Origin: Pleurocapsa sp. PCC 7319
Lineage (GTDB): Bacteria > Cyanobacteriota > Cyanobacteriia > Cyanobacteriales > Xenococcaceae
Length of the DNA: 64,000 bases
Reading direction: 5' to 3'
Assembly (NCBI RefSeq): GCF_000332195.1
Contig: NZ_KB235922.1
Coordinates: forward strand, 3,941,322-4,005,321
The notes under the pieces were generated by a model. It was not told the origin of the DNA. It was given only the letters and a program-made list of their open reading frames with translations, and ran no database searches. Numbering within the stretch: position 1 is the first letter of the stretch; each line of letters starts with the position of its first letter. The translations under genes were made by a program, and so were the position numbers. Shown here piece by piece: positions 1-64,000 of this stretch.

Positions 1-1401
<1,401 letters not shown>

Positions 1402-1463
1402 TTAGTTTTAGATTATTTTTGCTGATAAGACGCAATCATTTAGCTACTGCGTCAGTTTATGTC

Positions 1464-2015
1464 TTATTGATTTAGACTGATACTAATGCGACGAAGTTGT
1501 CCACGAAGACTGGCATCAATTACTTTTGAACCAACCTTAATTATGACTCCTCCAATCAAATCAGGGTCAATACTAGTTTTAAGCTCTACATCACGAGCAT
1601 CAGTGAATGCTTTCACTTTCTCAACCAAGTTATTTCTTTGTTCTTCATTTAGTTCTGTCGCTGAAGTCACTTCGGCTAGAACAGTTTGGTTGAGTTTGCG
1701 TAGCAAGTTGAGATACTGCTCGACAATAGACTCCAGAAAAACAATGCGTCTTTTATCGACTAATAGCATCATAAAGTTTACTAAGTAAGGGTTTGCGTCG
1801 TTACCCATTACTTGCTTCAACACTGCTTTTTTGTCTTCTCCTTTAATCACAGGATTAAGCACAAAATCTTTAAATTCTGCCGACTCTGATAAAAGAGAAC
1901 TCAAAGAACGAAAGGTTTCGCCAAACTGTTCGGTTAAGTTATTTTGCTGTGCTAAAGACATTAATGCCTGAGCATAGGGTTCGCCAATTTCACTACTGAC
2001 TAGAGTTCCACTCAT
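1464..2015 (-). CDS. atpH: F0F1 ATP synthase subunit delta
   Basis: 183 residues, the normal length for the delta (OSCP-like) subunit that joins the F1 head to the peripheral b/b' stalk. The N-terminus ([17 protein letters not shown]) and the C-terminal [25 protein letters not shown] stretch are typical of the family. The ATG at 2013-2015 is preceded by AGGAGG, and that ribosome binding site lies over the last codons and stop of atpF, whose stop is only 5 bases upstream. This suggests translational coupling of delta to b. In the cyanobacterial literature this gene is often called atpD. Confidence 0.97.
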
Positions 2016-2020
2016 AATTA

Positions 2021-2554
2021 TTAACCTCCTAATTTAGCGATGCTGTTGTCGATTAGCTTGCGTTGGGCATCGTCGTTGAGCATATTTCCCATACTAGAAC
2101 GCGCTTTCTCTAATGCCAAAGCGACAACACGCTCTCTCAACTGGGCGATCGCTTTTTCTTGTTCGGAGCTGAGGTCTTTACCAGCCATTTCTTTGAGGCG
2201 TTCTACCTCTTTTTCTCCTTGAGCCAAGATAGTTTCTCTGGCTTTTTGAGCATTAACTTCGGCATCCTGACGAATTTTAACGGCTGTTTTTTGAGCTTCC
2301 TCTAGTTTTTTCTTTTCTTCTGCTAGAGTAATTTCAGCCTGCTTTTGCTTCTGCTCTACTGCTTCAATTTGCTCAACAATTTTGGCACGTCTTTCTGCCA
2401 AAATATTACCGAGAAGGGGTTTACCGTAATAAAACAGTATCCCCACCAAAAGGGTGAGGTTGATTAGGTTAGTGTCTAAAATATCTAAGTTTAAACCAAA
2501 ACCACCTTCAACCTCTGAGTGTGCTTCTGCTAGAAATAATAAAGTCTCTATCAT
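2021..2554 (-). CDS. atpF: F0F1 ATP synthase subunit b
   Basis: 177 residues with the expected layout: a short N-terminal segment, one membrane helix around residues 28-50 ([20 protein letters not shown]), then a long charged alpha-helical stalk rich in Glu, Lys, Gln and Ala. It forms the peripheral stator with b' (next gene upstream) and binds delta (next gene downstream). The order b' - b - delta - alpha is the conserved cyanobacterial and plastid order. There are 59 bases between atpG and atpF. Confidence 0.97.
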
Positions 2555-2613
2555 ACCCAGATCTTGAATTCAGTTATTTTTTAAATTTAATCCCGCTATT
2601 AATCAGTTCTAAT

Positions 2614-3045
2614 TTAATTGACTAATTCTGGGTCGAGTATTTTTTCTAAGATTTGACGAGACAGAGAATCTACTTGCTGCTCTAAAGTAGTCAAAGCTGC
2701 TGCTTTTTGCTGCTCTATTTCCTGAGCTGCTTCTTCTCTTTGAGACTGAACTTCCTGTTGGGCTGCTGCTATTTTCTGCGCAGTAATTTCTTTGGCTTCT
2801 GCTTGGGCTGTTTGTACCAGATTTTGAGATTCACGACGCGCCTGGGCAATCTGTTTCTCATACTCCTTGACTATGCTTTCAGCTTCAGCTAATTTCTCTC
2901 GAGAACCGGTAGCACCACCACGAACATAATCGTCTCGTTCATCCAGCACCTTAGTTAATGGCTTATAAAATACTGCGTTTAACAGTGCTGTTAAGATTAA
3001 AAACTGCACTGCCATTAGAGGCAAAGTCGCATCAAAATCAAACAT
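2614..3045 (-). CDS. atpG: F0F1 ATP synthase subunit b'
   Basis: Second, diverged copy of subunit b, as in photosynthetic bacteria and plastids. The start chosen is ATG 3043-3045 ([16 protein letters not shown]), giving 143 residues. A longer frame begins at a TTG at 3072, but its nine extra residues (MFNPICPIK) do not look like the family, and that TTG sits against the atpE-atpG inverted repeat. One membrane helix lies at about residues 8-28, followed by a long Gln/Glu/Ala-rich helix. It pairs with atpF in the heterodimeric stalk. Confidence 0.96.
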
Positions 3046-3076
3046 TTTTATAGGGCAAATTGGATTGAACAATCAA

Positions 3077-3121
3077 ATTTGTAGAGATACCAAATTAATA
3101 TCAATTAGTATCTCTACAAAT
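3077..3121 (-). promoter_or_regulatory. Inverted repeat between atpE and atpG
   Basis: Bases 3077-3090 (ATTTGTAGAGATAC) are the exact reverse complement of 3108-3121, a perfect 14-bp stem with a 17-base loop. It begins 12 bases beyond the atpE stop codon. No run of T follows, so it is not a classical terminator. Inference: it may protect the 3' end of the atpE message or reduce read-through, which would fit the need for many c subunits per b'. Confidence 0.7.
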
Positions 3122-3132
3122 CCTAGAAAAGT

Positions 3133-3387
<255 letters not shown>

Positions 3388-3504
3388 TTAAATTTACTGA
3401 ACAAAGAACTTTAAAAAGTGGTGTGAAGCGATAAAAAAAAATCCACTTCAACATTTAGATTGAATCAATTTAGAAGCAAATTAACTAACTTCTAAACGAA
3501 CCTC

Positions 3505-4245
3505 TTAATCGTGATCTGCCAATGCCTCATGAATGTATGCTCCCGCTAGGGTAGCAAATACTAAGGCTTGAATTGCACTGGTAAATAAACCCAGTGCCAT
3601 CACTGGTAAAGGTATTAGCAATGGAACTAGAAGAACCAATACGGCAACTACTAATTCGTCAGCCAAGATATTACCAAAAAGACGGAAACTTAGAGAAAGA
3701 GGTTTGGTGAAATCTTCTAAAATTGCGATCGGAAGCAGAATAGGAGTTGGTTCAATGTAATGTTTGAAGTATCCTAATCCTTTCTTTTTCAACCCAGCGT
3801 AAAAATACGCTAAGGAAGTGAGCAACGCTAAAGCCACCGTTGTATTGATGTCATTAGTGGGGGCTGCTAGCTCGCCAGAGGGTAACTCGATCAGTTTCCA
3901 TGGCACTAACGCGCCAGACCAATTTGACACAAAAATGAATAAAAACAAAGTGCCAATAAAAGGCACCCAGGGACGATATTCTTTTTCCCCTAGCTGGTTC
4001 CTCGCCAAATCCCGAATAAATTCTAGGGCAAACTCCATAAAATTCTGGATGCCACTAGGAATCCTCTGGATATTCTGAGTTGCAGCCAAAGAAGCTATTA
4101 CTAACAGACCTATTACTATCCAGGAATTGAGAAAAACCTGTCCATGAACTGTGAAGTTGCCAATTTTCCAGAGAAAATGTTCTCCAACTTCTAATTCTGC
4201 CAGGGTGAAAATATTTAGAAAAGTCAAAGCACCTAGAATTTCCAT
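3505..4245 (-). CDS. atpB: F0F1 ATP synthase subunit a
   Basis: 246 residues, the usual length. The polytopic membrane protein holds the proton half-channels that face the c ring. The conserved C-terminal helices are visible: [21 protein letters not shown] contains the essential arginine, and [21 protein letters not shown] ends the protein. ATG start at 4243-4245. It is called atpI in the cyanobacterial nomenclature. It lies 65 bases downstream of atp1. Confidence 0.97.
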
Positions 4246-4310
4246 ATGCCTAGATTGAGCAAAACATTAAATAAAAATCATTCTTGTAGTTTCATTAAAA
4301 ATTGCTTACT

Positions 4311-4793
4311 TTAAGCGTCATTGTCTATTTTTTCTGGCGACCAAATGATTGACTGCACAGTATAGATAATGATTGCTGGCTTATAAGTCAGAAATCCAAG
4401 AAAGATAGGAAGAATGTGCAATTGTTGCCATTTACTAGCGACAATTATGAGAATGACAAAAAGTCCTAACCCCTTAGCACCGAGACGTTGTTCTGGTTGA
4501 CCTAGGCGTTCAACCTCCTTCGCTAACATTCTCAGATACACTAGTCCCACACTGGCACCTAATAAATAGTTAAGAGCAGTGTTCAGCGAGCCAAAATACC
4601 ACACAGGAACAAAAATTATTCCCATTAATGCCAGAGTAGTCAACAACAACATTTGTTGTAGCTGATAATATTCCGCCATTGGGTCATGGTTCTCTAAAGA
4701 ATTAGAATCATGGGGAGTAAAATGCTCATCTTGTGCTAGTGATGGTTCTGGAGATTGATTAGACAAAGTTACGCTACTCGACTGCTGACCCAT
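4311..4793 (-). CDS. atp1: ATP synthase protein I (Atp1/AtpI-like)
   Basis: First gene of the atp operon in cyanobacteria, encoding a small hydrophobic protein thought to help assembly of the c ring or F0. Four hydrophobic segments are visible after [10 protein letters not shown], and a conserved KEVERLG motif lies between helices. The frame can be extended to a TTG at 4850, but ATG 4791-4793 (MGQQSSSV) is preferred; a later ATG at MAEYY is also possible because family members are usually about 120-130 residues. The N-terminal 50 residues are polar and low complexity. Confidence 0.85.
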
Positions 4794-5108
4794 TCTTTGA
4801 TTTTGGTTACTGAAACTAGATTTTTTCCTGCATAAAGCAGTAATTTTCAAGTAATTATACTTGTCTTATCAGACAAATATTTAACCCCGTAAAGCGAGCT
4901 GTCTACTAAGGCATTACTTGGCAACGCTACGAACCAGGTAGCAATGCTTCTAATTCCCAGTCCTCAGCGATCATATCACGGTATTGTTACCAATTATTAA
5001 AAATTTCTAAATGAACAATTTAATTAAATTCCCAGTAAACTTTTAGAGCTGAAATGGGTTCCCAATACAGTCAAAGCGATCGCAATTATCTAAGATCAAA
5101 AAGTTCAT

Positions 5109-6320
5109 TTACTCTTGGGGACTTAAGATGATTAACTGTCGCTCAAGAAGAGTTCTTACTCCTGCTAAATCTAACTGACAAGAAGCTAGTATCTCCTTAA
5201 CACTCAACCTTTGTGCTTCATTTTTGGCGCAAGCCAGCATGAATTCATATTCATCATCAGACAAATTTACCATCTGATATTCAAAATTGAGGAAGTTTTG
5301 ACTAGGAAAACCCTGCATACAGGGATAGCATTCGGGAATTGCCTGACCTAAAACATGATCATCAGACCAATCTTCTTTATTCAGTGGTGGTTTAGCTAGA
5401 AAAAATTCGTAGTGTGTCAAGTTGGGATCGAGTAGTTCAATTAAGCGATATAATTCGCGATCGCTTAAGTTTTTCGCTCTGGACATTAACTCGGAAGACT
5501 CACCCACCAGACGGTCTAACTGCCAATATTGAGGATTAGAAAAACCAACAAAATCTAACCCTGAAGCATCAATTAAGCCAAACAAAGTTGACACATTGTA
5601 ATCGATTTCCTGGGGATGAACATACATATCGGCAAAAGCTTCATCGCGATGATTTTCTAATGCCCATCTTTCTTTTTCTTGTTTAAGAATTCGATTATTT
5701 TCAGGAAGATTAGCAAAAATTTCCCGACCAACTTTCACCCCATCCCGATAGTCCCCTCGTTTTTCTCCTTGAAGGAGGGCGATCGCTTTTTGCATCAGAC
5801 TAATTTCCCAACGTCCTAATTCGGCATAAACAAAAATATGCAGAATGCCTCCTGGCTTCAATTTTTTGGCTAATGCCTGGATGCCCTTCTCCGGTTCAGG
5901 CAAATGATGCAACACTCCCACACAGTTAATAAAATCAAACTCTCCTTCCAATTGCGTCGCTTCTTCCAGCTTGAGGTTGAAAAACTGAACGGGTTTTGCG
6001 TGTTTGGCAATTACTCCCGAACGATTACAACGTTCCTCCGCAACTTCTAAAGCCTTTTCACTGAGATCGATCGCAATCACTTCGGCTTGAGGGTTTTGAT
6101 GAATAAGATAGTCAGTACCTGAACCTGTGCCACAACCCGCATCTAAAATGCGAATATCTTGGGTAGGGGGTTTCATTCCCGTACAGAAACTATAAGCTGC
6201 TGTCCAACTCCATCGCCAATTGTATCCAGGAGGTTCGAGATCCGAAAGAGGATCTGGAGGAAAAGGATAAGTATTGTACAGGTTGGCAACAGCCTGATTA
6301 ATTGCTTGTGAATCGGACAT
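5109..6320 (-). CDS. Class I SAM-dependent methyltransferase
   Basis: 403 residues. An N-terminal YNTYPFPPDPL stretch is followed by a Rossmann-type methyltransferase core: motif I ILDAGCGTGSGTDYL near residue 58, an acidic motif II (VIAIDLSEKALEVAEER), and FDFINCVGVLHHLPEPEKGI as motif III/IV. The C-terminal 200 residues have no family I can name; they include the residues CYPCMQGF and a leucine-rich end. Substrate unknown: small molecule, lipid or protein are all possible. It is transcribed away from the neighbouring toxin-antitoxin genes. Spacer 4851-5108 holds a short TTGTCT/AGACAA hairpin at 4861-4876 and a HIP1 site, nothing else recognisable. Confidence 0.85.
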   Translation of the reverse strand: MSDSQAINQAVANLYNTYPFPPDPLSDLEPPGYNWRWSWTAAYSFCTGMKPPTQDIRILDAGCGTGSGTDYLIHQNPQAEVIAIDLSEKALEVAEERCNRSGVIAKHAKPVQFFNLKLEEATQLEGEFDFINCVGVLHHLPEPEKGIQALAKKLKPGGILHIFVYAELGRWEISLMQKAIALLQGEKRGDYRDGVKVGREIFANLPENNRILKQEKERWALENHRDEAFADMYVHPQEIDYNVSTLFGLIDASGLDFVGFSNPQYWQLDRLVGESSELMSRAKNLSDRELYRLIELLDPNLTHYEFFLAKPPLNKEDWSDDHVLGQAIPECYPCMQGFPSQNFLNFEYQMVNLSDDEYEFMLACAKNEAQRLSVKEILASCQLDLAGVRTLLERQLIILSPQE

Positions 6321-6426
6321 ATTTTTAAAGGATGAAGGATCGAAACAAAAAAATAAAGAGGGTGAATAGCTCAGTTTTTTATAATGTTAAACTCAAGGTA
6401 AATACAATGTAATTACTTACTATAAA

Positions 6427-6672
6427 ATGAAAATAGACATTATCAAAATTGGTAACTCTCAAGGAATCAGAATTCCTAAGACAATTATGGAACAATGTGG
6501 GTTCACAGATTCAATTGAGATGGAAATTAAAGATGGTAGTTTGGTATTGAGTCCTCATAAGGTAAGAGAAGGATGGTTAGAATCTTTTCAAGAGATGGCG
6601 GCTAATGGAGATGATAAATTATTAATCGATGATGTTATTCCCACAGAATATGACCAGGAGTGGGAATGGTAA
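6427..6672 (+). CDS. mazE: MazE-like antitoxin (AbrB/SpoVT fold)
   Basis: 81 residues. The first 45 residues (MKIDIIKIGNSQGIRIPKTI...) match the swapped-hairpin DNA-binding fold of MazE/AbrB proteins, and the acidic C-terminus (DDKLLIDDVIPTEYDQEWEW) is the part that normally threads over the toxin. It overlaps the following mazF-like gene, the usual translationally coupled arrangement. The pair probably autoregulates; a promoter should lie in 6321-6426, which is AT-rich. Confidence 0.92.
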   Translation: MKIDIIKIGNSQGIRIPKTIMEQCGFTDSIEMEIKDGSLVLSPHKVREGWLESFQEMAANGDDKLLIDDVIPTEYDQEWEW

Positions 6673-6986
6673 ACAGGGGAGAAGTCTATCTAGTTAATTT
6701 AGACCCTACAATCGGTTCGGAAGTAAAAAAAACTCGTCCCTGTATAATCGTTTCTCCTGATGAAATGAATAAGTATATTCGCACGATAGTTATTGCACCA
6801 ATGACTACTAGACGAAGAGACTATAAAAGTCGAGTGGCAATAAATTTCAAGGGCAAGCAGGGACAAGTAATGCTCGATCAAATTAGAACTATTGATAAGA
6901 AACGTTTGATAACAAAATTAGGAACATTATCAGTTAAAGAGATAAAAGCAGTAATGTCTGTTTTACAAGAAATGTTTACCTATTGA
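6666..6986 (+). CDS. mazF: MazF/PemK-family mRNA interferase toxin
   Basis: 106 residues from ATG 6666-6668; a GTG six bases earlier is in frame but less likely. Family hallmarks are the N-terminal RGEVYLVNLDPTIGSEVKKTRPCIIVSPD, the basic central strand RDYKSRVAINFKG and QVMLDQIRTIDKKRL. MazF toxins cleave single-stranded mRNA at short sequences. No disruption is visible, so together with mazE this looks like an intact type II module. The start codon overlaps the mazE stop (ATGGTAA). Confidence 0.94.
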   Translation: MVNRGEVYLVNLDPTIGSEVKKTRPCIIVSPDEMNKYIRTIVIAPMTTRRRDYKSRVAINFKGKQGQVMLDQIRTIDKKRLITKLGTLSVKEIKAVMSVLQEMFTY

Positions 6987-7068
6987 TCGTGTCTACGGCA
7001 AATTAAATCCCCTTGCCTAATTTCCAGATTTATGATGAATAAAGTTGAACAATGAGGATTTGAACTAG

Positions 7069-7260
7069 ATGCGTTACAAAGTAAAACTTAAAAAAAGCGA
7101 AGAGGGATATGCTGTGTGGTGTCCTGGTTTGCCTGGATGTTGGTCACAAGGACAAACTGAAGCAGAAGCTTTGGATAATATCAAAGATGCGATCGCAACT
7201 TACTTAGAAACAGTCGAAGAAATCACTCAAGATGCTGATTCTCGCTATTTATCTTTGTAA
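7069..7260 (+). CDS. HicB-like (UPF0150) protein, orphan
   Basis: 63 residues with the HicB core: MRYKVKLKKSEEGYAVWCPGLPGCWSQG followed by EAEALDNIKDAIATYLE. HicB proteins form a partial RNase H-like fold and neutralise HicA RNases. No HicA-sized reading frame is present on either side (82 bases upstream, 105 downstream), and there is no C-terminal DNA-binding domain, so it is an orphan here. It may act on a HicA elsewhere or have another role. Confidence 0.85.
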   Translation: MRYKVKLKKSEEGYAVWCPGLPGCWSQGQTEAEALDNIKDAIATYLETVEEITQDADSRYLSL

Positions 7261-7365
7261 ATTTTGCTTAACAATTAAACATAGTGATACAAATCACGTA
7301 ATTTTTCGTATAAGTTAATTTGGGAAAACGGGAACGCTATTTATATCAGTTAGCCGACTAGATAT

Positions 7366-10071
7366 ATGGTAGCTACTCCCCAAAGTCTCAACGAATTTGT
7401 CAACTTCCGCTTGCAATACATTTCAGGCAAAGAACGAAGTCAAGCGCAGGTATTTTTAGATAAATTTTTTCAGGCTTTTGGACATCAGGGGGCATTACAG
7501 GCTGGTGCAGAATATGAAGTTGCCATCAAAAAGGGCAGCAAGAAAGGTAAAACAGGTTTTGCGGATTTAGTTTGGAAACCCCGTGTCTTGATTGAGATGA
7601 AGAAGCAGGGGGAAGATTTAGGCAAACATTACCGACAGGCTTTTAATTACTGGACGAGAATAGTTCCTAATCGTCCGCGCTACGTAATGCTGTGTAATTT
7701 CGATCAGTTTTGGATCTACGATTTCAACAATCAAGTAGATGAACCTGTAGATGTAGTTACTCTACAGCAATTACCTGAAAGATATTCGGCATTTGGCTTT
7801 ATGGGGGTAGAGGAGAAAAACCCCATTTTCCAAAACAATCAGGTAGAGGTTACTAAAGAAACTGCCCGTAAAATGGGCGAACTATGTGAAATTCTTAAAC
7901 AAAGAGGCGAAAAAGAAGGTTTTAGTATTCTTGCAGCCCAAAGATTGGTATTACAATGTGTCTTGGCTATGTTCGCTGAAGATCGCGGATTATTACCAGC
8001 CAATATGTTTATTAGCTGTATTCAAGATTGTTTGCAAGGTCAAAGTTCCTATGATGTATTGGGTGGACTGTTTGAGCAAATGAATCGACCTGGAATTACT
8101 CCAGCAGGTAGATACAAAGGTGTAGATTATTTTAATGGTGGTTTGTTTGCCACAATAAATCCCATTGAATTAACTAAGGAAGAATTAAACTATCTCGATG
8201 CAGCAGCGCGGGAAAATTGGCAACAGGTTCGCCCTGCAATTTTCGGTAATATTTTTGAGGGCACGGCAAATCAAGAAGAACGTCATGCTTACGGGATGCA
8301 CTTCACTTCCGAAGCGGACATTATGAAAATCGTTAAACCGACGATTAGTAATTACTGGGATGACAAAATTGAGGCTGCTAATACCATTGCCGAATTAAAT
8401 TCTTTACAGCTAGAACTGCAAAACTATCGCGTCCTCGATCCTGCCTGTGGTTCGGGAAATTTCTTATATCTGGCGTATCAGGAGTTAAAAGAAATTGAAA
8501 AGTTACTACTCGATAAAATAGCTTCTCGTCGTAGATCCGAAGCTGGTAAACAACAAGTACAGATGGGTTTAGTTACCCCGTTGCAATTTTACGGCATGGA
8601 TATAAATCCTTTTGCAGTAGAGTTGGCAAAAGTAACTTTAACTATTGCTAAAAAAGTCGCGATCGACAAGTTAAATTTAACTGAAAAAGAATTACCCCTC
8701 GACACTTTAGATAACAACATCGTCTGCAAAGATGCCCTCTTCACTCCCTGGCAAAAAGCTGACGCAATTATTGGCAATCCTCCTTTTTTAGGTGGTAAAC
8801 ACATGAGGTTAAATTTGGGCGATGAATATGTAGAAAAGGTATTTAAACATTTTCCTGATGTTAAAGATTCAGTCGATTTTTGTAGCTATTGGTTTCGCTT
8901 AGCACAAGATAACATTAGGGAAATAGGTAGGGTTGGTTTGGTTGGCACTAATTCTATTAGTCAGGGTAAAAGCCGTAAAGCAACTTTAGATTACGTGACT
9001 GATAACGGTGGACATATTCATGAAGCAATTTCTACTCAACCTTGGTCGGGTGAAGCAAAAGTTCACGTCAGTATTGTTAATTGGAGTTTGGAAAAACCAC
9101 AGCAGTATTTTTTAGATGATAAGCCAGTTAGTTTGATTAATTCCTCTCTACAGCCTCATATTGACGTTTCTGGTGCAAAAACTTTACGGGCTAATTACAA
9201 TAAATGCTTCCAGGGTGTAAGTCCAGTCGGCAAAGATTTTATTATTAGCAAAAAGCAAGTTGAAGAATGGATTGCAGAAGATAGTAAAAACGAGCAGGTT
9301 TTGAAACTATTTTCTATGGGTCATAATTTAGCTCAAAATATCAATGGAAAACCCGACAGATGGATTATAGATTTTGCCAATATGTCATTAGAGGATGCTA
9401 GCGATTATCAATTGCCTTTTGAACATATAAAAACTTATGTAAAACCTGAGCGAGATAAAAATCGTAGCAAACTTAGAAGGTTAAATTGGTGGAAACATGG
9501 GGTAAATGCTTTAAAAATGAGAGAAGTGATCGCACCTTTATCCTATTACTTTACATTACCAAGAGTTTCTAAGTGGGCTGTATTTATTCCTGCGCCTTTT
9601 AATTGGCTACCAGGTGATTTGAATGTTGTAGTTGCTTCAGATGACTACTATATTTTAGGTATTTTAAATTCAAAGATTCATCGCCTGTGGGTACAAGCAC
9701 AAAGTTCTACTTTGAAAGGTGACACAAGATATACAAATACAACTTGCTTTGAAACTTTTCCTTTTCCGCAAACGCCGAGTCAAAAAACAGTGCAACAGAT
9801 CCGCGATAAAGCTGTTGAACTTCACGAATATAGAACGCAACAAATGGAACAAAAACAATGGGGGATTACGCAACTTTATAATGAATACTTTAATGAACCA
9901 GCCAGTAAACTTTATCAGCTACATCAGCAACTAGATAAATTAGTTTTGCAAGCTTATAATTTTAAAGCAAATGATGACATTTTAGTCAAACTTTTAGCTT
10001 TAAATTTTGAATTAGCAGAGAAAGAAAAGCAAGGAGAAAAAGTTATTGGCGCTGAATCTCCTGAGCAATAG
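7366..10071 (+). CDS. MmeI-like type IIL restriction-modification fusion enzyme
   Basis: 901 residues, the size of single-chain MmeI-type enzymes. The N-terminal PD-(D/E)XK nuclease has Asp67, then nine residues, then Glu77-Met-Lys79, the same spacing as in MmeI. A helical connector follows. The gamma-class N6-adenine methyltransferase domain has motif I LDPACGSG at residues 357-364 and motif IV NPPF at 471-474. The region from about 600 to 870 should be the target recognition domain. Such enzymes use one recognition domain for both cutting and protective methylation, usually of one strand only. No frameshift or missing key residue is seen, so it looks active. It lies among toxin-antitoxin genes, which suggests an acquired defence island. 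Confidence 0.93.
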   Translation: MVATPQSLNEFVNFRLQYISGKERSQAQVFLDKFFQAFGHQGALQAGAEYEVAIKKGSKKGKTGFADLVWKPRVLIEMKKQGEDLGKHYRQAFNYWTRIVPNRPRYVMLCNFDQFWIYDFNNQVDEPVDVVTLQQLPERYSAFGFMGVEEKNPIFQNNQVEVTKETARKMGELCEILKQRGEKEGFSILAAQRLVLQCVLAMFAEDRGLLPANMFISCIQDCLQGQSSYDVLGGLFEQMNRPGITPAGRYKGVDYFNGGLFATINPIELTKEELNYLDAAARENWQQVRPAIFGNIFEGTANQEERHAYGMHFTSEADIMKIVKPTISNYWDDKIEAANTIAELNSLQLELQNYRVLDPACGSGNFLYLAYQELKEIEKLLLDKIASRRRSEAGKQQVQMGLVTPLQFYGMDINPFAVELAKVTLTIAKKVAIDKLNLTEKELPLDTLDNNIVCKDALFTPWQKADAIIGNPPFLGGKHMRLNLGDEYVEKVFKHFPDVKDSVDFCSYWFRLAQDNIREIGRVGLVGTNSISQGKSRKATLDYVTDNGGHIHEAISTQPWSGEAKVHVSIVNWSLEKPQQYFLDDKPVSLINSSLQPHIDVSGAKTLRANYNKCFQGVSPVGKDFIISKKQVEEWIAEDSKNEQVLKLFSMGHNLAQNINGKPDRWIIDFANMSLEDASDYQLPFEHIKTYVKPERDKNRSKLRRLNWWKHGVNALKMREVIAPLSYYFTLPRVSKWAVFIPAPFNWLPGDLNVVVASDDYYILGILNSKIHRLWVQAQSSTLKGDTRYTNTTCFETFPFPQTPSQKTVQQIRDKAVELHEYRTQQMEQKQWGITQLYNEYFNEPASKLYQLHQQLDKLVLQAYNFKANDDILVKLLALNFELAEKEKQGEKVIGAESPEQ

Positions 10072-10488
10072 TTACTGCGCTTTTCAAATAAGTAGACTAC
10101 AACAATCAAATATTAAAACGGCTTTTAGCTAATAGCTGATAGCTGATAGCTAAAAGCTACGAAATAGTTAATTTACAACAGAGTCTATTCAACTGAAAAC
10201 GGCTGTAAATTAGATAGATTAAGATCGATAAAATATGCTTGATGTGAATTAAAAATACTTAATTTATAATCTGTTTGATTGTCAATTCATTCTTGAAAAT
10301 CATAATTTGTTTACTGGGGGATTAACCCCCCAGACCCCCCATTGGGGACGTTACGACCTCCCCAAACCCCTGCCGTAACTAAAGCTAAGTTTAGATATCT
10401 GCCTGATTAGCTAATTTTTGCTCAAAAATAACAAATTTAATTCACATTAAACCTAAAATGTAATTAGATATAAAACTTCTAGATATTT
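10072..10488. other. Spacer with GC-rich hairpin
   Basis: No gene is seen in this 417-base spacer. Besides the heptamer array it contains a block at 10315-10375 with runs of G and C that stand out from the AT-rich surroundings; TGGGGG (10315-10320) can pair with CCCCCA (10327-10332). Its function is unknown. Confidence 0.6.
10127..10158. repeat. Heptanucleotide tandem repeat (AGCTRAT family) forming a hairpin
   Basis: Four consecutive 7-base units (AGCTAAT, AGCTGAT, AGCTGAT, AGCTAAA) and a partial fifth. Bases 10121-10131 are the exact reverse complement of 10147-10157, so the array folds into an 11-bp stem. It begins 50 bases after the stop of the MmeI-like gene and may stop its transcript, though no T run follows. 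The same family occurs at 25876-25910. Confidence 0.75.
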
Positions 10489-10721
10489 ATGAAATTTAAA
10501 GCAATACAGATTCATTCTGTATTTCAACAAGCGATCGCTACAGTAGAAGCCTTGTCTATAGAAGATCAAACTATTCTCATAGAAATCATCCAAAATCGCT
10601 TAAGGCAAAAAAACGCGAGCAACTAAAACAGGAAATTGAAGATGTAAGACAAGAATATAGAGAAGAACAAGTTAAATTTGGTTCTGTCGAAGATTTTTTA
10701 GCAGAGTTGGATCGAGAATGA
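10489..10721 (+). pseudogene. Antitoxin of a RelE-type pair, frameshifted in an A7 run
   Basis: From ATG 10489 the frame reads MKFKAIQIHSVFQQAI and then stops at TAA 10624-10626 (45 residues). One base back, the reading frame continues from the A7 run at 10607-10613 as REQLKQEIEDVRQEYREEQV and FGSVEDFLAELDRE, ending at TGA 10719-10721 and overlapping the toxin ATG. The combined product is a typical cyanobacterial small antitoxin of about 77 residues. The junction is A-AAA-AAC (10608-10614) in the zero frame, a canonical -1 slippery heptamer, so programmed slippage is formally possible. A simple one-base deletion is the plainer reading, because the partner toxin is also broken. Confidence 0.8.
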
Positions 10722-10999
10722 AGATCGCTTGGACTCCTAAATCTTTACGCTCTTTTAAGCGTTTAGTCCGTAAGAATCCCCAACTACGTATTGCGATCGC
10801 CAAAACTCTCAAGCAACTTGAAAATGATTGTTATCACCCTAATCTTCGCACTCACAAGTTAACGGGAAATTTAGCAGATGTTTGGTCTTGTTCGATTGAT
10901 TATTAATATCGAATTTTGTTTGAGTTTATCAAAAAGTCTAAAACTGAAGAAACTGCGATTTTGTTGCTTAATTTAGGCTCTCATGACGAAGTTTATTAG
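10718..10999 (+). pseudogene. RelE/StbE-family toxin with in-frame stop
   Basis: Starts at ATG 10718, overlapping the antitoxin stop. The first 62 codons read MKIAWTPKSLRSFKRLVRKN ... LADVWSCSIDY, then TAA at 10904-10906. Without a frame change the next 30 codons read YRILFEFIKKSKTEETAILL and LNLGSHDEVY and end at TAG 10997-10999. That is the expected C-terminus of RelE/YafQ-like mRNA interferases. The loss of the C-terminal strand probably inactivates the toxin. Confidence 0.85.
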
Positions 11000-11053
11000 A
11001 CCAACGGAGCAAAAACTCTAAAAAAATTGAGTATAAAGCGATGGCTTGTTTCA

Positions 11054-11072
11054 GGGCGAATAACTTTCGCCC
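11054..11072. promoter_or_regulatory. Hairpin between toxin remnant and aldolase gene
   Basis: GGGCGAA (11054-11060) pairs with TTCGCCC (11066-11072) around a 5-base loop. It lies between genes that converge (toxin remnant plus, aldolase minus), as expected for a terminator, but no T run follows on either strand. Confidence 0.45.
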
Positions 11073-11173
11073 CAAAATCTCTACTGATTGCTTACAAACG
11101 ATAACTCAAATAAGCTATGAACTTTCAAACTAATAGCTTTTTAAATGTTCAAATTATCATTATTTCGCTAAAC

Positions 11174-11206
11174 AACTCCGAACTCCGAATTCCGAATTCC
11201 GAACTC
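11174..11206. repeat. Heptanucleotide tandem repeat (AAYTCCG family)
   Basis: Consecutive 7-base units AACTCCG, AACTCCG, AATTCCG, AATTCCG and a partial AACTC, ending five bases before the aldolase stop codon. This is a short tandemly repeated repetitive sequence of the kind known in cyanobacteria. Confidence 0.7.
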
Positions 11207-11210
11207 AAAA

Positions 11211-12293
11211 CTAAGCAATTGTTACATCTTTTGATAAATAAACATCCTGTATGGCATGAAATAACTTAACACCTTCTTCCATCGGACGCTGAAAAGTTTT
11301 TCTACCAGAAATTAAACCACAACCGCCAGCCCTTTTGTTGATTACCGCCGTACGCACCGCATCAGCAAAATCATTATCTCCAGAAGAGCCACCAGAATTA
11401 ATTAAACCGCTACGCCCTGCATAACAATTGAGTACCTGATATCGAGTTAGATCGATGGGATGATCACTGGTTAATTCACTATAAACACGATCGTCAGTCC
11501 GACCATATTTTTGACCTGTTGCCTGAGCAACTGCTCTATAACCACCGTTGCATTCTGGTAGTTTTTGTTTGATAATATCAGCTTCGATAGTTACCCCAAG
11601 ATGATTAGCTTGTCCTGTAAGATCCGCTGCTAAATGATAGTCTTTATCTTGTTTAAAAACGTCATTGCGCAGATAACACCAGAGAATAGTTGCCATGCCT
11701 AACTCGTGAGCATGAGCAAAAGCTTCACTAACCTCTTGGATTTGGCGGGATGACTCTTCTGAGCCAAAATAAATAGTAGCACCTACAGCTACCGCTCCTA
11801 AATTCCATGCTTGTTCAACGTTACCAAACATGATTTGATCTGAGGGGTTGGGATAAGTTAGTAATTCGTTATGGTTCAGCTTGACAATAAAGGGAATGCG
11901 GTGGGCATATTTGCGGGATACCATGCCCAACACCCCCAATGTTGTCGCGACAGCATTACAACCACCTTCTAAAGCTAATTTAATGATGTTTTCGGGGTCA
12001 AAATAAATGGGATTAGGTGCAAAAGAAGCTGCTCCTGAATGTTCTATCCCCTGATCTACAGGTAAAATAGAAAGATAACCAGTATTAGCTAGTCTTCCTG
12101 TGGAATATAGCTGTCGCAAACTACGCAACACCTGAGAATTGCGATCGCTATTCACAAAAATACGCTCAATAAAATCTGCTCCGGGTAAGTGCAGCATATC
12201 TTTTGAGATCTTTGCTTGATAGGTTAATAAGCTTTCGGCTTCATTACCTAGTAGAGATTCAAGGGAACTGGCAGGGGAAAAGGTCGTAGTCAT
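11211..12293 (-). CDS. fbaB: Fructose-bisphosphate aldolase class I (DhnA type)
   Basis: 360 residues, close to the 350 of E. coli FbaB. Recognisable stretches are [52 protein letters not shown], the central [12 protein letters not shown] region and [17 protein letters not shown] near the C-terminus. Class I enzymes form a Schiff base and need no metal. They cleave fructose-1,6-bisphosphate to triose phosphates, serving glycolysis, gluconeogenesis and possibly the Calvin cycle. ATG at 12291-12293. It is monocistronic, facing away from apcE. Confidence 0.93.
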
Positions 12294-15502
<3,209 letters not shown>

Positions 15503-16171
15503 AAAGATATACCCTGTTTAGTCAGAATTATTTAAGTAATCAATATCTTTGATTTTTTCCCAGATTAATCTAGCTTATAAGTATTAGAAAACTGGGGGAA
15601 CTATCTTTGATATTGAATACTTAGTTTTGATTGTCAAATCTCAACAATATTGCGGGATTGAACATTAAATTCTGTTAAGGGAAAGCAATCAACGGCAACA
15701 AAGTATCAGATGATAGTTAAGTTGGATTATCACTCCAATAAAAAAGTCAGCCCCAAGAGACAACTAAAATTATTGACTCTGAGGCATTTTAAAAGCAAAA
15801 GTTGACGTAGAGCAATATTTAATATCAAGTATTAGCTTTATGTAAAAGTTTGTTAAGGCAGTAGCTACTTTTTGCACATTAGTTTGGGCTAGCTGCGATA
15901 CTAATTTGTAGCTAAAAGTTGAAAACTGGGTAGCAAAACAGAGTAATCTATTATCCAGAGGGATTGATCCAGCACCAGCCAAACATAGATTTTAAGTTTT
16001 AGAACCTAGTTTAGTTGAATGACCTCGTCTCTAGTAACTTAGGTAAATCGCTTCGGCGATGAAGTTATGCCTTCGGACAAGGGAGCTGGAGATCTTGTTT
16101 GAACAACACTATCGATTCTAAAGATAGCTCATTACTTTATTTGATTTCATTGTATTGGGAGGAATCCATCG
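15503..16171. other. Spacer between apcE and apcA with TTCG-loop hairpin
   Basis: 669 bases. I see no convincing gene; the 70-codon reverse frame at 15770-15982 has no support. Around 16047-16080 lies a repeat-like segment in which ATCGC (16047-16051) and GCGAT (16056-16060) close a TTCG loop, followed by a second CCTTCGG at 16070-16076. The apcA promoter should lie between here and 16157. GGGAGGA at 16157-16163 is the apcA ribosome binding site. Confidence 0.6.
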
Positions 16172-16657
16172 ATGAGTATTGTCACGAAATCCATCGTGAA
16201 TGCAGATGCAGAGGCTCGTTACTTGAGTCCTGGAGAATTAGAAAGAATTAAATCCTTTGTAACAACTGGTGAAAGCCGTCTACGTATCGCTCAAACTCTA
16301 ACTGAGTCCCGCGAGCGCATCGTTAAACAAGCTGGCGATCAATTGTTCCAAAAGCGTCCTGATGTTGTTTCTCCTGGCGGTAACGCTTACGGCGAAGAAA
16401 TGACTGCAACTTGTCTGCGTGACATGGACTACTACCTACGCCTAATCACCTATGGTGTAGTAGCAGGTGATGTAACTCCAATTGAAGAAATTGGTTTAGT
16501 TGGTGCGAAAGAGATGTATAAGTCTCTAGGTACTGATGTAGGTGCTGTTGCTCAAAGCATCCGTGAAATGAAAAACGTGGCTACTTCCATGATGTCTGCT
16601 GATGACACTACCGAAGCAGCTTCCTACTTCGACTATGTTATCGGAGCCATGCAGTAG
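16172..16657 (+). CDS. apcA: Allophycocyanin alpha subunit
   Basis: 161 residues, exactly the family length. Cys81 ([13 protein letters not shown]) binds phycocyanobilin. It forms the alpha-beta monomer with ApcB, and trimers of these stack into the core cylinders. A strong GGGAGGA ribosome binding site lies 8 bases before the ATG. It is followed by apcB after 119 bases. Confidence 0.99.
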
Positions 16658-16776
16658 TATTTAGCATCTAGCTATCTATACTTAACTGCTGATATACCAG
16701 TAACAAACTTTTTCAAAAATACACTAACTTATCAGTGTTAAACATTTAAGACTAGGTAAGATAAGGAAACAAAACT

Positions 16777-17262
16777 ATGCAAGACGCAATTACCTCTGTA
16801 ATTAATTCAGCTGATGTTCAAGGTAGATACCTCGATGGTGCTGCTATGGACAAGCTTAAAAACTATTTTCAAACTGGTCAACTAAGAGTACGTGCAGCAA
16901 GCGTAATTAGTGCTAACGCGGCTAGCATCGTTAAAGAAGCAGTAGCAAAATCTTTGCTATATTCTGATGTTACTCGTCCTGGTGGTAACATGTATACTAC
17001 ACGTCGCTATGCAGCTTGTATCCGTGACTTAGACTACTATCTTCGTTATTCTACCTATGCAATGCTAGCTGGAGATCCTTCGATCCTAGATGAGCGTGTA
17101 TTAAATGGTTTGAAAGAAACTTATAATTCTTTAGGAGTTCCTGTTTCTTCTACAGTTCAAGCTATTCAAGCTATGAAAGAAGTAACTGCTAGCTTAGTTG
17201 GTGCTGATGCTGGTAAAGAAATGGGTGTTTATTTCGACTATATCTGCTCTGGCTTAAGCTAA
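16777..17262 (+). CDS. apcB: Allophycocyanin beta subunit
   Basis: 161 residues. Cys81 ([13 protein letters not shown]) is the chromophore site. Asn71 (RPGGNMY) is the position that is methylated to gamma-N-methylasparagine in beta-type phycobiliproteins. Ribosome binding site AAGGA. It is co-transcribed with apcA by position. Confidence 0.99.
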
Positions 17263-17305
17263 GATCTATTAGCATCCTGAGTTTATCGTAGAATAGTAAG
17301 CGTAC

Positions 17306-17415
17306 AAATTCGGGAAGTCTAGAGTGAGTGCTGGTTCTAATAAAGCTTAGTTTTTTCGAGCGCGAAAGAAAAGTAAGTTTAGATGATCTAGTATTGACTC
17401 CTGACTCCCGAATTT
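17306..17415. promoter_or_regulatory. Distant inverted repeat in the apcB-apcC spacer
   Basis: AAATTCGGGA (17306-17315) is the exact reverse complement of 17406-17415, 90 bases apart, inside the 282-base spacer between apcB and apcC. In several cyanobacteria most apc transcripts end after apcB and only some read on into apcC. This repeat could be part of such an attenuation structure. No T run follows it. Confidence 0.45.
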
Positions 17416-17544
17416 TGATGTTTTAGTTCTATCTAAGAGACTAAACCAATGTGGCACGATATAAATAAGCAACTAAATTTTTGCTAAACACAATTACTTA
17501 CAGGAAAACTAAACTTTTTTTAATAAATAGGGAGAATTTATCTC

Positions 17545-17748
17545 ATGCGTATGTTTAAGGTGACTGCCTGTGTTCCCAGTCAAACTAGAATTCGCACTCA
17601 AAGAGAATTGCAAAATACTTTTTTCACCAAGCTTGTTCCCTACGATAATTGGTTTCGTGAGCAACAACGAATTATGAAGATGGGTGGCAAAATTATGAAA
17701 GTTGAGCTAGCAACAGGCAAACAAGGTATGAATACAGGCTTATCCTAA
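17545..17748 (+). CDS. apcC: Phycobilisome core linker Lc7.8
   Basis: 67 residues of the CpcD/ApcC small linker family: MRMFKVTACVPSQTRIRTQRELQNTFFTKLVPYDNWFREQQ is almost invariant in the group. It binds inside terminal allophycocyanin trimers of the core cylinders. Ribosome binding site AGGGAGAA before the ATG. A factor-independent terminator follows 30 bases after the stop. Confidence 0.98.
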   Translation: MRMFKVTACVPSQTRIRTQRELQNTFFTKLVPYDNWFREQQRIMKMGGKIMKVELATGKQGMNTGLS

Positions 17749-17778
17749 GGTATCTACCGTATTAATTGAATCGAAAAG

Positions 17779-17801
17779 GAGGTCTGATTGACCTCTTTTT
17801 T
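17779..17801 (+). terminator. Factor-independent terminator of the apc operon
   Basis: GAGGTC (17779-17784), loop TGATT, GACCTC (17790-17795), then six T. Upstream A residues extend the stem with one bulge. It is placed 30 bases after apcC and ends 10 bases before the next start codon. Confidence 0.9.
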
Positions 17802-17810
17802 GTTGACTAG

Positions 17811-19040
17811 TTGTTACCTTTGAGAAGAGAAAATATTGTTAATGCAAAAACTGTGAAGCAATATCTAAGTTATTTAATTCCCTTTGTCAATCCTCAAGTC
17901 AGATCTTGGACATGGGAAGCTCGATTATTAAACTGGTTGACTTGTATTTGGCTAATTATTGGTTTGGTTACGTTGGTGTCAGCATCATACCCTGAGGGTA
18001 TGGTGGACTATAATGATGGGCTGTATATTTTTAAGCGACAATTAATTGGAGTTGGCATAGGTATTTTCGGGTTCAATTGGATGGCTCGCAAGCCTTTACG
18101 ACGAACTCTCAAAATTTCTCCTTTAATAGTGTTAGTTTTGCTATTGTTAATTTTTGCCACTTTAGTTCCTGGTTTGGGTAAAACTACTATGGGAGCAAGT
18201 CGTTGGATTGCTATTGGACCATTTTCATTACAGCCATCGGAGTTAATCAAACCTTTTTTGGTCTTACAGGCTGCTTATTTGTTTTCTCGCTGGAACAAAC
18301 TGCAAAACAAGGTTCGGTTGACCTGGTTGATTGTATTTGCTTTGGTCTTGGCTGGAATTTTAAAACAGCCTAATTTAAGTACCACTGGCTTATGTGGGAT
18401 GAGTTTATGGCTTATTGCCTTAGCAGCAGAATTACCCTGGAGTCAACTTCTGTCAGTTGCCATTGGTGGGTTTAGTGTAGCAAGTTTAAGTGTAGCTTTA
18501 AATTCTTATCAGTTAGATCGTATTACTTCTTTTATTAATCCTTGGAAAGATTACCATGGTAAAGGATATCAGTTAATTCAAAGCTTACTGGCGATCGCTT
18601 CAGGGAATTTACATGGTGCGGGATTTGGGCTTTCTCAACAAAAATTATCATACTTACCGATTCGCTCTACAGATTTTATTTTCGCGGTTTACGCTGAAGA
18701 ATTTGGTTTTATCGGCTGTGTCTTATTACTGTTATTAATTATTGGCTATGGTACTGTGGCATTAAGGGTAGCAATTAAATGTCGTCATAGTACTCCTCGG
18801 TTAGTTGCAGTAGGAGCAATGGTTTTTATTGTGGGGCAATCATTAATTAATATTGCTGTGGCTACGGGTTCTCTACCAACCACCGGTTTACCTCTACCGT
18901 TTTTTAGTTATGGGATTAACTCAATTATTGCTTCTTTACTATTAGCTGGATTATTAGTGCGAGTTGCCAGAGAAAGTAATACAGCTAAGATAATTGCCCT
19001 GAAGCAAAATTCAATAGGAGAGACTTTCACCAGGAAATAA
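17811..19040 (+). CDS. ftsW: FtsW/RodA-family (SEDS) protein
   Basis: About 409 residues with around ten membrane helices. Hallmarks of SEDS peptidoglycan glycosyltransferases are GASRWIAIGPFSLQPSELIKP, FINPWKDYHGKGYQLIQSLLAIASG, YAEEFGFIG and the C-terminal TGLPLPFFSYGINSIIASLL, which favour FtsW over RodA. FtsW polymerises septal lipid II with its partner PBP. The start is uncertain: TTG 17811 gives the full frame, a GTG at 17853 is also possible, and no ATG precedes the first helix. It follows the apc terminator closely, so its promoter may overlap that region. Confidence 0.92.
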   Translation: MLPLRRENIVNAKTVKQYLSYLIPFVNPQVRSWTWEARLLNWLTCIWLIIGLVTLVSASYPEGMVDYNDGLYIFKRQLIGVGIGIFGFNWMARKPLRRTLKISPLIVLVLLLLIFATLVPGLGKTTMGASRWIAIGPFSLQPSELIKPFLVLQAAYLFSRWNKLQNKVRLTWLIVFALVLAGILKQPNLSTTGLCGMSLWLIALAAELPWSQLLSVAIGGFSVASLSVALNSYQLDRITSFINPWKDYHGKGYQLIQSLLAIASGNLHGAGFGLSQQKLSYLPIRSTDFIFAVYAEEFGFIGCVLLLLLIIGYGTVALRVAIKCRHSTPRLVAVGAMVFIVGQSLINIAVATGSLPTTGLPLPFFSYGINSIIASLLLAGLLVRVARESNTAKIIALKQNSIGETFTRK

Positions 19041-19139
19041 AAAATGATCATACAATAGGTCATCCAACTTAATTAAGCTCTAATTACCAAGCTCAATCTT
19101 GCTAAAAATTGCTGCCTTATTTTTAAATCAAGATTAATT

Positions 19140-22100
19140 ATGCCTACTCCCAACAGGGAACTACTCAATTCTGCCCCCAACATCACCAATTCTGAGGAAA
19201 TAATGCACTTTCCAGGCTCAATTATTGGTAATCGCTACCAGATTATTCAAAAGTTAGGTAGAAAGGAAATGAGTAAAACCTACCTAGCAAAAGATTTACA
19301 AGCTACTGGAGACGCTAGATGTGCTGTGGAGCAGTTAGAGCCAACTTGGAAAAATGAGGCAAATTGGCAGGCGATTAAACAACACTTCATTAATGAAGTA
19401 GCAATTTTAGAAAGGTTGGGAGATCATCCGCAAATTCCCCGATTTTATCGCTATTTTATTGAAAAAAAACAGTTTTATTTAGTTCGAGAATATATTGATG
19501 GCGATAATTTAGCTCAAGAAGTTGAACGTAAAGTATTTGATGAAGCGGATACTGTCTATCTCATCCAAGATACTTTAAGGATCTTGGATTTTATCCATAA
19601 AACGAATGTTATTCATCGTAATGTTCAACCGATTCATCTAGTTAGACGGAAACAAGATAACTCCTATGTTCTGATTAATTTCGGCGCCATACGGGAGGTA
19701 GAATCAACCGAAATTAACTTCAAAGGAGATATAGTTGCTAACAACCTCTTTGGTAACGAAGCATACATAGCGCCGGAACAAAAAGCAGGACAATCCCACT
19801 TTAGTAGTGATATCTATGCCTTAGCGAAAACAGCAGTTTATGCTTTGACTGGACAAGCGCCAAAAGATTTAGAGCCAACTCCAAGCCTGTGGTTAACTCA
19901 AATTCAGCTAAGTCCCAAATTAAAAATAATTTTGACCAAAATGATGTCCTTAAGTATCGATGAACGCTATCGTTCTGCTCTAGAGGTACTTCAGGATCTG
20001 CGACCATTACTTAAAATTAAACAGGTAATCGGAGGTCGTTATTCTATTACCCGTTATTTGGGTGGTAATGCTGGTATTGAGACTTATTTGGCTGATAATT
20101 TGCGTCGTCAATATCAATCTCCCTGTTTAATTAAGCAAATTGAACTGACTGATACACCTAGTGATGGCAAAATCACTATAGAACGGCGTTTTGCGGAAGA
20201 ACTATCAGTTTTAGAAAGACTGGGATACCACGATCAAATTCCCCAACTTTGGGACCATTTTGAGGAAAATGACGAATTTTATCTAGTTCAAGAATATATC
20301 CCAGGGGAAAACTTAGCTCAAAAAATAGAGCAGCAAAATCTATCGACTGCAGAAATAATTGGCATTTTAGAAAGTACCCTTGCTGTTTTAAGATTCATTC
20401 ATCAAAATCGCATTATTCATCGCAATATTAAACCCTCAAACTTAATGATTCGCCATGAAGATCAGCAGGTTATTTTGACTGATTTTGGCATTTTGGCGGA
20501 TTTAAAAATGCTACCCAATGTCACTCTAGACTCCAGCCACAATAAAGATAAGAAAAACTACTTGTCTCCAGAACAAATTGCTGGTAGACCAACTATTAAT
20601 AGCGACCTATATGCTTTGGGTATGACTATGATTGAAGCTTTAACTAAGGTCAAACCAGCTACATTTCCGAGAGATAAGCAAACAGGAAAAATAATCTGGT
20701 CACAACAAATTGTGATTGATCGCCGATTGGTGAAAATTATCGATAAGATGATTCATCTAGATGTGGGACAACGTTATCAATCCGCGGATAAAGTTTTAAA
20801 TGACTTGCACAAAATTAATTTTTCTGCCAAATCTTTAATTCAATACCCCCTAGGATTACAGAGCGATACGACAAATACTGAGGAATTAACCCAGTCTAGA
20901 AAACCTGTCTTGCCAATTGTAATCGGTTTACTAGGGATATTTTTTCTCCTTGGAAGTATTGAATTTGCTTATCCTACAGTTAGACCGTTCTACTACTGGT
21001 ATCAGGGTAAACAGCTATTAACCAAAAACCCCCAAGCTGCCCTGAATAGTTTCACTAAAGCTATCGATCTTAAGCCGGAGAGTGTTCTTGCTTGGTCAGG
21101 TAGGGGCGATGCTTTATATAAACTAGAGCTGTATTCAGAGGCTTTAGAAGCCTATTATGAAGCAGCTGAGTTAGATTCAACAGACTTTAGCAACTGGAAG
21201 AAGCAGGGGGATGTTCTCTATAGTTTAGAACGATTTACTGAAGCGATCGCTGCATACGATCGAGCATTAGAATTACAGCAAGATGATGGAGAACTTTATA
21301 ATCACAAAGGAAAAGCTCTCTATAAGCTACAAGGGTACCAAACAGCTTTGACTATGCAGGAAGCAGCGTTAGAAATTGATCGCCTTAATGCTCAATTTTT
21401 GAGCGATCGCGCTAAAAACCTGCAAGCCTTGGGTAGATATTACGATGCATTAACAGTATTGAATCGAGTTCAAGCCATTGAACCGTTAAATTTAAAGCTA
21501 TGGCAAGACAAACCTCTGATTCTAAAAGCTTTAAATCGTCCTCAAGAAGCTGCGCGGGTCAATCAAGAAATTATTCGCAATTATCAAGATATAATCCAGA
21601 AAAATCCCGAAAAAGCTCGTATTTGGCTTTCACAAGGAGACTTTTTTGCTGCTGGGCAAATGTATCAGAAAGCCATAAATTCCTACGAGCGGGCAATTGC
21701 GCTCAAAGCAAATCTCTATCAAGCTTGGGTTGCCAAAGGGCAAATTTTAGCTAAAATCGGTCAAGATCAGGAGGCATTAGCAGCCCTAGATCAAGCCTTA
21801 CAAATTCGTCCTCAATCCTATATGGCTTGGCACGCTAAAGGATTAGTGCATCAGAATAATCAAAATAACTTACCTCAGGCGATCGCTCAATATAATAAGG
21901 CAATTGCCATTAATCCCAATTATGCACCACTGTGGCGAGATCGAGGGCTAGCTTTAAATCAACAAGGAAATTATACTCAAGCTATTGAATCCCTGACTAA
22001 AGCTAGCGAAATTGCGCCTCAAGATATTAAGAGCTGGTTAGGTCTGGCAACTGCTTGGGAGATGCTCGATCAAGATCAAAAAGCGTTAGCAGCTTTGGAT

Positions 22101-22277
22101 AAAGCGATTGAAATCAAACCACAGGAGCCGATGATTTGGAGGCAGAAGGGTATGATTTATACTAAAAATGGTCAATATAATGAAGCTTGTGACACTTACC
22201 GTCGTTCGCGCTTGGCTACTCCTAGCTCTGAGCAAATTCTAGATGCGATGAGAAACCTGGGGTGTCGAATGAATTAA
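19140..22277 (+). CDS. Tandem pseudokinase-TM-TPR protein
   Basis: 1045 residues. Two protein-kinase-like domains lie at about 25-290 and 295-560, one membrane helix at about 590-610, then TPR units from about 625 to the end, probably outside the cytoplasm. In domain 1 the VAIK lysine is Glu64, the HRD motif is HRN (159-161) and DFG is NFG (180-182), so all three catalytic positions are lost. Domain 2 keeps Lys332 and DFG (448-450) but has HRN (427-429). Known active cyanobacterial Ser/Thr kinases have HRD here, so both domains look like pseudokinases, perhaps ligand-binding or scaffolding. Related to the 771-residue gene at 23499. No partner is obvious nearby. Confidence 0.88.
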   Translation: MPTPNRELLNSAPNITNSEEIMHFPGSIIGNRYQIIQKLGRKEMSKTYLAKDLQATGDARCAVEQLEPTWKNEANWQAIKQHFINEVAILERLGDHPQIPRFYRYFIEKKQFYLVREYIDGDNLAQEVERKVFDEADTVYLIQDTLRILDFIHKTNVIHRNVQPIHLVRRKQDNSYVLINFGAIREVESTEINFKGDIVANNLFGNEAYIAPEQKAGQSHFSSDIYALAKTAVYALTGQAPKDLEPTPSLWLTQIQLSPKLKIILTKMMSLSIDERYRSALEVLQDLRPLLKIKQVIGGRYSITRYLGGNAGIETYLADNLRRQYQSPCLIKQIELTDTPSDGKITIERRFAEELSVLERLGYHDQIPQLWDHFEENDEFYLVQEYIPGENLAQKIEQQNLSTAEIIGILESTLAVLRFIHQNRIIHRNIKPSNLMIRHEDQQVILTDFGILADLKMLPNVTLDSSHNKDKKNYLSPEQIAGRPTINSDLYALGMTMIEALTKVKPATFPRDKQTGKIIWSQQIVIDRRLVKIIDKMIHLDVGQRYQSADKVLNDLHKINFSAKSLIQYPLGLQSDTTNTEELTQSRKPVLPIVIGLLGIFFLLGSIEFAYPTVRPFYYWYQGKQLLTKNPQAALNSFTKAIDLKPESVLAWSGRGDALYKLELYSEALEAYYEAAELDSTDFSNWKKQGDVLYSLERFTEAIAAYDRALELQQDDGELYNHKGKALYKLQGYQTALTMQEAALEIDRLNAQFLSDRAKNLQALGRYYDALTVLNRVQAIEPLNLKLWQDKPLILKALNRPQEAARVNQEIIRNYQDIIQKNPEKARIWLSQGDFFAAGQMYQKAINSYERAIALKANLYQAWVAKGQILAKIGQDQEALAALDQALQIRPQSYMAWHAKGLVHQNNQNNLPQAIAQYNKAIAINPNYAPLWRDRGLALNQQGNYTQAIESLTKASEIAPQDIKSWLGLATAWEMLDQDQKALAALDKAIEIKPQEPMIWRQKGMIYTKNGQYNEACDTYRRSRLATPSSEQILDAMRNLGCRMN

Positions 22278-22302
22278 GTTTTTAACAAAATAACAAAAAC
22301 TG

Positions 22303-22331
22303 CAAGCTATTGGCTGTTAGCCAATAGCTTG
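22303..22331. terminator. Bidirectional terminator between convergent genes
   Basis: A perfect 13-bp stem (22303-22315 with 22319-22331) around a GTT loop. It sits between the stops of the plus-strand TPR gene and the minus-strand fasciclin gene. TTT follows on the plus side and an A-rich stretch precedes it, giving U-rich tails for both strands. Confidence 0.8.
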
Positions 22332-22354
22332 TTTAAATATGCTCCTACTTAAAT

Positions 22355-22960
22355 TTAGTTCTTAGCTGAAGCTAACAATTCAGGTGGTATTAAGACTTGG
22401 TCGATGGGAATTACCATACCATCGCTGGCTGCCAGAGGTTCACTAGCATTAGCTTCATTTAACTTGATGCTAACCTGATCATCTCCCACTGGGACACTAG
22501 TAATCTGTACTGAATTTTCCTCTAATACAGTAGGTACTGAACCATTTTGGAAGTCTGATTCGCTAATCTGACCTTCTACCAAATGATATTGCATTAGCAT
22601 TTTAAAATTTTCTGGCTCAGCTAACTTCTCTTTCATTTCGGGAGATAAATTAGCAAATGCTTCTTCACTTGGAACTAAAACAGTTAACTGATCTTGATTA
22701 TCTAAAGTATCTTGTAAATTCGCTTCCTCTAAACGCGAATTAAATTCTGGAAATTGCTCTAATAGAAGATCTAGGTCGACTTCATCGTCAGCTGACTGGT
22801 AATAGGCTGCAAAAGGATTAAAAAAACTAGCAGATGGAAAATAAAATCCTGGTTGTTGAAATCCTGGTTGTTGAGCAAAAACTGGAGCAGTAGCTGCATA
22901 AGTAGCTCCTGCCAAAATAGCTGCCAGGGTAACTTGGTTAAATTTTTGTTTTAATGACAT
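22355..22960 (-). CDS. Secreted fasciclin (FAS1) domain protein
   Basis: 201 residues from ATG 22958-22960 (MSLKQKFNQV); a 29-codon upstream extension is possible but spoils the signal peptide. The signal peptide is about residues 1-30, with cleavage likely after APVFA. A QQPGFQQPGF repeat follows. The FAS1 core contains LTVLVPSEEAFANLSPE, the YHLVEGQIS strand and a C-terminal DGMVIPIDQVLIPP. Fasciclin proteins are extracellular or periplasmic and adhesive. It sits between two pseudokinase-TPR genes on the other strand. Confidence 0.9.
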   Translation of the reverse strand: MSLKQKFNQVTLAAILAGATYAATAPVFAQQPGFQQPGFYFPSASFFNPFAAYYQSADDEVDLDLLLEQFPEFNSRLEEANLQDTLDNQDQLTVLVPSEEAFANLSPEMKEKLAEPENFKMLMQYHLVEGQISESDFQNGSVPTVLEENSVQITSVPVGDDQVSIKLNEANASEPLAASDGMVIPIDQVLIPPELLASAKN

Positions 22961-23498
22961 GGTCTTCAAGATGAGAATTAAGATGTATATGATTTTTTGA
23001 CTTAAAGCAAATGGAACCATTTTCGAACAAAGTAATGTAAGCGACAATGGTGCTCAAAGATAATTATTTTCAGTAGTTTGGCTGCCAATAGTGCATATAG
23101 TTTACCTTTAAGATATAAGTTCTACATAGGAACTTCACTCCGAATATTATCTAGTTCACTTATAATTTTTAATATAGATAATACTAGATACAAATATGCG
23201 TTTTGCTGCTCAAAATTTCTAATTATAAAAAGCAATAACAGTTACCCAATAGAACAATAGACGAGAGAGGCAAGAATAGGGTCAGCCAGGTAAAGAATAA
23301 TTAAGATTCCTAAACGCCTTTTTTAACTCTACTTTTTGATTAAACTTAATATGATAAATCTTTATACTCTGTCCATAATACTATTATCTTTAAATTTTCC
23401 AACATTATAATAAGAACTTAACTTTAAATTAACAAATTAGTGGAATTGATTTAGTCAAATCTGGTTGTGAGTCGGTAGAGCATCTACCTCTAATCATA
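22961..23498. other. Spacer upstream of the fasciclin and pseudokinase genes
   Basis: 538 bases, very AT-rich, between divergent genes. A 60-codon plus-strand frame at 23078-23260 has no support. No confident promoter motif or RNA gene is seen. Confidence 0.5.
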
Positions 23499-25814
23499 AT
23501 GAAGCAAGACCAAATAAAAACAATCGGTGGACGATATAAGCTAATTCAAGAGCTAAACAAAGGTAGATGGAGCAAAACCTACTTGGCCGAAGATTTAGGA
23601 ATGCCCCAAAGATTAAAATGCATAGTTAAACAACTCCAGCTAAGACTTGATGACCCGGTAAATCTAGCCCAGATCAAAGCTTTATGGGTTCAACAAGCCA
23701 CAGTTTGGCAGATGAGAGTAATCAATAATCAAATTACACAACTTTTAGCTTGTTTCGAGGAAAATAACCGCTTTTATCTGATTCAAAAATACATTGAGGG
23801 AGAAACATTAGCTACAAGACTACAAAAAACTCCCCAGATTAGCGAAACCCAAACCATAAGCTGGCTCAAAGAGATTTTGTCAATTCTCGTCTCCATTCAT
23901 CAACAGGGAATTGTACATGGCAACTTGAAACCCTCTAATTTTGCCATCTCTCTACCAGATCATCGAATTGTTTTGATTGATTTTGGTCTAATTCACAATC
24001 TTGTCGAACGTCTAATTATTCAAAAGAAAACAACCAAACTAATTACCGAAGAAAATAGTTATTATCCACAAAATTTAGTCAATGGGAGACAACAACAAGC
24101 TTATCAGGCTGATTTTTATGCTGTCGGAATTATGGCAATTCAGATGCTCGCAGGCATAGATCCAGCCAAATTAATGTCTCCCCCTGTGGTCAAAGCTATC
24201 TTCAAACAAGAAAACTGCAAGCTCTCTCGCAAATTAGTCAACATAATTGAGCGCATGATCACTCTGGATGCTCCCAATTGTTACACTTCGGCAGAGGAAA
24301 TTATTACCGATCTCAATCAAATTAACTCCCCAACGAAAAATATTGAGTCAAAAAACAGCAAATTGATTGCTACTACCTCAATTATTTCCTCAGAGTTACA
24401 ATCCAAAATTAAAACCGCATTTAATAGAATTTATCAACAACCTAAATACTTCGTAGCGGTAGTTATTGCTATCCTAGCCTTGGGTGGCATGGGTGAACTA
24501 TTATTTCCTACTATAAGACCTTTTTACCATATCTGGCAGGGAAAAAAACAGTTATCAGAAGACCCCAAAACTGCCCTTAAAAGTTTTCAAGAAGCGATTA
24601 AAATTAATTCTCAATCAACTTCGGCTTGGAAAAATCGAGGAGATGCTTTATTTTATTTAGAACGTTATCGAGCTGCGATCGCCGCTTACGACAAAGCATT
24701 ACAGATTAGCCCTAACAATTCCCAAGTATGGGCCGGCAGAGGTGAAGCCTTGTATCGGTTGGAACGTTTTGAAGCAGCAGTTACGGCTTACGATAAAGCA
24801 TTGCAGTTAAGTCCTAAAGATGTGGCAGTTTTGAATCGAAAAGGAAGGGCTTTATATAAACTAGAACGTTATCCAGATGCTCTGGCAGCTCAAGAGCAGG
24901 CACTGAGATTAAAACCTGATTACGTTAATGCGATGAAAGATCGTGGCGTTGCTTTACTAGGCATGGGTAAACACGAAGAGGCAATGGTCGCTTTTAACAA
25001 TGCTCAGGCTTTTGATCCTCTTAACCCAGAACTCTGGCAAAATAGAGCCTTGGCACTGCAATATATTAATCAGCCTCAAGAGGCAATGCGACTTTATCAA
25101 GAGGCGGTCGAAGCCTACGATAAGCAAGTTCGAGAAAACCCCAAAAATATCACCGCTATTCTCGATAAAGCCAATGTGCTGGGTAAATTACAGCAGCATC
25201 AACAAGCACTTTTAGCCTATGAACAGGCTTTGACTGTTAACCCAGATTCCCATTTAGCTTTATTAGGTAAAGGCAACACACTATTTGCTTTACGTAAATA
25301 TGAGGAAGCTTTGGCAGCATTTGATCGAGCATTAAAACTACAGCCCAAATCTTACCTAACTTGGCATAATCGTGGGTCACTTTTACAAGATGGTCTTAGA
25401 AATTTACCAGAGGCGATCGCCTCTTACGAACGCTCTACAGAAATTAATCCCAGCTTCTATCATGCCTGGCGCGATCGCGGAGTAGCTTTAAGCCAAATTC
25501 AACAGCATCAAGAGGCACTCAATTCATTCAAAAAAGCCTTAAATATCCAACCCAATGATTATAAATCTTGGGTTGCTCGTGGCATCACTCTGTCATCATT
25601 AGACCGCAACGACGAAGCGATCGCCTCTTTTGATCGAGCAGTAGAAATCCAACCCCACGACCCATTTGTCTTAATGAATCGCGCTGCTGCCTTAGAAAAA
25701 AGTCAAAGGTATACAGAAGCTTGTGATGTTTATCGACAGCTAAAACAAATTAATCCTCAATTTTCACCAGCGATTCGAGCCATGAACAACATAGGCTGTG
25801 TATCAACTGAATAA
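23499..25814 (+). CDS. Pseudokinase-TM-TPR protein
   Basis: 771 residues: one kinase-like domain (about 7-275), a membrane helix at about 317-336, then about eleven TPR units to the C-terminus. Lys44 (CIVKQL) and DFG (161-163) are present, but the catalytic HRD is HGN (140-142). The glycine loop is poor (LNKGRWSKTYLA). The juxtamembrane motif FPTIRPFYHIWQGKK is nearly the same as FPTV-type RPFYYWYQGKQ in the 1045-residue protein, so the two share ancestry. Phosphotransfer looks unlikely; nucleotide binding remains possible. Confidence 0.88.
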   Translation: MKQDQIKTIGGRYKLIQELNKGRWSKTYLAEDLGMPQRLKCIVKQLQLRLDDPVNLAQIKALWVQQATVWQMRVINNQITQLLACFEENNRFYLIQKYIEGETLATRLQKTPQISETQTISWLKEILSILVSIHQQGIVHGNLKPSNFAISLPDHRIVLIDFGLIHNLVERLIIQKKTTKLITEENSYYPQNLVNGRQQQAYQADFYAVGIMAIQMLAGIDPAKLMSPPVVKAIFKQENCKLSRKLVNIIERMITLDAPNCYTSAEEIITDLNQINSPTKNIESKNSKLIATTSIISSELQSKIKTAFNRIYQQPKYFVAVVIAILALGGMGELLFPTIRPFYHIWQGKKQLSEDPKTALKSFQEAIKINSQSTSAWKNRGDALFYLERYRAAIAAYDKALQISPNNSQVWAGRGEALYRLERFEAAVTAYDKALQLSPKDVAVLNRKGRALYKLERYPDALAAQEQALRLKPDYVNAMKDRGVALLGMGKHEEAMVAFNNAQAFDPLNPELWQNRALALQYINQPQEAMRLYQEAVEAYDKQVRENPKNITAILDKANVLGKLQQHQQALLAYEQALTVNPDSHLALLGKGNTLFALRKYEEALAAFDRALKLQPKSYLTWHNRGSLLQDGLRNLPEAIASYERSTEINPSFYHAWRDRGVALSQIQQHQEALNSFKKALNIQPNDYKSWVARGITLSSLDRNDEAIASFDRAVEIQPHDPFVLMNRAAALEKSQRYTEACDVYRQLKQINPQFSPAIRAMNNIGCVSTE

Positions 25815-25836
25815 CATCGATACTATGAGCCGATAC

Positions 25837-25872
25837 AAAAAAATCAGACAAAGCTTAAAACCTCGTCTGATT
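25837..25872 (-). terminator. Terminator of the porin cluster
   Basis: Read on the minus strand, AATCAGAC, a 15-base loop, GTCTGATT and a U run (A7 at 25837-25843 on the plus strand). It lies 50 bases beyond the stop of the last porin gene. Confidence 0.7.
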
Positions 25873-25875
25873 AAA

Positions 25876-25910
25876 AGCTATTAGCTATTAGCTATTAGCT
25901 GATAACTTTT
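25876..25910. repeat. Heptanucleotide tandem repeat (AGCTATT family)
   Basis: AGCTATT three times, then AGCTGAT and a degenerate AACTTTT. Same repeat family as 10127-10158. It lies between convergent genes, next to the porin terminator. Confidence 0.75.
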
Positions 25911-25922
25911 ATTGATCAACTT

Positions 25923-28136
25923 TTAAAAACGGAAAGTAGTCCGAATAGTTCCGACATAAAGAGTGTCGTTATCCGCAATATGACCTGGATTAGTCACAAA
26001 GAAAAATCCTGGAGTAATTGATATATGATCGTTAACTGTATAGCGATAGAAAAACTCAAAATGCAAGGAAGTGGCTTCATCTTCTTGACCTAAACTAGTA
26101 GGCAAAACATCTGCATCAACTAAATCATCAGCCACTTGACCGATATTTTCATCAGTTCTTGGTAAACCTCGGGCATCAACCTCTTGTAAGATTGTCCCTA
26201 CAGTATCTAAGTTAGGGTTGTTATCAGTAACGACAGTCTCAGACTCATTATTTATCACCTGCTCAAAAAATGGTACAGAATTCCCTCTGGTTTCTGGTCC
26301 TGCGTTCACTAATTTGGGAGGCATCCCAAATATAAAACCGAATAGATCCCCTTCTCTACCAAAAGGCTCGTTAAAACCGAAAGAAAGTGAGAAAGTTGCC
26401 GACTCAGCAAAAGGCTCTTCCCCAGCAGAATCACCAATCCCATTAATATTAGGATTCCCTACGGCAAACTCATCATCAAAATCAGGAAGTGCATTGATAA
26501 AGTCAGTAAAAGTATAACCACCCCAAGCGGCTAAATTTATTTTTTCCGTAGCATTCCACTGAAAACTACCTCCCACTGCATTAATTTGTGCAGGTTGATC
26601 GCCCAAGAAAAATCTACAGCAGGGAGCAAAAGTTGGATCGTTTTGAGCGGCTAATGAGGAAGGAACCCTGGCATTAGACCATAATCCTCCTGTTTCTGCA
26701 TTGACACTACCTGTAAAAGTACCTAAAGTACCATCACTTGAGTATGCATTAACATAATTGATTCCTGTAACTATACTGTCGGTCGGTTGAACTAGAAGTT
26801 GTACGCCCAAAGCACTATGGTCTGCGCCAAAGAAGCCTCCCTCGGTATCTCCACTATCTCTGGTGCCATAAGCAGCTTGAAATCTTATCGGGTCGGCAAT
26901 TTTCCAATCAAAACCGACCCCAGCATCCATAGCACCACCGATACGTAAAATCGGATTAACCTGTCCAAAACGAGAGACAGAACCCCGACCAATATCAAAA
27001 AACGGTGTATTAGAGGTAAGAACATTACTGAGGGCAAAACCATATGCCGCGCCATAAAAAACTACTTTGTCATTAAATGCGGGAAAACGATACTCTAAGA
27101 TATCAATAAATACCTCGTCATCTAAATCCGCTTGATAGCCCAAACGAGCCATATAGGTGTTTAAAGATTCAGCGTTGGTAAAACCACCATCATCAAAATT
27201 ACCAGTGGTTAAAAACATCCGTAGCCTGTCTTGACCTGTGAAGGAACTTTGTAAGCCTAATCTAGCAGTATAGGTGAAAACTGTTTCCGTATCTGGATCA
27301 TTGCGGTTTACACAATCTGCACCATCTGAAGCTTCAGTATCTGTCAAATCTTCGATAATTGTACATCCCCCTGGAGGATCGCCTCCAAAGGCATCGGCGA
27401 GAGCAAAGATCACTTCTCCATTTAAAATGGTTGTCGTCGAAAACTGATGATCTTCTAACCACGATATACGACCGTCTAAATTATCAACTCGTCCGGCGAT
27501 CGCTTGTAGCTCTGTCTCAAATTCTTGAGTTAGGCGATTAATTGTCTGTAAATCTTCTTGACTGACAGTTTCTTGGCTGGCAATTAAACGTTCAATTTGT
27601 TCTAAACAAGAGTTTAATCCGGCAGCAAATTCATAACGAGTAAGGGACTGGTTTCCGCGAAAAGTTTGATCGGGATAACCACTAATGCAGCCATATCTAT
27701 TCACCAAAGAACGTAATGCCTCGTAAGCCCAATCGTTTGGTGCAACGTCCCGCATCTGGGAAACATTAGTAGTCTGCACTAAATAAGTCTCAGGTATGAT
27801 TGTCTCTTCCCCCAGGGAGCCTGCATTAGACTGATAATCAGTTAACACCGGGGAAGTTGGATTATCCGAGGTACTGACTGCCTCTGAATTTGTAGTTGGT
27901 AATAGCCGATTAAAACTGGTTTTTGATGCCAACTCCAAGTTACTAAATTTATCAAAGTTAGAGTCTGATAAATTGAGACTTGGATACCAGTTGTAATGAG
28001 GGTTTTTATTTTCTACACTTGTCTTAGCATCGAGCCAATTAAACTGATGCTTATAAGACTCTGCTTTAGCTACAGAAGTTAATAATAAAAATATAGATAT
28101 TCCCGACAACCCAGATACTATAAGCTTAGTATTCAT
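25923..28136 (-). CDS. SLH-OprB outer membrane porin, copy 1
   Basis: 737 residues. Signal peptide with cleavage after AKA near residue 25. An SLH domain at about 125-185 (DVAPNDWAYEALRSLVNRYG) binds peptidoglycan or its attached polysaccharide. A coiled coil of about 45 residues (INRLTQEFETELQAIAGRVD) follows, then an OprB-type beta barrel ending in the outer-membrane signature TIRTTFRF. This is the SomA/slr1841 type of cyanobacterial porin, often annotated as iron-uptake porin; the substrate cannot be told from sequence. GGAGTG ribosome binding site. First of three tandem paralogues in window order, last in transcription direction. Confidence 0.95.
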   Translation of the reverse strand: MNTKLIVSGLSGISIFLLLTSVAKAESYKHQFNWLDAKTSVENKNPHYNWYPSLNLSDSNFDKFSNLELASKTSFNRLLPTTNSEAVSTSDNPTSPVLTDYQSNAGSLGEETIIPETYLVQTTNVSQMRDVAPNDWAYEALRSLVNRYGCISGYPDQTFRGNQSLTRYEFAAGLNSCLEQIERLIASQETVSQEDLQTINRLTQEFETELQAIAGRVDNLDGRISWLEDHQFSTTTILNGEVIFALADAFGGDPPGGCTIIEDLTDTEASDGADCVNRNDPDTETVFTYTARLGLQSSFTGQDRLRMFLTTGNFDDGGFTNAESLNTYMARLGYQADLDDEVFIDILEYRFPAFNDKVVFYGAAYGFALSNVLTSNTPFFDIGRGSVSRFGQVNPILRIGGAMDAGVGFDWKIADPIRFQAAYGTRDSGDTEGGFFGADHSALGVQLLVQPTDSIVTGINYVNAYSSDGTLGTFTGSVNAETGGLWSNARVPSSLAAQNDPTFAPCCRFFLGDQPAQINAVGGSFQWNATEKINLAAWGGYTFTDFINALPDFDDEFAVGNPNINGIGDSAGEEPFAESATFSLSFGFNEPFGREGDLFGFIFGMPPKLVNAGPETRGNSVPFFEQVINNESETVVTDNNPNLDTVGTILQEVDARGLPRTDENIGQVADDLVDADVLPTSLGQEDEATSLHFEFFYRYTVNDHISITPGFFFVTNPGHIADNDTLYVGTIRTTFRF

Positions 28137-28459
28137 TTACACTCCTATTCCACCTTAAATAGTTAAAAACACCTAAAAACCATTAATGTTTGGTTATTTA
28201 GATTAATGATTTCTAGTAGTTTCTAGACTTCTACAAAAGAAGTATTAAATAGCTAAGTTAGCCCAAGTTAGGTCCCTTATTACCATTTGTAATGAAAGTT
28301 ATTTAAGCAAGAGTTTTTGTAACTATCTATTACAGGTTGAATTTCTACCACCTTTGATTCTTAACGATTACTTACAATCTTCTCCTAACTGCAAAAATTC
28401 ATAATCTAGTGAAATGCCAATGACTTTATTCATTCGCATCTCAGGTTAACTACTAACCT
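28137..28459. other. Porin upstream region, duplicated
   Basis: 323 bases upstream of porin copy 1. It closely matches 30658-30988 upstream of porin copy 2, including the ribosome binding site and an AT-rich tract, so the duplication unit included the regulatory region and each porin probably has its own promoter. No other gene is seen. Confidence 0.7.
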
Positions 28460-30657
28460 TTAAAAACGGAAAGTAGTCCGAATAGTTCCGACATAAAGAG
28501 TATCATTATCCTCAATATGACCTGGATTAGTCACGAAGAAAAACCCAGGAGTAATTGATATGTGATCGTTAACTGTATAGCGATAGAAAAATTCAAAGTG
28601 CAATGAAGTTGCTTCATCTTCTCGTCCGAACTGTTCAGCAGTTCCTTCGGGTCGAAGATTGCCATTATTAGGATCTCCTACATCTGGGTCTTCTGTTAAA
28701 AAAGCTCTAGGATCGTTATCGGTAACGGAAACCGCATCTTCATTGTTAATTACCTGCTCAGAAAAAGGTACAGACTGACCTGCGGTTGTTGGTCCAGCAT
28801 CAACTAATTTAGGTGGCATACCAAAAATAAATCCAAACAAATCACCTTCACGGTTAAAGGGATCGGAAAAACCTAAGGAAAATTGGTAAGATAGCGTATT
28901 CGCATAAGGCTTTTCTCCGGCCACAGCTGGATTACCAACGAGTGGATTTCCATCTCCTCCAAAATCAGGAATTTCATTCAGAAAGTTGGAGAAAGTGTAA
29001 GCTGCTGAAGCACCAAAATTTAAGTTTTCTCGTAAATTCCATTGAAAAGTTCCTCCCACAGCATTAATTTGTGCGGGTAGATCGCCAATATCCACTCCCT
29101 CGCCCCAAAAAGCATTTAAATCACTATCAGGAAGTCTTCCCCCAGACCATAAACCATTGGTTTCGGCATTAACACTACCAGTAAAAGTTCCTAAGCTACC
29201 ATCTTTAGAGTAAGCATTGACATAGGTTAATCCTGTAACGATATCTTCTGTAGGCTGGAGCAATAATTGCACTCCCAAAGCACTATGATCGGCAGCAAAA
29301 AACCCTTGATCAGGATTGGCAGTATCTCTTGTACCATAGGCAAATTGTAAGCGCACAGGGTCGGCAATTAACCAATCAAATCCCACTCCCGCATCCATAG
29401 CTCCACCTATTCTAAAAATAGGATTGAGTTGTCCAAAGCGGGATACTGCCCCCCGTCCAATGTCAAAGTAGGGGGAATTGGAGGTTAAAACATTACTTAA
29501 AGCAAAACCAAAAGTTGACCCGTAGAATGCCACTCGGTCATTAAAAGCAGGAATACGATATTCCAAAATGTCTAATATAACTTGATTTTCTAGTCCTGCT
29601 TGATAACTTAAGCGAGGTGCATAGGTATTAAATGATTCGGTGCATAGGTATTAAATGATTCAGGATTGGTAAACCCACCATTATCGAAGTTACCAGTGGT
29701 TAAAAACATTCGCAAACGGTCTTGACCTGTAAATGAACTTTGTAGTCCCAAACGTGCCAAGTAAGCAAAAACCGTCTCAGTTTCAGGATCTTCAGCGGTG
29801 GATATGGCGTTTCCATCTTCTCGAATGCCACAGTTAACTAAATTATTAGTGCGACCATTTTGCAAATTAAGGTCTAAAATGGAGCATCCCCCAGGAGGTC
29901 CGCCACCAAAAGCATCAGCCAGAGCAAAGATAACTTCTCCATTTAAAATGGTGGTCGTGGAAAATTGATGGTCTTCTAGCCATGTTATGCGACCATCTAA
30001 ATTATCAACTCGTCCGGCGATCGCTTGCAGTTCAGTTTTAAATTCTTGAGTTAGGCGATTAATCGTTGGTAAATCTTCTTGACTGATAGTTTCTTGTTCA
30101 GCGATTGAACGTTCAATTTGTTCTAAACAAGAGTTTAAACCTGCGGCAAATTCATAACGACTAAGGGTCTGGTTGCCGCGAAACGTTTGCTCGGGAAAAC
30201 CACTGATACAGCCATATCTATCTACCAGGGAGCGTAATGCTTCGTATGCCCAGTCATTTGGTGCAACATCTTGCATTCGAGACACATTAGTAGTCTGAAC
30301 CAGATGAGTCTCAGGTATGATTGTTTCTATTCCTAGAGAGTTAGCATTTGTCTGATAATCTTTTAATACTGGAACATTTGGAGTATCTGAGGAAGTGATT
30401 GGTCCTGGATTTTTTGCTGGCAAGGGCAAACTCCAACTAGTTTTTGCTGCCAACCCAAAATTACGAAATCTATCAAAGTTGAAGTTGGATAAATGGAGGT
30501 TTTGATGCCAGTTATAACGAGGATTTTTATCTTCTATGCTTGCCTTGGCATCAAGCCAATTAAACTGATGCTTATAGGTCTCTGCGTTAGCTACAGATGA
30601 TAATAACAAAAATATAGGTATTCCAGATAACCCAGATAGTATATGTTTAGTCTTCAT
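28460..30657 (-). pseudogene. SLH-OprB porin copy 2, split by a 23-bp tandem duplication
   Basis: The 5' part (29608-30657, 349 codons) carries the signal peptide, SLH domain, coiled coil and first barrel strands, and runs into a false end (YAPNHLIPMHLA). The 3' part (28460-29566) continues the same barrel to TIRTTFRF in another frame. The break coincides with two adjacent identical 23-base copies at 29616-29638 and 29639-29661. Removing one copy restores one open frame, reading NPESFNTYAPRLSYQAG at the join and aligning with copies 1 and 3. No other defect is seen, so the loss is recent or reversible. A sequencing or assembly error is less likely for an exact 23-base repeat but not excluded. 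Confidence 0.92.
29616..29661. repeat. 23-bp perfect tandem duplication in porin gene
   Basis: Two identical, directly adjacent 23-base units starting GGTGCATAGG. Since 23 is not a multiple of 3, one copy leaves the gene in frame and two copies break it. The other two porin genes have a single copy of the corresponding sequence. Confidence 0.95.
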
Positions 30658-30988
30658 TCACACTCCTATTCCACTTTAAATAGTTAAAAACACCTAAAAA
30701 CCATTAATGTTTGATTGTTTAGATTAATGATTTCTAGTAGTTTTTAGACTTCTACAAAAGAAGCGTTAAATAGCTAAGTTAGACCAATTCAGGTCCCTTA
30801 TTACCATTTGTAATGAAAGTTATTTAAGCAAAAGTTTTTGTAACTATCTATTATGAGCTTAATCTCTACTATCTTTGATTCTTAACAGTTACCTATAATC
30901 TTCTCCTAACAGCAATAATTCACGGTCTAGTGAAATCCAAGGACTTTATTCATTCGCATCTCAGGTTAATTACTAACCTTACTAACCT
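30658..30988. other. Porin upstream region, duplicated
   Basis: 331 bases upstream of porin copy 2, nearly identical over most of its length to 28137-28459. It marks a recent tandem duplication. No gene is seen. Confidence 0.7.
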
Positions 30989-33145
30989 TTAAAAACGGAA
31001 AGTAGTCCGAATTGTTCCGACATAAAGAGTATCATTATCCTCAATATGACCTGGATTAGTTACGAAGAAAAACCCTGGAGTAATTGATATGTGATCGTTA
31101 ACTGTATAGCGATAGAAAAATTCAAAGTGCAAAGAAGTGGCTTCATCTTCTCGTCCAAATTGTTCCGAGCTTCCTGGTGGTCTGGGACTACCATCACTTC
31201 CCGTGCGCGGATCGGAACGAGGATCGTTATCAGTAACAACCTCCTCTTCCTCGTTATTTATCACCTGTTCAAAAAAAGGCACGTCTTGACCTCGTGTTAT
31301 TGGTCCCGCATCAACTAACTTAGGCGGCATTCCAAAAAGGAAAGCGAATAAATCTCCTTCACGACCAAAAGGATCGCTATAACCGAGGGAAAAAAGATAA
31401 GTTAGGGTATTGCCAAAGGGTTCTTGTCCGGCTACTCCTTGGGTATCTCCTGCAAATTCAGGAATTTCCCTAAGGAAGTCAGTAAAAGTATAAGCTGCCC
31501 AACTACCAAAGGTTAGGTTATCTACTATACGCCATTGCAAGCTTCCACCAATGGCATTAGTTTGAGCAGGAAAATCTCCCAGTTCTAAACCAAAGCCAGG
31601 GTTAGCGGAGGGTTCTCCCTGTGCATTTGGTTGATCTGGAAGCCTTCCTCCAGACCATAAACCTGTAGTTTCAGCATTGACACTACCTGTGAAAGTGCCT
31701 AGAATTCCATCGCTATTATAGGAATTAATATAGTTTATTCCCGCCACAATATTTTCAGTAGGTTGCACTAAGAACTGCACCCCTAAAGCACTGTGGTCTG
31801 AACCGAAAAATCCTTGCTCTGAGTTGCCACTATTTCTGGTTCCATAAGCAAACTGTAAGCGTACTGGATCGGTAATTAACCAATCAAAACCGACTCCAGC
31901 ATCCATTGCTCCACCAATCCTAAAAATAGGATTTAGTTGCCCAAAACGGGAAACTGCTCCTCGCCCAATATCAAAGTAAGGAGAATTGGCAGTCAGAACA
32001 TTACTCAAGGCAAATCCAAAGGTAGAAGCGTAAAAAACAACCTTGTCATCAAAAGCAGGAAAGCGATATTCCAAAATATCTAACACTACTTGATTTTCTA
32101 AACCTGCCTGATATCCCAAACGAGCCATATAGGTGTTCAAGGATTGGATATTGGTAAAACCACCATCATCAAAGTTACCTGTGGTTAAAAACATTCGCAG
32201 GCGGTCTTGACCTGTAAAAGAACTTTGCAATCCCAAGCGAGCTAAGTAAGCAAATACTGTATTGGTTTCCGGATCTCGTGGGTCTGAACAGTCAACTACG
32301 TCTTGACTGAAAACATTTTCTGATGATTCCTCTGAGATGAATGTACATCCTCCAGGAGGTCCGCCACCAAAGGAATCAGCTAGAGCAAAGACAACTTCTC
32401 CATTAAAAATGGTGGTTGTGGAAAATTGATTATCTTCCAGCCATCCTAAACGACTGTCTAGATTATCAACTCGTCCGGCGATCGCTTGCAATTCTGTCTC
32501 AAATTCTTGAGTTAGTCTATTAATTGTTTGTAAATCTTCTTGACTGACAGTTTCTTGGCTGGCGATTAAACGTTCAATTTGTTGTAAACAAGAGTTTAAT
32601 CCGGCGGCAAATTGATAACGACTAAGGGACTGGTTCCCGCGAAAAGTTTGATCGGGAAAACCGCTAATACAGCTATATCTGTTTACCAAGGAGCGTAATG
32701 CCTCGTATGCCCAATCATTTGGCGCAACGTCTCGCATTTGAGACACATTAGTAGTCTGAACTAAATAAGTTTCAGGGATGATTGTCTCTTCGCCTAAAGA
32801 GCCAGCATGAGGTTGGTAATCATTTAAAACTGGTGAAGTTAGATGATCCGAAGGATTTATTGCACCTGAAGTTTTGGTTGCCAAGGGCGAACTAAAACTG
32901 GTTTTCGATGCTAACTCAAAGTTCTCAAATTTATCAAAATGAAAGTCTGATAAATCGCTGCTTTGTTGCCAGTTAGAATGAGAATTCTGATTTTCGGCGA
33001 TTGAGCTAGACCCATCACTAAAGGCAATCTCCTTGGAATCGAGCCAATGAAAATGATGCCCATTGAACTCTGCTTGAGCTATAGAGGTCGATAGGAAAAA
33101 TATAGATAGACCAGAAAACCCAGATAATATCAGCTTAGCTTTCAT
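30989..33145 (-). CDS. SLH-OprB outer membrane porin, copy 3
   Basis: 718 residues with the same order as copy 1: signal peptide, N-terminal variable segment, SLH domain (DVAPNDWAYEALRSLVNRY), coiled coil, OprB barrel and TIRTTFRF end. It differs most from its neighbours in the region before the SLH domain and in barrel loops rich in Asn, Asp and Gly. Its upstream region (33146-33379) is more diverged than those of copies 1 and 2, suggesting copies 1 and 2 split most recently. Transcribed first in the array direction. Confidence 0.95.
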   Translation of the reverse strand: MKAKLILSGFSGLSIFFLSTSIAQAEFNGHHFHWLDSKEIAFSDGSSSIAENQNSHSNWQQSSDLSDFHFDKFENFELASKTSFSSPLATKTSGAINPSDHLTSPVLNDYQPHAGSLGEETIIPETYLVQTTNVSQMRDVAPNDWAYEALRSLVNRYSCISGFPDQTFRGNQSLSRYQFAAGLNSCLQQIERLIASQETVSQEDLQTINRLTQEFETELQAIAGRVDNLDSRLGWLEDNQFSTTTIFNGEVVFALADSFGGGPPGGCTFISEESSENVFSQDVVDCSDPRDPETNTVFAYLARLGLQSSFTGQDRLRMFLTTGNFDDGGFTNIQSLNTYMARLGYQAGLENQVVLDILEYRFPAFDDKVVFYASTFGFALSNVLTANSPYFDIGRGAVSRFGQLNPIFRIGGAMDAGVGFDWLITDPVRLQFAYGTRNSGNSEQGFFGSDHSALGVQFLVQPTENIVAGINYINSYNSDGILGTFTGSVNAETTGLWSGGRLPDQPNAQGEPSANPGFGLELGDFPAQTNAIGGSLQWRIVDNLTFGSWAAYTFTDFLREIPEFAGDTQGVAGQEPFGNTLTYLFSLGYSDPFGREGDLFAFLFGMPPKLVDAGPITRGQDVPFFEQVINNEEEEVVTDNDPRSDPRTGSDGSPRPPGSSEQFGREDEATSLHFEFFYRYTVNDHISITPGFFFVTNPGHIEDNDTLYVGTIRTTFRF

Positions 33146-33379
33146 TCACACTCCCACACCAAAGTTAGTAAGTTTTAAAAAAGCTAAAAACAAATTTAAT
33201 TTGATTAATCAAAAATTCATTTAAGAGAATAAATAATGATTTTTAGCTTTTTTCCGTATGAGTGTATTAAATAGTTAATCTGGGTTCTGTATTACCGCTT
33301 GTAATAAAAATTATTTAAGATAAATTACTTGTAACTATCTCTTAAAAGCTTACAATCTAGTACTTTCACTTTTCAACAA

Positions 33380-34657
33380 TTAATTACAATCTTCTCCTAA
33401 CAGTAAAAATTCACATCCTGGGGAAGGTTCATCCCTGAGCATATTTTTTAAGGAGAAACTTTTGTACAAGTCTTCAACAACATCTTCCTTTTCAGCCAAG
33501 TCGACTCTACCCGTAAGGTCTCTACTGGCAGCAACATCTAGCACACCGTTATTACTATTAGTGGCAAATACAGAAGTCATGGCTGCTTCAATAAAAGTTT
33601 TACTGGGAGCATCTCGATTGAATAGAACCTTAATATCCAAAGGATTCCACATTGTCAGAAAATTATTGGCATTTTGACCACTACTAAACTGCGTATGCAA
33701 AATAGGAGGATCGTAAGTGGTTGCCGAAGATACCACTTGCTCAATATCCTCTGATTCCAGTCCTAGATTATCAGTTTCAGTTTGGTCAACAGAACAATAT
33801 TGTTGAACTAATTGCCCTTTATCTGCTGAACCTCGACCATGAACACCAACAACAAAGCCATTGCCGTCAAATACCGGTCCTCCACTCATTCCTGGGCGAG
33901 TTAGATCGATATAAAATAAGCTATAACCGTTTTCTCCTTGACTTGTGTCGATTGTTCTCGTCATAGGAGCCCAGGCAAGACGTCTTTGCCTTCGAGCAAC
34001 TTTGCCTCGACACTTACCAGTCTTAAGATCCTTTTCTTTTTCGGGATCTGGCCAACCTGAAATATAGACTGTGTCACCGAGTTCGATATTGCTTACATCA
34101 CCAATAGAAGCAATAGGATACTCTTTATCACTGCGAAAACTAACTACAGCTAAATCAGTTCCAGCTACTCTTCCAGGCACTGTAATTGAGTAGCAACCAA
34201 ACCGGATCAAATTCTCGCTAGTAATACCTTCTTTTAGAGGACAATTTCTACCATCATCAACCTCAGTAATGGGATGAACTAGACCATCGCTAGTCCGAAT
34301 TCCATGAGGAATATTTAATTTTAAATACCTTTGTTTGAGGTTATGAGTGACAGTTAAGACGTAATAGTTATTCTTTTGCCTGCCAATAATCACACCTGAA
34401 CCAGGATTCCAAACTCCATCAGCATTACTTTTGCTAGCTAAGGGATTGTTGCGATTTTCCTCTAACTCTTTGATTAATTCAGGAGTCAGTCCAGGAGCAA
34501 TTAAAACAGTAGTTTGTCTGGCAATTGAGTTAATTTCTTCCAATGACAACTCTGGTAGAGCTTCTGATGACAATTCAGTTAAAGCTGGCGAAACTACCAT
34601 CAAACTTAGGAAGGCAGCACTAAAAGACTGAATAATAAGTTTTTTTAAAGCGAACAT
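33380..34657 (-). CDS. Exported trypsin-like serine protease
   Basis: 425 residues. Signal peptide at about 1-27 (cleavage after SPALT or nearby). The S1-type triad is visible: His105 in LTVTHNL, Asp168 in GTDLAVV and Ser258 in GMSGGPVF. A charged loop KGKxxRRQRR lies at about 215-226. After the protease core, about 120 residues (290-425) have no domain I recognise; they end in a Cys pair (GCEFLLLGEDCN). It is 130 bases downstream of the CHAT gene on the same strand, so it may be in the same transcript or have its own promoter. Substrate unknown; proteins secreted by the adjacent TPS pair or CHAT itself are candidates. Confidence 0.88.
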   Translation of the reverse strand: MFALKKLIIQSFSAAFLSLMVVSPALTELSSEALPELSLEEINSIARQTTVLIAPGLTPELIKELEENRNNPLASKSNADGVWNPGSGVIIGRQKNNYYVLTVTHNLKQRYLKLNIPHGIRTSDGLVHPITEVDDGRNCPLKEGITSENLIRFGCYSITVPGRVAGTDLAVVSFRSDKEYPIASIGDVSNIELGDTVYISGWPDPEKEKDLKTGKCRGKVARRQRRLAWAPMTRTIDTSQGENGYSLFYIDLTRPGMSGGPVFDGNGFVVGVHGRGSADKGQLVQQYCSVDQTETDNLGLESEDIEQVVSSATTYDPPILHTQFSSGQNANNFLTMWNPLDIKVLFNRDAPSKTFIEAAMTSVFATNSNNGVLDVAASRDLTGRVDLAEKEDVVEDLYKSFSLKNMLRDEPSPGCEFLLLGEDCN

Positions 34658-34787
34658 TTTTTTAAAATAAAGACATCATTGTCTCATATTGTAAGAATAT
34701 CTACAACTGTAACAACAGATAATGTTGCCAAATTTAATAATTATTAAATTTTAATCACTTATTGCAATTACTCATTGCATTGATCAC

Positions 34788-37442
34788 TTACTGCCAGTTA
34801 CCTACTAAAACATAAGGAGCCCAATAATAGGGATGAGGGGGTAATTGTTTCAGCTCTGGTAGAGGAGGGTTAGTTCGTAATGACTCAATTAGAGATAATT
34901 GGGCTTTCTGCAAAGCATCGGCTTTTTTAGCAGATGGATTTTCAAACTCACGATAAAACTGACTCATCAGTCGAGCCGTAGAAGCATCTCCAACTGACCA
35001 GAGAGAAGCTAAGGTACTGCTAGTTCCCGTGCGCACTGCTACTCCTGCTAGACCTAAAACAGCTCTTTCATCTCCTGTAGCGGTATCACAAGCACTAAGT
35101 ACTACTAATTCTGGTTTTTTACCATTGCTCGATCTTAACAGTGTACTAAGAGTCTCAATGTCAATAATATCGCGATCGCCTGTGATAATAAATGTTTGTT
35201 GAGGATCGGAGCTAAACAGTCCATGGGTGGCTAAATGAATCACGGAAAAATCAGTTTGTAGTTGTTGCTCAATACTTTTGGTGGTAAATTCTTGATTGAG
35301 TAACTGCTGGGACTTAGGAAAAATAGCCTTGATTTTGCTTAACTCTTCAGGAACATTGGCTAAAGCCGGAAAAATTTCTCCCTGAATTACTACTTGCTCA
35401 CTCAAACCTGCGGCTAGGACTTTAACCTTACTTCTGGCTGTTTGTTTGGTGTTGAGCAACTGTAAACTAGGAGCAAGGGCTACCGCATACTTTTCTAATA
35501 AGTATTGCTGACCATCGTAAAGTGCTGCCATCGGCACGTTTTGTAACTGTCCATTGAGGACAAAGACTAAGGTATGAATTTGTTGAGCTGCCAATTCTGT
35601 TTCTAACGGTTCAATCAACCAACTATAAACTTGTTTTAGCGTTGGTAATAGGGTCTGAGTATTTTCTTCTAATTCTTTGGGATTAAGGGGCGTAGTACTA
35701 AAAATATTGACCGCTGAATTGTTGACGCTTTGATTGTATAAGCTATCGTAAAGCAGATCTAAGGTTTGGTTGACCTCTTTTTCGGCAATCGGGGTGCTAA
35801 ATCTTTGTAAAGGTTTTCCGGCTACGGAGAGAATAACCTCTAAGCGATCGCTCAATACTATAGGATAAAGTACAGCAGCTTGAGAATCGAGATCATCAAT
35901 AGTCACAGCGATATCGGCTGTTTCCGAACAAGGATCTTGAAAATAATTATCTAGTTCTGCTAACTGCAAAGATTCTATAACTTGGCGAGCTAACTCTAAA
36001 TTGTTATTAGAATCGTCTTTTTGGGTATTCCTGGACTTGAGGGAGGTAAGAGATTTAAGCTTTGAGGAATTGTTATCTGTCTGTAACAGTAAATTTGCTA
36101 GCTTGAGATATACGGGTTTGACCTCTTGGCGGAAGTCAAATTGAACGACCTGATTATTCGTGTTCAAATCTGTACGCAGTGACTGGAGAGTATTAAAGGC
36201 AGAAGTATAAGCCACGATCGCTTCATCAGTTTTTCCCTGCTGTTCTAATAGTTGACCTAATTGAGATTGCCACAAATAAGTAACTTCTCTGGCATCACCG
36301 TTGATATTTTGTGCTTGCGCCAAAATTAGAGCTTGATTAGTTAAAGCGATCGCCTTGGTCAACTGACCTGTTTGACCATAATGTTGACCAAGATATCCTA
36401 AAGCATAGCTCTCAGCGATTTGATCTTCTATAGTTTGGGCTTGTTGAAGAGCCGTATTTAAAATTGATTCAACTTGGGCTCGATCTCCCAGCTTAATTAG
36501 GCTTTTCGTATAATTTATCCGAGCATAAATTCCTTGGTGGCTAGGAGCTATATTGAACCAACTGTCTTCAATAGCAGTAACTAAACTAGAACTAGTTTGA
36601 GCTAATTTAGCCGTTAACAAGTCAGAAAAGTTTGTTGCAGCTTCAGTTAAGCCAATTTGCCCGAGCCGTTGCCAAGATTTAATGCGTCGAGTGGTTTGTT
36701 CTTGCCACCAGTCTTCAATCTCAATTAACAAACTTAAATAATTAAGCTGAGCTTGAATTTGAGTGAGCGGTTTGGCAAGCTGGTCGGCAACAGTTTTTTC
36801 ATAAGCCTGAAAAGCTTTTAAATATGGTTCTAACGCCAGTTCAGGATCTTGACGGTCAATAATTTCTGTGATTTTGTTGTAATTCCAGCGATCTCGAACC
36901 TGATTGCCTAAGGCTTGTTCAATATTGCCTAATGCCAGTAATGTTGACCCCCATTCAGGAGAATTTTGGGTTGCTGTTGCGCTCAATTCCAGCATTTTTC
37001 GAGATTGAGCGAGCATTCCTCTACGTCGCAGCACATCTCCTAAACTACGTAAGCCGATACCTTGGGTGATAGTTAATTTAGAATTTGCTTTTGTTGTTAA
37101 TGATTGCCGCAATTTCTCTAGCTGTTGATCAGTACAATCAGGATGCTGGACTTCAAAAGCTTTGAGTAAAGTGTTACAAGCTTTAGGATATAGTCCCAAT
37201 TCCTGCAAAGCTTGAGCTTGATTGATGAAACTTTTACTAGCTCCCAGGCGATCGCCCTGTTCTTGAAATATAGTCGCTGCCTGCTGCCAAGTAGTTGCGG
37301 CAGAAACCAATTTACCCGTACGATAAAGCTGCTGGGCTTCTTGCGCTAATTTTAGAGCATTAGGTGCTTGAGATTGACCTGGCAGATGAAGAGCGACTGC
37401 CAAACATACTGTAATAATAAAAACTAAAATACGACGCTGCAT
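34788..37442 (-). CDS. Exported TPR-CHAT domain protein
   Basis: 884 residues. Signal peptide at about 1-25. TPR-like helical repeats run from about 30 to 430, then a CHAT (caspase HetF-associated with TPR) domain from about 570. The caspase-like catalytic pair is present: His740 in HLATHG and Cys785 in VVLSACDTATGD. The C-terminal HPYYWAPYVLVGNW is typical. In cyanobacteria CHAT proteins are often coded next to TpsB/TpsA pairs, as here; their role is not settled. It starts 36 bases after the TpsB stop, so it is probably in the same operon. Export implies a periplasmic or surface protease or binding function. Confidence 0.92.
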   Translation of the reverse strand: MQRRILVFIITVCLAVALHLPGQSQAPNALKLAQEAQQLYRTGKLVSAATTWQQAATIFQEQGDRLGASKSFINQAQALQELGLYPKACNTLLKAFEVQHPDCTDQQLEKLRQSLTTKANSKLTITQGIGLRSLGDVLRRRGMLAQSRKMLELSATATQNSPEWGSTLLALGNIEQALGNQVRDRWNYNKITEIIDRQDPELALEPYLKAFQAYEKTVADQLAKPLTQIQAQLNYLSLLIEIEDWWQEQTTRRIKSWQRLGQIGLTEAATNFSDLLTAKLAQTSSSLVTAIEDSWFNIAPSHQGIYARINYTKSLIKLGDRAQVESILNTALQQAQTIEDQIAESYALGYLGQHYGQTGQLTKAIALTNQALILAQAQNINGDAREVTYLWQSQLGQLLEQQGKTDEAIVAYTSAFNTLQSLRTDLNTNNQVVQFDFRQEVKPVYLKLANLLLQTDNNSSKLKSLTSLKSRNTQKDDSNNNLELARQVIESLQLAELDNYFQDPCSETADIAVTIDDLDSQAAVLYPIVLSDRLEVILSVAGKPLQRFSTPIAEKEVNQTLDLLYDSLYNQSVNNSAVNIFSTTPLNPKELEENTQTLLPTLKQVYSWLIEPLETELAAQQIHTLVFVLNGQLQNVPMAALYDGQQYLLEKYAVALAPSLQLLNTKQTARSKVKVLAAGLSEQVVIQGEIFPALANVPEELSKIKAIFPKSQQLLNQEFTTKSIEQQLQTDFSVIHLATHGLFSSDPQQTFIITGDRDIIDIETLSTLLRSSNGKKPELVVLSACDTATGDERAVLGLAGVAVRTGTSSTLASLWSVGDASTARLMSQFYREFENPSAKKADALQKAQLSLIESLRTNPPLPELKQLPPHPYYWAPYVLVGNWQ

Positions 37443-37478
37443 TTGCTTAACGAGATTATTTCTAAAAAATTAATTAAC

Positions 37479-39404
37479 TTAAAAAATACTAAAGTCCAAT
37501 TGCAAATAAACTCCATTTTCTTGCCAAGTGCGATCTTCTAAATCGTGATTGATTAGAGGAATGCCCCAATCAATACGAGCAGATAGTCGGTCTTCTGTAA
37601 CTAAAAGTAACCCGAATCCTGTTCCCATCAAAGTACTAAACTCTGTTGATTCACCATCAGCATTCCAACCCGTACCAAAATCGATAAAAGGACTAAACTG
37701 CAAACTGGTATTAATTTTGTCAAAGTGAGCAATAGGCAGTCGCAACTCTGCGGCAGCAGAGAAACCATTATCCGTTAGCAAAACATCTTGACGATAGCCG
37801 CGTACGGTTGTCGCACCTCCTAAACTAAACTGCTCTGTTGGGATCAAAGGATCTGCTGCTAACTGTAATTGAGAACGCAATAGGATAGTTGACCCAATCG
37901 CCGGATTACCTTCCGGTGTACTTAGTAATCTGAGATATGATAGCTGTCCTCGCCAAGCAAAAAACTGGCTGTCGGGCTCTTCTTCACTAGTTGTAGCGTT
38001 GAAGGCATTTAGACCGAAATTGAATTGAGAGCGAGCTGAAATAACCTGTTTACGATTACGCTGCAGCCATTCTTGACCAAGACTTAAAACTGAAGTGCGA
38101 ATCTCGCCATCTTCATTGGCTCCGGGAGAGAGAGCTTCTGGAACATCCAAAATTGAAGTATCGCTTTCTCGTCTAGATGCAGTTAGGCTTAAAGCTAATT
38201 CCTGGGTTACTTCGGGAGTGGCTTTTTGAAGTATAGGTTGTCTCCAGGTTAAATCATAATTACGGGAATTGATATCAATATCAGCATCGTCAAAGGGTGG
38301 TTCGACAATTTGATTTTTAGCAATTCGGAAATCAAAGCTGAGGGAACCGTCACGAGAATTCAGGGGTAAAATATAACCTCCCTCGTACTGGTTACTACCG
38401 TCAGTATTGTAATATGCAAAACGAATGCCATCGCCAATACCAAATAAATTTGCTTCTCTCAGTTCAATACCTCTTTCAAAGGTGCCAATGCTTGGATTAC
38501 GATTATTGTTTAATCTCGCTTGTAAACTAAAAGTATCTGCTCCAGTAACTGACACTGCCAAAGTATTAGTACCTGGTTCTATTCCTGCTGATAGCTCCGC
38601 ATCTAGGCTGGCGATTAAAGGGTTGAGTTGGAGTAATTGTAGTGCTTCTTGAAGTTGATTAATGTTGAGAGGGGTTTGAGTTTTCCTCTTTAAACGGTTT
38701 CTAATGTAGTCTTCGTCTAACCTTCCCTTGACAACGTTAACTTCAATTTCTGCCAAGCTCCCCTCAATTATTTGAATTTGGACTACTCCTGAATCCAGAT
38801 TTTGCTCTGGTACGTAAGCTCCCGAAGTAATGTAGCCTCTGGCAACATAAAGCTCAGTAATGGCATTAGCGGCTTGAATTAGTTGGGCAAAAGAAATTGG
38901 TTGACCTGTAAAATTAGCGATCGCCGCCTTCAATTCTGCCTGGCTAAAGACCGTATTGCCAGCAAACTGAAATTGTTCGACTGCAATAGAACCAGGAATA
39001 TCCAGAACAGATTCGGGTACTGGAGGAGCATTCAGGGATTCATTTAAGGGATTAGACCTAGGTGGTAGAGGCTGAGGTTGCCGAGGTTGAGGGCGATCAG
39101 GGGTTAACGGCTCGAAAGACTGCGCTGAAACTGAGTTGGGTTGACGAAATACAGCAAGTAAAAAGATTAAGCTATAACTAAATAGTTTGAATAGCTTCTT
39201 AATGCCTTGGGGTTGACTAGAAGCAGACAATTGCCAGCTAAGAATTAAAGTCCGATACAATAAAACTTCCCATTGACTAATCTTTAGCTGAGGACTACTT
39301 AATCGTTTATTTGGATAGTCTGCTAAATCAATTAAAGACTTATGTGATTTTACGGACAGATATAGATTAACTTTGGGTCTAGAAGAACGTGATTCAGCGA
39401 ACAT
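37479..39404 (-). CDS. Two-partner secretion transporter, TpsB (ShlB/FhaC/HecB family)
   Basis: 641 residues. After a long N-terminal segment, a signal peptide lies at about residues 70-93 (ending SVSAQS), followed by a Pro/Arg linker, POTRA domains at about 135-290 and a 16-strand barrel. The conserved barrel motif SLGGATTVRGYRQDVL is near residue 525 and the end is QLDFSIF. ATG 39402-39404 overlaps the tpsA stop by 11 bases, giving translational coupling. A TTG at 39230 would give a more usual signal peptide and is an alternative start. It exports the TpsA protein across the outer membrane. Confidence 0.95.
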   Translation of the reverse strand: MFAESRSSRPKVNLYLSVKSHKSLIDLADYPNKRLSSPQLKISQWEVLLYRTLILSWQLSASSQPQGIKKLFKLFSYSLIFLLAVFRQPNSVSAQSFEPLTPDRPQPRQPQPLPPRSNPLNESLNAPPVPESVLDIPGSIAVEQFQFAGNTVFSQAELKAAIANFTGQPISFAQLIQAANAITELYVARGYITSGAYVPEQNLDSGVVQIQIIEGSLAEIEVNVVKGRLDEDYIRNRLKRKTQTPLNINQLQEALQLLQLNPLIASLDAELSAGIEPGTNTLAVSVTGADTFSLQARLNNNRNPSIGTFERGIELREANLFGIGDGIRFAYYNTDGSNQYEGGYILPLNSRDGSLSFDFRIAKNQIVEPPFDDADIDINSRNYDLTWRQPILQKATPEVTQELALSLTASRRESDTSILDVPEALSPGANEDGEIRTSVLSLGQEWLQRNRKQVISARSQFNFGLNAFNATTSEEEPDSQFFAWRGQLSYLRLLSTPEGNPAIGSTILLRSQLQLAADPLIPTEQFSLGGATTVRGYRQDVLLTDNGFSAAAELRLPIAHFDKINTSLQFSPFIDFGTGWNADGESTEFSTLMGTGFGLLLVTEDRLSARIDWGIPLINHDLEDRTWQENGVYLQLDFSIF

Positions 39405-42400
39405 GACAGTTGGAAGAATTAAATTGAAGAGGATTAGCAGCAGTAGATTGAGCTGTCAAAACGACTACTCCCTTGGAGTTTGTGTACCAGTTACGAGCAG
39501 GTGGGGGAAATGTAACTTGACGCTCAATTTGTTTTTCTTCTGTTCCCTGATTGTGTTGCCGAGCAACTCCCAAGCTAACCAGAGATTCACTAGTTAATGG
39601 TTCATTAGGACGAGGTGGCAACCCGCCACGTCCACTGAAAGTTAGCTTACTGGTATTTGGTTGAGAGGTCACACCACAAGCTAATGCCACTGTCTCTTTG
39701 GGTTGGGTTAGCTGTATAGGTATATCTATCACTTCCAAATTAGGATTCGGATCGAGGGTATTAATATTGATTACCCCATCAAAACCTACTTGTGAGCTGG
39801 CACTAATACGACATTCTTCACAGATAAACAATCCCTGAGTATTAATATTGATTTGACCACCTTGACCCATATTGGCATCGGCAGTCAGTTGGCTAGCTTC
39901 CAACAAAGCAAAATTATTAGTTTGAAGATCGATGTTACCGCCATCAGCATTGTTACTAGCCGTAGCGGTTATTGTGCTGTTACCGCGTCCAAAAATATTG
40001 TCAGCAATTAGATTAATATTGCCACCAGTATTAGAGTTAGTTGCAGCAGAGATCGTTCCCTGACGGTTGAGAAAAATTGAATCTTCAACTTCAATCTTTA
40101 AATTACCAGCATTTCCTGTTCCGATACTCTGCACGTCAATACTTGCCCCATCCTTAACTGTCAAATTGCCCGCGCTAATCTCGATATCTCCTGAAGATCC
40201 ACTAGCTTCTTGTTCGGGGAAAGCTGGTCTACCGGAAGCTGCTACTAGACCACCTCGCTTCATGTTGTTCATTGTGGTGATACCAGTTAACTCAATGGCA
40301 TCAGTAGCCTTAATTGTCAAATCTCCCCCGTCTCCAGAACCTATAGTTGTAGCTGCAATTTCTGAACCATCTCTAACCAATAAATTACCGGTCAAAATTT
40401 CTACATTTCCAGCCGCACCACTGGTAAAGGAACTAGAACTAATCCCACTAGCAAATCTGGGATCGTCAAAAGTACCTGTGATTTCGAGAGTATCTGCAAC
40501 TTCAACTGCAATATTGCCACCATCTCCGCCGCCACCAAAGTTCAGACCACCGCGAATAAATCCTCCCGTATTGCTACTAATAAAAGCATCATCGATGGTT
40601 AAATTTTCGGTTTTAAGGTTGATATTACCTCCTTTGCCGGTACCGATGCTGGTACCAGAGTAAATTCCGGTAAATAATAGTGCTTCTTGAGGAGTATCCT
40701 TTAAATTGACCAGTTCGGCAGCATTTAGATTAATATTACCGCCACTCGCATCACCAAAAGTAGCATTAATAATTGTTGCTCCATCTCGGAGCATCAACCT
40801 CTCAGTATCAATCAGAATATCACCCGCCTGAGCAGAATCTGTGCTGTCTAATCCTGGACTAATTTGTAAGGCAGAGCCTACTATTTCTATATTTTGGGCA
40901 TTAACTTCTAAATCTCCACCTCTACCGTTGGTAAAAATTGGGCTGAAAATAATTCCTCCTTCAGTCAGACTCAGAGAATTAGTATCGATTTTCAGATTAC
41001 CCGATGTCCCATTGAGGGCTGTCCCAATGAATATCCCTGTCCCCCTAGTACCTGGTTCTAGGGTGCCATCTAAAGCATTGGCTTGAAAGGTCTGTTGAAA
41101 TTCCTCAAATCCAGTTCCAGTTATGTTTAATGATTCGGCGATTTCAAGAGTAATATCTCCTCCTTTACCTGACCCAAAAGTAGTCGTGGTGATAAAAGAG
41201 CGATCGCTGATATTTAAAGAATGAGTAGAGATTTTAATTTCACCTCCATCTCCGGTACCAAAGTTATCACTGACAATTTGACCGCCACTATTTAAAGTTA
41301 ATGAATCGGCTACCTGCAACTCAATTGTTCCCCCTGCTCCCTCTTGAACTGCTGCGGTAATGCCACCATTGGTATTGATCTTAAGTAAATCAGCTTTAAT
41401 ATCTAAGTTCCCTGCACTTCCCGTACCATCATTACGGACTGTTACTTGCCCCCGATCCATCACTTGCAACTGTGGGGTATTAATGGTGATACTCCCAGAG
41501 TCACCACTGGGTACGTCAGGCAAGCCGAATAATTCTCTCACTGGGGGATCGAGAATATTAGCCGAAGCAGTAATTAAGCTAGGGTTAATTGAACCAGGAA
41601 AAGTTCCTTTCACTTCAATAGATTCCGAGGCGTTGATAGTGATATTGCCTGCATTACCTATTGCTGTAGCGGAAGCATCGACTCTAGCACCATCGTGAAT
41701 TACTAGTTTAGGAGTGTTAATTACGACATTACCAGCATTTCCAAGACTACCACTGCCTGCCGTGATTTGACTGGGAGACAAAACCACTGAATTGGCTCCA
41801 ATTAATTCTACTGATTCTGTAGCATCAACCTGAATATTCCCTCCGGAGCCTGTTCCCATCATGCTTCCTGTTACCGAAGAAATATTGGCACCATCAAGAG
41901 CTGTAAATTTTGGGGTAAAGACTGTTACATTTCCAGCATTGCCACTCCCAAAAGTTTGCACAGAAATTGCACTAAAAAGACCAGGATTAATCTCAGAAAA
42001 CCCATCAAATCTAATTAATTCACTGGCATCGACGTTGACGTTTCCTCCAATAGCGCTACTAGAGGTGGTGGAGATAATACTTGCTCCTTCCTCAATCACT
42101 AGCTGCGGTGTGGTAATGTTAACGTTCCCTCCTTTAGCTGTACCCAAAGCTTCAGTATATATACCACTGGCAACTTCACCTTCTGGTTCTGCGCCAACGA
42201 TGGTCAGGGATTCCGCCGCATCAACACTAATGTTCCCCACTGTTCGATCAGCTAAATTTTGCAATATTAATGCCGAACCATCTCGCAGAGAAACTTGTTT
42301 ACCCGATAGATTTAGAGAACCATTATTATCACCACTAGCATCAACCAAAGCTTTTTGCGCTAAGTTGATATTGCTAAAACTTGATACATTTCCATAATCA

Positions 42401-43284
42401 AAAGCCCAACTTTCAGAGTTGAAATCAAGTCCGACCATACCTAAGTTGATACTACCAAGCTCAATTTTGCCTGACTCTGCTGTTAAAGTCCCCCCTGTCA
42501 AAGATAGGTTATTACCAATTAAGGCTAAAGTCCGACCTGAATTGACCTTTAAGCCTCCCACATTGCCTCTGGTAAACGGGGAGAAAACAGGAGTTGCCAG
42601 ACTCAGGTTATGTCCTACCCCCTGAACATTGATTGCCCCCGAATTTTGTCCAAGCTGCAACCCCACAGGAACCGTAACTGTTAATAAGGGCGGATTAGTC
42701 GTATCCCTAGCACTAAATATAGTGCCATCTTCAAAAACCAAGCTGTCTGCTGTACTGCCCAGAAAAGATCCCCCAATGTCTAAGCTCGCATTAGCACCAA
42801 AGTTAATCCCCCTGGGGTTGATCAAAATTAAATTGGCGTTACCGTTAGCTCGAATCAAACCATCAATATTAGATATGGAGTTACCAGTTACGCGACTCAC
42901 TATGTTATTGATATCAATAGCATTATTAAAAAAAGCAGTATTCCCTGTTGCCACAGAAAACTCTTGGAAGCTGTGAAACAAATTTTCCCCTCTGGTTGTT
43001 CCACCTGTTATCTCAGTAACATTATCAGAGCGATTAACTTGGGTTGGAACCGTTTCATCAGATGAGATTTGAGCTGTTACTGGGGTGTTAATGTTACTGA
43101 GGAAAGCCGCAGTCAAAATTCCTCCCCAAACCAGAGAAAGAGTTGGTTCTACATTTAACTGAGCCTTACTTTTGCCACAATTTGGCTTAATTTGACAACT
43201 GGTTCTTTGACTTGATTGTTGTGATATCCCGTTAAGCTTTTGCCATACTTGATGATTTGTTTGTTTGATATTTCTAACTATCAT
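39394..43284 (-). CDS. Two-partner secretion exoprotein, TpsA (filamentous haemagglutinin-like)
   Basis: 1296 residues. An extended signal sequence ends near residue 71 (TPVTAQ). The TPS domain (about 72-230) contains NLILINPRGINFGANASLDIGGSFLGSTADS, the site recognised by TpsB. The rest is a right-handed beta helix of repeats of the form GDGGxIxVxxxxLxxxxGAxIxxxTxGxG, with no large globular insert. Near the C-terminus are Cys pairs (ICEEC, ACGV) and the SFSGRGGLPPRPNEPL-like motif seen in cyanobacterial TpsA proteins. Likely adhesin or surface fibre; no toxin domain is seen. First gene of the tpsA-tpsB-CHAT set. Confidence 0.94.
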   Translation of the reverse strand: MIVRNIKQTNHQVWQKLNGISQQSSQRTSCQIKPNCGKSKAQLNVEPTLSLVWGGILTAAFLSNINTPVTAQISSDETVPTQVNRSDNVTEITGGTTRGENLFHSFQEFSVATGNTAFFNNAIDINNIVSRVTGNSISNIDGLIRANGNANLILINPRGINFGANASLDIGGSFLGSTADSLVFEDGTIFSARDTTNPPLLTVTVPVGLQLGQNSGAINVQGVGHNLSLATPVFSPFTRGNVGGLKVNSGRTLALIGNNLSLTGGTLTAESGKIELGSINLGMVGLDFNSESWAFDYGNVSSFSNINLAQKALVDASGDNNGSLNLSGKQVSLRDGSALILQNLADRTVGNISVDAAESLTIVGAEPEGEVASGIYTEALGTAKGGNVNITTPQLVIEEGASIISTTSSSAIGGNVNVDASELIRFDGFSEINPGLFSAISVQTFGSGNAGNVTVFTPKFTALDGANISSVTGSMMGTGSGGNIQVDATESVELIGANSVVLSPSQITAGSGSLGNAGNVVINTPKLVIHDGARVDASATAIGNAGNITINASESIEVKGTFPGSINPSLITASANILDPPVRELFGLPDVPSGDSGSITINTPQLQVMDRGQVTVRNDGTGSAGNLDIKADLLKINTNGGITAAVQEGAGGTIELQVADSLTLNSGGQIVSDNFGTGDGGEIKISTHSLNISDRSFITTTTFGSGKGGDITLEIAESLNITGTGFEEFQQTFQANALDGTLEPGTRGTGIFIGTALNGTSGNLKIDTNSLSLTEGGIIFSPIFTNGRGGDLEVNAQNIEIVGSALQISPGLDSTDSAQAGDILIDTERLMLRDGATIINATFGDASGGNINLNAAELVNLKDTPQEALLFTGIYSGTSIGTGKGGNINLKTENLTIDDAFISSNTGGFIRGGLNFGGGGDGGNIAVEVADTLEITGTFDDPRFASGISSSSFTSGAAGNVEILTGNLLVRDGSEIAATTIGSGDGGDLTIKATDAIELTGITTMNNMKRGGLVAASGRPAFPEQEASGSSGDIEISAGNLTVKDGASIDVQSIGTGNAGNLKIEVEDSIFLNRQGTISAATNSNTGGNINLIADNIFGRGNSTITATASNNADGGNIDLQTNNFALLEASQLTADANMGQGGQININTQGLFICEECRISASSQVGFDGVININTLDPNPNLEVIDIPIQLTQPKETVALACGVTSQPNTSKLTFSGRGGLPPRPNEPLTSESLVSLGVARQHNQGTEEKQIERQVTFPPPARNWYTNSKGVVVLTAQSTAANPLQFNSSNCHVR

Positions 43285-43585
43285 CTGACGAATAAATGTC
43301 CTATTTTATTGTATTTTGCTCAAGCCAAGCGGAGTAGATACAATCTATTGCTATTCTTTAGCAATGGAAAATCGATTAATTCGCTGATTAATTTACTCTC
43401 AAACCCCTTCATGATCGTCAATTTTAGAAATCTTGCTCAAAATGCTGATTATGTTTGGGGTTAAGTTACTTTAAAATACAATTATTTCTATAAAAGTGAT
43501 CCTCAAATCATATATTAGTATTATTACTATGTGGTATATACTTAGTATCTTAATACTAAAAAAGTAGTTTATAGCAGAAAGAACC
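43285..43585. other. Spacer between tpsA and the COP23-like gene
   Basis: 301 bases between divergent genes; it should carry promoters for both. It is AT-rich. Plus-strand frames here are short and unsupported. Confidence 0.5.
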
Positions 43586-44113
43586 ATGGACAATTCAAGT
43601 TATTTAGCAACTTTAGTAACAGTTCCTACAATAGCTCTAGTGACTGTAGGCTCCTTTTCAACTCCAGGAGAAGCCTCCGAAGCAGTTGATGTCACTTGTG
43701 TTCAACAAGCTTCTGTTCCTACAGTAGTTGCAACTTTTTCTAATCAAAAACACTCACAGGTTACTCCCATCTTGTCATTTTTGCCGCAGTATTTTTCTGC
43801 AGATGATGGTTTTCGCCACTGTCAAAAAACTGCTCAAGCATTACAGGTTTTCTACGCTCAAAATCGAATGAATTATTTGGCTAGTGACACCATTGATGAG
43901 AAGCCAGTAGTATGTGCAGTGGAAAGAAGAGGTCTAAATTGCAACAGTTACGGCAGTGAAATATTATTTTCTTTGGCCAAACCAGTTAGCCCAACTGAAT
44001 TACTATATAGCATGTTAGACAGGAATTTTAAGGGTTCTCAACCTCCCTCCTCAAGAACTGTAAGTCGCATTTATACTGACTTAAGACCTTCTTGGTGGCC
44101 ATTACCCTTTTAA
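43586..44113 (+). CDS. COP23-domain protein
   Basis: 175 residues. Signal-like N-terminus (residues 1-33). The body fits the COP23 (circadian oscillating protein of 23 kDa) family: TCVQQASVPTVVATFSNQ, then a YFSADDGFRHCQKTAQALQVFY stretch, a DEKPVVCAVERRGLNC stretch and LFSLAKP. Four cysteines at 38, 79, 110 and 119 are spaced as in the family and probably form disulfides. Function of COP23 proteins is unknown; the founding member is rhythmically expressed and membrane-associated. It is divergent from tpsA. Confidence 0.85.
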   Translation: MDNSSYLATLVTVPTIALVTVGSFSTPGEASEAVDVTCVQQASVPTVVATFSNQKHSQVTPILSFLPQYFSADDGFRHCQKTAQALQVFYAQNRMNYLASDTIDEKPVVCAVERRGLNCNSYGSEILFSLAKPVSPTELLYSMLDRNFKGSQPPSSRTVSRIYTDLRPSWWPLPF

Positions 44114-44246
44114 CTGATAAGCTAATCAAGTCTGGAAATTGTCAAAACTCAACTAATTTATTGAGTCGAGTTTAAGCATATGCTACTTTAAGATACAGTT
44201 ATTAATAGAACAAAATAATCTAATTAATCTAATTGTCTATTATTAA

Positions 44247-46181
44247 TTAGTAGCATCTGTTTTTAGCTTCTACAGCTGCATCGTAGTCTGATCTTAGCTG
44301 AATGGCTTGCTCAAAAGCATCAATGCCTGCCTCAGGGTTTAACTGTGAATCGCAAAGAGTTTTGCCTAAATAAAACCAAGTTTGTGCCTGTTTTGCTTCT
44401 GTTAGTTGTTCATTATCCAGAATTTCGGTAAATTCTTTTCTAGCTTCTTGGTAACGTTTTGCTTGGGTTAAAACAATTCCTTTCCCTATCTGGGCGGCAA
44501 AATAATTAGGAGTGTATTCTAACGCACGATTATAAGTCATCAACGCCATAGCATATTGTTTTCTCCTTCTATAGCTATTGCCTAAATAAGTTAAAGCGAT
44601 CGCGAATTCGGTGCTAACAGCTTTTTTGCCTTTAGCTGCTTCCAATTCTTCTAAAATTTGGATTGACTTTTCGATTGCGGCTACAGACTCCTCATACTTT
44701 CCTAAAGCGTTAAGAGACTCACTTTTATTAATCAAAAATATCGGTTCCTTTTTATTTAGGGAGATTGCTGTCTCAAAAGCAGTAACGGCCTCATTTTCTC
44801 TTTTAAGGTTGTGGAGCGCTTCTCCTTGACAATTCCAAGCATACAAAGCCTTCGGCTCAATGATGGTTGCGGTAGAGCAAGATTCCCGCATTTCATCGTA
44901 TTGTTTTAATCCGGCTAAAGCATAACCTCTATTTGTCCAAGCTTGAAAATAATTGCTATCAACTTTCAGCAGACGATTATATTCCAGAATCGCTGGTTCA
45001 AAATCACCTTGTTTTAATAGTTCATTTCCTTTTTGAAAAGCTGTTTTGACTGCTATCCGTTTAGACATAATATTTAAAAATATCGACAATAAACTAATTA
45101 GAGCCAGTAGTAGCAGAATTGTTCTGGGTTGAAAAAAGCTAGGTCGACTTTTAGACACAGGAACTACTGCCGTCGAGTTTTCGGGAACAATAGCAATTGC
45201 GGAGATATTGTGATTAGTTAGGTTATCCAATTCTTTTTGGACCCAACTTCGATTGAACACCGATTGATATATTCGATTGGCTACTATTAGCTTTTGTCCT
45301 TGCTTGACTAATAATCCAATATTAATTAGTTCTTGCTGCTCTTGACTGTCGTCAAGCAACACCTCTTCTTCTAAAACTCGTTGATAAAGCTTGAGTAGCT
45401 TTGACGATTCGCATTGTTGATTTTTGAGCAATCGAGATTTTATGGCTATTAGATGCTGACCACTTTCCTGATTTTCCCAATCATGAATTATCTTTGTTTT
45501 GACTAAATAATCAACTTGTTGGGCAATATGGTCTTGACTATTTGAAGATTGATTGTCGGCAATGAGTCGAAATACTCTCTGAGTTAGAACAGATTGTCCT
45601 CCAGTCCAAAAAAGAACTTTTTTAAATACTTTCTCAGAATAGGCATTTTGATCCTCTAGTTTTAATAACTTGTATTTGATTTTGAGAAACTGCTCGTGTA
45701 TTTTCTGAGAATAGTCAAGTTGATTAATCGAGTTTAAAATCTTGGGTTCCGAATTCTTGGTTATAGCTCTAGTGGTATGATTCTGGTGTTTATAGTCGGA
45801 AGCAAGATATCTCAAAAAAAAGTCTACCGTCTTTTCCTTAAGCCAACCTTTAGCGATCGCTAATTCGCCAAATTTTAGCTGGGTATGCATCTGTTCTGCC
45901 AAAATAATCTGGATTTGTTGTTCGGTTAACAACGCCGCCTGTTTGAAGTATTGACCGATAGGTTGTTGTTTTTTTTTGGCTACTAAAGTCGGCCACTGCT
46001 CGGCAAAAAAATTAGCTGTCTTCGAGTTGATACTCCCTTGAGAAGCTAGAATTTCACCGATTCGTAAATTGTCATTACTTTGGCTTTGTTGTTGTAGAGC
46101 ATGCTGGAGCTGTTTATGAGAAACAAGACCAGCCAGCTGCAGAACTGCGCCAAGGGGAATGTTATTTTCTGAGTTAGACAC
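44247..46181 (-). CDS. Membrane TPR protein with AAA-associated winged-helix segment
   Basis: 644 residues from a GTG start. Residues about 1-130 form two copies of a helical repeat (LGAVLQLAGLVSHKQLQHAL; GQYFKQAALLTEQQIQIILA) resembling the N-terminal domain of GspE-type proteins. Residues about 170-330 (KVLFWTGGQSVLTQRVFRLI ... IYQSVFNRSWVQKEL) match the segment that follows the ATPase in cyanobacterial AAA-like/WD40 signalling proteins, but no Walker motifs are present. A membrane helix lies at about 350-370, then TPR units to the end. The architecture parallels the pseudokinase-TM-TPR proteins at 19-26 kb. Function unknown. Confidence 0.8.
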   Translation of the reverse strand: MSNSENNIPLGAVLQLAGLVSHKQLQHALQQQSQSNDNLRIGEILASQGSINSKTANFFAEQWPTLVAKKKQQPIGQYFKQAALLTEQQIQIILAEQMHTQLKFGELAIAKGWLKEKTVDFFLRYLASDYKHQNHTTRAITKNSEPKILNSINQLDYSQKIHEQFLKIKYKLLKLEDQNAYSEKVFKKVLFWTGGQSVLTQRVFRLIADNQSSNSQDHIAQQVDYLVKTKIIHDWENQESGQHLIAIKSRLLKNQQCESSKLLKLYQRVLEEEVLLDDSQEQQELINIGLLVKQGQKLIVANRIYQSVFNRSWVQKELDNLTNHNISAIAIVPENSTAVVPVSKSRPSFFQPRTILLLLALISLLSIFLNIMSKRIAVKTAFQKGNELLKQGDFEPAILEYNRLLKVDSNYFQAWTNRGYALAGLKQYDEMRESCSTATIIEPKALYAWNCQGEALHNLKRENEAVTAFETAISLNKKEPIFLINKSESLNALGKYEESVAAIEKSIQILEELEAAKGKKAVSTEFAIALTYLGNSYRRRKQYAMALMTYNRALEYTPNYFAAQIGKGIVLTQAKRYQEARKEFTEILDNEQLTEAKQAQTWFYLGKTLCDSQLNPEAGIDAFEQAIQLRSDYDAAVEAKNRCY

Positions 46182-46579
46182 AGTCTTTAATTTAAATCGC
46201 GAAAAATATTGTAATACTCAATTATTCTGGATGTAAGTATATTTTCATCCAAATATTCAAAAAATTATAGATTAGCCAAGTGTAATGATGTAGGTCGCAC
46301 CTCGCTAAACTCATCCTAAAAGCTTTGGCGCCGACATGCCGACATTAATGTATATAGACAACATTATAAGTCTAATATGAATTATAAACACGATAGAAAA
46401 TATTACGCAAAAAGTAAATATTTAATAAAGCTTAATCTTTTATTAAACTCAGCGTGTTTTCATAAGTTGCGCCTATGAAAAATAATTTCTAACCGAAATA
46501 AGGCTCTGAATTGCTTAAGGGCAAATTTATATTCTACAGACAACTTTAGCTCGAAAGTGACTCGGAGATATACATAATT
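46182..46579. other. Spacer upstream of the MgtC-like gene
   Basis: 398 bases between divergent genes. I looked for a magnesium or manganese riboswitch because of the downstream gene and saw no convincing structure. No gene is seen. Confidence 0.45.
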
Positions 46580-47431
46580 ATGACCATTACATGGACGACT
46601 TTTTCAATTCGCCTCCTAGTAGGATTTTTATTGGGTATGGGTATTGGTATTGAAAGACAATGGCTCAAAACTAGAGCGGTGCTAAAAACCAATGTACTAG
46701 TAACCCTCGGAGCAGCAATTTTTGTCATGCTCTCGATTATGACTCCAGGTGATGCCAGCCCTACCAGAATATCCGCACAAATAGTATCTGGAGTTGGTTT
46801 TTTAGGTGGTGGTGTTATTTTGCGTGAAGGAGCAAGTGTTCGAGGAATTAACACCGCAGCAACTCTTTGGTGTGCGGCAGCGATTGGTACCTTGGTAGGC
46901 TCCGGTTACTTAGTACATGCGTATCTCAGCACGATAGCGGTTGTTGGGGCTAATTTATTATTAAGACCACTAGTGGAGGCTTTTAAGCAGCAGACCGATG
47001 CTCAAGTAAATCGTTGGCCTCAAAATAAAACCTGGCAATCAGAAAAAAACAGTAAATCTTCATCAGTAACTGCTCAAAAATCAAACTCCCCTCAGATATA
47101 TGACTTAACTGTTCCTGGTGTTCAGCTTGCTCCTGTAGGTAATTCTAATCAATACAGCTGTCACTTAATCTGCTTTCGAGAAGTCGAGACCAAAGTGCTT
47201 ACGTTAATGGTTAAATTTGCTAGAGAACGAAATTTAATTGTTGTAGGGATGCAAAGCAGAAATATTAATCATGGAGTAAGGTCTGGAGAAATACGAGTAG
47301 AGATTAACGCCAATTTTGAATCTCAAGATATTCAAGTTAAGTTAGAAGATTTAGAGGAAATTGTGAGCTTGCTAAAAGCTGAAGCCAAGGTCACATCAAT
47401 TGCCTGGCAATTATTATCAGTCAATACTTAG
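46580..47431 (+). CDS. MgtC/SapB-family membrane protein
   Basis: 283 residues. Four or five hydrophobic segments in the first 140 residues include the hallmark stretches RLLVGFLLGMGIGIERQW, LVTLGAAIFVML, RISAQIVSGVGFLGGGVIL and GINTAATLWCAAAIGTLVGSG. A cytoplasmic C-terminal domain of about 120 residues looks ACT-like. MgtC proteins affect magnesium homeostasis, and in some bacteria F1F0 ATPase activity and acid survival; the role here is inferred from family only. It stands alone. Confidence 0.9.
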   Translation: MTITWTTFSIRLLVGFLLGMGIGIERQWLKTRAVLKTNVLVTLGAAIFVMLSIMTPGDASPTRISAQIVSGVGFLGGGVILREGASVRGINTAATLWCAAAIGTLVGSGYLVHAYLSTIAVVGANLLLRPLVEAFKQQTDAQVNRWPQNKTWQSEKNSKSSSVTAQKSNSPQIYDLTVPGVQLAPVGNSNQYSCHLICFREVETKVLTLMVKFARERNLIVVGMQSRNINHGVRSGEIRVEINANFESQDIQVKLEDLEEIVSLLKAEAKVTSIAWQLLSVNT

Positions 47432-48007
47432 AATTGAATATTTAAATTATTAATATTTAGGATCTTTTACTTAATCCTACTTTAAAAAAAATTTATACAT
47501 TTAGATAAATAATCAAAGTAATTAACTTGATCGATATCAGTCTAATCAGCATACTCGTCTGCAATTACCAAGGAGCTCTTTGGTAGAAATCACGGTTGCG
47601 CCTTTGATATGTTTAAGCTTAGATTAAAGGATGTTGAGTATAATTGATTTTGTAGTGCTAAAAATATTATAATTCTGTACAAACTCTAAAGTGTAATTTT
47701 TTTTAGAATTATCTTCTACAACTTTTATGCAATAAAAGACGTTCACAAATTCTCATCGGGTTTGTTGTCATAGTGTTTTGGCGACAGGTTTGTTGATTAT
47801 GTATTCTATGTATTCACATTCTTGATTGCCATTAATCAGGGCTTGTAGTTCGGGAAGTGCATATCTTACTTACTCTTTATTTTAAGTATAGCGACATAAC
47901 CTCAGCTTGAAAGTATCTCTCTCACACAAAAATACTTTAAGGCTTACTGGTTTCCGTATTCAGCTCAAAGCAACATATTACTTGGTCTAAATTGGTCATC
48001 TATTATA
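47432..48007. other. Spacer upstream of the binding-protein gene
   Basis: 576 bases. It contains an imperfect 18-base palindrome at 47567-47584 centred on GAGCTC. No gene, tRNA or terminator is recognised. Confidence 0.4.
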
Positions 48008-49483
48008 ATGATAAATAAGCGAATCAATATCACTCAAAAAAACTTTTTACTTTTTTTATATATTGTTATTCTGGGTTTATTTGGTCCAGTTGTTTATTGG
48101 GTTAGCAACCACAACACCCAACTCCCATTTACAGGAAAAGCTGAGAAAAACCCGATTCAAAAGCGAATGAGTATTGGAGAGAAAATACTCGTTAAAGCTA
48201 ACAACGATGCAGCTAAACAGGAAGGGATAACTGCATTTGCTGGTGGTGACTATGTTCTTGCCATCGAAAAGTTTCAATCTGCTCTTAAAAGGGTTCGCAA
48301 TGATCCTGAAACTCGCATTTATCTTAATAATGCCATTGCTGCCACAACAGAATCTCCATTTAGGATTGGGGTTAGTGTACCCATCGGCGGAAATCTTAAT
48401 GTTGCTCAGGAAATCTTAAGGGGAGTTGCTCAATCCCAAGATAAGATTAATCGTAATGGCGGTGTTGGCGGTAAGTTAATGATGGTTGAAATTGCCAACG
48501 ATGATAACAATCCAGAAGTAGCTCAACAAGTCGCCCAAAAATTTGTGCGGGATCAGAAAATCTTGGCAGTAGTAGGTCACAACGATAGTAACGCTTCTAT
48601 TGCTGCAGCTCCTATTTATCAAGATGGGGGATTAGTGATGATTACTCCCACCAGTTCTGCCGAAACATTAACAGCAATGGGAAATCATATTTTTCGTGCC
48701 ACTCCTAGTACCAGAAATTTAGCTGATACTCTAGCTAATTATGCAGTCAATGTTGCTGGAAGCGAGAACGTCGCCATGTGTGTCGATTCTGATTCTCAGG
48801 TTAGTGTCTCGTTCAAAGAGAATTTTACCTGGGCAGTATACAATTATGGCGGTAAGATTGCCCCATTCGATTGTGATTTGGCAGCAGCAGATTTTTCTCC
48901 AGAAGAAATTCCTTCCCAAGCTATTAGTCTTGGTGCAGATACATTGTTATTGGCTCCTTCAGTTCGTAAAGTCAAGAAAGCGCTGGAAATAGCTTCAGAT
49001 AATGACGATCGCTTGACTTTGCTAGGAAATCATTCCTTAAATACTTATAGTACTCTTAAGGATGGACAGAATGATGTAAGTGGGATGGTTCTCTCTGTAC
49101 CTTGGTATCAAAAAGCAATAGCTAGAAATTCTTTTATTGTTAATGCACAGGAATTTTGGGGGGGAGGAGTCAATTGGCGTACGGCAATGGCATATGATGC
49201 AACCCAAACTGTCTCTCAAGCGATCGCATCTGGTGCAGAGCGTCAAAATTTACAACAAACTCTAGCTAATCCCGAGTTTTCCACTCAAGGGGCTACTTCA
49301 GAAATTAGCTTTTTGCCATCGGGCGATCGCAATTTACAAGGAGGTCTGGTCAAAATCAAGCCAGGTAAAAAATCGGGAACTGGTTATGATTTTGTACCAT
49401 TAAATATGGATCAGATTATCGAAGCAGCCCCTAAACCAAGCCCAAAAGGTGCCACCACCAACCCCCGAGTAAAGTCCAAATGA
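48008..49483 (+). CDS. Membrane-anchored type 1 periplasmic binding protein (Leu/Ile/Val-like)
   Basis: 491 residues. An N-terminal membrane anchor (about 13-34) is followed by a TPR-like pair of helices (about 60-110), then a type 1 binding fold: FRIGVSVPIGGNLNVAQEIL, ILAVVGHNDSNASIAAAPIY, GLVMITPTSSAETLT, HIFRATPSTRNLADTLANYA. No lipobox. No ABC permease or ATPase is nearby, so it may be a sensor or stand-alone receptor rather than part of a transporter. Its last 53 bases overlap the 3' end of the convergent DASS gene. Confidence 0.87.
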   Translation: MINKRINITQKNFLLFLYIVILGLFGPVVYWVSNHNTQLPFTGKAEKNPIQKRMSIGEKILVKANNDAAKQEGITAFAGGDYVLAIEKFQSALKRVRNDPETRIYLNNAIAATTESPFRIGVSVPIGGNLNVAQEILRGVAQSQDKINRNGGVGGKLMMVEIANDDNNPEVAQQVAQKFVRDQKILAVVGHNDSNASIAAAPIYQDGGLVMITPTSSAETLTAMGNHIFRATPSTRNLADTLANYAVNVAGSENVAMCVDSDSQVSVSFKENFTWAVYNYGGKIAPFDCDLAAADFSPEEIPSQAISLGADTLLLAPSVRKVKKALEIASDNDDRLTLLGNHSLNTYSTLKDGQNDVSGMVLSVPWYQKAIARNSFIVNAQEFWGGGVNWRTAMAYDATQTVSQAIASGAERQNLQQTLANPEFSTQGATSEISFLPSGDRNLQGGLVKIKPGKKSGTGYDFVPLNMDQIIEAAPKPSPKGATTNPRVKSK

Positions 49484-51077
49484 TCAAGTAAGCTAGACTT
49501 AAGTAAAATCCTAGTATGCACCAAGTGGCAGCATCTACATATCCCGCACCAAAATAAATTGGTGCTTCGGCAGTGCCATAATGAGTTAAACAGCCTGATA
49601 GATTAATTAAGAAAGCTAAAACCAGGGCAGCATACATTGGTGGTGTTCCCAAAGAAATAGCTACGGATAAAAAAGCAGGAAACATCGCGCTGGCACGGGC
49701 AGCTTTACTAGCAAAAAAGTAATTGCTATAAAAGTAAACCAAGCTTAAACAGGCAAAAGCTACTTGCCACCATAAATTCTCAATGGCACTGCCAATTACA
49801 TTACTTACCCAACCAATAAAGCCAAACTGACTGAGAAAAGTTGCCATCATCAGCAAGATAGAAAACCAAATAAAAATATCCCAGGCTTTTTGTTCTTGTG
49901 TAATATCCTTCCAGGTTAATACTCCAGTAGCTAGAAGTAAAATAACTCCAATCAAACTGGTAGTGACACTTTCTATGCCCCAAAGCTGATTACCCCATCC
50001 CCAAAGTACCAGCAAGACTATGAATATGACAATCATTGACCATTCTGATGGTCTGATTTTCCCCATTTTCTTGAGCTTATCTTGAGCTATTTGTGGAGCG
50101 TCTGGAGTAGATCTTAGCTGTGGTGGATAAAACCAATAAACTATTAGAGGCATTGCGATTAAGCTAATCACTCCAGGTAATAATGCTGCCAAAGCCCAAG
50201 TTATCCAATCTATTTGCACGCCGGCAATTTCATCAGCCAACTGTGCCATTAGAGGATTTGCCACCATTGCTGTTAGAAATAAGGCAGTAGTAATTTGAGT
50301 TCCCTGATAGGCTGTAGTCATTAAAAAAGAACCAATTTTACGTTCTGTGCCATCATAAGGCTCGCTGTCAAAAGCTGTTGCCAATGATTTGACAATCGGA
50401 AAAATCACACCACCGCCTCTAGCATTACCACTGGGCATTACAGGGGATAAAATTAAATCTGTAATTAACAAGCCATAACTCAACAGCAAAGTATTTTTGC
50501 CGAAGATAGTAATAAATAAATAGGCAATACGGGTTCCCAAACCAGTTTTGATAATTGCGCGGGCAACCAGAAATGAGCAAACTGTAAGCCAAGCGGTTTT
50601 GTGACTAAAACCACTTAATCCTTGCTCAATAGTAAGGGTATCAGTAATGACGGAGACAGTTAAAGCAATTACTGCCACTGCACCGATAGGTAATGGTTTG
50701 GTGATGAAGCCAATAATAGTAGCCAAAAAAATCGCCAATAAATGCCATGCTTGCTCGTTGACTCCTTCAGGAGATGGTATGAACCAGAGCAAAATACCGA
50801 CAAAAAGGGGAAATATAAAGGACTTAGGACGATTTACTTCCTCCCCAATCTCAATAAATCCCAATTTGCGATTAATTAGCCAACCAAAGCTGGGCAAGAT
50901 TAGTAAATAATCTGCCCATGAATGCTTATTCAGTTTAAGCTGATCGACTATTACTTGCTGCTTATCTTGATGACTGGTGACTTTTACTGGAAGATATTTA
51001 TGATGTATTTGTGAACGCAAAGACTTTCGAGACCCTTTGCTCTGACTAGATCTTTCACCTGTATCAAGAGGCTTCAT
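49431..51077 (-). CDS. DASS-family (SLC13) anion/dicarboxylate transporter
   Basis: 548 residues from ATG 51075-51077; a TTG 16 codons earlier is in frame but adds an unlikely segment. An 80-residue hydrophilic N-terminus precedes about twelve hydrophobic segments. Family features are SPVMPSGNARGGGVIFPIVKSLA (a substrate/sodium motif) and the second repeat LSGCLTHYGTAEAPIYFGAGYV. Related to 2-oxoglutarate/malate and citrate carriers; substrate may be dicarboxylates or sulfate. It converges on the binding-protein gene with a 53-base overlap. Confidence 0.9.
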   Translation of the reverse strand: MKPLDTGERSSQSKGSRKSLRSQIHHKYLPVKVTSHQDKQQVIVDQLKLNKHSWADYLLILPSFGWLINRKLGFIEIGEEVNRPKSFIFPLFVGILLWFIPSPEGVNEQAWHLLAIFLATIIGFITKPLPIGAVAVIALTVSVITDTLTIEQGLSGFSHKTAWLTVCSFLVARAIIKTGLGTRIAYLFITIFGKNTLLLSYGLLITDLILSPVMPSGNARGGGVIFPIVKSLATAFDSEPYDGTERKIGSFLMTTAYQGTQITTALFLTAMVANPLMAQLADEIAGVQIDWITWALAALLPGVISLIAMPLIVYWFYPPQLRSTPDAPQIAQDKLKKMGKIRPSEWSMIVIFIVLLVLWGWGNQLWGIESVTTSLIGVILLLATGVLTWKDITQEQKAWDIFIWFSILLMMATFLSQFGFIGWVSNVIGSAIENLWWQVAFACLSLVYFYSNYFFASKAARASAMFPAFLSVAISLGTPPMYAALVLAFLINLSGCLTHYGTAEAPIYFGAGYVDAATWCILGFYLSLAYLIIWTLLGGWWWHLLGLV

Positions 51078-51166
51078 GAAAATAAAAATAATTAATGCGA
51101 CACAATACTGCTCCGATACTCCCAATTTTCTAGTTTTGATTCTGTAGAATTACCCCAGAGATTTTT

Positions 51167-52450
51167 CTAACTTGCTATTGGCATTAAGTCAGCTTGTTTG
51201 TTAAAAGTTTTATCTTGAGTAAATACTTGGTCTATTGTCATAGCGGACGCATTAACTCGCAGTAGATGGACTAGCAGATTAGAAAACTGTAATTTATCCA
51301 CTACGCTACTTTGGCAGACATCGTCAGTTAAAGTTAACATGCTACACCCCGAAGGATGTTCTAAGGTGAGAATGTTGGATTTATCATCAGAGATATTGAG
51401 GTTATAGTCTTGACCCAGTTTCAGTAACTCACTCAAGCTCAATAGTGTTGGGACATTAATTTGGGCAATCTGTGCCATTTCTACAGGTGCAGTAATCAAG
51501 CTTATTTCTCCTGGTTTGCGTTGCGAAAAGTCTTGCGCGAGGGAAGGCAGATGACTTTGACTACCTGGAGCTGTGATATAGGCATAAATCCCTTGTTCTG
51601 TGGGTAAATCCTCTGCCTTGATGCCGTAGGTGCCAAAAACATGATTGATCTCTGCAATGACAGTTTTAATTAGGCTATTGGTGTAGTGATTAGAGGTCAA
51701 ATCAGCAATTACCCTACCAGTCAAAGCGGAAAGAACATTAGTAGTAACATTAACAGCTAATTTATTGCATACTGCTGTACGAATTTTATTGGTGTAACTG
51801 GCAGCAACTCCATATTGAGAAAATAAATCACATAGGCGTTGAATTGTGACTTGTAGTTTCAAGTTACGACTATCTTTTTTTGTTAAACCTAAAATTAGTT
51901 TGGGTGGTTTTTTGACTTGGACTTTCCCATCTTTATTTCTCTGACAGGGTGCTTTAACCACACAGCCCACTAAAATGCGATCGCTCAAAGCTCGATACAG
52001 AGCACCGTTTTGATCGACACTATCCAAATAACGACGGCAACTAAGTTGATTAACTAGATTGTCGTTGAGTGAAGATAAGTAAATATCATTGTCAAACCAC
52101 CAGTAAGGAATCCCATTTTGCGCGTGAATCAAAATAGTGTCTGGAGTTGAATGAGATTGGATATAGGAAGTAACCCTTATTAGATCGTTACTCTTAAGAG
52201 CAACTATAATAATGTCGAATTTTTCACTTAAGTATGTTGCGGTATCTGTAAAATTGACATTGGGATGTAGGGGAGAAATCCAGAGCCTTTCCCCGTTAGC
52301 ATAATATAGCTGTAATCCTTGATTTTGCAGTCTTTGAGTATATGTACTATTGGGTTTTCCCGCAAACGTGACTTTTAAACCTGCTTTGATGAGAGAAGCT
52401 CCCATTAATGCTCCGACAGAACCAGCACCGATAACTAAAATGTTATTCAT
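51167..52450 (-). CDS. Ketopantoate reductase-like protein (PanE/ApbA family)
   Basis: 427 residues. The N-terminal NAD(P)-binding motif is GAGSVGALMG (residues 8-17), followed by FDIIIVALKSND. The C-terminal helical domain has the family region KLAVNVTTNVLSALTG. Known ketopantoate reductases have about 300 residues; this protein has an insertion at about 130-210 and a C-terminal extension of about 60 residues, so it may act on a different 2-keto acid. The 2-dehydropantoate reaction is only one possibility. It lies 89 bases upstream of the DASS start, same strand. Confidence 0.82.
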   Translation of the reverse strand: MNNILVIGAGSVGALMGASLIKAGLKVTFAGKPNSTYTQRLQNQGLQLYYANGERLWISPLHPNVNFTDTATYLSEKFDIIIVALKSNDLIRVTSYIQSHSTPDTILIHAQNGIPYWWFDNDIYLSSLNDNLVNQLSCRRYLDSVDQNGALYRALSDRILVGCVVKAPCQRNKDGKVQVKKPPKLILGLTKKDSRNLKLQVTIQRLCDLFSQYGVAASYTNKIRTAVCNKLAVNVTTNVLSALTGRVIADLTSNHYTNSLIKTVIAEINHVFGTYGIKAEDLPTEQGIYAYITAPGSQSHLPSLAQDFSQRKPGEISLITAPVEMAQIAQINVPTLLSLSELLKLGQDYNLNISDDKSNILTLEHPSGCSMLTLTDDVCQSSVVDKLQFSNLLVHLLRVNASAMTIDQVFTQDKTFNKQADLMPIAS

Positions 52451-52539
52451 TGATTTTATATTATGTTTTTTGCCAATAGTTATTCACAACTGCAAACGAA
52501 CTGCTAAGGCCATCCTAATTAATAGATTCTTGGGCTGAC

Positions 52540-52767
52540 TTAGCTTAAGAAAGAAAGAGATTTTTGCCGAGAACCAACTTTTTTAGTGGGTACATTCCGG
52601 CGTTGGAAATCGCTCATGGCGATCGCATAAGTCAAAATGGGATGAGTGACGATTAGTTCTGCTAATTCTGCGTCTTTGGCAGCTTCAATTTCAGCACAAC
52701 TAAGTAAATAAACTTGTTCTGCGGCAGATAAAAGATCTAGATATTCAGAATACTTAAGCTGCGGCAT
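52540..52767 (-). CDS. Small protein of unknown function with NtcA-type promoter
   Basis: 75 residues, no signal peptide or membrane segment: an acidic helical N-terminal half (YLDLLSAAEQVYLLSCAEIEAAKDAELAELI), then a basic C-terminus (RRNVPTKKVGSRQKSLSFLS). I recognise no family. It ends 89 bases before the panE-like start on the same strand. Upstream are two GTAN8TAC sites and a correctly spaced TAN3T box, so it may be nitrogen-regulated. Small NtcA-controlled proteins are known as enzyme or PII regulators in cyanobacteria, but nothing in this sequence matches the ones I know. Confidence 0.65.
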   Translation of the reverse strand: MPQLKYSEYLDLLSAAEQVYLLSCAEIEAAKDAELAELIVTHPILTYAIAMSDFQRRNVPTKKVGSRQKSLSFLS

Positions 52768-53498
52768 AAATACTTTTTGTTCTTGTTTTCAAAGCGATTT
52801 GTTGACAGCCAAACAATTAACTTTAATTAATTAACTAAGTAACTTAGACTATCTGACTATCAGCACAATCTTAAAATATCAAAGCTTCTCAAAAGTAACC
52901 TTTGCTACTTTGGTGTAACTAAAATTACTTAAAAGTAACTTTTCAAATTATGTATCTCAACTAGGTTAAAATGAGAAACTCTAGTTAACATTACTCACTT
53001 CGATCTGCTGAGGCTTTTTATACACAGTTATACAAAATAACCTTTTACATACTTAATAAGGATTTTAAAACTTAATTATTAAGGCTACAAAACCATTTAG
53101 ATTAAGATGTAATTAAAGCTATTAAGATGTTATTAAGCTATTAATATCGTAGCAACAATACTGAGAAGAATTGTGTCTTATTTTACAGTTTGCTACTTAA
53201 GTATTTTAAATTCTAAAGATATCAATTTGTTTTAAATTCTCTTGTCAAAAAGATAACGACTAAATTCATGAGTAAATCATGAGTAAATCAGTTGTTGACA
53301 ACTATTAAACGCTAGGATTTAACCAGCACCTTTACATTCTCTTCATTTCTCACTCTAGATAATTCATTCTTCATCGTCTTAGAGTTGTCATAGCTCAACA
53401 ACCCTGAAACATGGCACAATAAAATACGCTTATTAATAAAAGATTAATGGTTAGCATCTCTACTAACTAACATAACTATTCAATAAATAAAGATTGAT
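52768..53498. other. Long AT-rich spacer upstream of chlI
   Basis: 731 bases between divergent genes. Besides the NtcA-like sites it has a perfect 11-base tandem repeat (CATGAGTAAAT at 53267-53277 and 53278-53288) and degenerate AGCTATTAA repeats near 53115-53150. It probably holds the chlI promoter and leader. No gene or tRNA is seen. Confidence 0.55.
52868..52928 (-). promoter_or_regulatory. Putative NtcA-activated promoter with tandem sites
   Basis: GTAN8TAC at 52895-52908 and again at 52915-52928, 20 bases apart. Reading on the minus strand, 21 bases after the nearer site comes TAAGAT (52873 to 52868), fitting TAN3T. NtcA-activated promoters typically show GTAN8TAC, about 20-24 bases, TAN3T. 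It would start transcription about 93 bases before the small gene at 52540-52767. On the plus strand no TAN3T has the right spacing. Confidence 0.55.
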
Positions 53499-54572
53499 AT
53501 GACTGCAACACTCCAAGCACCTGCCAAGACTCGCCGCGTAGTTTTTCCCTTCACGGCTATTGTAGGGCAAGAAGAGATGAAACTAGCTCTTTTGCTCAAT
53601 GTAATCGATCCCAAGATTGGTGGCGTCATGATTATGGGCGATCGCGGTACAGGTAAATCTACGACCATCCGTGCGTTGGCGGATTTATTACCCGAAATCG
53701 AAGTAGTAGCAGGAGATCCTTTTAATAGTGACCCCAACGATCCTGACTTAATGAGCGACGAAGTTAAACAAAAAATTGAACAACAGCTCCCCCTTGAAAC
53801 CGTCAAGAAAAAAGTTCAAATGGTAGACTTGCCTCTTGGTGCAACAGAAGATCGAGTATGTGGCACGATTGATATTGAAAAGGCTCTATCTGAAGGAGTC
53901 AAAGCCTTTGAAGCAGGACTGCTAGCAAAAGCAAATCGTGGCATTCTCTACGTGGATGAAGTTAACCTCCTAGACGATCACCTAGTTGACGTACTGTTAG
54001 ATTCTGCTGCTGGTGGCTGGAACACTGTGGAAAGAGAAGGTATTTCTATTCGTCACCCAGCACAATTTGTCATGGTGGGGTCAGGGAACCCGGAAGAGGG
54101 GGAGCTTCGTCCTCAACTATTAGACCGTTTTGGTATGCACGCGGAGATTCATACTGTTAAGGAGCCAGATCTGAGAGTAAAAATCGTCGAACAAAGAGCG
54201 GAATTTGATAGCAATCCAAACCTCTTCTGTGATCAGTATGCTGAGCAACAAGCAGCCATACAAGCCAAAATAGTCCAAGCACAACAGTTACTCCCCTCCG
54301 TAACAATGGATTACGATTTGCGAGTTAAAATTTCTGAAATCTGCTCCGAATTAGATGTCGATGGTCTTCGGGGAGATATCGTCACCAACCGTGCGGCCAA
54401 AGCGATCGCTGCTTTTGAAGGTCGGACTGAAGTAACTGTAGATGATATACGTAGAGTGATTGTTCTCAGTTTACGTCATCGTCTGCGTAAAGATCCTCTA
54501 GAGTCGATCGATTCTGGCTATAAAGTAAATAAATCCGTTGCTCGCGTTTTTGGGTTAGAACTAGAAGAATAA
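53499..54572 (+). CDS. chlI: Magnesium chelatase ATPase subunit I
   Basis: 357 residues, the normal length. AAA+ motifs: Walker A GDRGTGKS at residues 47-54, Walker B in [17 protein letters not shown], the sensor region [21 protein letters not shown] and the C-terminal [20 protein letters not shown]. ChlI drives insertion of magnesium into protoporphyrin IX with ChlD and ChlH, the first step of chlorophyll synthesis. It stands alone at the start of this cluster. Confidence 0.98.
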
Positions 54573-54653
54573 AGATTACTTAATCAAAAAAATCACTCAA
54601 ATTTGGTGATCTAGGCGATTAAATAGTGGCAAAGCCAATACCATAATTAGCAT

Positions 54654-55478
54654 ATGGCAGTATCTACAGACAATCAATTAGTAAGCAAAAATAACCCTGA
54701 AACACCGCTAATTGAACTTCGAGGAGTCAGTAAATCTTTTGGTAATAACGTCATTCTTGATCGGGTCAATCTAAAGATAGACCGAGGAGAAGCGTTAGTT
54801 ATTATCGGACCTTCTGGGACTGGTAAATCCACTATTATTAGAATGATTGCCGGATTAATACCGGTCGATAAAGGAGTAATCTATATCAATGGTCAAAAGC
54901 GTACCGGTTTAATCGAAGACCAGGAAGACCCAATTAGTATCAGTATGGTGTTTCAACAAGCTGCTTTGTTTGACTCCCTTACGGTAGAACAAAATGTGGG
55001 CTTTTCTCTTTATGAACACTCTAATCTCAGTCATCCTAAAATAAGAGAGTTGGTAAGCGACAAGTTAGAAATGGTCGGGCTGACGGGAACCAATAATTTG
55101 TTTCCCTCCGAGTTATCTGGAGGAATGCGTAAACGAGTTAGTTTTGCCCGTGCGATTATGTACAATCCAGAAAACCTTAAAAGCAGACCAGAGATAATTT
55201 TGTATGATGAGCCTACGGCTGGTTTAGATCCCATCGCCTCCACTGTGATTGAAGATTTAGTGCGGGATTTACAGTGTACAGAACGTGGTTGTGGTACTTA
55301 TATTATGGTTAGTCATCAAGATAGTACTATTCGTCGGACTGCCGACCGTGTAGTCTTTTTGTATGGGGGCAAAATTCAGTGGTCAGGCACAGTAGAAGAA
55401 ATTGACTCTACCGATAATCCCCTCGTGAGACAGTTTTTTAGTGCTAGCGTTGAAGGACCAATTCGCGTGATTGATTAA
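54654..55478 (+). CDS. MlaF/Ttg2A-type ABC ATPase
   Basis: 274 residues. Walker A GPSGTGKST at 52-60, Q-loop MVFQQAALFDSLTVEQN, signature LSGGMRKRVSFARA, Walker B IILYDEPTAGLDP and H-loop VSHQD are all present. The closest functional types are the MlaF ATPases that power lipid transport between membranes in Gram-negative bacteria and TGD3 in chloroplasts. It is 27 bases upstream of an MCE-domain gene; no MlaE permease is in the window. Confidence 0.94.
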   Translation: MAVSTDNQLVSKNNPETPLIELRGVSKSFGNNVILDRVNLKIDRGEALVIIGPSGTGKSTIIRMIAGLIPVDKGVIYINGQKRTGLIEDQEDPISISMVFQQAALFDSLTVEQNVGFSLYEHSNLSHPKIRELVSDKLEMVGLTGTNNLFPSELSGGMRKRVSFARAIMYNPENLKSRPEIILYDEPTAGLDPIASTVIEDLVRDLQCTERGCGTYIMVSHQDSTIRRTADRVVFLYGGKIQWSGTVEEIDSTDNPLVRQFFSASVEGPIRVID

Positions 55479-55505
55479 ACTAAAAGAATAGAGAAGAGGA
55501 AAAAT

Positions 55506-56723
55506 ATGCGATCGCGTACCCTGAGAGAAGGTTCAGTTGGGTTACTAATTATATTTAGTATTGTTTTGTTTGGTGGATTCGCGCTTTGGATTAGAGGTAT
55601 TAAATTTGGCGAAAAAAGCTACCAAATAATTGCCGATTTTCCAGATGTCAATGGTATTCAATTGGGAGATGGAGTACGTTATCGGGGATTACAGATTGGT
55701 AGAGTTCAGGATATTCAACCGCGGACAAATGGAGTTGATGTCACAATTGAAATTGACTCTTCCAAGCTGTTGATTCCCAGAGATGTTACTGTTCAAGCTA
55801 GAAGTTCGGGATTAATTGGCGAAACTTTTATTGATATTATTCCTGAATCTAATGTGCCTGTGGAAAGCTTCAGTATGAATCCAGTTAGTTCGCAATGTGA
55901 TTCAGCGAAAATCATCTGTGATAATACTCGTCTTCAAGGAGAAAAAGGTATTACCCTAGACGATTTACTACCTTATACTTTTCGTTTTAGCAAAGCCTAT
56001 GGCGAACCAGAGTTTGTCGAAAAAATTGATGCTACATTTCAGCAAGCTTCTCTGGCAGCATCGGAGATTGCCAATTTGAGTAAAGATACCTCAACTTTGG
56101 TCAGAGAACTACAACAAGAAGTGGCCAATATTTCTACTATTACTAAAACAGTAACCGATGTCGCTAACCAGACTTCTACAGAACTAACTGCCACCGCTAA
56201 AAGCTATCAAGATACTGCCCAGCAGATCAACAAATTGACTAGTAATGTCCAAGAATTAGTTACTCAAAACAAAGCCAATCTAGTTACTACCCTAGACAGT
56301 ATTGGAACTACCAGCGATCGCTTACAAACTTTGGTAGTCAAATTGGATCGAACTGTAGATGCTGCCGATACAGAAAAATTAGCGAGTAATTTGCAAGAGC
56401 TAACCACCAATGCTACAGCAGCATCCCAGAACTTAAAGAGCATTAGCGAAAGCTTTGGTAATCAAGAAAGTTTGGTTGGTCTGCAACAGACTTTGGATTC
56501 AGCAAGGGTTACATTTGATAATGCCCAAAAAATCACTGCCGATCTCGAATCTATTACGGGAGACCCTGCTTTCGTAGAAAATTTCCGCACCTTAGTTGAT
56601 GGTTTAAGTAATTTAGTCTCTTCTTCCGAGCAACTAGAACAACAGATTAAAATTAGCCAAGATGTCAAACCGATGCAGGAAGCTCTGTCTATTCCGCCTA
56701 ATGACTCGAAATCAGCCAAATAA
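55506..56723 (+). CDS. MCE/MlaD-family lipid-transport substrate-binding protein
   Basis: 405 residues. N-terminal membrane anchor (about 10-30), a single MCE domain (about 36-120; FPDVNGIQLGDGVRYRGLQIGRVQDIQP), then a long helical region with many Ser, Thr, Gln and Asn and coiled-coil character (about 170-390). Equivalent to MlaD or TGD2. It is in an operon with the ATPase gene (27-base gap). Likely periplasmic, linking the plasma or thylakoid membrane to lipid acceptors. Confidence 0.93.
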   Translation: MRSRTLREGSVGLLIIFSIVLFGGFALWIRGIKFGEKSYQIIADFPDVNGIQLGDGVRYRGLQIGRVQDIQPRTNGVDVTIEIDSSKLLIPRDVTVQARSSGLIGETFIDIIPESNVPVESFSMNPVSSQCDSAKIICDNTRLQGEKGITLDDLLPYTFRFSKAYGEPEFVEKIDATFQQASLAASEIANLSKDTSTLVRELQQEVANISTITKTVTDVANQTSTELTATAKSYQDTAQQINKLTSNVQELVTQNKANLVTTLDSIGTTSDRLQTLVVKLDRTVDAADTEKLASNLQELTTNATAASQNLKSISESFGNQESLVGLQQTLDSARVTFDNAQKITADLESITGDPAFVENFRTLVDGLSNLVSSSEQLEQQIKISQDVKPMQEALSIPPNDSKSAK

Positions 56724-56748
56724 TCACCAACAAGCTGACAACTATTTG

Positions 56749-57438
56749 TTAAGTAGCAGTCTTCTGTAGAGATTCCTCTAAGGCTTTACGAGAAATACGA
56801 GTAATATAAACTGTTGCAGCAAGAGTAGCTAAGAAGCTAACGATTTTTATCAGCCATTGCAGCTCAGGATTAGCTAGATTAGTTGCCTTGTCAATGTTGG
56901 CTAAATCTTCCGCTAAAGAACCAAAATAGACATAGGTAACGGTCATGGGGATCATCCCAATTGAACCCAAGAAGTAATCTCGTAAAGATATTCCCGTTAC
57001 ACCAAAGGCATAATTTAGTAGGCTAAAAGGGAATATCGGAGAAAGACGAGTTAACAGGATAATTTTTAACCCATCTCGATTTAAAGCCTGATTAAGCGCG
57101 TCAAAAACCTTATTTCCTGCAATTTTGCGACTAATCCAGTCTCTTGCGATATACCGCCCCAGCAAAAAAGCACAAGTCTCGCCAATAATTGCGCCCACCA
57201 ACACATATATTGAACCCCAAACAACCCCAAACACTACCCCTGCACCTAAAGTCAGAATCGAACCAGGAATCAGAGCAACAGTAGCAATAATGTAGAGCAG
57301 AATAAAGGCGATTATTCCGATCCAACCTAAGTCTTGAATTCCTTGTAAAATACGGTGTAAAGCTGCTTGCAGATTATAATGAGATAATCCTAAAATAATA
57401 TTGCTAGTTGCGGAGAGAATTAGATTAAGCTCGCTCAT
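56749..57438 (-). CDS. TVP38/TMEM64-family membrane protein
   Basis: 229 residues. Hallmarks of the VTT/DedA-like group: LIPGSILTLGAGVVFG, GAIIGETCAFLLGRYIARDW, LLTRLSPIFPFSLLNYAFGVTGI and IPMTVTYVYFGSLA. These proteins are thought to move or scramble lipids or act in membrane homeostasis. It converges with the MCE gene with a 25-base gap. Confidence 0.92.
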   Translation of the reverse strand: MSELNLILSATSNIILGLSHYNLQAALHRILQGIQDLGWIGIIAFILLYIIATVALIPGSILTLGAGVVFGVVWGSIYVLVGAIIGETCAFLLGRYIARDWISRKIAGNKVFDALNQALNRDGLKIILLTRLSPIFPFSLLNYAFGVTGISLRDYFLGSIGMIPMTVTYVYFGSLAEDLANIDKATNLANPELQWLIKIVSFLATLAATVYITRISRKALEESLQKTAT

Positions 57439-57534
57439 TAGCGTTTAGGAAATTATTTCTCTAGATTAACTAATTTAGTTATGGCATTAGTTTTTGAGAA
57501 ATAGCTGAAAATTTATCTCAACTTAGATTAAATA

Positions 57535-57747
57535 GTGCGTAATATTGAACACAGTTGCCCAATTTTTAGATTCGGTGACATTACTCAAACCAATCTAATC
57601 GTCGTCCGATTCAGTGAAAAATTCGATTCAATAAGCGATCGCCGACTACACCACGCCGATCAATACGTAATACTTCACAAGACTCACCGAGCAGAGATTT
57701 TACTGGATAACGCCACAGTCCCTCAATTGTTCCAGCTAACTTCATAA
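57535..57747 (+). CDS. Possible small protein, unknown
   Basis: 70 codons from a GTG (57535-57537), ending 22 bases before the stop of the convergent universal stress gene. The sequence is of balanced composition (RFGDITQTNLIVVRF, SDRRLHHADQYVILHK, ILLDNATVPQLFQLTS) and contains a HIP1 octamer. I do not recognise a family, and no clear ribosome binding site is seen. The whole spacer 57439-57768 has nothing else. Confidence 0.35.
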   Translation: MRNIEHSCPIFRFGDITQTNLIVVRFSEKFDSISDRRLHHADQYVILHKTHRAEILLDNATVPQLFQLTS

Positions 57748-57768
57748 TGAGAACCGCTGTATGCTTAA

Positions 57769-58164
57769 CTAATTAACTACTAACACAGGACAATTAGCCA
57801 GATTAATAACGCGGTTGGTGACACTTTCGGCAGCAGCTTCTTCGTCAATTAAACCTAAACCCCGACAGCCCATAATAATTAGATCGGCATTCATTTCATC
57901 GGCAACATCGCAAATAGTAAAGGAAGGAAGACCAGTTTTCTCTATTGTTTCGGCATTAATCCCTTGATTGGCAAAAAATGATTTAGCTTCCTCTAATAGT
58001 TTGGCTACCTTTTCTTCAGAACCCATAGCACCTTCTGCATTGGCTTCAACTACAGATAAAATGACTAGTTTGCTACTGTGAATTTTGACCATATTCGCCG
58101 TAATTTCGATCGCTTTACGGGCTTCTCTAGTTAATTCAATGGGAAATAAAATTGTCTTAAACAT
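57769..58164 (-). CDS. Universal stress protein (UspA family)
   Basis: 131 residues. The fold is indicated by MFKTILFPIELTREARKAIE, VDLxIMGC-like DLIIMGCRGLGLIDEE and the end ANCPVLVVN. The ATP-binding motif G-x2-G-x9-G-S/T is altered (GCRGLGLIDEEAAAESVT), so it may be of the non-ATP-binding UspA type. Confidence 0.9.
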   Translation of the reverse strand: MFKTILFPIELTREARKAIEITANMVKIHSSKLVILSVVEANAEGAMGSEEKVAKLLEEAKSFFANQGINAETIEKTGLPSFTICDVADEMNADLIIMGCRGLGLIDEEAAAESVTNRVINLANCPVLVVN

Positions 58165-58275
58165 CTCTAAACCTCAAAAAACCACATTAAATCAAGATTA
58201 ATACAGTCACAAAAGATATTGTGGCAGAAAAAACTTGATAAGTACTTGGGATTTAATAAATTTAACTATATTTCC

Positions 58276-60903
58276 CTAATGTGATTGGCGACTTAGGCGA
58301 TCGCCCTGGCGACAAACTAAATCATAGTCACAATAGCGACAGGCTTTACGATCTATATCGGGAGCAACGGGATAGTGTCCTTGTTCGAGGTAAGATTTAA
58401 CTTTTTCAGCGAATGCAGCTAATTTTTGGGGATCTTTTTGCGGACGACTAATAGTTTTTTGTTTGGTTACAGAATAGTAGGCTGCTGCTTCTATAGATTT
58501 ATCTGGATATTGTTCAGCGATCGCATCTTGGTATACTGCCAGTTGAATATCGATATTTGCTTTGCCTGTGGCATCTTTTACTCCTGCGGGAGTGACACCA
58601 CTAGTTTTGTAATCGATTACGGTTAATCCCGTCTCAGTGCGATCGATTCTGTCTACTTGTCCCTGAACTTTCAAGCCATACCATTGAGTATCAAACTTGG
58701 TTTCTCTGGCAAGAACTTGTCTTTCTGGAGGTAAAAATTCTGTACTGGCTAAATTGAGGGCAAGTAAATCTAAATGTTCTTGGCGTTGAGCCTCCCACCC
58801 TGGTAATTGGGTTAAGTTTAATTCTTGTTCAGCAGTTTTAAAGGCCTGGGCTAACTGTTCTTGGTTAAATTTGGCTAAGTCACTAGCAGTTTTAATCTGT
58901 TCTAAAGATAATTCCAGAGTGCGATGATAAAGATTGCCTCGAAAAGCAGCACTGAGATCGGATTCAGCTTCAGTTAATTCTTTGAGTTTCAGCAACCGCG
59001 CACTATACCATTTAAAGGGACATTGACCTAACTGAGTTAGCTGAGAAGCACTAAAAATCTTACGCAGGGGATCTATCTTAATTCCGATTACTCCATCATA
59101 TTCATCAGGCGCGATCGCACTTCCTCGACGAGCTTCCACCTGCCAAGCTGTAGTAATACTAGGTATCAACAAAGTAGAACTTATTTGTCGATCTAATAAA
59201 TTAGGCTGACGCAGATATGCTTGACGAGTCAATTCAATACTGGCTAGAGGTAAGGTATTTACGGTTGTGGGTTGTAATCCGAGACGAGTTAGATAGGGAC
59301 TGGGGAAGGTAGGCTGGCGATCAATTAATTCTGGATAAGAAAAAGTGATATTTTGAGTTGGGATGTCTAAAAGACTATAAAAATTAAAAGTTTCTCTTTG
59401 GGCAATATCAATAGCGGTTTCAATGTCTAAGCCTTGATTAGTTAACTGCTTACGACTATGAAAATCTAAAATCGAGTCGTCAGCGATCGCCGCTGGTAAA
59501 ATTCCCTCAGCACTGCCTAAAACAAATACATAAGGATATTTAGTTCCCAACAAAGAAGTGGGAGTATGTAATTCAATGCCGCCTCTACCTGGTTGGGCAG
59601 GTACAGTCAATAATGCTAGTATTTCATTGATTTCAGTCAGAAAACCCGCCTTGCTTAACTGTTGCTCTCCAGGTTTGAACAATTCCAGTAAAGCTTCTTG
59701 AAGACGATAAAAAGCGACAATTTCTCGTGCCCAATATTTAGCTTTTTCCAGTACATCCCAACTAGTTAAAATATCTTGTAAACGTTTGAGCCAAATATCT
59801 CGGCGATAGCTATTTTGTGACAAATTGAGTAAGCTCAAATCGATTCCCAGCTTCTGCCAAGCCACTATACCTTGAGGATGTTGCTGTCTTGCCTCAGACC
59901 AAATTTCGGGAGACATACATTTAGCTAGAGGATGAGATAATAATTTCGCTGTAGCTTCAAAGGGACATTGATCCCTAATTACTTCTAATAGCAATTTTAA
60001 CCAGGCACCGATGCGAGTTTGCTCTAGAGGAATTTCGTATGATACTTGCACGGGTAGATTGTATTCCCAAGCAATATCAATTAAAGTCTCTCCATACAAT
60101 TGCTCTTCCCTGGTTATTAAGACAATATCTGGTGGCAAAACTCCCTGAGTCAATAAAACCTTAACTTGAGTTAATACTCCCCGTACTTCTGCTTCTAAAT
60201 TAGGAAAAGGGTTTAACTTAGCTCCTGTAGGTAAAGCTGCTGACTGCTTAAAACACTTTTGTAATTGTTGGCTGATACTCTTAACCTGATTTGAATGACT
60301 CTCTAGTAATTTCCACCCCTGAGATTGTAACCACCCTAACGCCTTTTGATTCTGAGGAAATAATTCATCTTGCGGTAAGACTAAAATACTGTTGTCTCCG
60401 GCGATCGCATCTATCAAAGCTAATTCATCTTTACCTGGGGCAAAATAACCGTAAAATAGATATGCTTTTTGATAGGTGACATCAACTGCTCCCTGCCAAT
60501 AGATTTCGGCTGCATCAATCCGCTTCGTTTTTCTTAACTGCTGTCGATAGGCGATCGCTAAATTACCTAGTTGTCGTATTCTGGGGTCAGAACATTTTTG
60601 CAGTACCCTTAGATCTACTCCGCCACGAAACAGGTCTTTAATAGTTACTAAAAATGCTTTAGCCGTACCCGCTACATCTTGAGTATCAATAGTTTGTTGA
60701 ACAGCATTCTGTAATAAACGACGGCTAAATAGGGTAGAGGCAATTCCGAACCCTTGGCGACGAACAATATTTTGTGCCAGACTTTCTAAACTATAGTGAG
60801 GAACTTTGAGGCTGGAAGCAATTGGTTTACTTGGCGTGATTACCTGAATATTAGAATTAAGGGAAACTAATGAACTTAATTCAGTTGCGATGTATCTGCC
60901 CAT
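58276..60903 (-). CDS. AddB-like PD-(D/E)XK nuclease without Walker A
   Basis: 875 residues. The C-terminal third carries the RecB-type nuclease: GNLYHRTLE, then LKVQGQVDRIDRTETGLTVIDYKTSG with the Asp and DYK catalytic elements. Cys in GQCPFKW plus ACRYCDYDLVC give the four cysteines of an AddB-like iron-sulfur cluster. The middle region has helicase-like pieces (FVLGSAEGILPAA), as in AddB. A P-loop is absent at the N-terminus, and an in-frame TAA 17 codons before the ATG excludes extension. It may act in recombinational repair with an AddA-like partner located elsewhere. Confidence 0.85.
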   Translation of the reverse strand: MGRYIATELSSLVSLNSNIQVITPSKPIASSLKVPHYSLESLAQNIVRRQGFGIASTLFSRRLLQNAVQQTIDTQDVAGTAKAFLVTIKDLFRGGVDLRVLQKCSDPRIRQLGNLAIAYRQQLRKTKRIDAAEIYWQGAVDVTYQKAYLFYGYFAPGKDELALIDAIAGDNSILVLPQDELFPQNQKALGWLQSQGWKLLESHSNQVKSISQQLQKCFKQSAALPTGAKLNPFPNLEAEVRGVLTQVKVLLTQGVLPPDIVLITREEQLYGETLIDIAWEYNLPVQVSYEIPLEQTRIGAWLKLLLEVIRDQCPFEATAKLLSHPLAKCMSPEIWSEARQQHPQGIVAWQKLGIDLSLLNLSQNSYRRDIWLKRLQDILTSWDVLEKAKYWAREIVAFYRLQEALLELFKPGEQQLSKAGFLTEINEILALLTVPAQPGRGGIELHTPTSLLGTKYPYVFVLGSAEGILPAAIADDSILDFHSRKQLTNQGLDIETAIDIAQRETFNFYSLLDIPTQNITFSYPELIDRQPTFPSPYLTRLGLQPTTVNTLPLASIELTRQAYLRQPNLLDRQISSTLLIPSITTAWQVEARRGSAIAPDEYDGVIGIKIDPLRKIFSASQLTQLGQCPFKWYSARLLKLKELTEAESDLSAAFRGNLYHRTLELSLEQIKTASDLAKFNQEQLAQAFKTAEQELNLTQLPGWEAQRQEHLDLLALNLASTEFLPPERQVLARETKFDTQWYGLKVQGQVDRIDRTETGLTVIDYKTSGVTPAGVKDATGKANIDIQLAVYQDAIAEQYPDKSIEAAAYYSVTKQKTISRPQKDPQKLAAFAEKVKSYLEQGHYPVAPDIDRKACRYCDYDLVCRQGDRLSRQSH

Positions 60904-61013
60904 AAGTAGTATTTTCCAGGAGATAATTAAAGTTTCAAACCCGTTCCTTCTTTACAGTTATAAGTTCAAAGGTAAAATTCCTCAATCTTCATTTTAGGTC
61001 TGTAAATTCAACT

Positions 61014-62267
61014 CTAGTTCTGTTTTTGGGGTTCCTCTGCCACCTTAATAACTTGATTAAAAACGCGCATCAAGTTGCCACCCCAGAGTTTACGGATTTC
61101 ATCTGCTGTATAACCGCGAGCTAGCAATTCTCTCGTGATGTTTGGCATTTCCGAAACGTCATCGATTCCCACAAGTCCTCCACCACCATCGAAATCAGAG
61201 CCGATGCCCACATGGTCGATTCCCATGACTTGAACCATATGATCGAGATGATCGATCGCGTCGGCGAGAGTTGGTCTATTTTTAGGATGTTTTTCGTCAA
61301 TTTTGTGCATTTTTTCCATGACTTTCTTGTGCTCAGCTTGACTTAGTTCTCCGTGAAGCAAGGCAAAGGTTTCTTCTTTTAATTCCTCTAAAGCCGTCGC
61401 TCGTTCCTGAGTTTGTTCCATTTCTTTAATGAAATCATCTAACAGAGCCACCTGAACAACTCCACCGTTTTTGGCGATCGCCTTGAGCATTTCATCACTC
61501 ATATTATGAGGAACATCGTGAAACATGCGTGCACTAGAATGAGAAGCAATCACGGGAGCTTTCGTCAACTTGATTACATCCCAGAAGGTCTCATCATGTA
61601 CGTGGGAAATATCAACCATCATCCCCAAACGATTCATTTCCTGTACAACTTTCTCCCCAAATGGACTCAAACCACCCCATTCGGGCTGCTCGTCAGTAGA
61701 AGAATCCCCCAGCTGATTGTTTTTTGAGTGAGTTATGGTTATGTATCGAACTCCCAGGTTGAAGAATAATTGTAAGTTGCGAAGGTCTTTAGCAATTGGA
61801 TAGCCGTTTTCCATGCCAATAAATATGGCGCGTTTCCTAGTTTTTTCCAAGCGATATGCATCTTCGGGAGTTAAGGCAATCTCTGCCAGATCAGGATTGT
61901 AGGCGACCATCTTTTTAGTTAATTCAATCTGCTTTAGCGCAACTTCTTTGGCTGTGGCATGTCCTTCGTCTGTCCGTTTTTTTTGTGGTGTAAATATCGA
62001 CATAAATACAGCATCCAATCCACCTTCTTTCATGCGAATCAAATCCCATTGCCCACTTTCACGTTGACCAGGAGCATGCCTAACGCCCGGATTGAAATCT
62101 GGGTTTAAAAACTGTCTCATTGGCCAATCAATATGAGTATCGACTGTTAAAATTTGATCGTGAATTTCAGAGGTTCGTTCTGACAATGATTTTGATAGCG
62201 TGCATCCATTTAAAGCCAATAAAATCATTGGCATCAACAAAATATAAATTTTCAAGATATCTTTCAT
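61014..62267 (-). CDS. Membrane dipeptidase, M19 family, lipoprotein
   Basis: 417 residues. A type II signal with Cys22 (LALNGC) suggests a lipid anchor. The M19 zinc ligands are visible: His45 and Asp47 in VDTHIDW, Glu in FIGMENGYPI, His in TITHSKNN and later SHSSARM, and the conserved GIGSDFDGGGG near the C-terminus. The family hydrolyses dipeptides, including D-residue forms. A charged helical insert (QTQERATALEELKEETFALL) of about 60 residues interrupts the barrel before the last motif. Confidence 0.93.
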   Translation of the reverse strand: MKDILKIYILLMPMILLALNGCTLSKSLSERTSEIHDQILTVDTHIDWPMRQFLNPDFNPGVRHAPGQRESGQWDLIRMKEGGLDAVFMSIFTPQKKRTDEGHATAKEVALKQIELTKKMVAYNPDLAEIALTPEDAYRLEKTRKRAIFIGMENGYPIAKDLRNLQLFFNLGVRYITITHSKNNQLGDSSTDEQPEWGGLSPFGEKVVQEMNRLGMMVDISHVHDETFWDVIKLTKAPVIASHSSARMFHDVPHNMSDEMLKAIAKNGGVVQVALLDDFIKEMEQTQERATALEELKEETFALLHGELSQAEHKKVMEKMHKIDEKHPKNRPTLADAIDHLDHMVQVMGIDHVGIGSDFDGGGGLVGIDDVSEMPNITRELLARGYTADEIRKLWGGNLMRVFNQVIKVAEEPQKQN

Positions 62268-62384
62268 CCAATTCTTCGGTTTACTTCTCTTAGGAATTTA
62301 TCAGCGGATCAAACAGTTGCTGTCTGGTTTCAAAAACTTTTTATTAATCTCAATATGAGAGCCTTTGCTTAACGTCAGATATTA

Positions 62385-62477
62385 ATACCAATTCACTTTA
62401 ACTTTGCTAGAAATGAATTCAGCTAAATCAAAAGCCGTACTTGTCTGATGTATAGCGCTCATTTAGTGAATTGGTAT
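62385..62477. mobile_element. MITE-like element, 93 bp
   Basis: ATACCAATTCACT (62385-62397) is the exact reverse complement of 62465-62477, giving 13-bp terminal inverted repeats around a 67-base core without a gene. TA at each inner edge of the repeats would fit an IS630/mariner-type TA target. It lies in the 314-base spacer between the dipeptidase and glycosidase-like genes. No transposase is present in the window. Confidence 0.6.
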
Positions 62478-62581
62478 AAATATATTTACAGGAATTTTTC
62501 AAAATTTCTTGAACTATATAGTCATTCCAAATAAAAACCAAATGACGTGGGTTTTCACCTTCTATAAAAATTTTCTTTGAC

Positions 62582-64000
62582 CTATTTTAATCTTGTCACT
62601 GAATATGCTGGTAATACAATTTCTGAAAATGCATTACCACTCTCGCGTTTTACAACTTCACTGCCTGTGATTAAAGTTTGTGGATTTGACGAAAATTGTT
62701 GATAGCTTACTGAAGCTGAAAACAGTTGCTCTAAATTGATATTGATATTTTGATTAGATAAATTAACGATTATTCCTTGTGAGTTTGTGCGATTACCCGC
62801 CGGGCTTGCACTCGAATGGGTGTACGCTCCGCGATTGGCTCCGCCACCGCTATAGCGATTGGGCTCCGCCCACCGCCGGAGGCGATTGGACTTCGTCCAG
62901 GCTTCGTGATTGGGCTCCGCCCACCGCCAGAGGCGATTGGACTTCGTCCAGGCTTCGCGATTGGCTCCGCCACCGCTATAGCGATTGGGCTCCGCCCACC
63001 GCCAGAGGCGATCGCGAAACACCCAGCCATACAAAGCAGGATATTTAAAGTTTTTCTTGCCAACTAGAGTAGGGACAGGAGAAAAATCAATTTTCTGCGC
63101 TTCTGTCATGCCTGAAGTTGCTTCTCCCAGTAAACTTAGAGTTGAGCCAGTAGCAGAAAGACTCATTGGTTCAACTCTAAAATCTTCATCACTAGGATTG
63201 AGAAAGCTTTTTTTATTGGCAAAGATCGCCGCAAATCGAGAGTTACCAATTAAGACATGGTTGCAAGCGATCGCCACGCGGGAATCTTCAAGAAATAATA
63301 AACTCTGTGTCAGAGCATAAAGTCCATGAGTCCAACTCCCCATAACTCTTTGTTGTTTTTCCTGATTTTTGTTGCCAAATATATTTTCAAATAAATTGTA
63401 TTCTGTAATCCATATTTGCTTATTGTCGGGAATTAACTTTAACTGGTCATTATTTTGCAGTTTTCGCCAGCTTCTGAAAGGTTGCCCCAAAATTAGCGGT
63501 ACTTCTTCGGCAGTAAAAAAGGGATAAGTGGAATTAGAGTCTATTGGAGATTTTAAACCATGTCCGTTATAGATATGAAGTGTAACTGCATCTGCCTCAT
63601 AGATAGCTGAGTTGAAAAGACTTTTTTGCCAATTTTGTTCGCGGAGTGAATCTTTTGGTTTAGGTATTACTCCCACCAGGGAAATTTCTGCTGCTGGAAA
63701 CTCTTTTTTAATAGCAGTTGTCCATTGACTAGCAGTTTCCGCATAATCTGCCGCAGTCGGAAAAACTTGCTTGTAGTTAGGTACATCAAAATAAAATTCG
63801 TTACCTAGCTCTATGTATTTGACTGACATTCCCAAATCTCTGGCTGTTCGCAACATATCTAATTGCGAATCCAAAGTAGAAGTAGCTAAATTTAAAACAA
63901 AAATGGGAGTAGTATTAGTTGCTTTTATTCCCACTTGGATATTTTCTAATTTACTAGCATCGTACTTAAGATCTTTACTTCTAAAATTAATCGGATAACC
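62582..64000 (-). CDS. Glycoside hydrolase-like protein (5' partial) with repeat insertion
   Basis: The frame runs open to the window edge (at least 473 codons); a GTG at 63932-63934 is internal, since 22 in-frame codons precede it. It resembles a clan A (beta/alpha)8 glycosidase such as an arabinofuranosidase-like group: VKYIELGNEFYFDVPNYKQV gives the likely acid/base Glu and KQIWITEYNLFENIFG the likely nucleophile Glu. The C-terminus (IIVNLSNQNININL, LPAYSVTRLK) looks like a beta-sandwich domain. Between barrel and sandwich is a 59-codon repeat block (62831-63007). Substrate unknown. Confidence 0.75.
   Translation of the reverse strand, partial: GYPINFRSKDLKYDASKLENIQVGIKATNTTPIFVLNLATSTLDSQLDMLRTARDLGMSVKYIELGNEFYFDVPNYKQVFPTAADYAETASQWTTAIKKEFPAAEISLVGVIPKPKDSLREQNWQKSLFNSAIYEADAVTLHIYNGHGLKSPIDSNSTYPFFTAEEVPLILGQPFRSWRKLQNNDQLKLIPDNKQIWITEYNLFENIFGNKNQEKQQRVMGSWTHGLYALTQSLLFLEDSRVAIACNHVLIGNSRFAAIFANKKSFLNPSDEDFRVEPMSLSATGSTLSLLGEATSGMTEAQKIDFSPVPTLVGKKNFKYPALYGWVFRDRLWRWAEPNRYSGGGANREAWTKSNRLWRWAEPNHEAWTKSNRLRRWAEPNRYSGGGANRGAYTHSSASPAGNRTNSQGIIVNLSNQNININLEQLFSASVSYQQFSSNPQTLITGSEVVKRESGNAFSEIVLPAYSVTRLK
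62831..63007. repeat. Seven-unit GC-rich hairpin repeat inside a coding sequence
   Basis: Units begin GCGATTGG (GTGATTGG once) and are of three kinds: X (24 bases) at 62831 and 62957, Y (27) at 62855, 62906 and 62981, Z (24) at 62882 and 62933. All lengths are multiples of three, total 177 bases or 59 codons, so the host frame is preserved. Each unit has a small hairpin with a 3-base loop: TGGC/GCCA, TGGGC/GCCCA or TGGAC/GTCCA. Encoded peptides are RYSGGGAN, RLWRWAEPN and REAWTKSN. A HIP1 octamer follows at 63008. Confidence 0.93.

What the first reader, a model, noticed from the sequence alone, without database searches (positions are those of the whole stretch)
33380..43284. Candidate surface system: TpsA exoprotein, TpsB transporter, exported CHAT protein and exported trypsin-like protease
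Seen: four consecutive minus-strand genes, with tpsA and tpsB overlapping by 11 bases, CHAT 36 bases later and the protease 130 bases later. Every product has an export signal. Family knowledge: TPS pairs export large beta-helical proteins; CHAT is a caspase-like fold with a His/Cys pair, intact here (His740, Cys785); the S1 triad is intact too (His105, Asp168, Ser258). Inference: two exported proteases with a secreted fibre suggest proteolytic maturation or release of TpsA, or a protease cascade at the cell surface. CHAT-TPS proximity is known in cyanobacteria, but a function for the set, and the protease link, are not described as far as I know.
Basis: partly seen in the sequence, partly recalled or inferred. 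Interest (0 to 1): 0.75.

Follow-up and report, generated by a model that had tools for sequence, protein, structure and literature searches.

The report
Built-in protease for cyanobacterial surface fibres
A cyanobacterium carries a conserved gene set that exports large surface proteins and comes with its own caspase-like protease, probably to cut the fibres loose or mature them; the second, trypsin-like protease next door most likely belongs to a different gene set.

Summary
TpsA, TpsB and an exported TPR-CHAT protein form a conserved unit. In 21 orthologous CHAT loci, TpsB is adjacent in 18, a COP23 gene in 17, TpsA in 11 and an S1 protease in 0. The trypsin-like protease is not part of it: in 20 loci around its relatives TPS and TpsB occur in none, an OprB porin in 12, COP23 in 10. 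CHAT sits there in place of the Cys-G[RK]GG-Cys tail of ordinary TpsA. The island also holds a membrane protein with a c-di-GMP-binding motif. Best reading: a dedicated protease acting at TpsB on the TpsA C-terminus. Cleavage, its site and c-di-GMP control are inferred. New variant of a known kind.

The parts
39394..43284 (-). TpsA exoprotein, 1296 aa
   Evidence: Pfam TPS residues 71-325, 1.3e-61
39406..39678 (-). TpsA C-terminal module: Cys1203, GRGG at 1218-1221, Cys1293 (candidate disulfide anchor and protease target)
   Evidence: like arrangement in 45 of 57 stand-alone TpsA ORFs over 600 aa; alignment of 39 chosen rows
37479..39404 (-). TpsB outer-membrane transporter, 641 aa
   Evidence: Pfam POTRA_2 and ShlB
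34788..37442 (-). Exported TPR-CHAT protein, 884 aa; CHAT domain 600-882, His740 and Cys785
   Evidence: Pfam CHAT 2.1e-64 and TPR_12; residues
43586..44113 (+). COP23 protein, divergent from tpsA
   Evidence: Pfam COP23 2.2e-16; present in 17 of 21 orthologous CHAT loci
44247..46181 (-). Membrane protein: two MshE-type c-di-GMP-binding motif stretches, hydrophobic segment at 354, C-terminal TPRs
   Evidence: NCBIfam NF053729 65.6 bits, cut-off 38; hydropathy; present in 14 of 21 orthologous loci
33380..34657 (-). Trypsin-like S1 protease: neighbour, judged NOT part of the unit; goes with the porin at 30989-33145
30989..33145 (-). OprB/Som iron-uptake porin, frequent neighbour of the S1 protease; not part of the unit
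   Evidence: NCBIfam por_somb 421.7 bits; OprB near S1 in 12 of 20 loci

Best explanation
This is a two-partner (type Vb) secretion unit with a dedicated third partner, an exported TPR-CHAT caspase-like protease. Shown by sequence: the genes, the His/Cys pair, the conserved TpsB-CHAT-COP23 arrangement, a TPS-linked CHAT branch, and TPS-CHAT fusions. Inferred: TpsB threads TpsA to the surface while the TpsA C-terminus, which holds two Cys around a G[RK]GG motif, stays as a disulfide-looped anchor on the periplasmic side. CHAT, sitting in the periplasm at TpsB and using its TPRs to hold the substrate, cuts TpsA near that module and so matures or releases the fibre. In fusions CHAT is the C-terminus itself and acts in cis. 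The trypsin-like protease plays no part.
For: 21 CHAT orthologues: TpsB adjacent in 18, COP23 in 17. TpsB and CHAT stay paired without a local TpsA in 7 of those 18; six of the seven also keep COP23, are from one genus, and their six genomes still have 3 to 7 TPS matches elsewhere, so CHAT goes with the transporter. Host genome: 14 of 19 strong CHAT genes within 10 kb of TPS/TpsB; 0 of 20,000 random placements reach that. Of 117 genomes, all 37 with TPS (E<=1e-20) have strong CHAT (E<=1e-30), against 14 of 80 without TPS; within the class 37 of 37 against 9 of 12, p=0.012. Fusions in 26 of 30 loci fetched by a fusion query, one of them the query itself; His and Cys in 32 of 32 distinct fusions, and G[RK]GG within 200 aa before CHAT in 1 of 32, against the full tail in 45 of 57 stand-alone TpsA. 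A quick tree of 36 hand-picked CHAT domains puts all 20 linked ones in one branch with 2 unlinked. A review (PMC5422565, passages) describes disulfide C-terminal anchors in HMW1 and HxuA.
Against: No cleavage is shown anywhere. Among the 40 best POTRA_2 loci outside the host, CHAT is near only 9, and near only 7 of the 17 that have TPS. Of 17 CHAT loci that I picked along the list, TPS was found in 3 (2 fused) and TpsB in 0: many cyanobacterial CHATs have other jobs. Of 91 CHAT domains aligned, 2 unlinked ones have lost the His (one also the Cys) and 9 could not be scored at His because the matched stretch was short. The tail is found in TpsA with and without a neighbouring CHAT, so it may only be an anchor; its predicted structure is poor (pLDDT 53). 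Craspase CHATs cut at non-conserved sites (A|S, L|D, M|K; PMC11106740 abstract), so G[RK]GG need not be the site. One of nine fusions scanned keeps TPRs (L206), against the idea that TPR is needed only in trans.
Confidence: 0.45

Rival explanations
1. CHAT is an exported effector or toxin that travels with, or as part of, TpsA and acts on other cells, as the C-terminal domains of CdiA do.
For: In fusions CHAT is the last domain of a protein with a TPS domain. A review of polymorphic toxins says that C-terminal caspase-like domains may be toxins (PMC3482391, passages).
Against: The stand-alone form has its own N-terminal hydrophobic signal and no TPS domain, and the same gene follows TpsB in 18 of 21 orthologous loci, unlike swapped toxin tips. 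I did not search for immunity genes.
Confidence: 0.15
2. CHAT is a quality-control or stress protease of the periplasm near TpsB that degrades stalled TpsA, not a maturase.
For: Association with TpsB outlasts loss of the local TpsA.
Against: TPS-CHAT fusions in many genomes make little sense for a general scavenger.
Confidence: 0.2
3. One reading: CHAT and the trypsin-like protease form a surface cascade acting on TpsA.
For: Adjacency and no terminator-like site in the gap, in this genome. One other locus, L158, has distant S1 genes between TpsB and TPS, without CHAT in the stretch fetched. I raised the odds from 0.04 to 0.05 for that locus.
Against: S1 in 0 of 21 CHAT loci; TPS and TpsB in 0 of 20 S1 loci.
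Confidence: 0.05
4. CHAT is a non-proteolytic scaffold or signalling protein at the TPS machinery.
For: No activity data exist here; TPR-CHAT in Craspase also regulates its partner (abstract starts in the listing).
Against: His and Cys kept in 32 of 32 fusions and in all 25 CHATs aligned.
Confidence: 0.12

Closest known systems
Two-partner secretion (type Vb), FHA/FhaC, HMW1A/B, HxuA/B
   Same: TPS domain, POTRA_2 and ShlB transporter; two Cys near the C-terminus, recalling the HMW1/HxuA anchor (PMC5422565, passages)
   Different: A protease gene is part of the unit; [quoted passage not shown] SphB1 for FHA is a subtilisin encoded elsewhere (same passage)
TPR-CHAT of Craspase (Csx29); HetF (recalled)
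   Same: TPR plus CHAT with a His/Cys pair
   Different: Carries an export signal, no CRISPR effector, substrate expected to be an exoprotein
LapD/LapG/LapA adhesin release (recalled, from no call)
   Same: Surface adhesin, periplasmic Cys protease, membrane protein that would read c-di-GMP inside and has a domain outside
   Different: Different protease fold, different adhesin and secretion route, no GGDEF/EAL domain in the sensor by Pfam
Polymorphic toxins with caspase-like processing peptidases (PMC3482391, passages)
   Same: Caspase-like domain inside exported proteins
   Different: The word CHAT does not occur in the first 300,000 characters held; no variable toxin tip seen here

Membership tests
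Two-partner secretion (type Vb) | TPS domain at the N-terminus of the exoprotein | tested here: met
   PF05860 1.3e-61, residues 71-325
Two-partner secretion (type Vb) | TpsB with POTRA and Omp85-type barrel encoded beside it | tested here: met
   PF08479 and PF03865, 11-base overlap
Two-partner secretion (type Vb) | TpsA actually exported through this TpsB | not testable with these tools
   needs an experiment
CHAT caspase-like proteases | CHAT domain with His/Cys pair | tested here: met
   PF12770 2.1e-64; His740, Cys785
CHAT caspase-like proteases | Proteolytic activity | not testable with these tools
   no assay
HMW1/HxuA-type C-terminal disulfide anchor | Two Cys in the C-terminal tail | tested here: met
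   Cys1203 and Cys1293; like tail in 45 of 57 TpsA
HMW1/HxuA-type C-terminal disulfide anchor | Tail plugs the TpsB pore | not testable with these tools
   fold of the tail low confidence
LapD/LapG system | LapD-type c-di-GMP receptor with degenerate GGDEF/EAL (recalled) | tested here: not met
   Pfam finds only TPRs and weak overlaps in the window protein; NCBIfam finds an MshE-type c-di-GMP motif instead
LapD/LapG system | LapG-type protease (recalled) | tested here: not met
   the only protease domain found in the unit's five proteins is CHAT
   0 of 21 CHAT loci, 0 of 20 S1 loci with TPS or TpsB; distant S1 genes beside TPS/TpsB in 1 of 40 TpsB loci
CDI/polymorphic toxin | Variable toxin tip plus immunity gene | not tested
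   no immunity-gene search was run

The most novel reading that the evidence does not exclude
The whole island is an inside-out release switch: the membrane protein senses c-di-GMP in the cytoplasm, its periplasmic TPRs hold or free the CHAT protease, COP23 tunes the protease, and CHAT cuts the Cys-G[RK]GG-Cys anchor of TpsA, so that cells drop their surface fibres when c-di-GMP falls. It would be a Lap-like system built from unrelated parts, with TPS-CHAT fusions as its self-cutting form.
Probability: 0.15. Interest if true: 0.8.

Novelty: new variant of a known kind. Interest (0 to 1): 0.55.

Why it matters
This host genome alone has 38 TPS and 29 CHAT matches, and I know of no assigned job for them. 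Tying one CHAT branch to TpsB gives a direct test of what exported CHAT proteins do, would add a protease to a secretion pathway described as lacking an operon-borne one (PMC5422565, passage), and could explain how cyanobacteria shed or reshape their surface fibres.

Tried and rejected
S1 protease as member: rejected on linkage. TpsA tail fold: pLDDT 53, no fold search made. COP23 as a known protease inhibitor: model fair (pLDDT 77) but no PDB match at E<=0.001. PDB sequence search: CHAT protein 1 hit, in its TPRs; S1 none at E<=0.01. PADLOC: only weak matches. Rfam and tRNA: nothing in the window. TpsA tail against plasmids: 7 records, Nostoc 4, Calothrix 2, Tolypothrix 1. Literature: 10 searches., which ask for 'CHAT domain' with secretion terms and cyanobacteria, found 0 papers; searches list only the top of longer results (20 of 108, 25 of 7147, 10 of 289, 12 of 78). 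No listed title or abstract start links CHAT to TPS. The library lacks most subscription journals, and public databases may already show the fused architecture. Passages read: PMC5422565, PMC3482391, PMC8283722; abstract and opening of PMC11106740; other papers as listings only.

Limits: gene classes in the maps come from HMMs that I built from the window's proteins and the loci held at that time; the S1 one is broad. The 39 rows of A2 were chosen among TpsA with the tail, so its invariant columns are biased. The tree is of 36 hand-picked CHAT domains, midpoint rooted, without support values shown. Genomes are not independent events; the six TpsA losses in one genus may be one deletion. The 21-locus counts were made by eye. 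The 3 distant S1 loci and the 17 CHAT loci were picked by hand.

Full report
Four minus-strand ORFs lie at the stated coordinates with the stated overlap, gaps and catalytic residues. Only the grouping is wrong.

The trypsin-like protease is a neighbour. A search of 148 genomes of the order found it at E<=1e-30 in 33, the host included. I fetched 20 loci around it from other genomes, the 17 closest (E<=1e-99) and 3 of the more distant ones. TPS occurs in 0 of 20 and TpsB in 0 of 20; CHAT in 1 of 20 at 5.7 kb; an OprB porin in 12 of 20; COP23 in 10 of 20 (some contigs end close by, so neighbours can be missed). Genomes G135, G086, G103 and G145 hold both this protease and the CHAT orthologue, on different contigs or more than 0.7 Mb apart. 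In the window the protease lies 234 bases before an iron-uptake porin. The gap before it has no terminator-like site, so read-through in this strain is possible. Against this reading: 1 of 40 TpsB loci (L158) has a COP23 gene and two S1 genes of 27-29% identity between TpsB and TPS, and a host S1 gene of 27% identity lies 2.3 kb from a TPS gene in L002. S1 proteases can therefore land beside TPS genes, but not as a conserved part of this unit.

The real unit is larger on the other side. A search of 340 genomes with the window's CHAT protein gave 21 loci outside the host at E<=3.4e-260; 20 were fetched and one was already held. TpsB is adjacent in 18 of 21 (one truncated, L233), COP23 in 17, TpsA in 11 (one in two pieces, L239), the c-di-GMP-motif TPR protein in 14, S1 in 0. 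L235, L249 and L250 have none of the set but CHAT. TpsB and CHAT stay paired without a local TpsA in 7 of 18. Six of these seven also keep COP23 and are from one genus, perhaps one deletion; their genomes have 3 to 7 TPS matches elsewhere. CHAT therefore goes with the transporter rather than with one TpsA, which fits a host with 38 TPS and 11 POTRA_2 matches.

The link is not chance in the host genome: 14 of 19 strong CHAT genes lie within 10 kb of a TPS or TpsB gene, random mean 1.7 and maximum 8 in 20,000 placements; at 5 kb it is 9 of 19; the 10 weak CHAT matches give 3 of 10 and 0 of 10. Over 117 genomes of the phylum all 37 with TPS have strong CHAT, against 14 of 80 without. Relatedness inflates that; within the class it is 37 of 37 against 9 of 12, p=0.012. 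Linkage is patchy further out: 9 of the 40 best POTRA_2 loci have CHAT, 7 of 17 with TPS and 2 of 23 without, p=0.02. Of 17 CHAT loci picked along the list, TPS is near 3 and TpsB near none. So a branch of CHAT, not all CHAT, is tied to TPS; a quick tree of 36 hand-picked domains agrees.

Fusions. Two of the 40 TpsB loci hold one ORF with an N-terminal TPS domain and a C-terminal CHAT domain beside TpsB. A search of 291 genomes with one of them matched 117 at E<=1e-100, many by one part alone; of the 30 loci delivered, 26 carry both domains in one ORF, the query itself among them. His and Cys are present in 32 of 32 distinct fusions; among all 91 CHAT domains aligned, 2 unlinked ones have lost the His and 9 could not be scored there. 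Pfam confirms both domains in 9 of 9 fusions scanned; TPRs in 1 of 9. Stand-alone TpsA proteins mostly end in a tail with Cys, G-x-GG some 12-17 residues on, and Cys near the end: 45 of 57, some of the rest being cut by contig ends. Fusions have CHAT there instead, 1 to 5 residues from the end, and G[RK]GG within 200 aa before CHAT in 1 of 32. CHAT and the tail thus nearly exclude each other, as expected if both deal with the TpsA C-terminus.

Mechanism. In HMW1 and HxuA the C-terminus is expected to stay in the periplasm and a disulfide loop locks it in the TpsB pore (PMC5422565, passages). The cyanobacterial tail looks alike. A periplasmic CHAT would meet it there, in trans with TPRs or in cis as a fusion. 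The step from proximity to cleavage is inference. G[RK]GG as the cut site is a guess: Craspase CHATs cut non-conserved sites and seem to rely on positioning (PMC11106740, abstract and opening).

Control. The protein at 44247-46181 carries an MshE-type c-di-GMP motif (65.6 bits, cut-off 38), as do 8 of 8 relatives scanned (54 to 80 bits), then a hydrophobic segment and TPRs. If the c-di-GMP end is cytoplasmic, a single membrane pass puts the TPRs outside. That recalls LapD/LapG adhesin release (recalled, from no call); by domain content it is not that system. Binding was not tested.

Novelty. [quoted passage not shown] Ten library searches, several of them capped listings, showed no paper linking CHAT and TPS (see Tried and rejected). 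I rate it a new variant of a known kind.

Noticed in passing
window 43586-44113 and own-genome loci L017, L019, L020, L216-L218: COP23 genes sit directly before an S1 protease gene in 6 of 13 host copies, and a distinct COP23 subgroup, many members ending in WWP, sits beside TPS-CHAT units. COP23 may be a regulator or chaperone of exported proteases; four invariant Cys among 23 aligned, model without PDB match.
   Followed up: partly
L158:8606-19901: TpsB, COP23, two S1 proteases and a large TPS protein side by side, without CHAT: perhaps a variant in which S1 takes the place of CHAT.
   Followed up: partly
L172:1498-6240 (GT2 seen by Pfam); L167, L169, L170, L173-L175 have a similar long N-terminal part, not scanned: TPS-CHAT fusion with a glycosyltransferase family 2 domain in front of the TPS domain in one ORF; odd for a secreted protein, perhaps two genes in frame or a different start.
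   Followed up: no
G009:C1:1805008-1807977, G038:C1:1707367-1710339, G004:C72:32874-35879: TPS and POTRA_2 matches in open frames of the same length close together: probable TpsA-TpsB single-chain proteins.
   Followed up: no
window 28460-29566 and 29608-30657: The middle of three tandem OprB/Som porin genes is split into two ORFs: a broken copy or a sequencing error.
   Followed up: no
L005:5609-9505: Host CHAT protein of 1298 aa with a very long acidic repeat stalk and C-terminal CHAT, near a COP23 gene; groups with the fused CHATs.
   Followed up: no
L069:4660-16883 (host): Fragments of a TPS, a CHAT and a TpsB gene, apparently a decayed unit.
   Followed up: no
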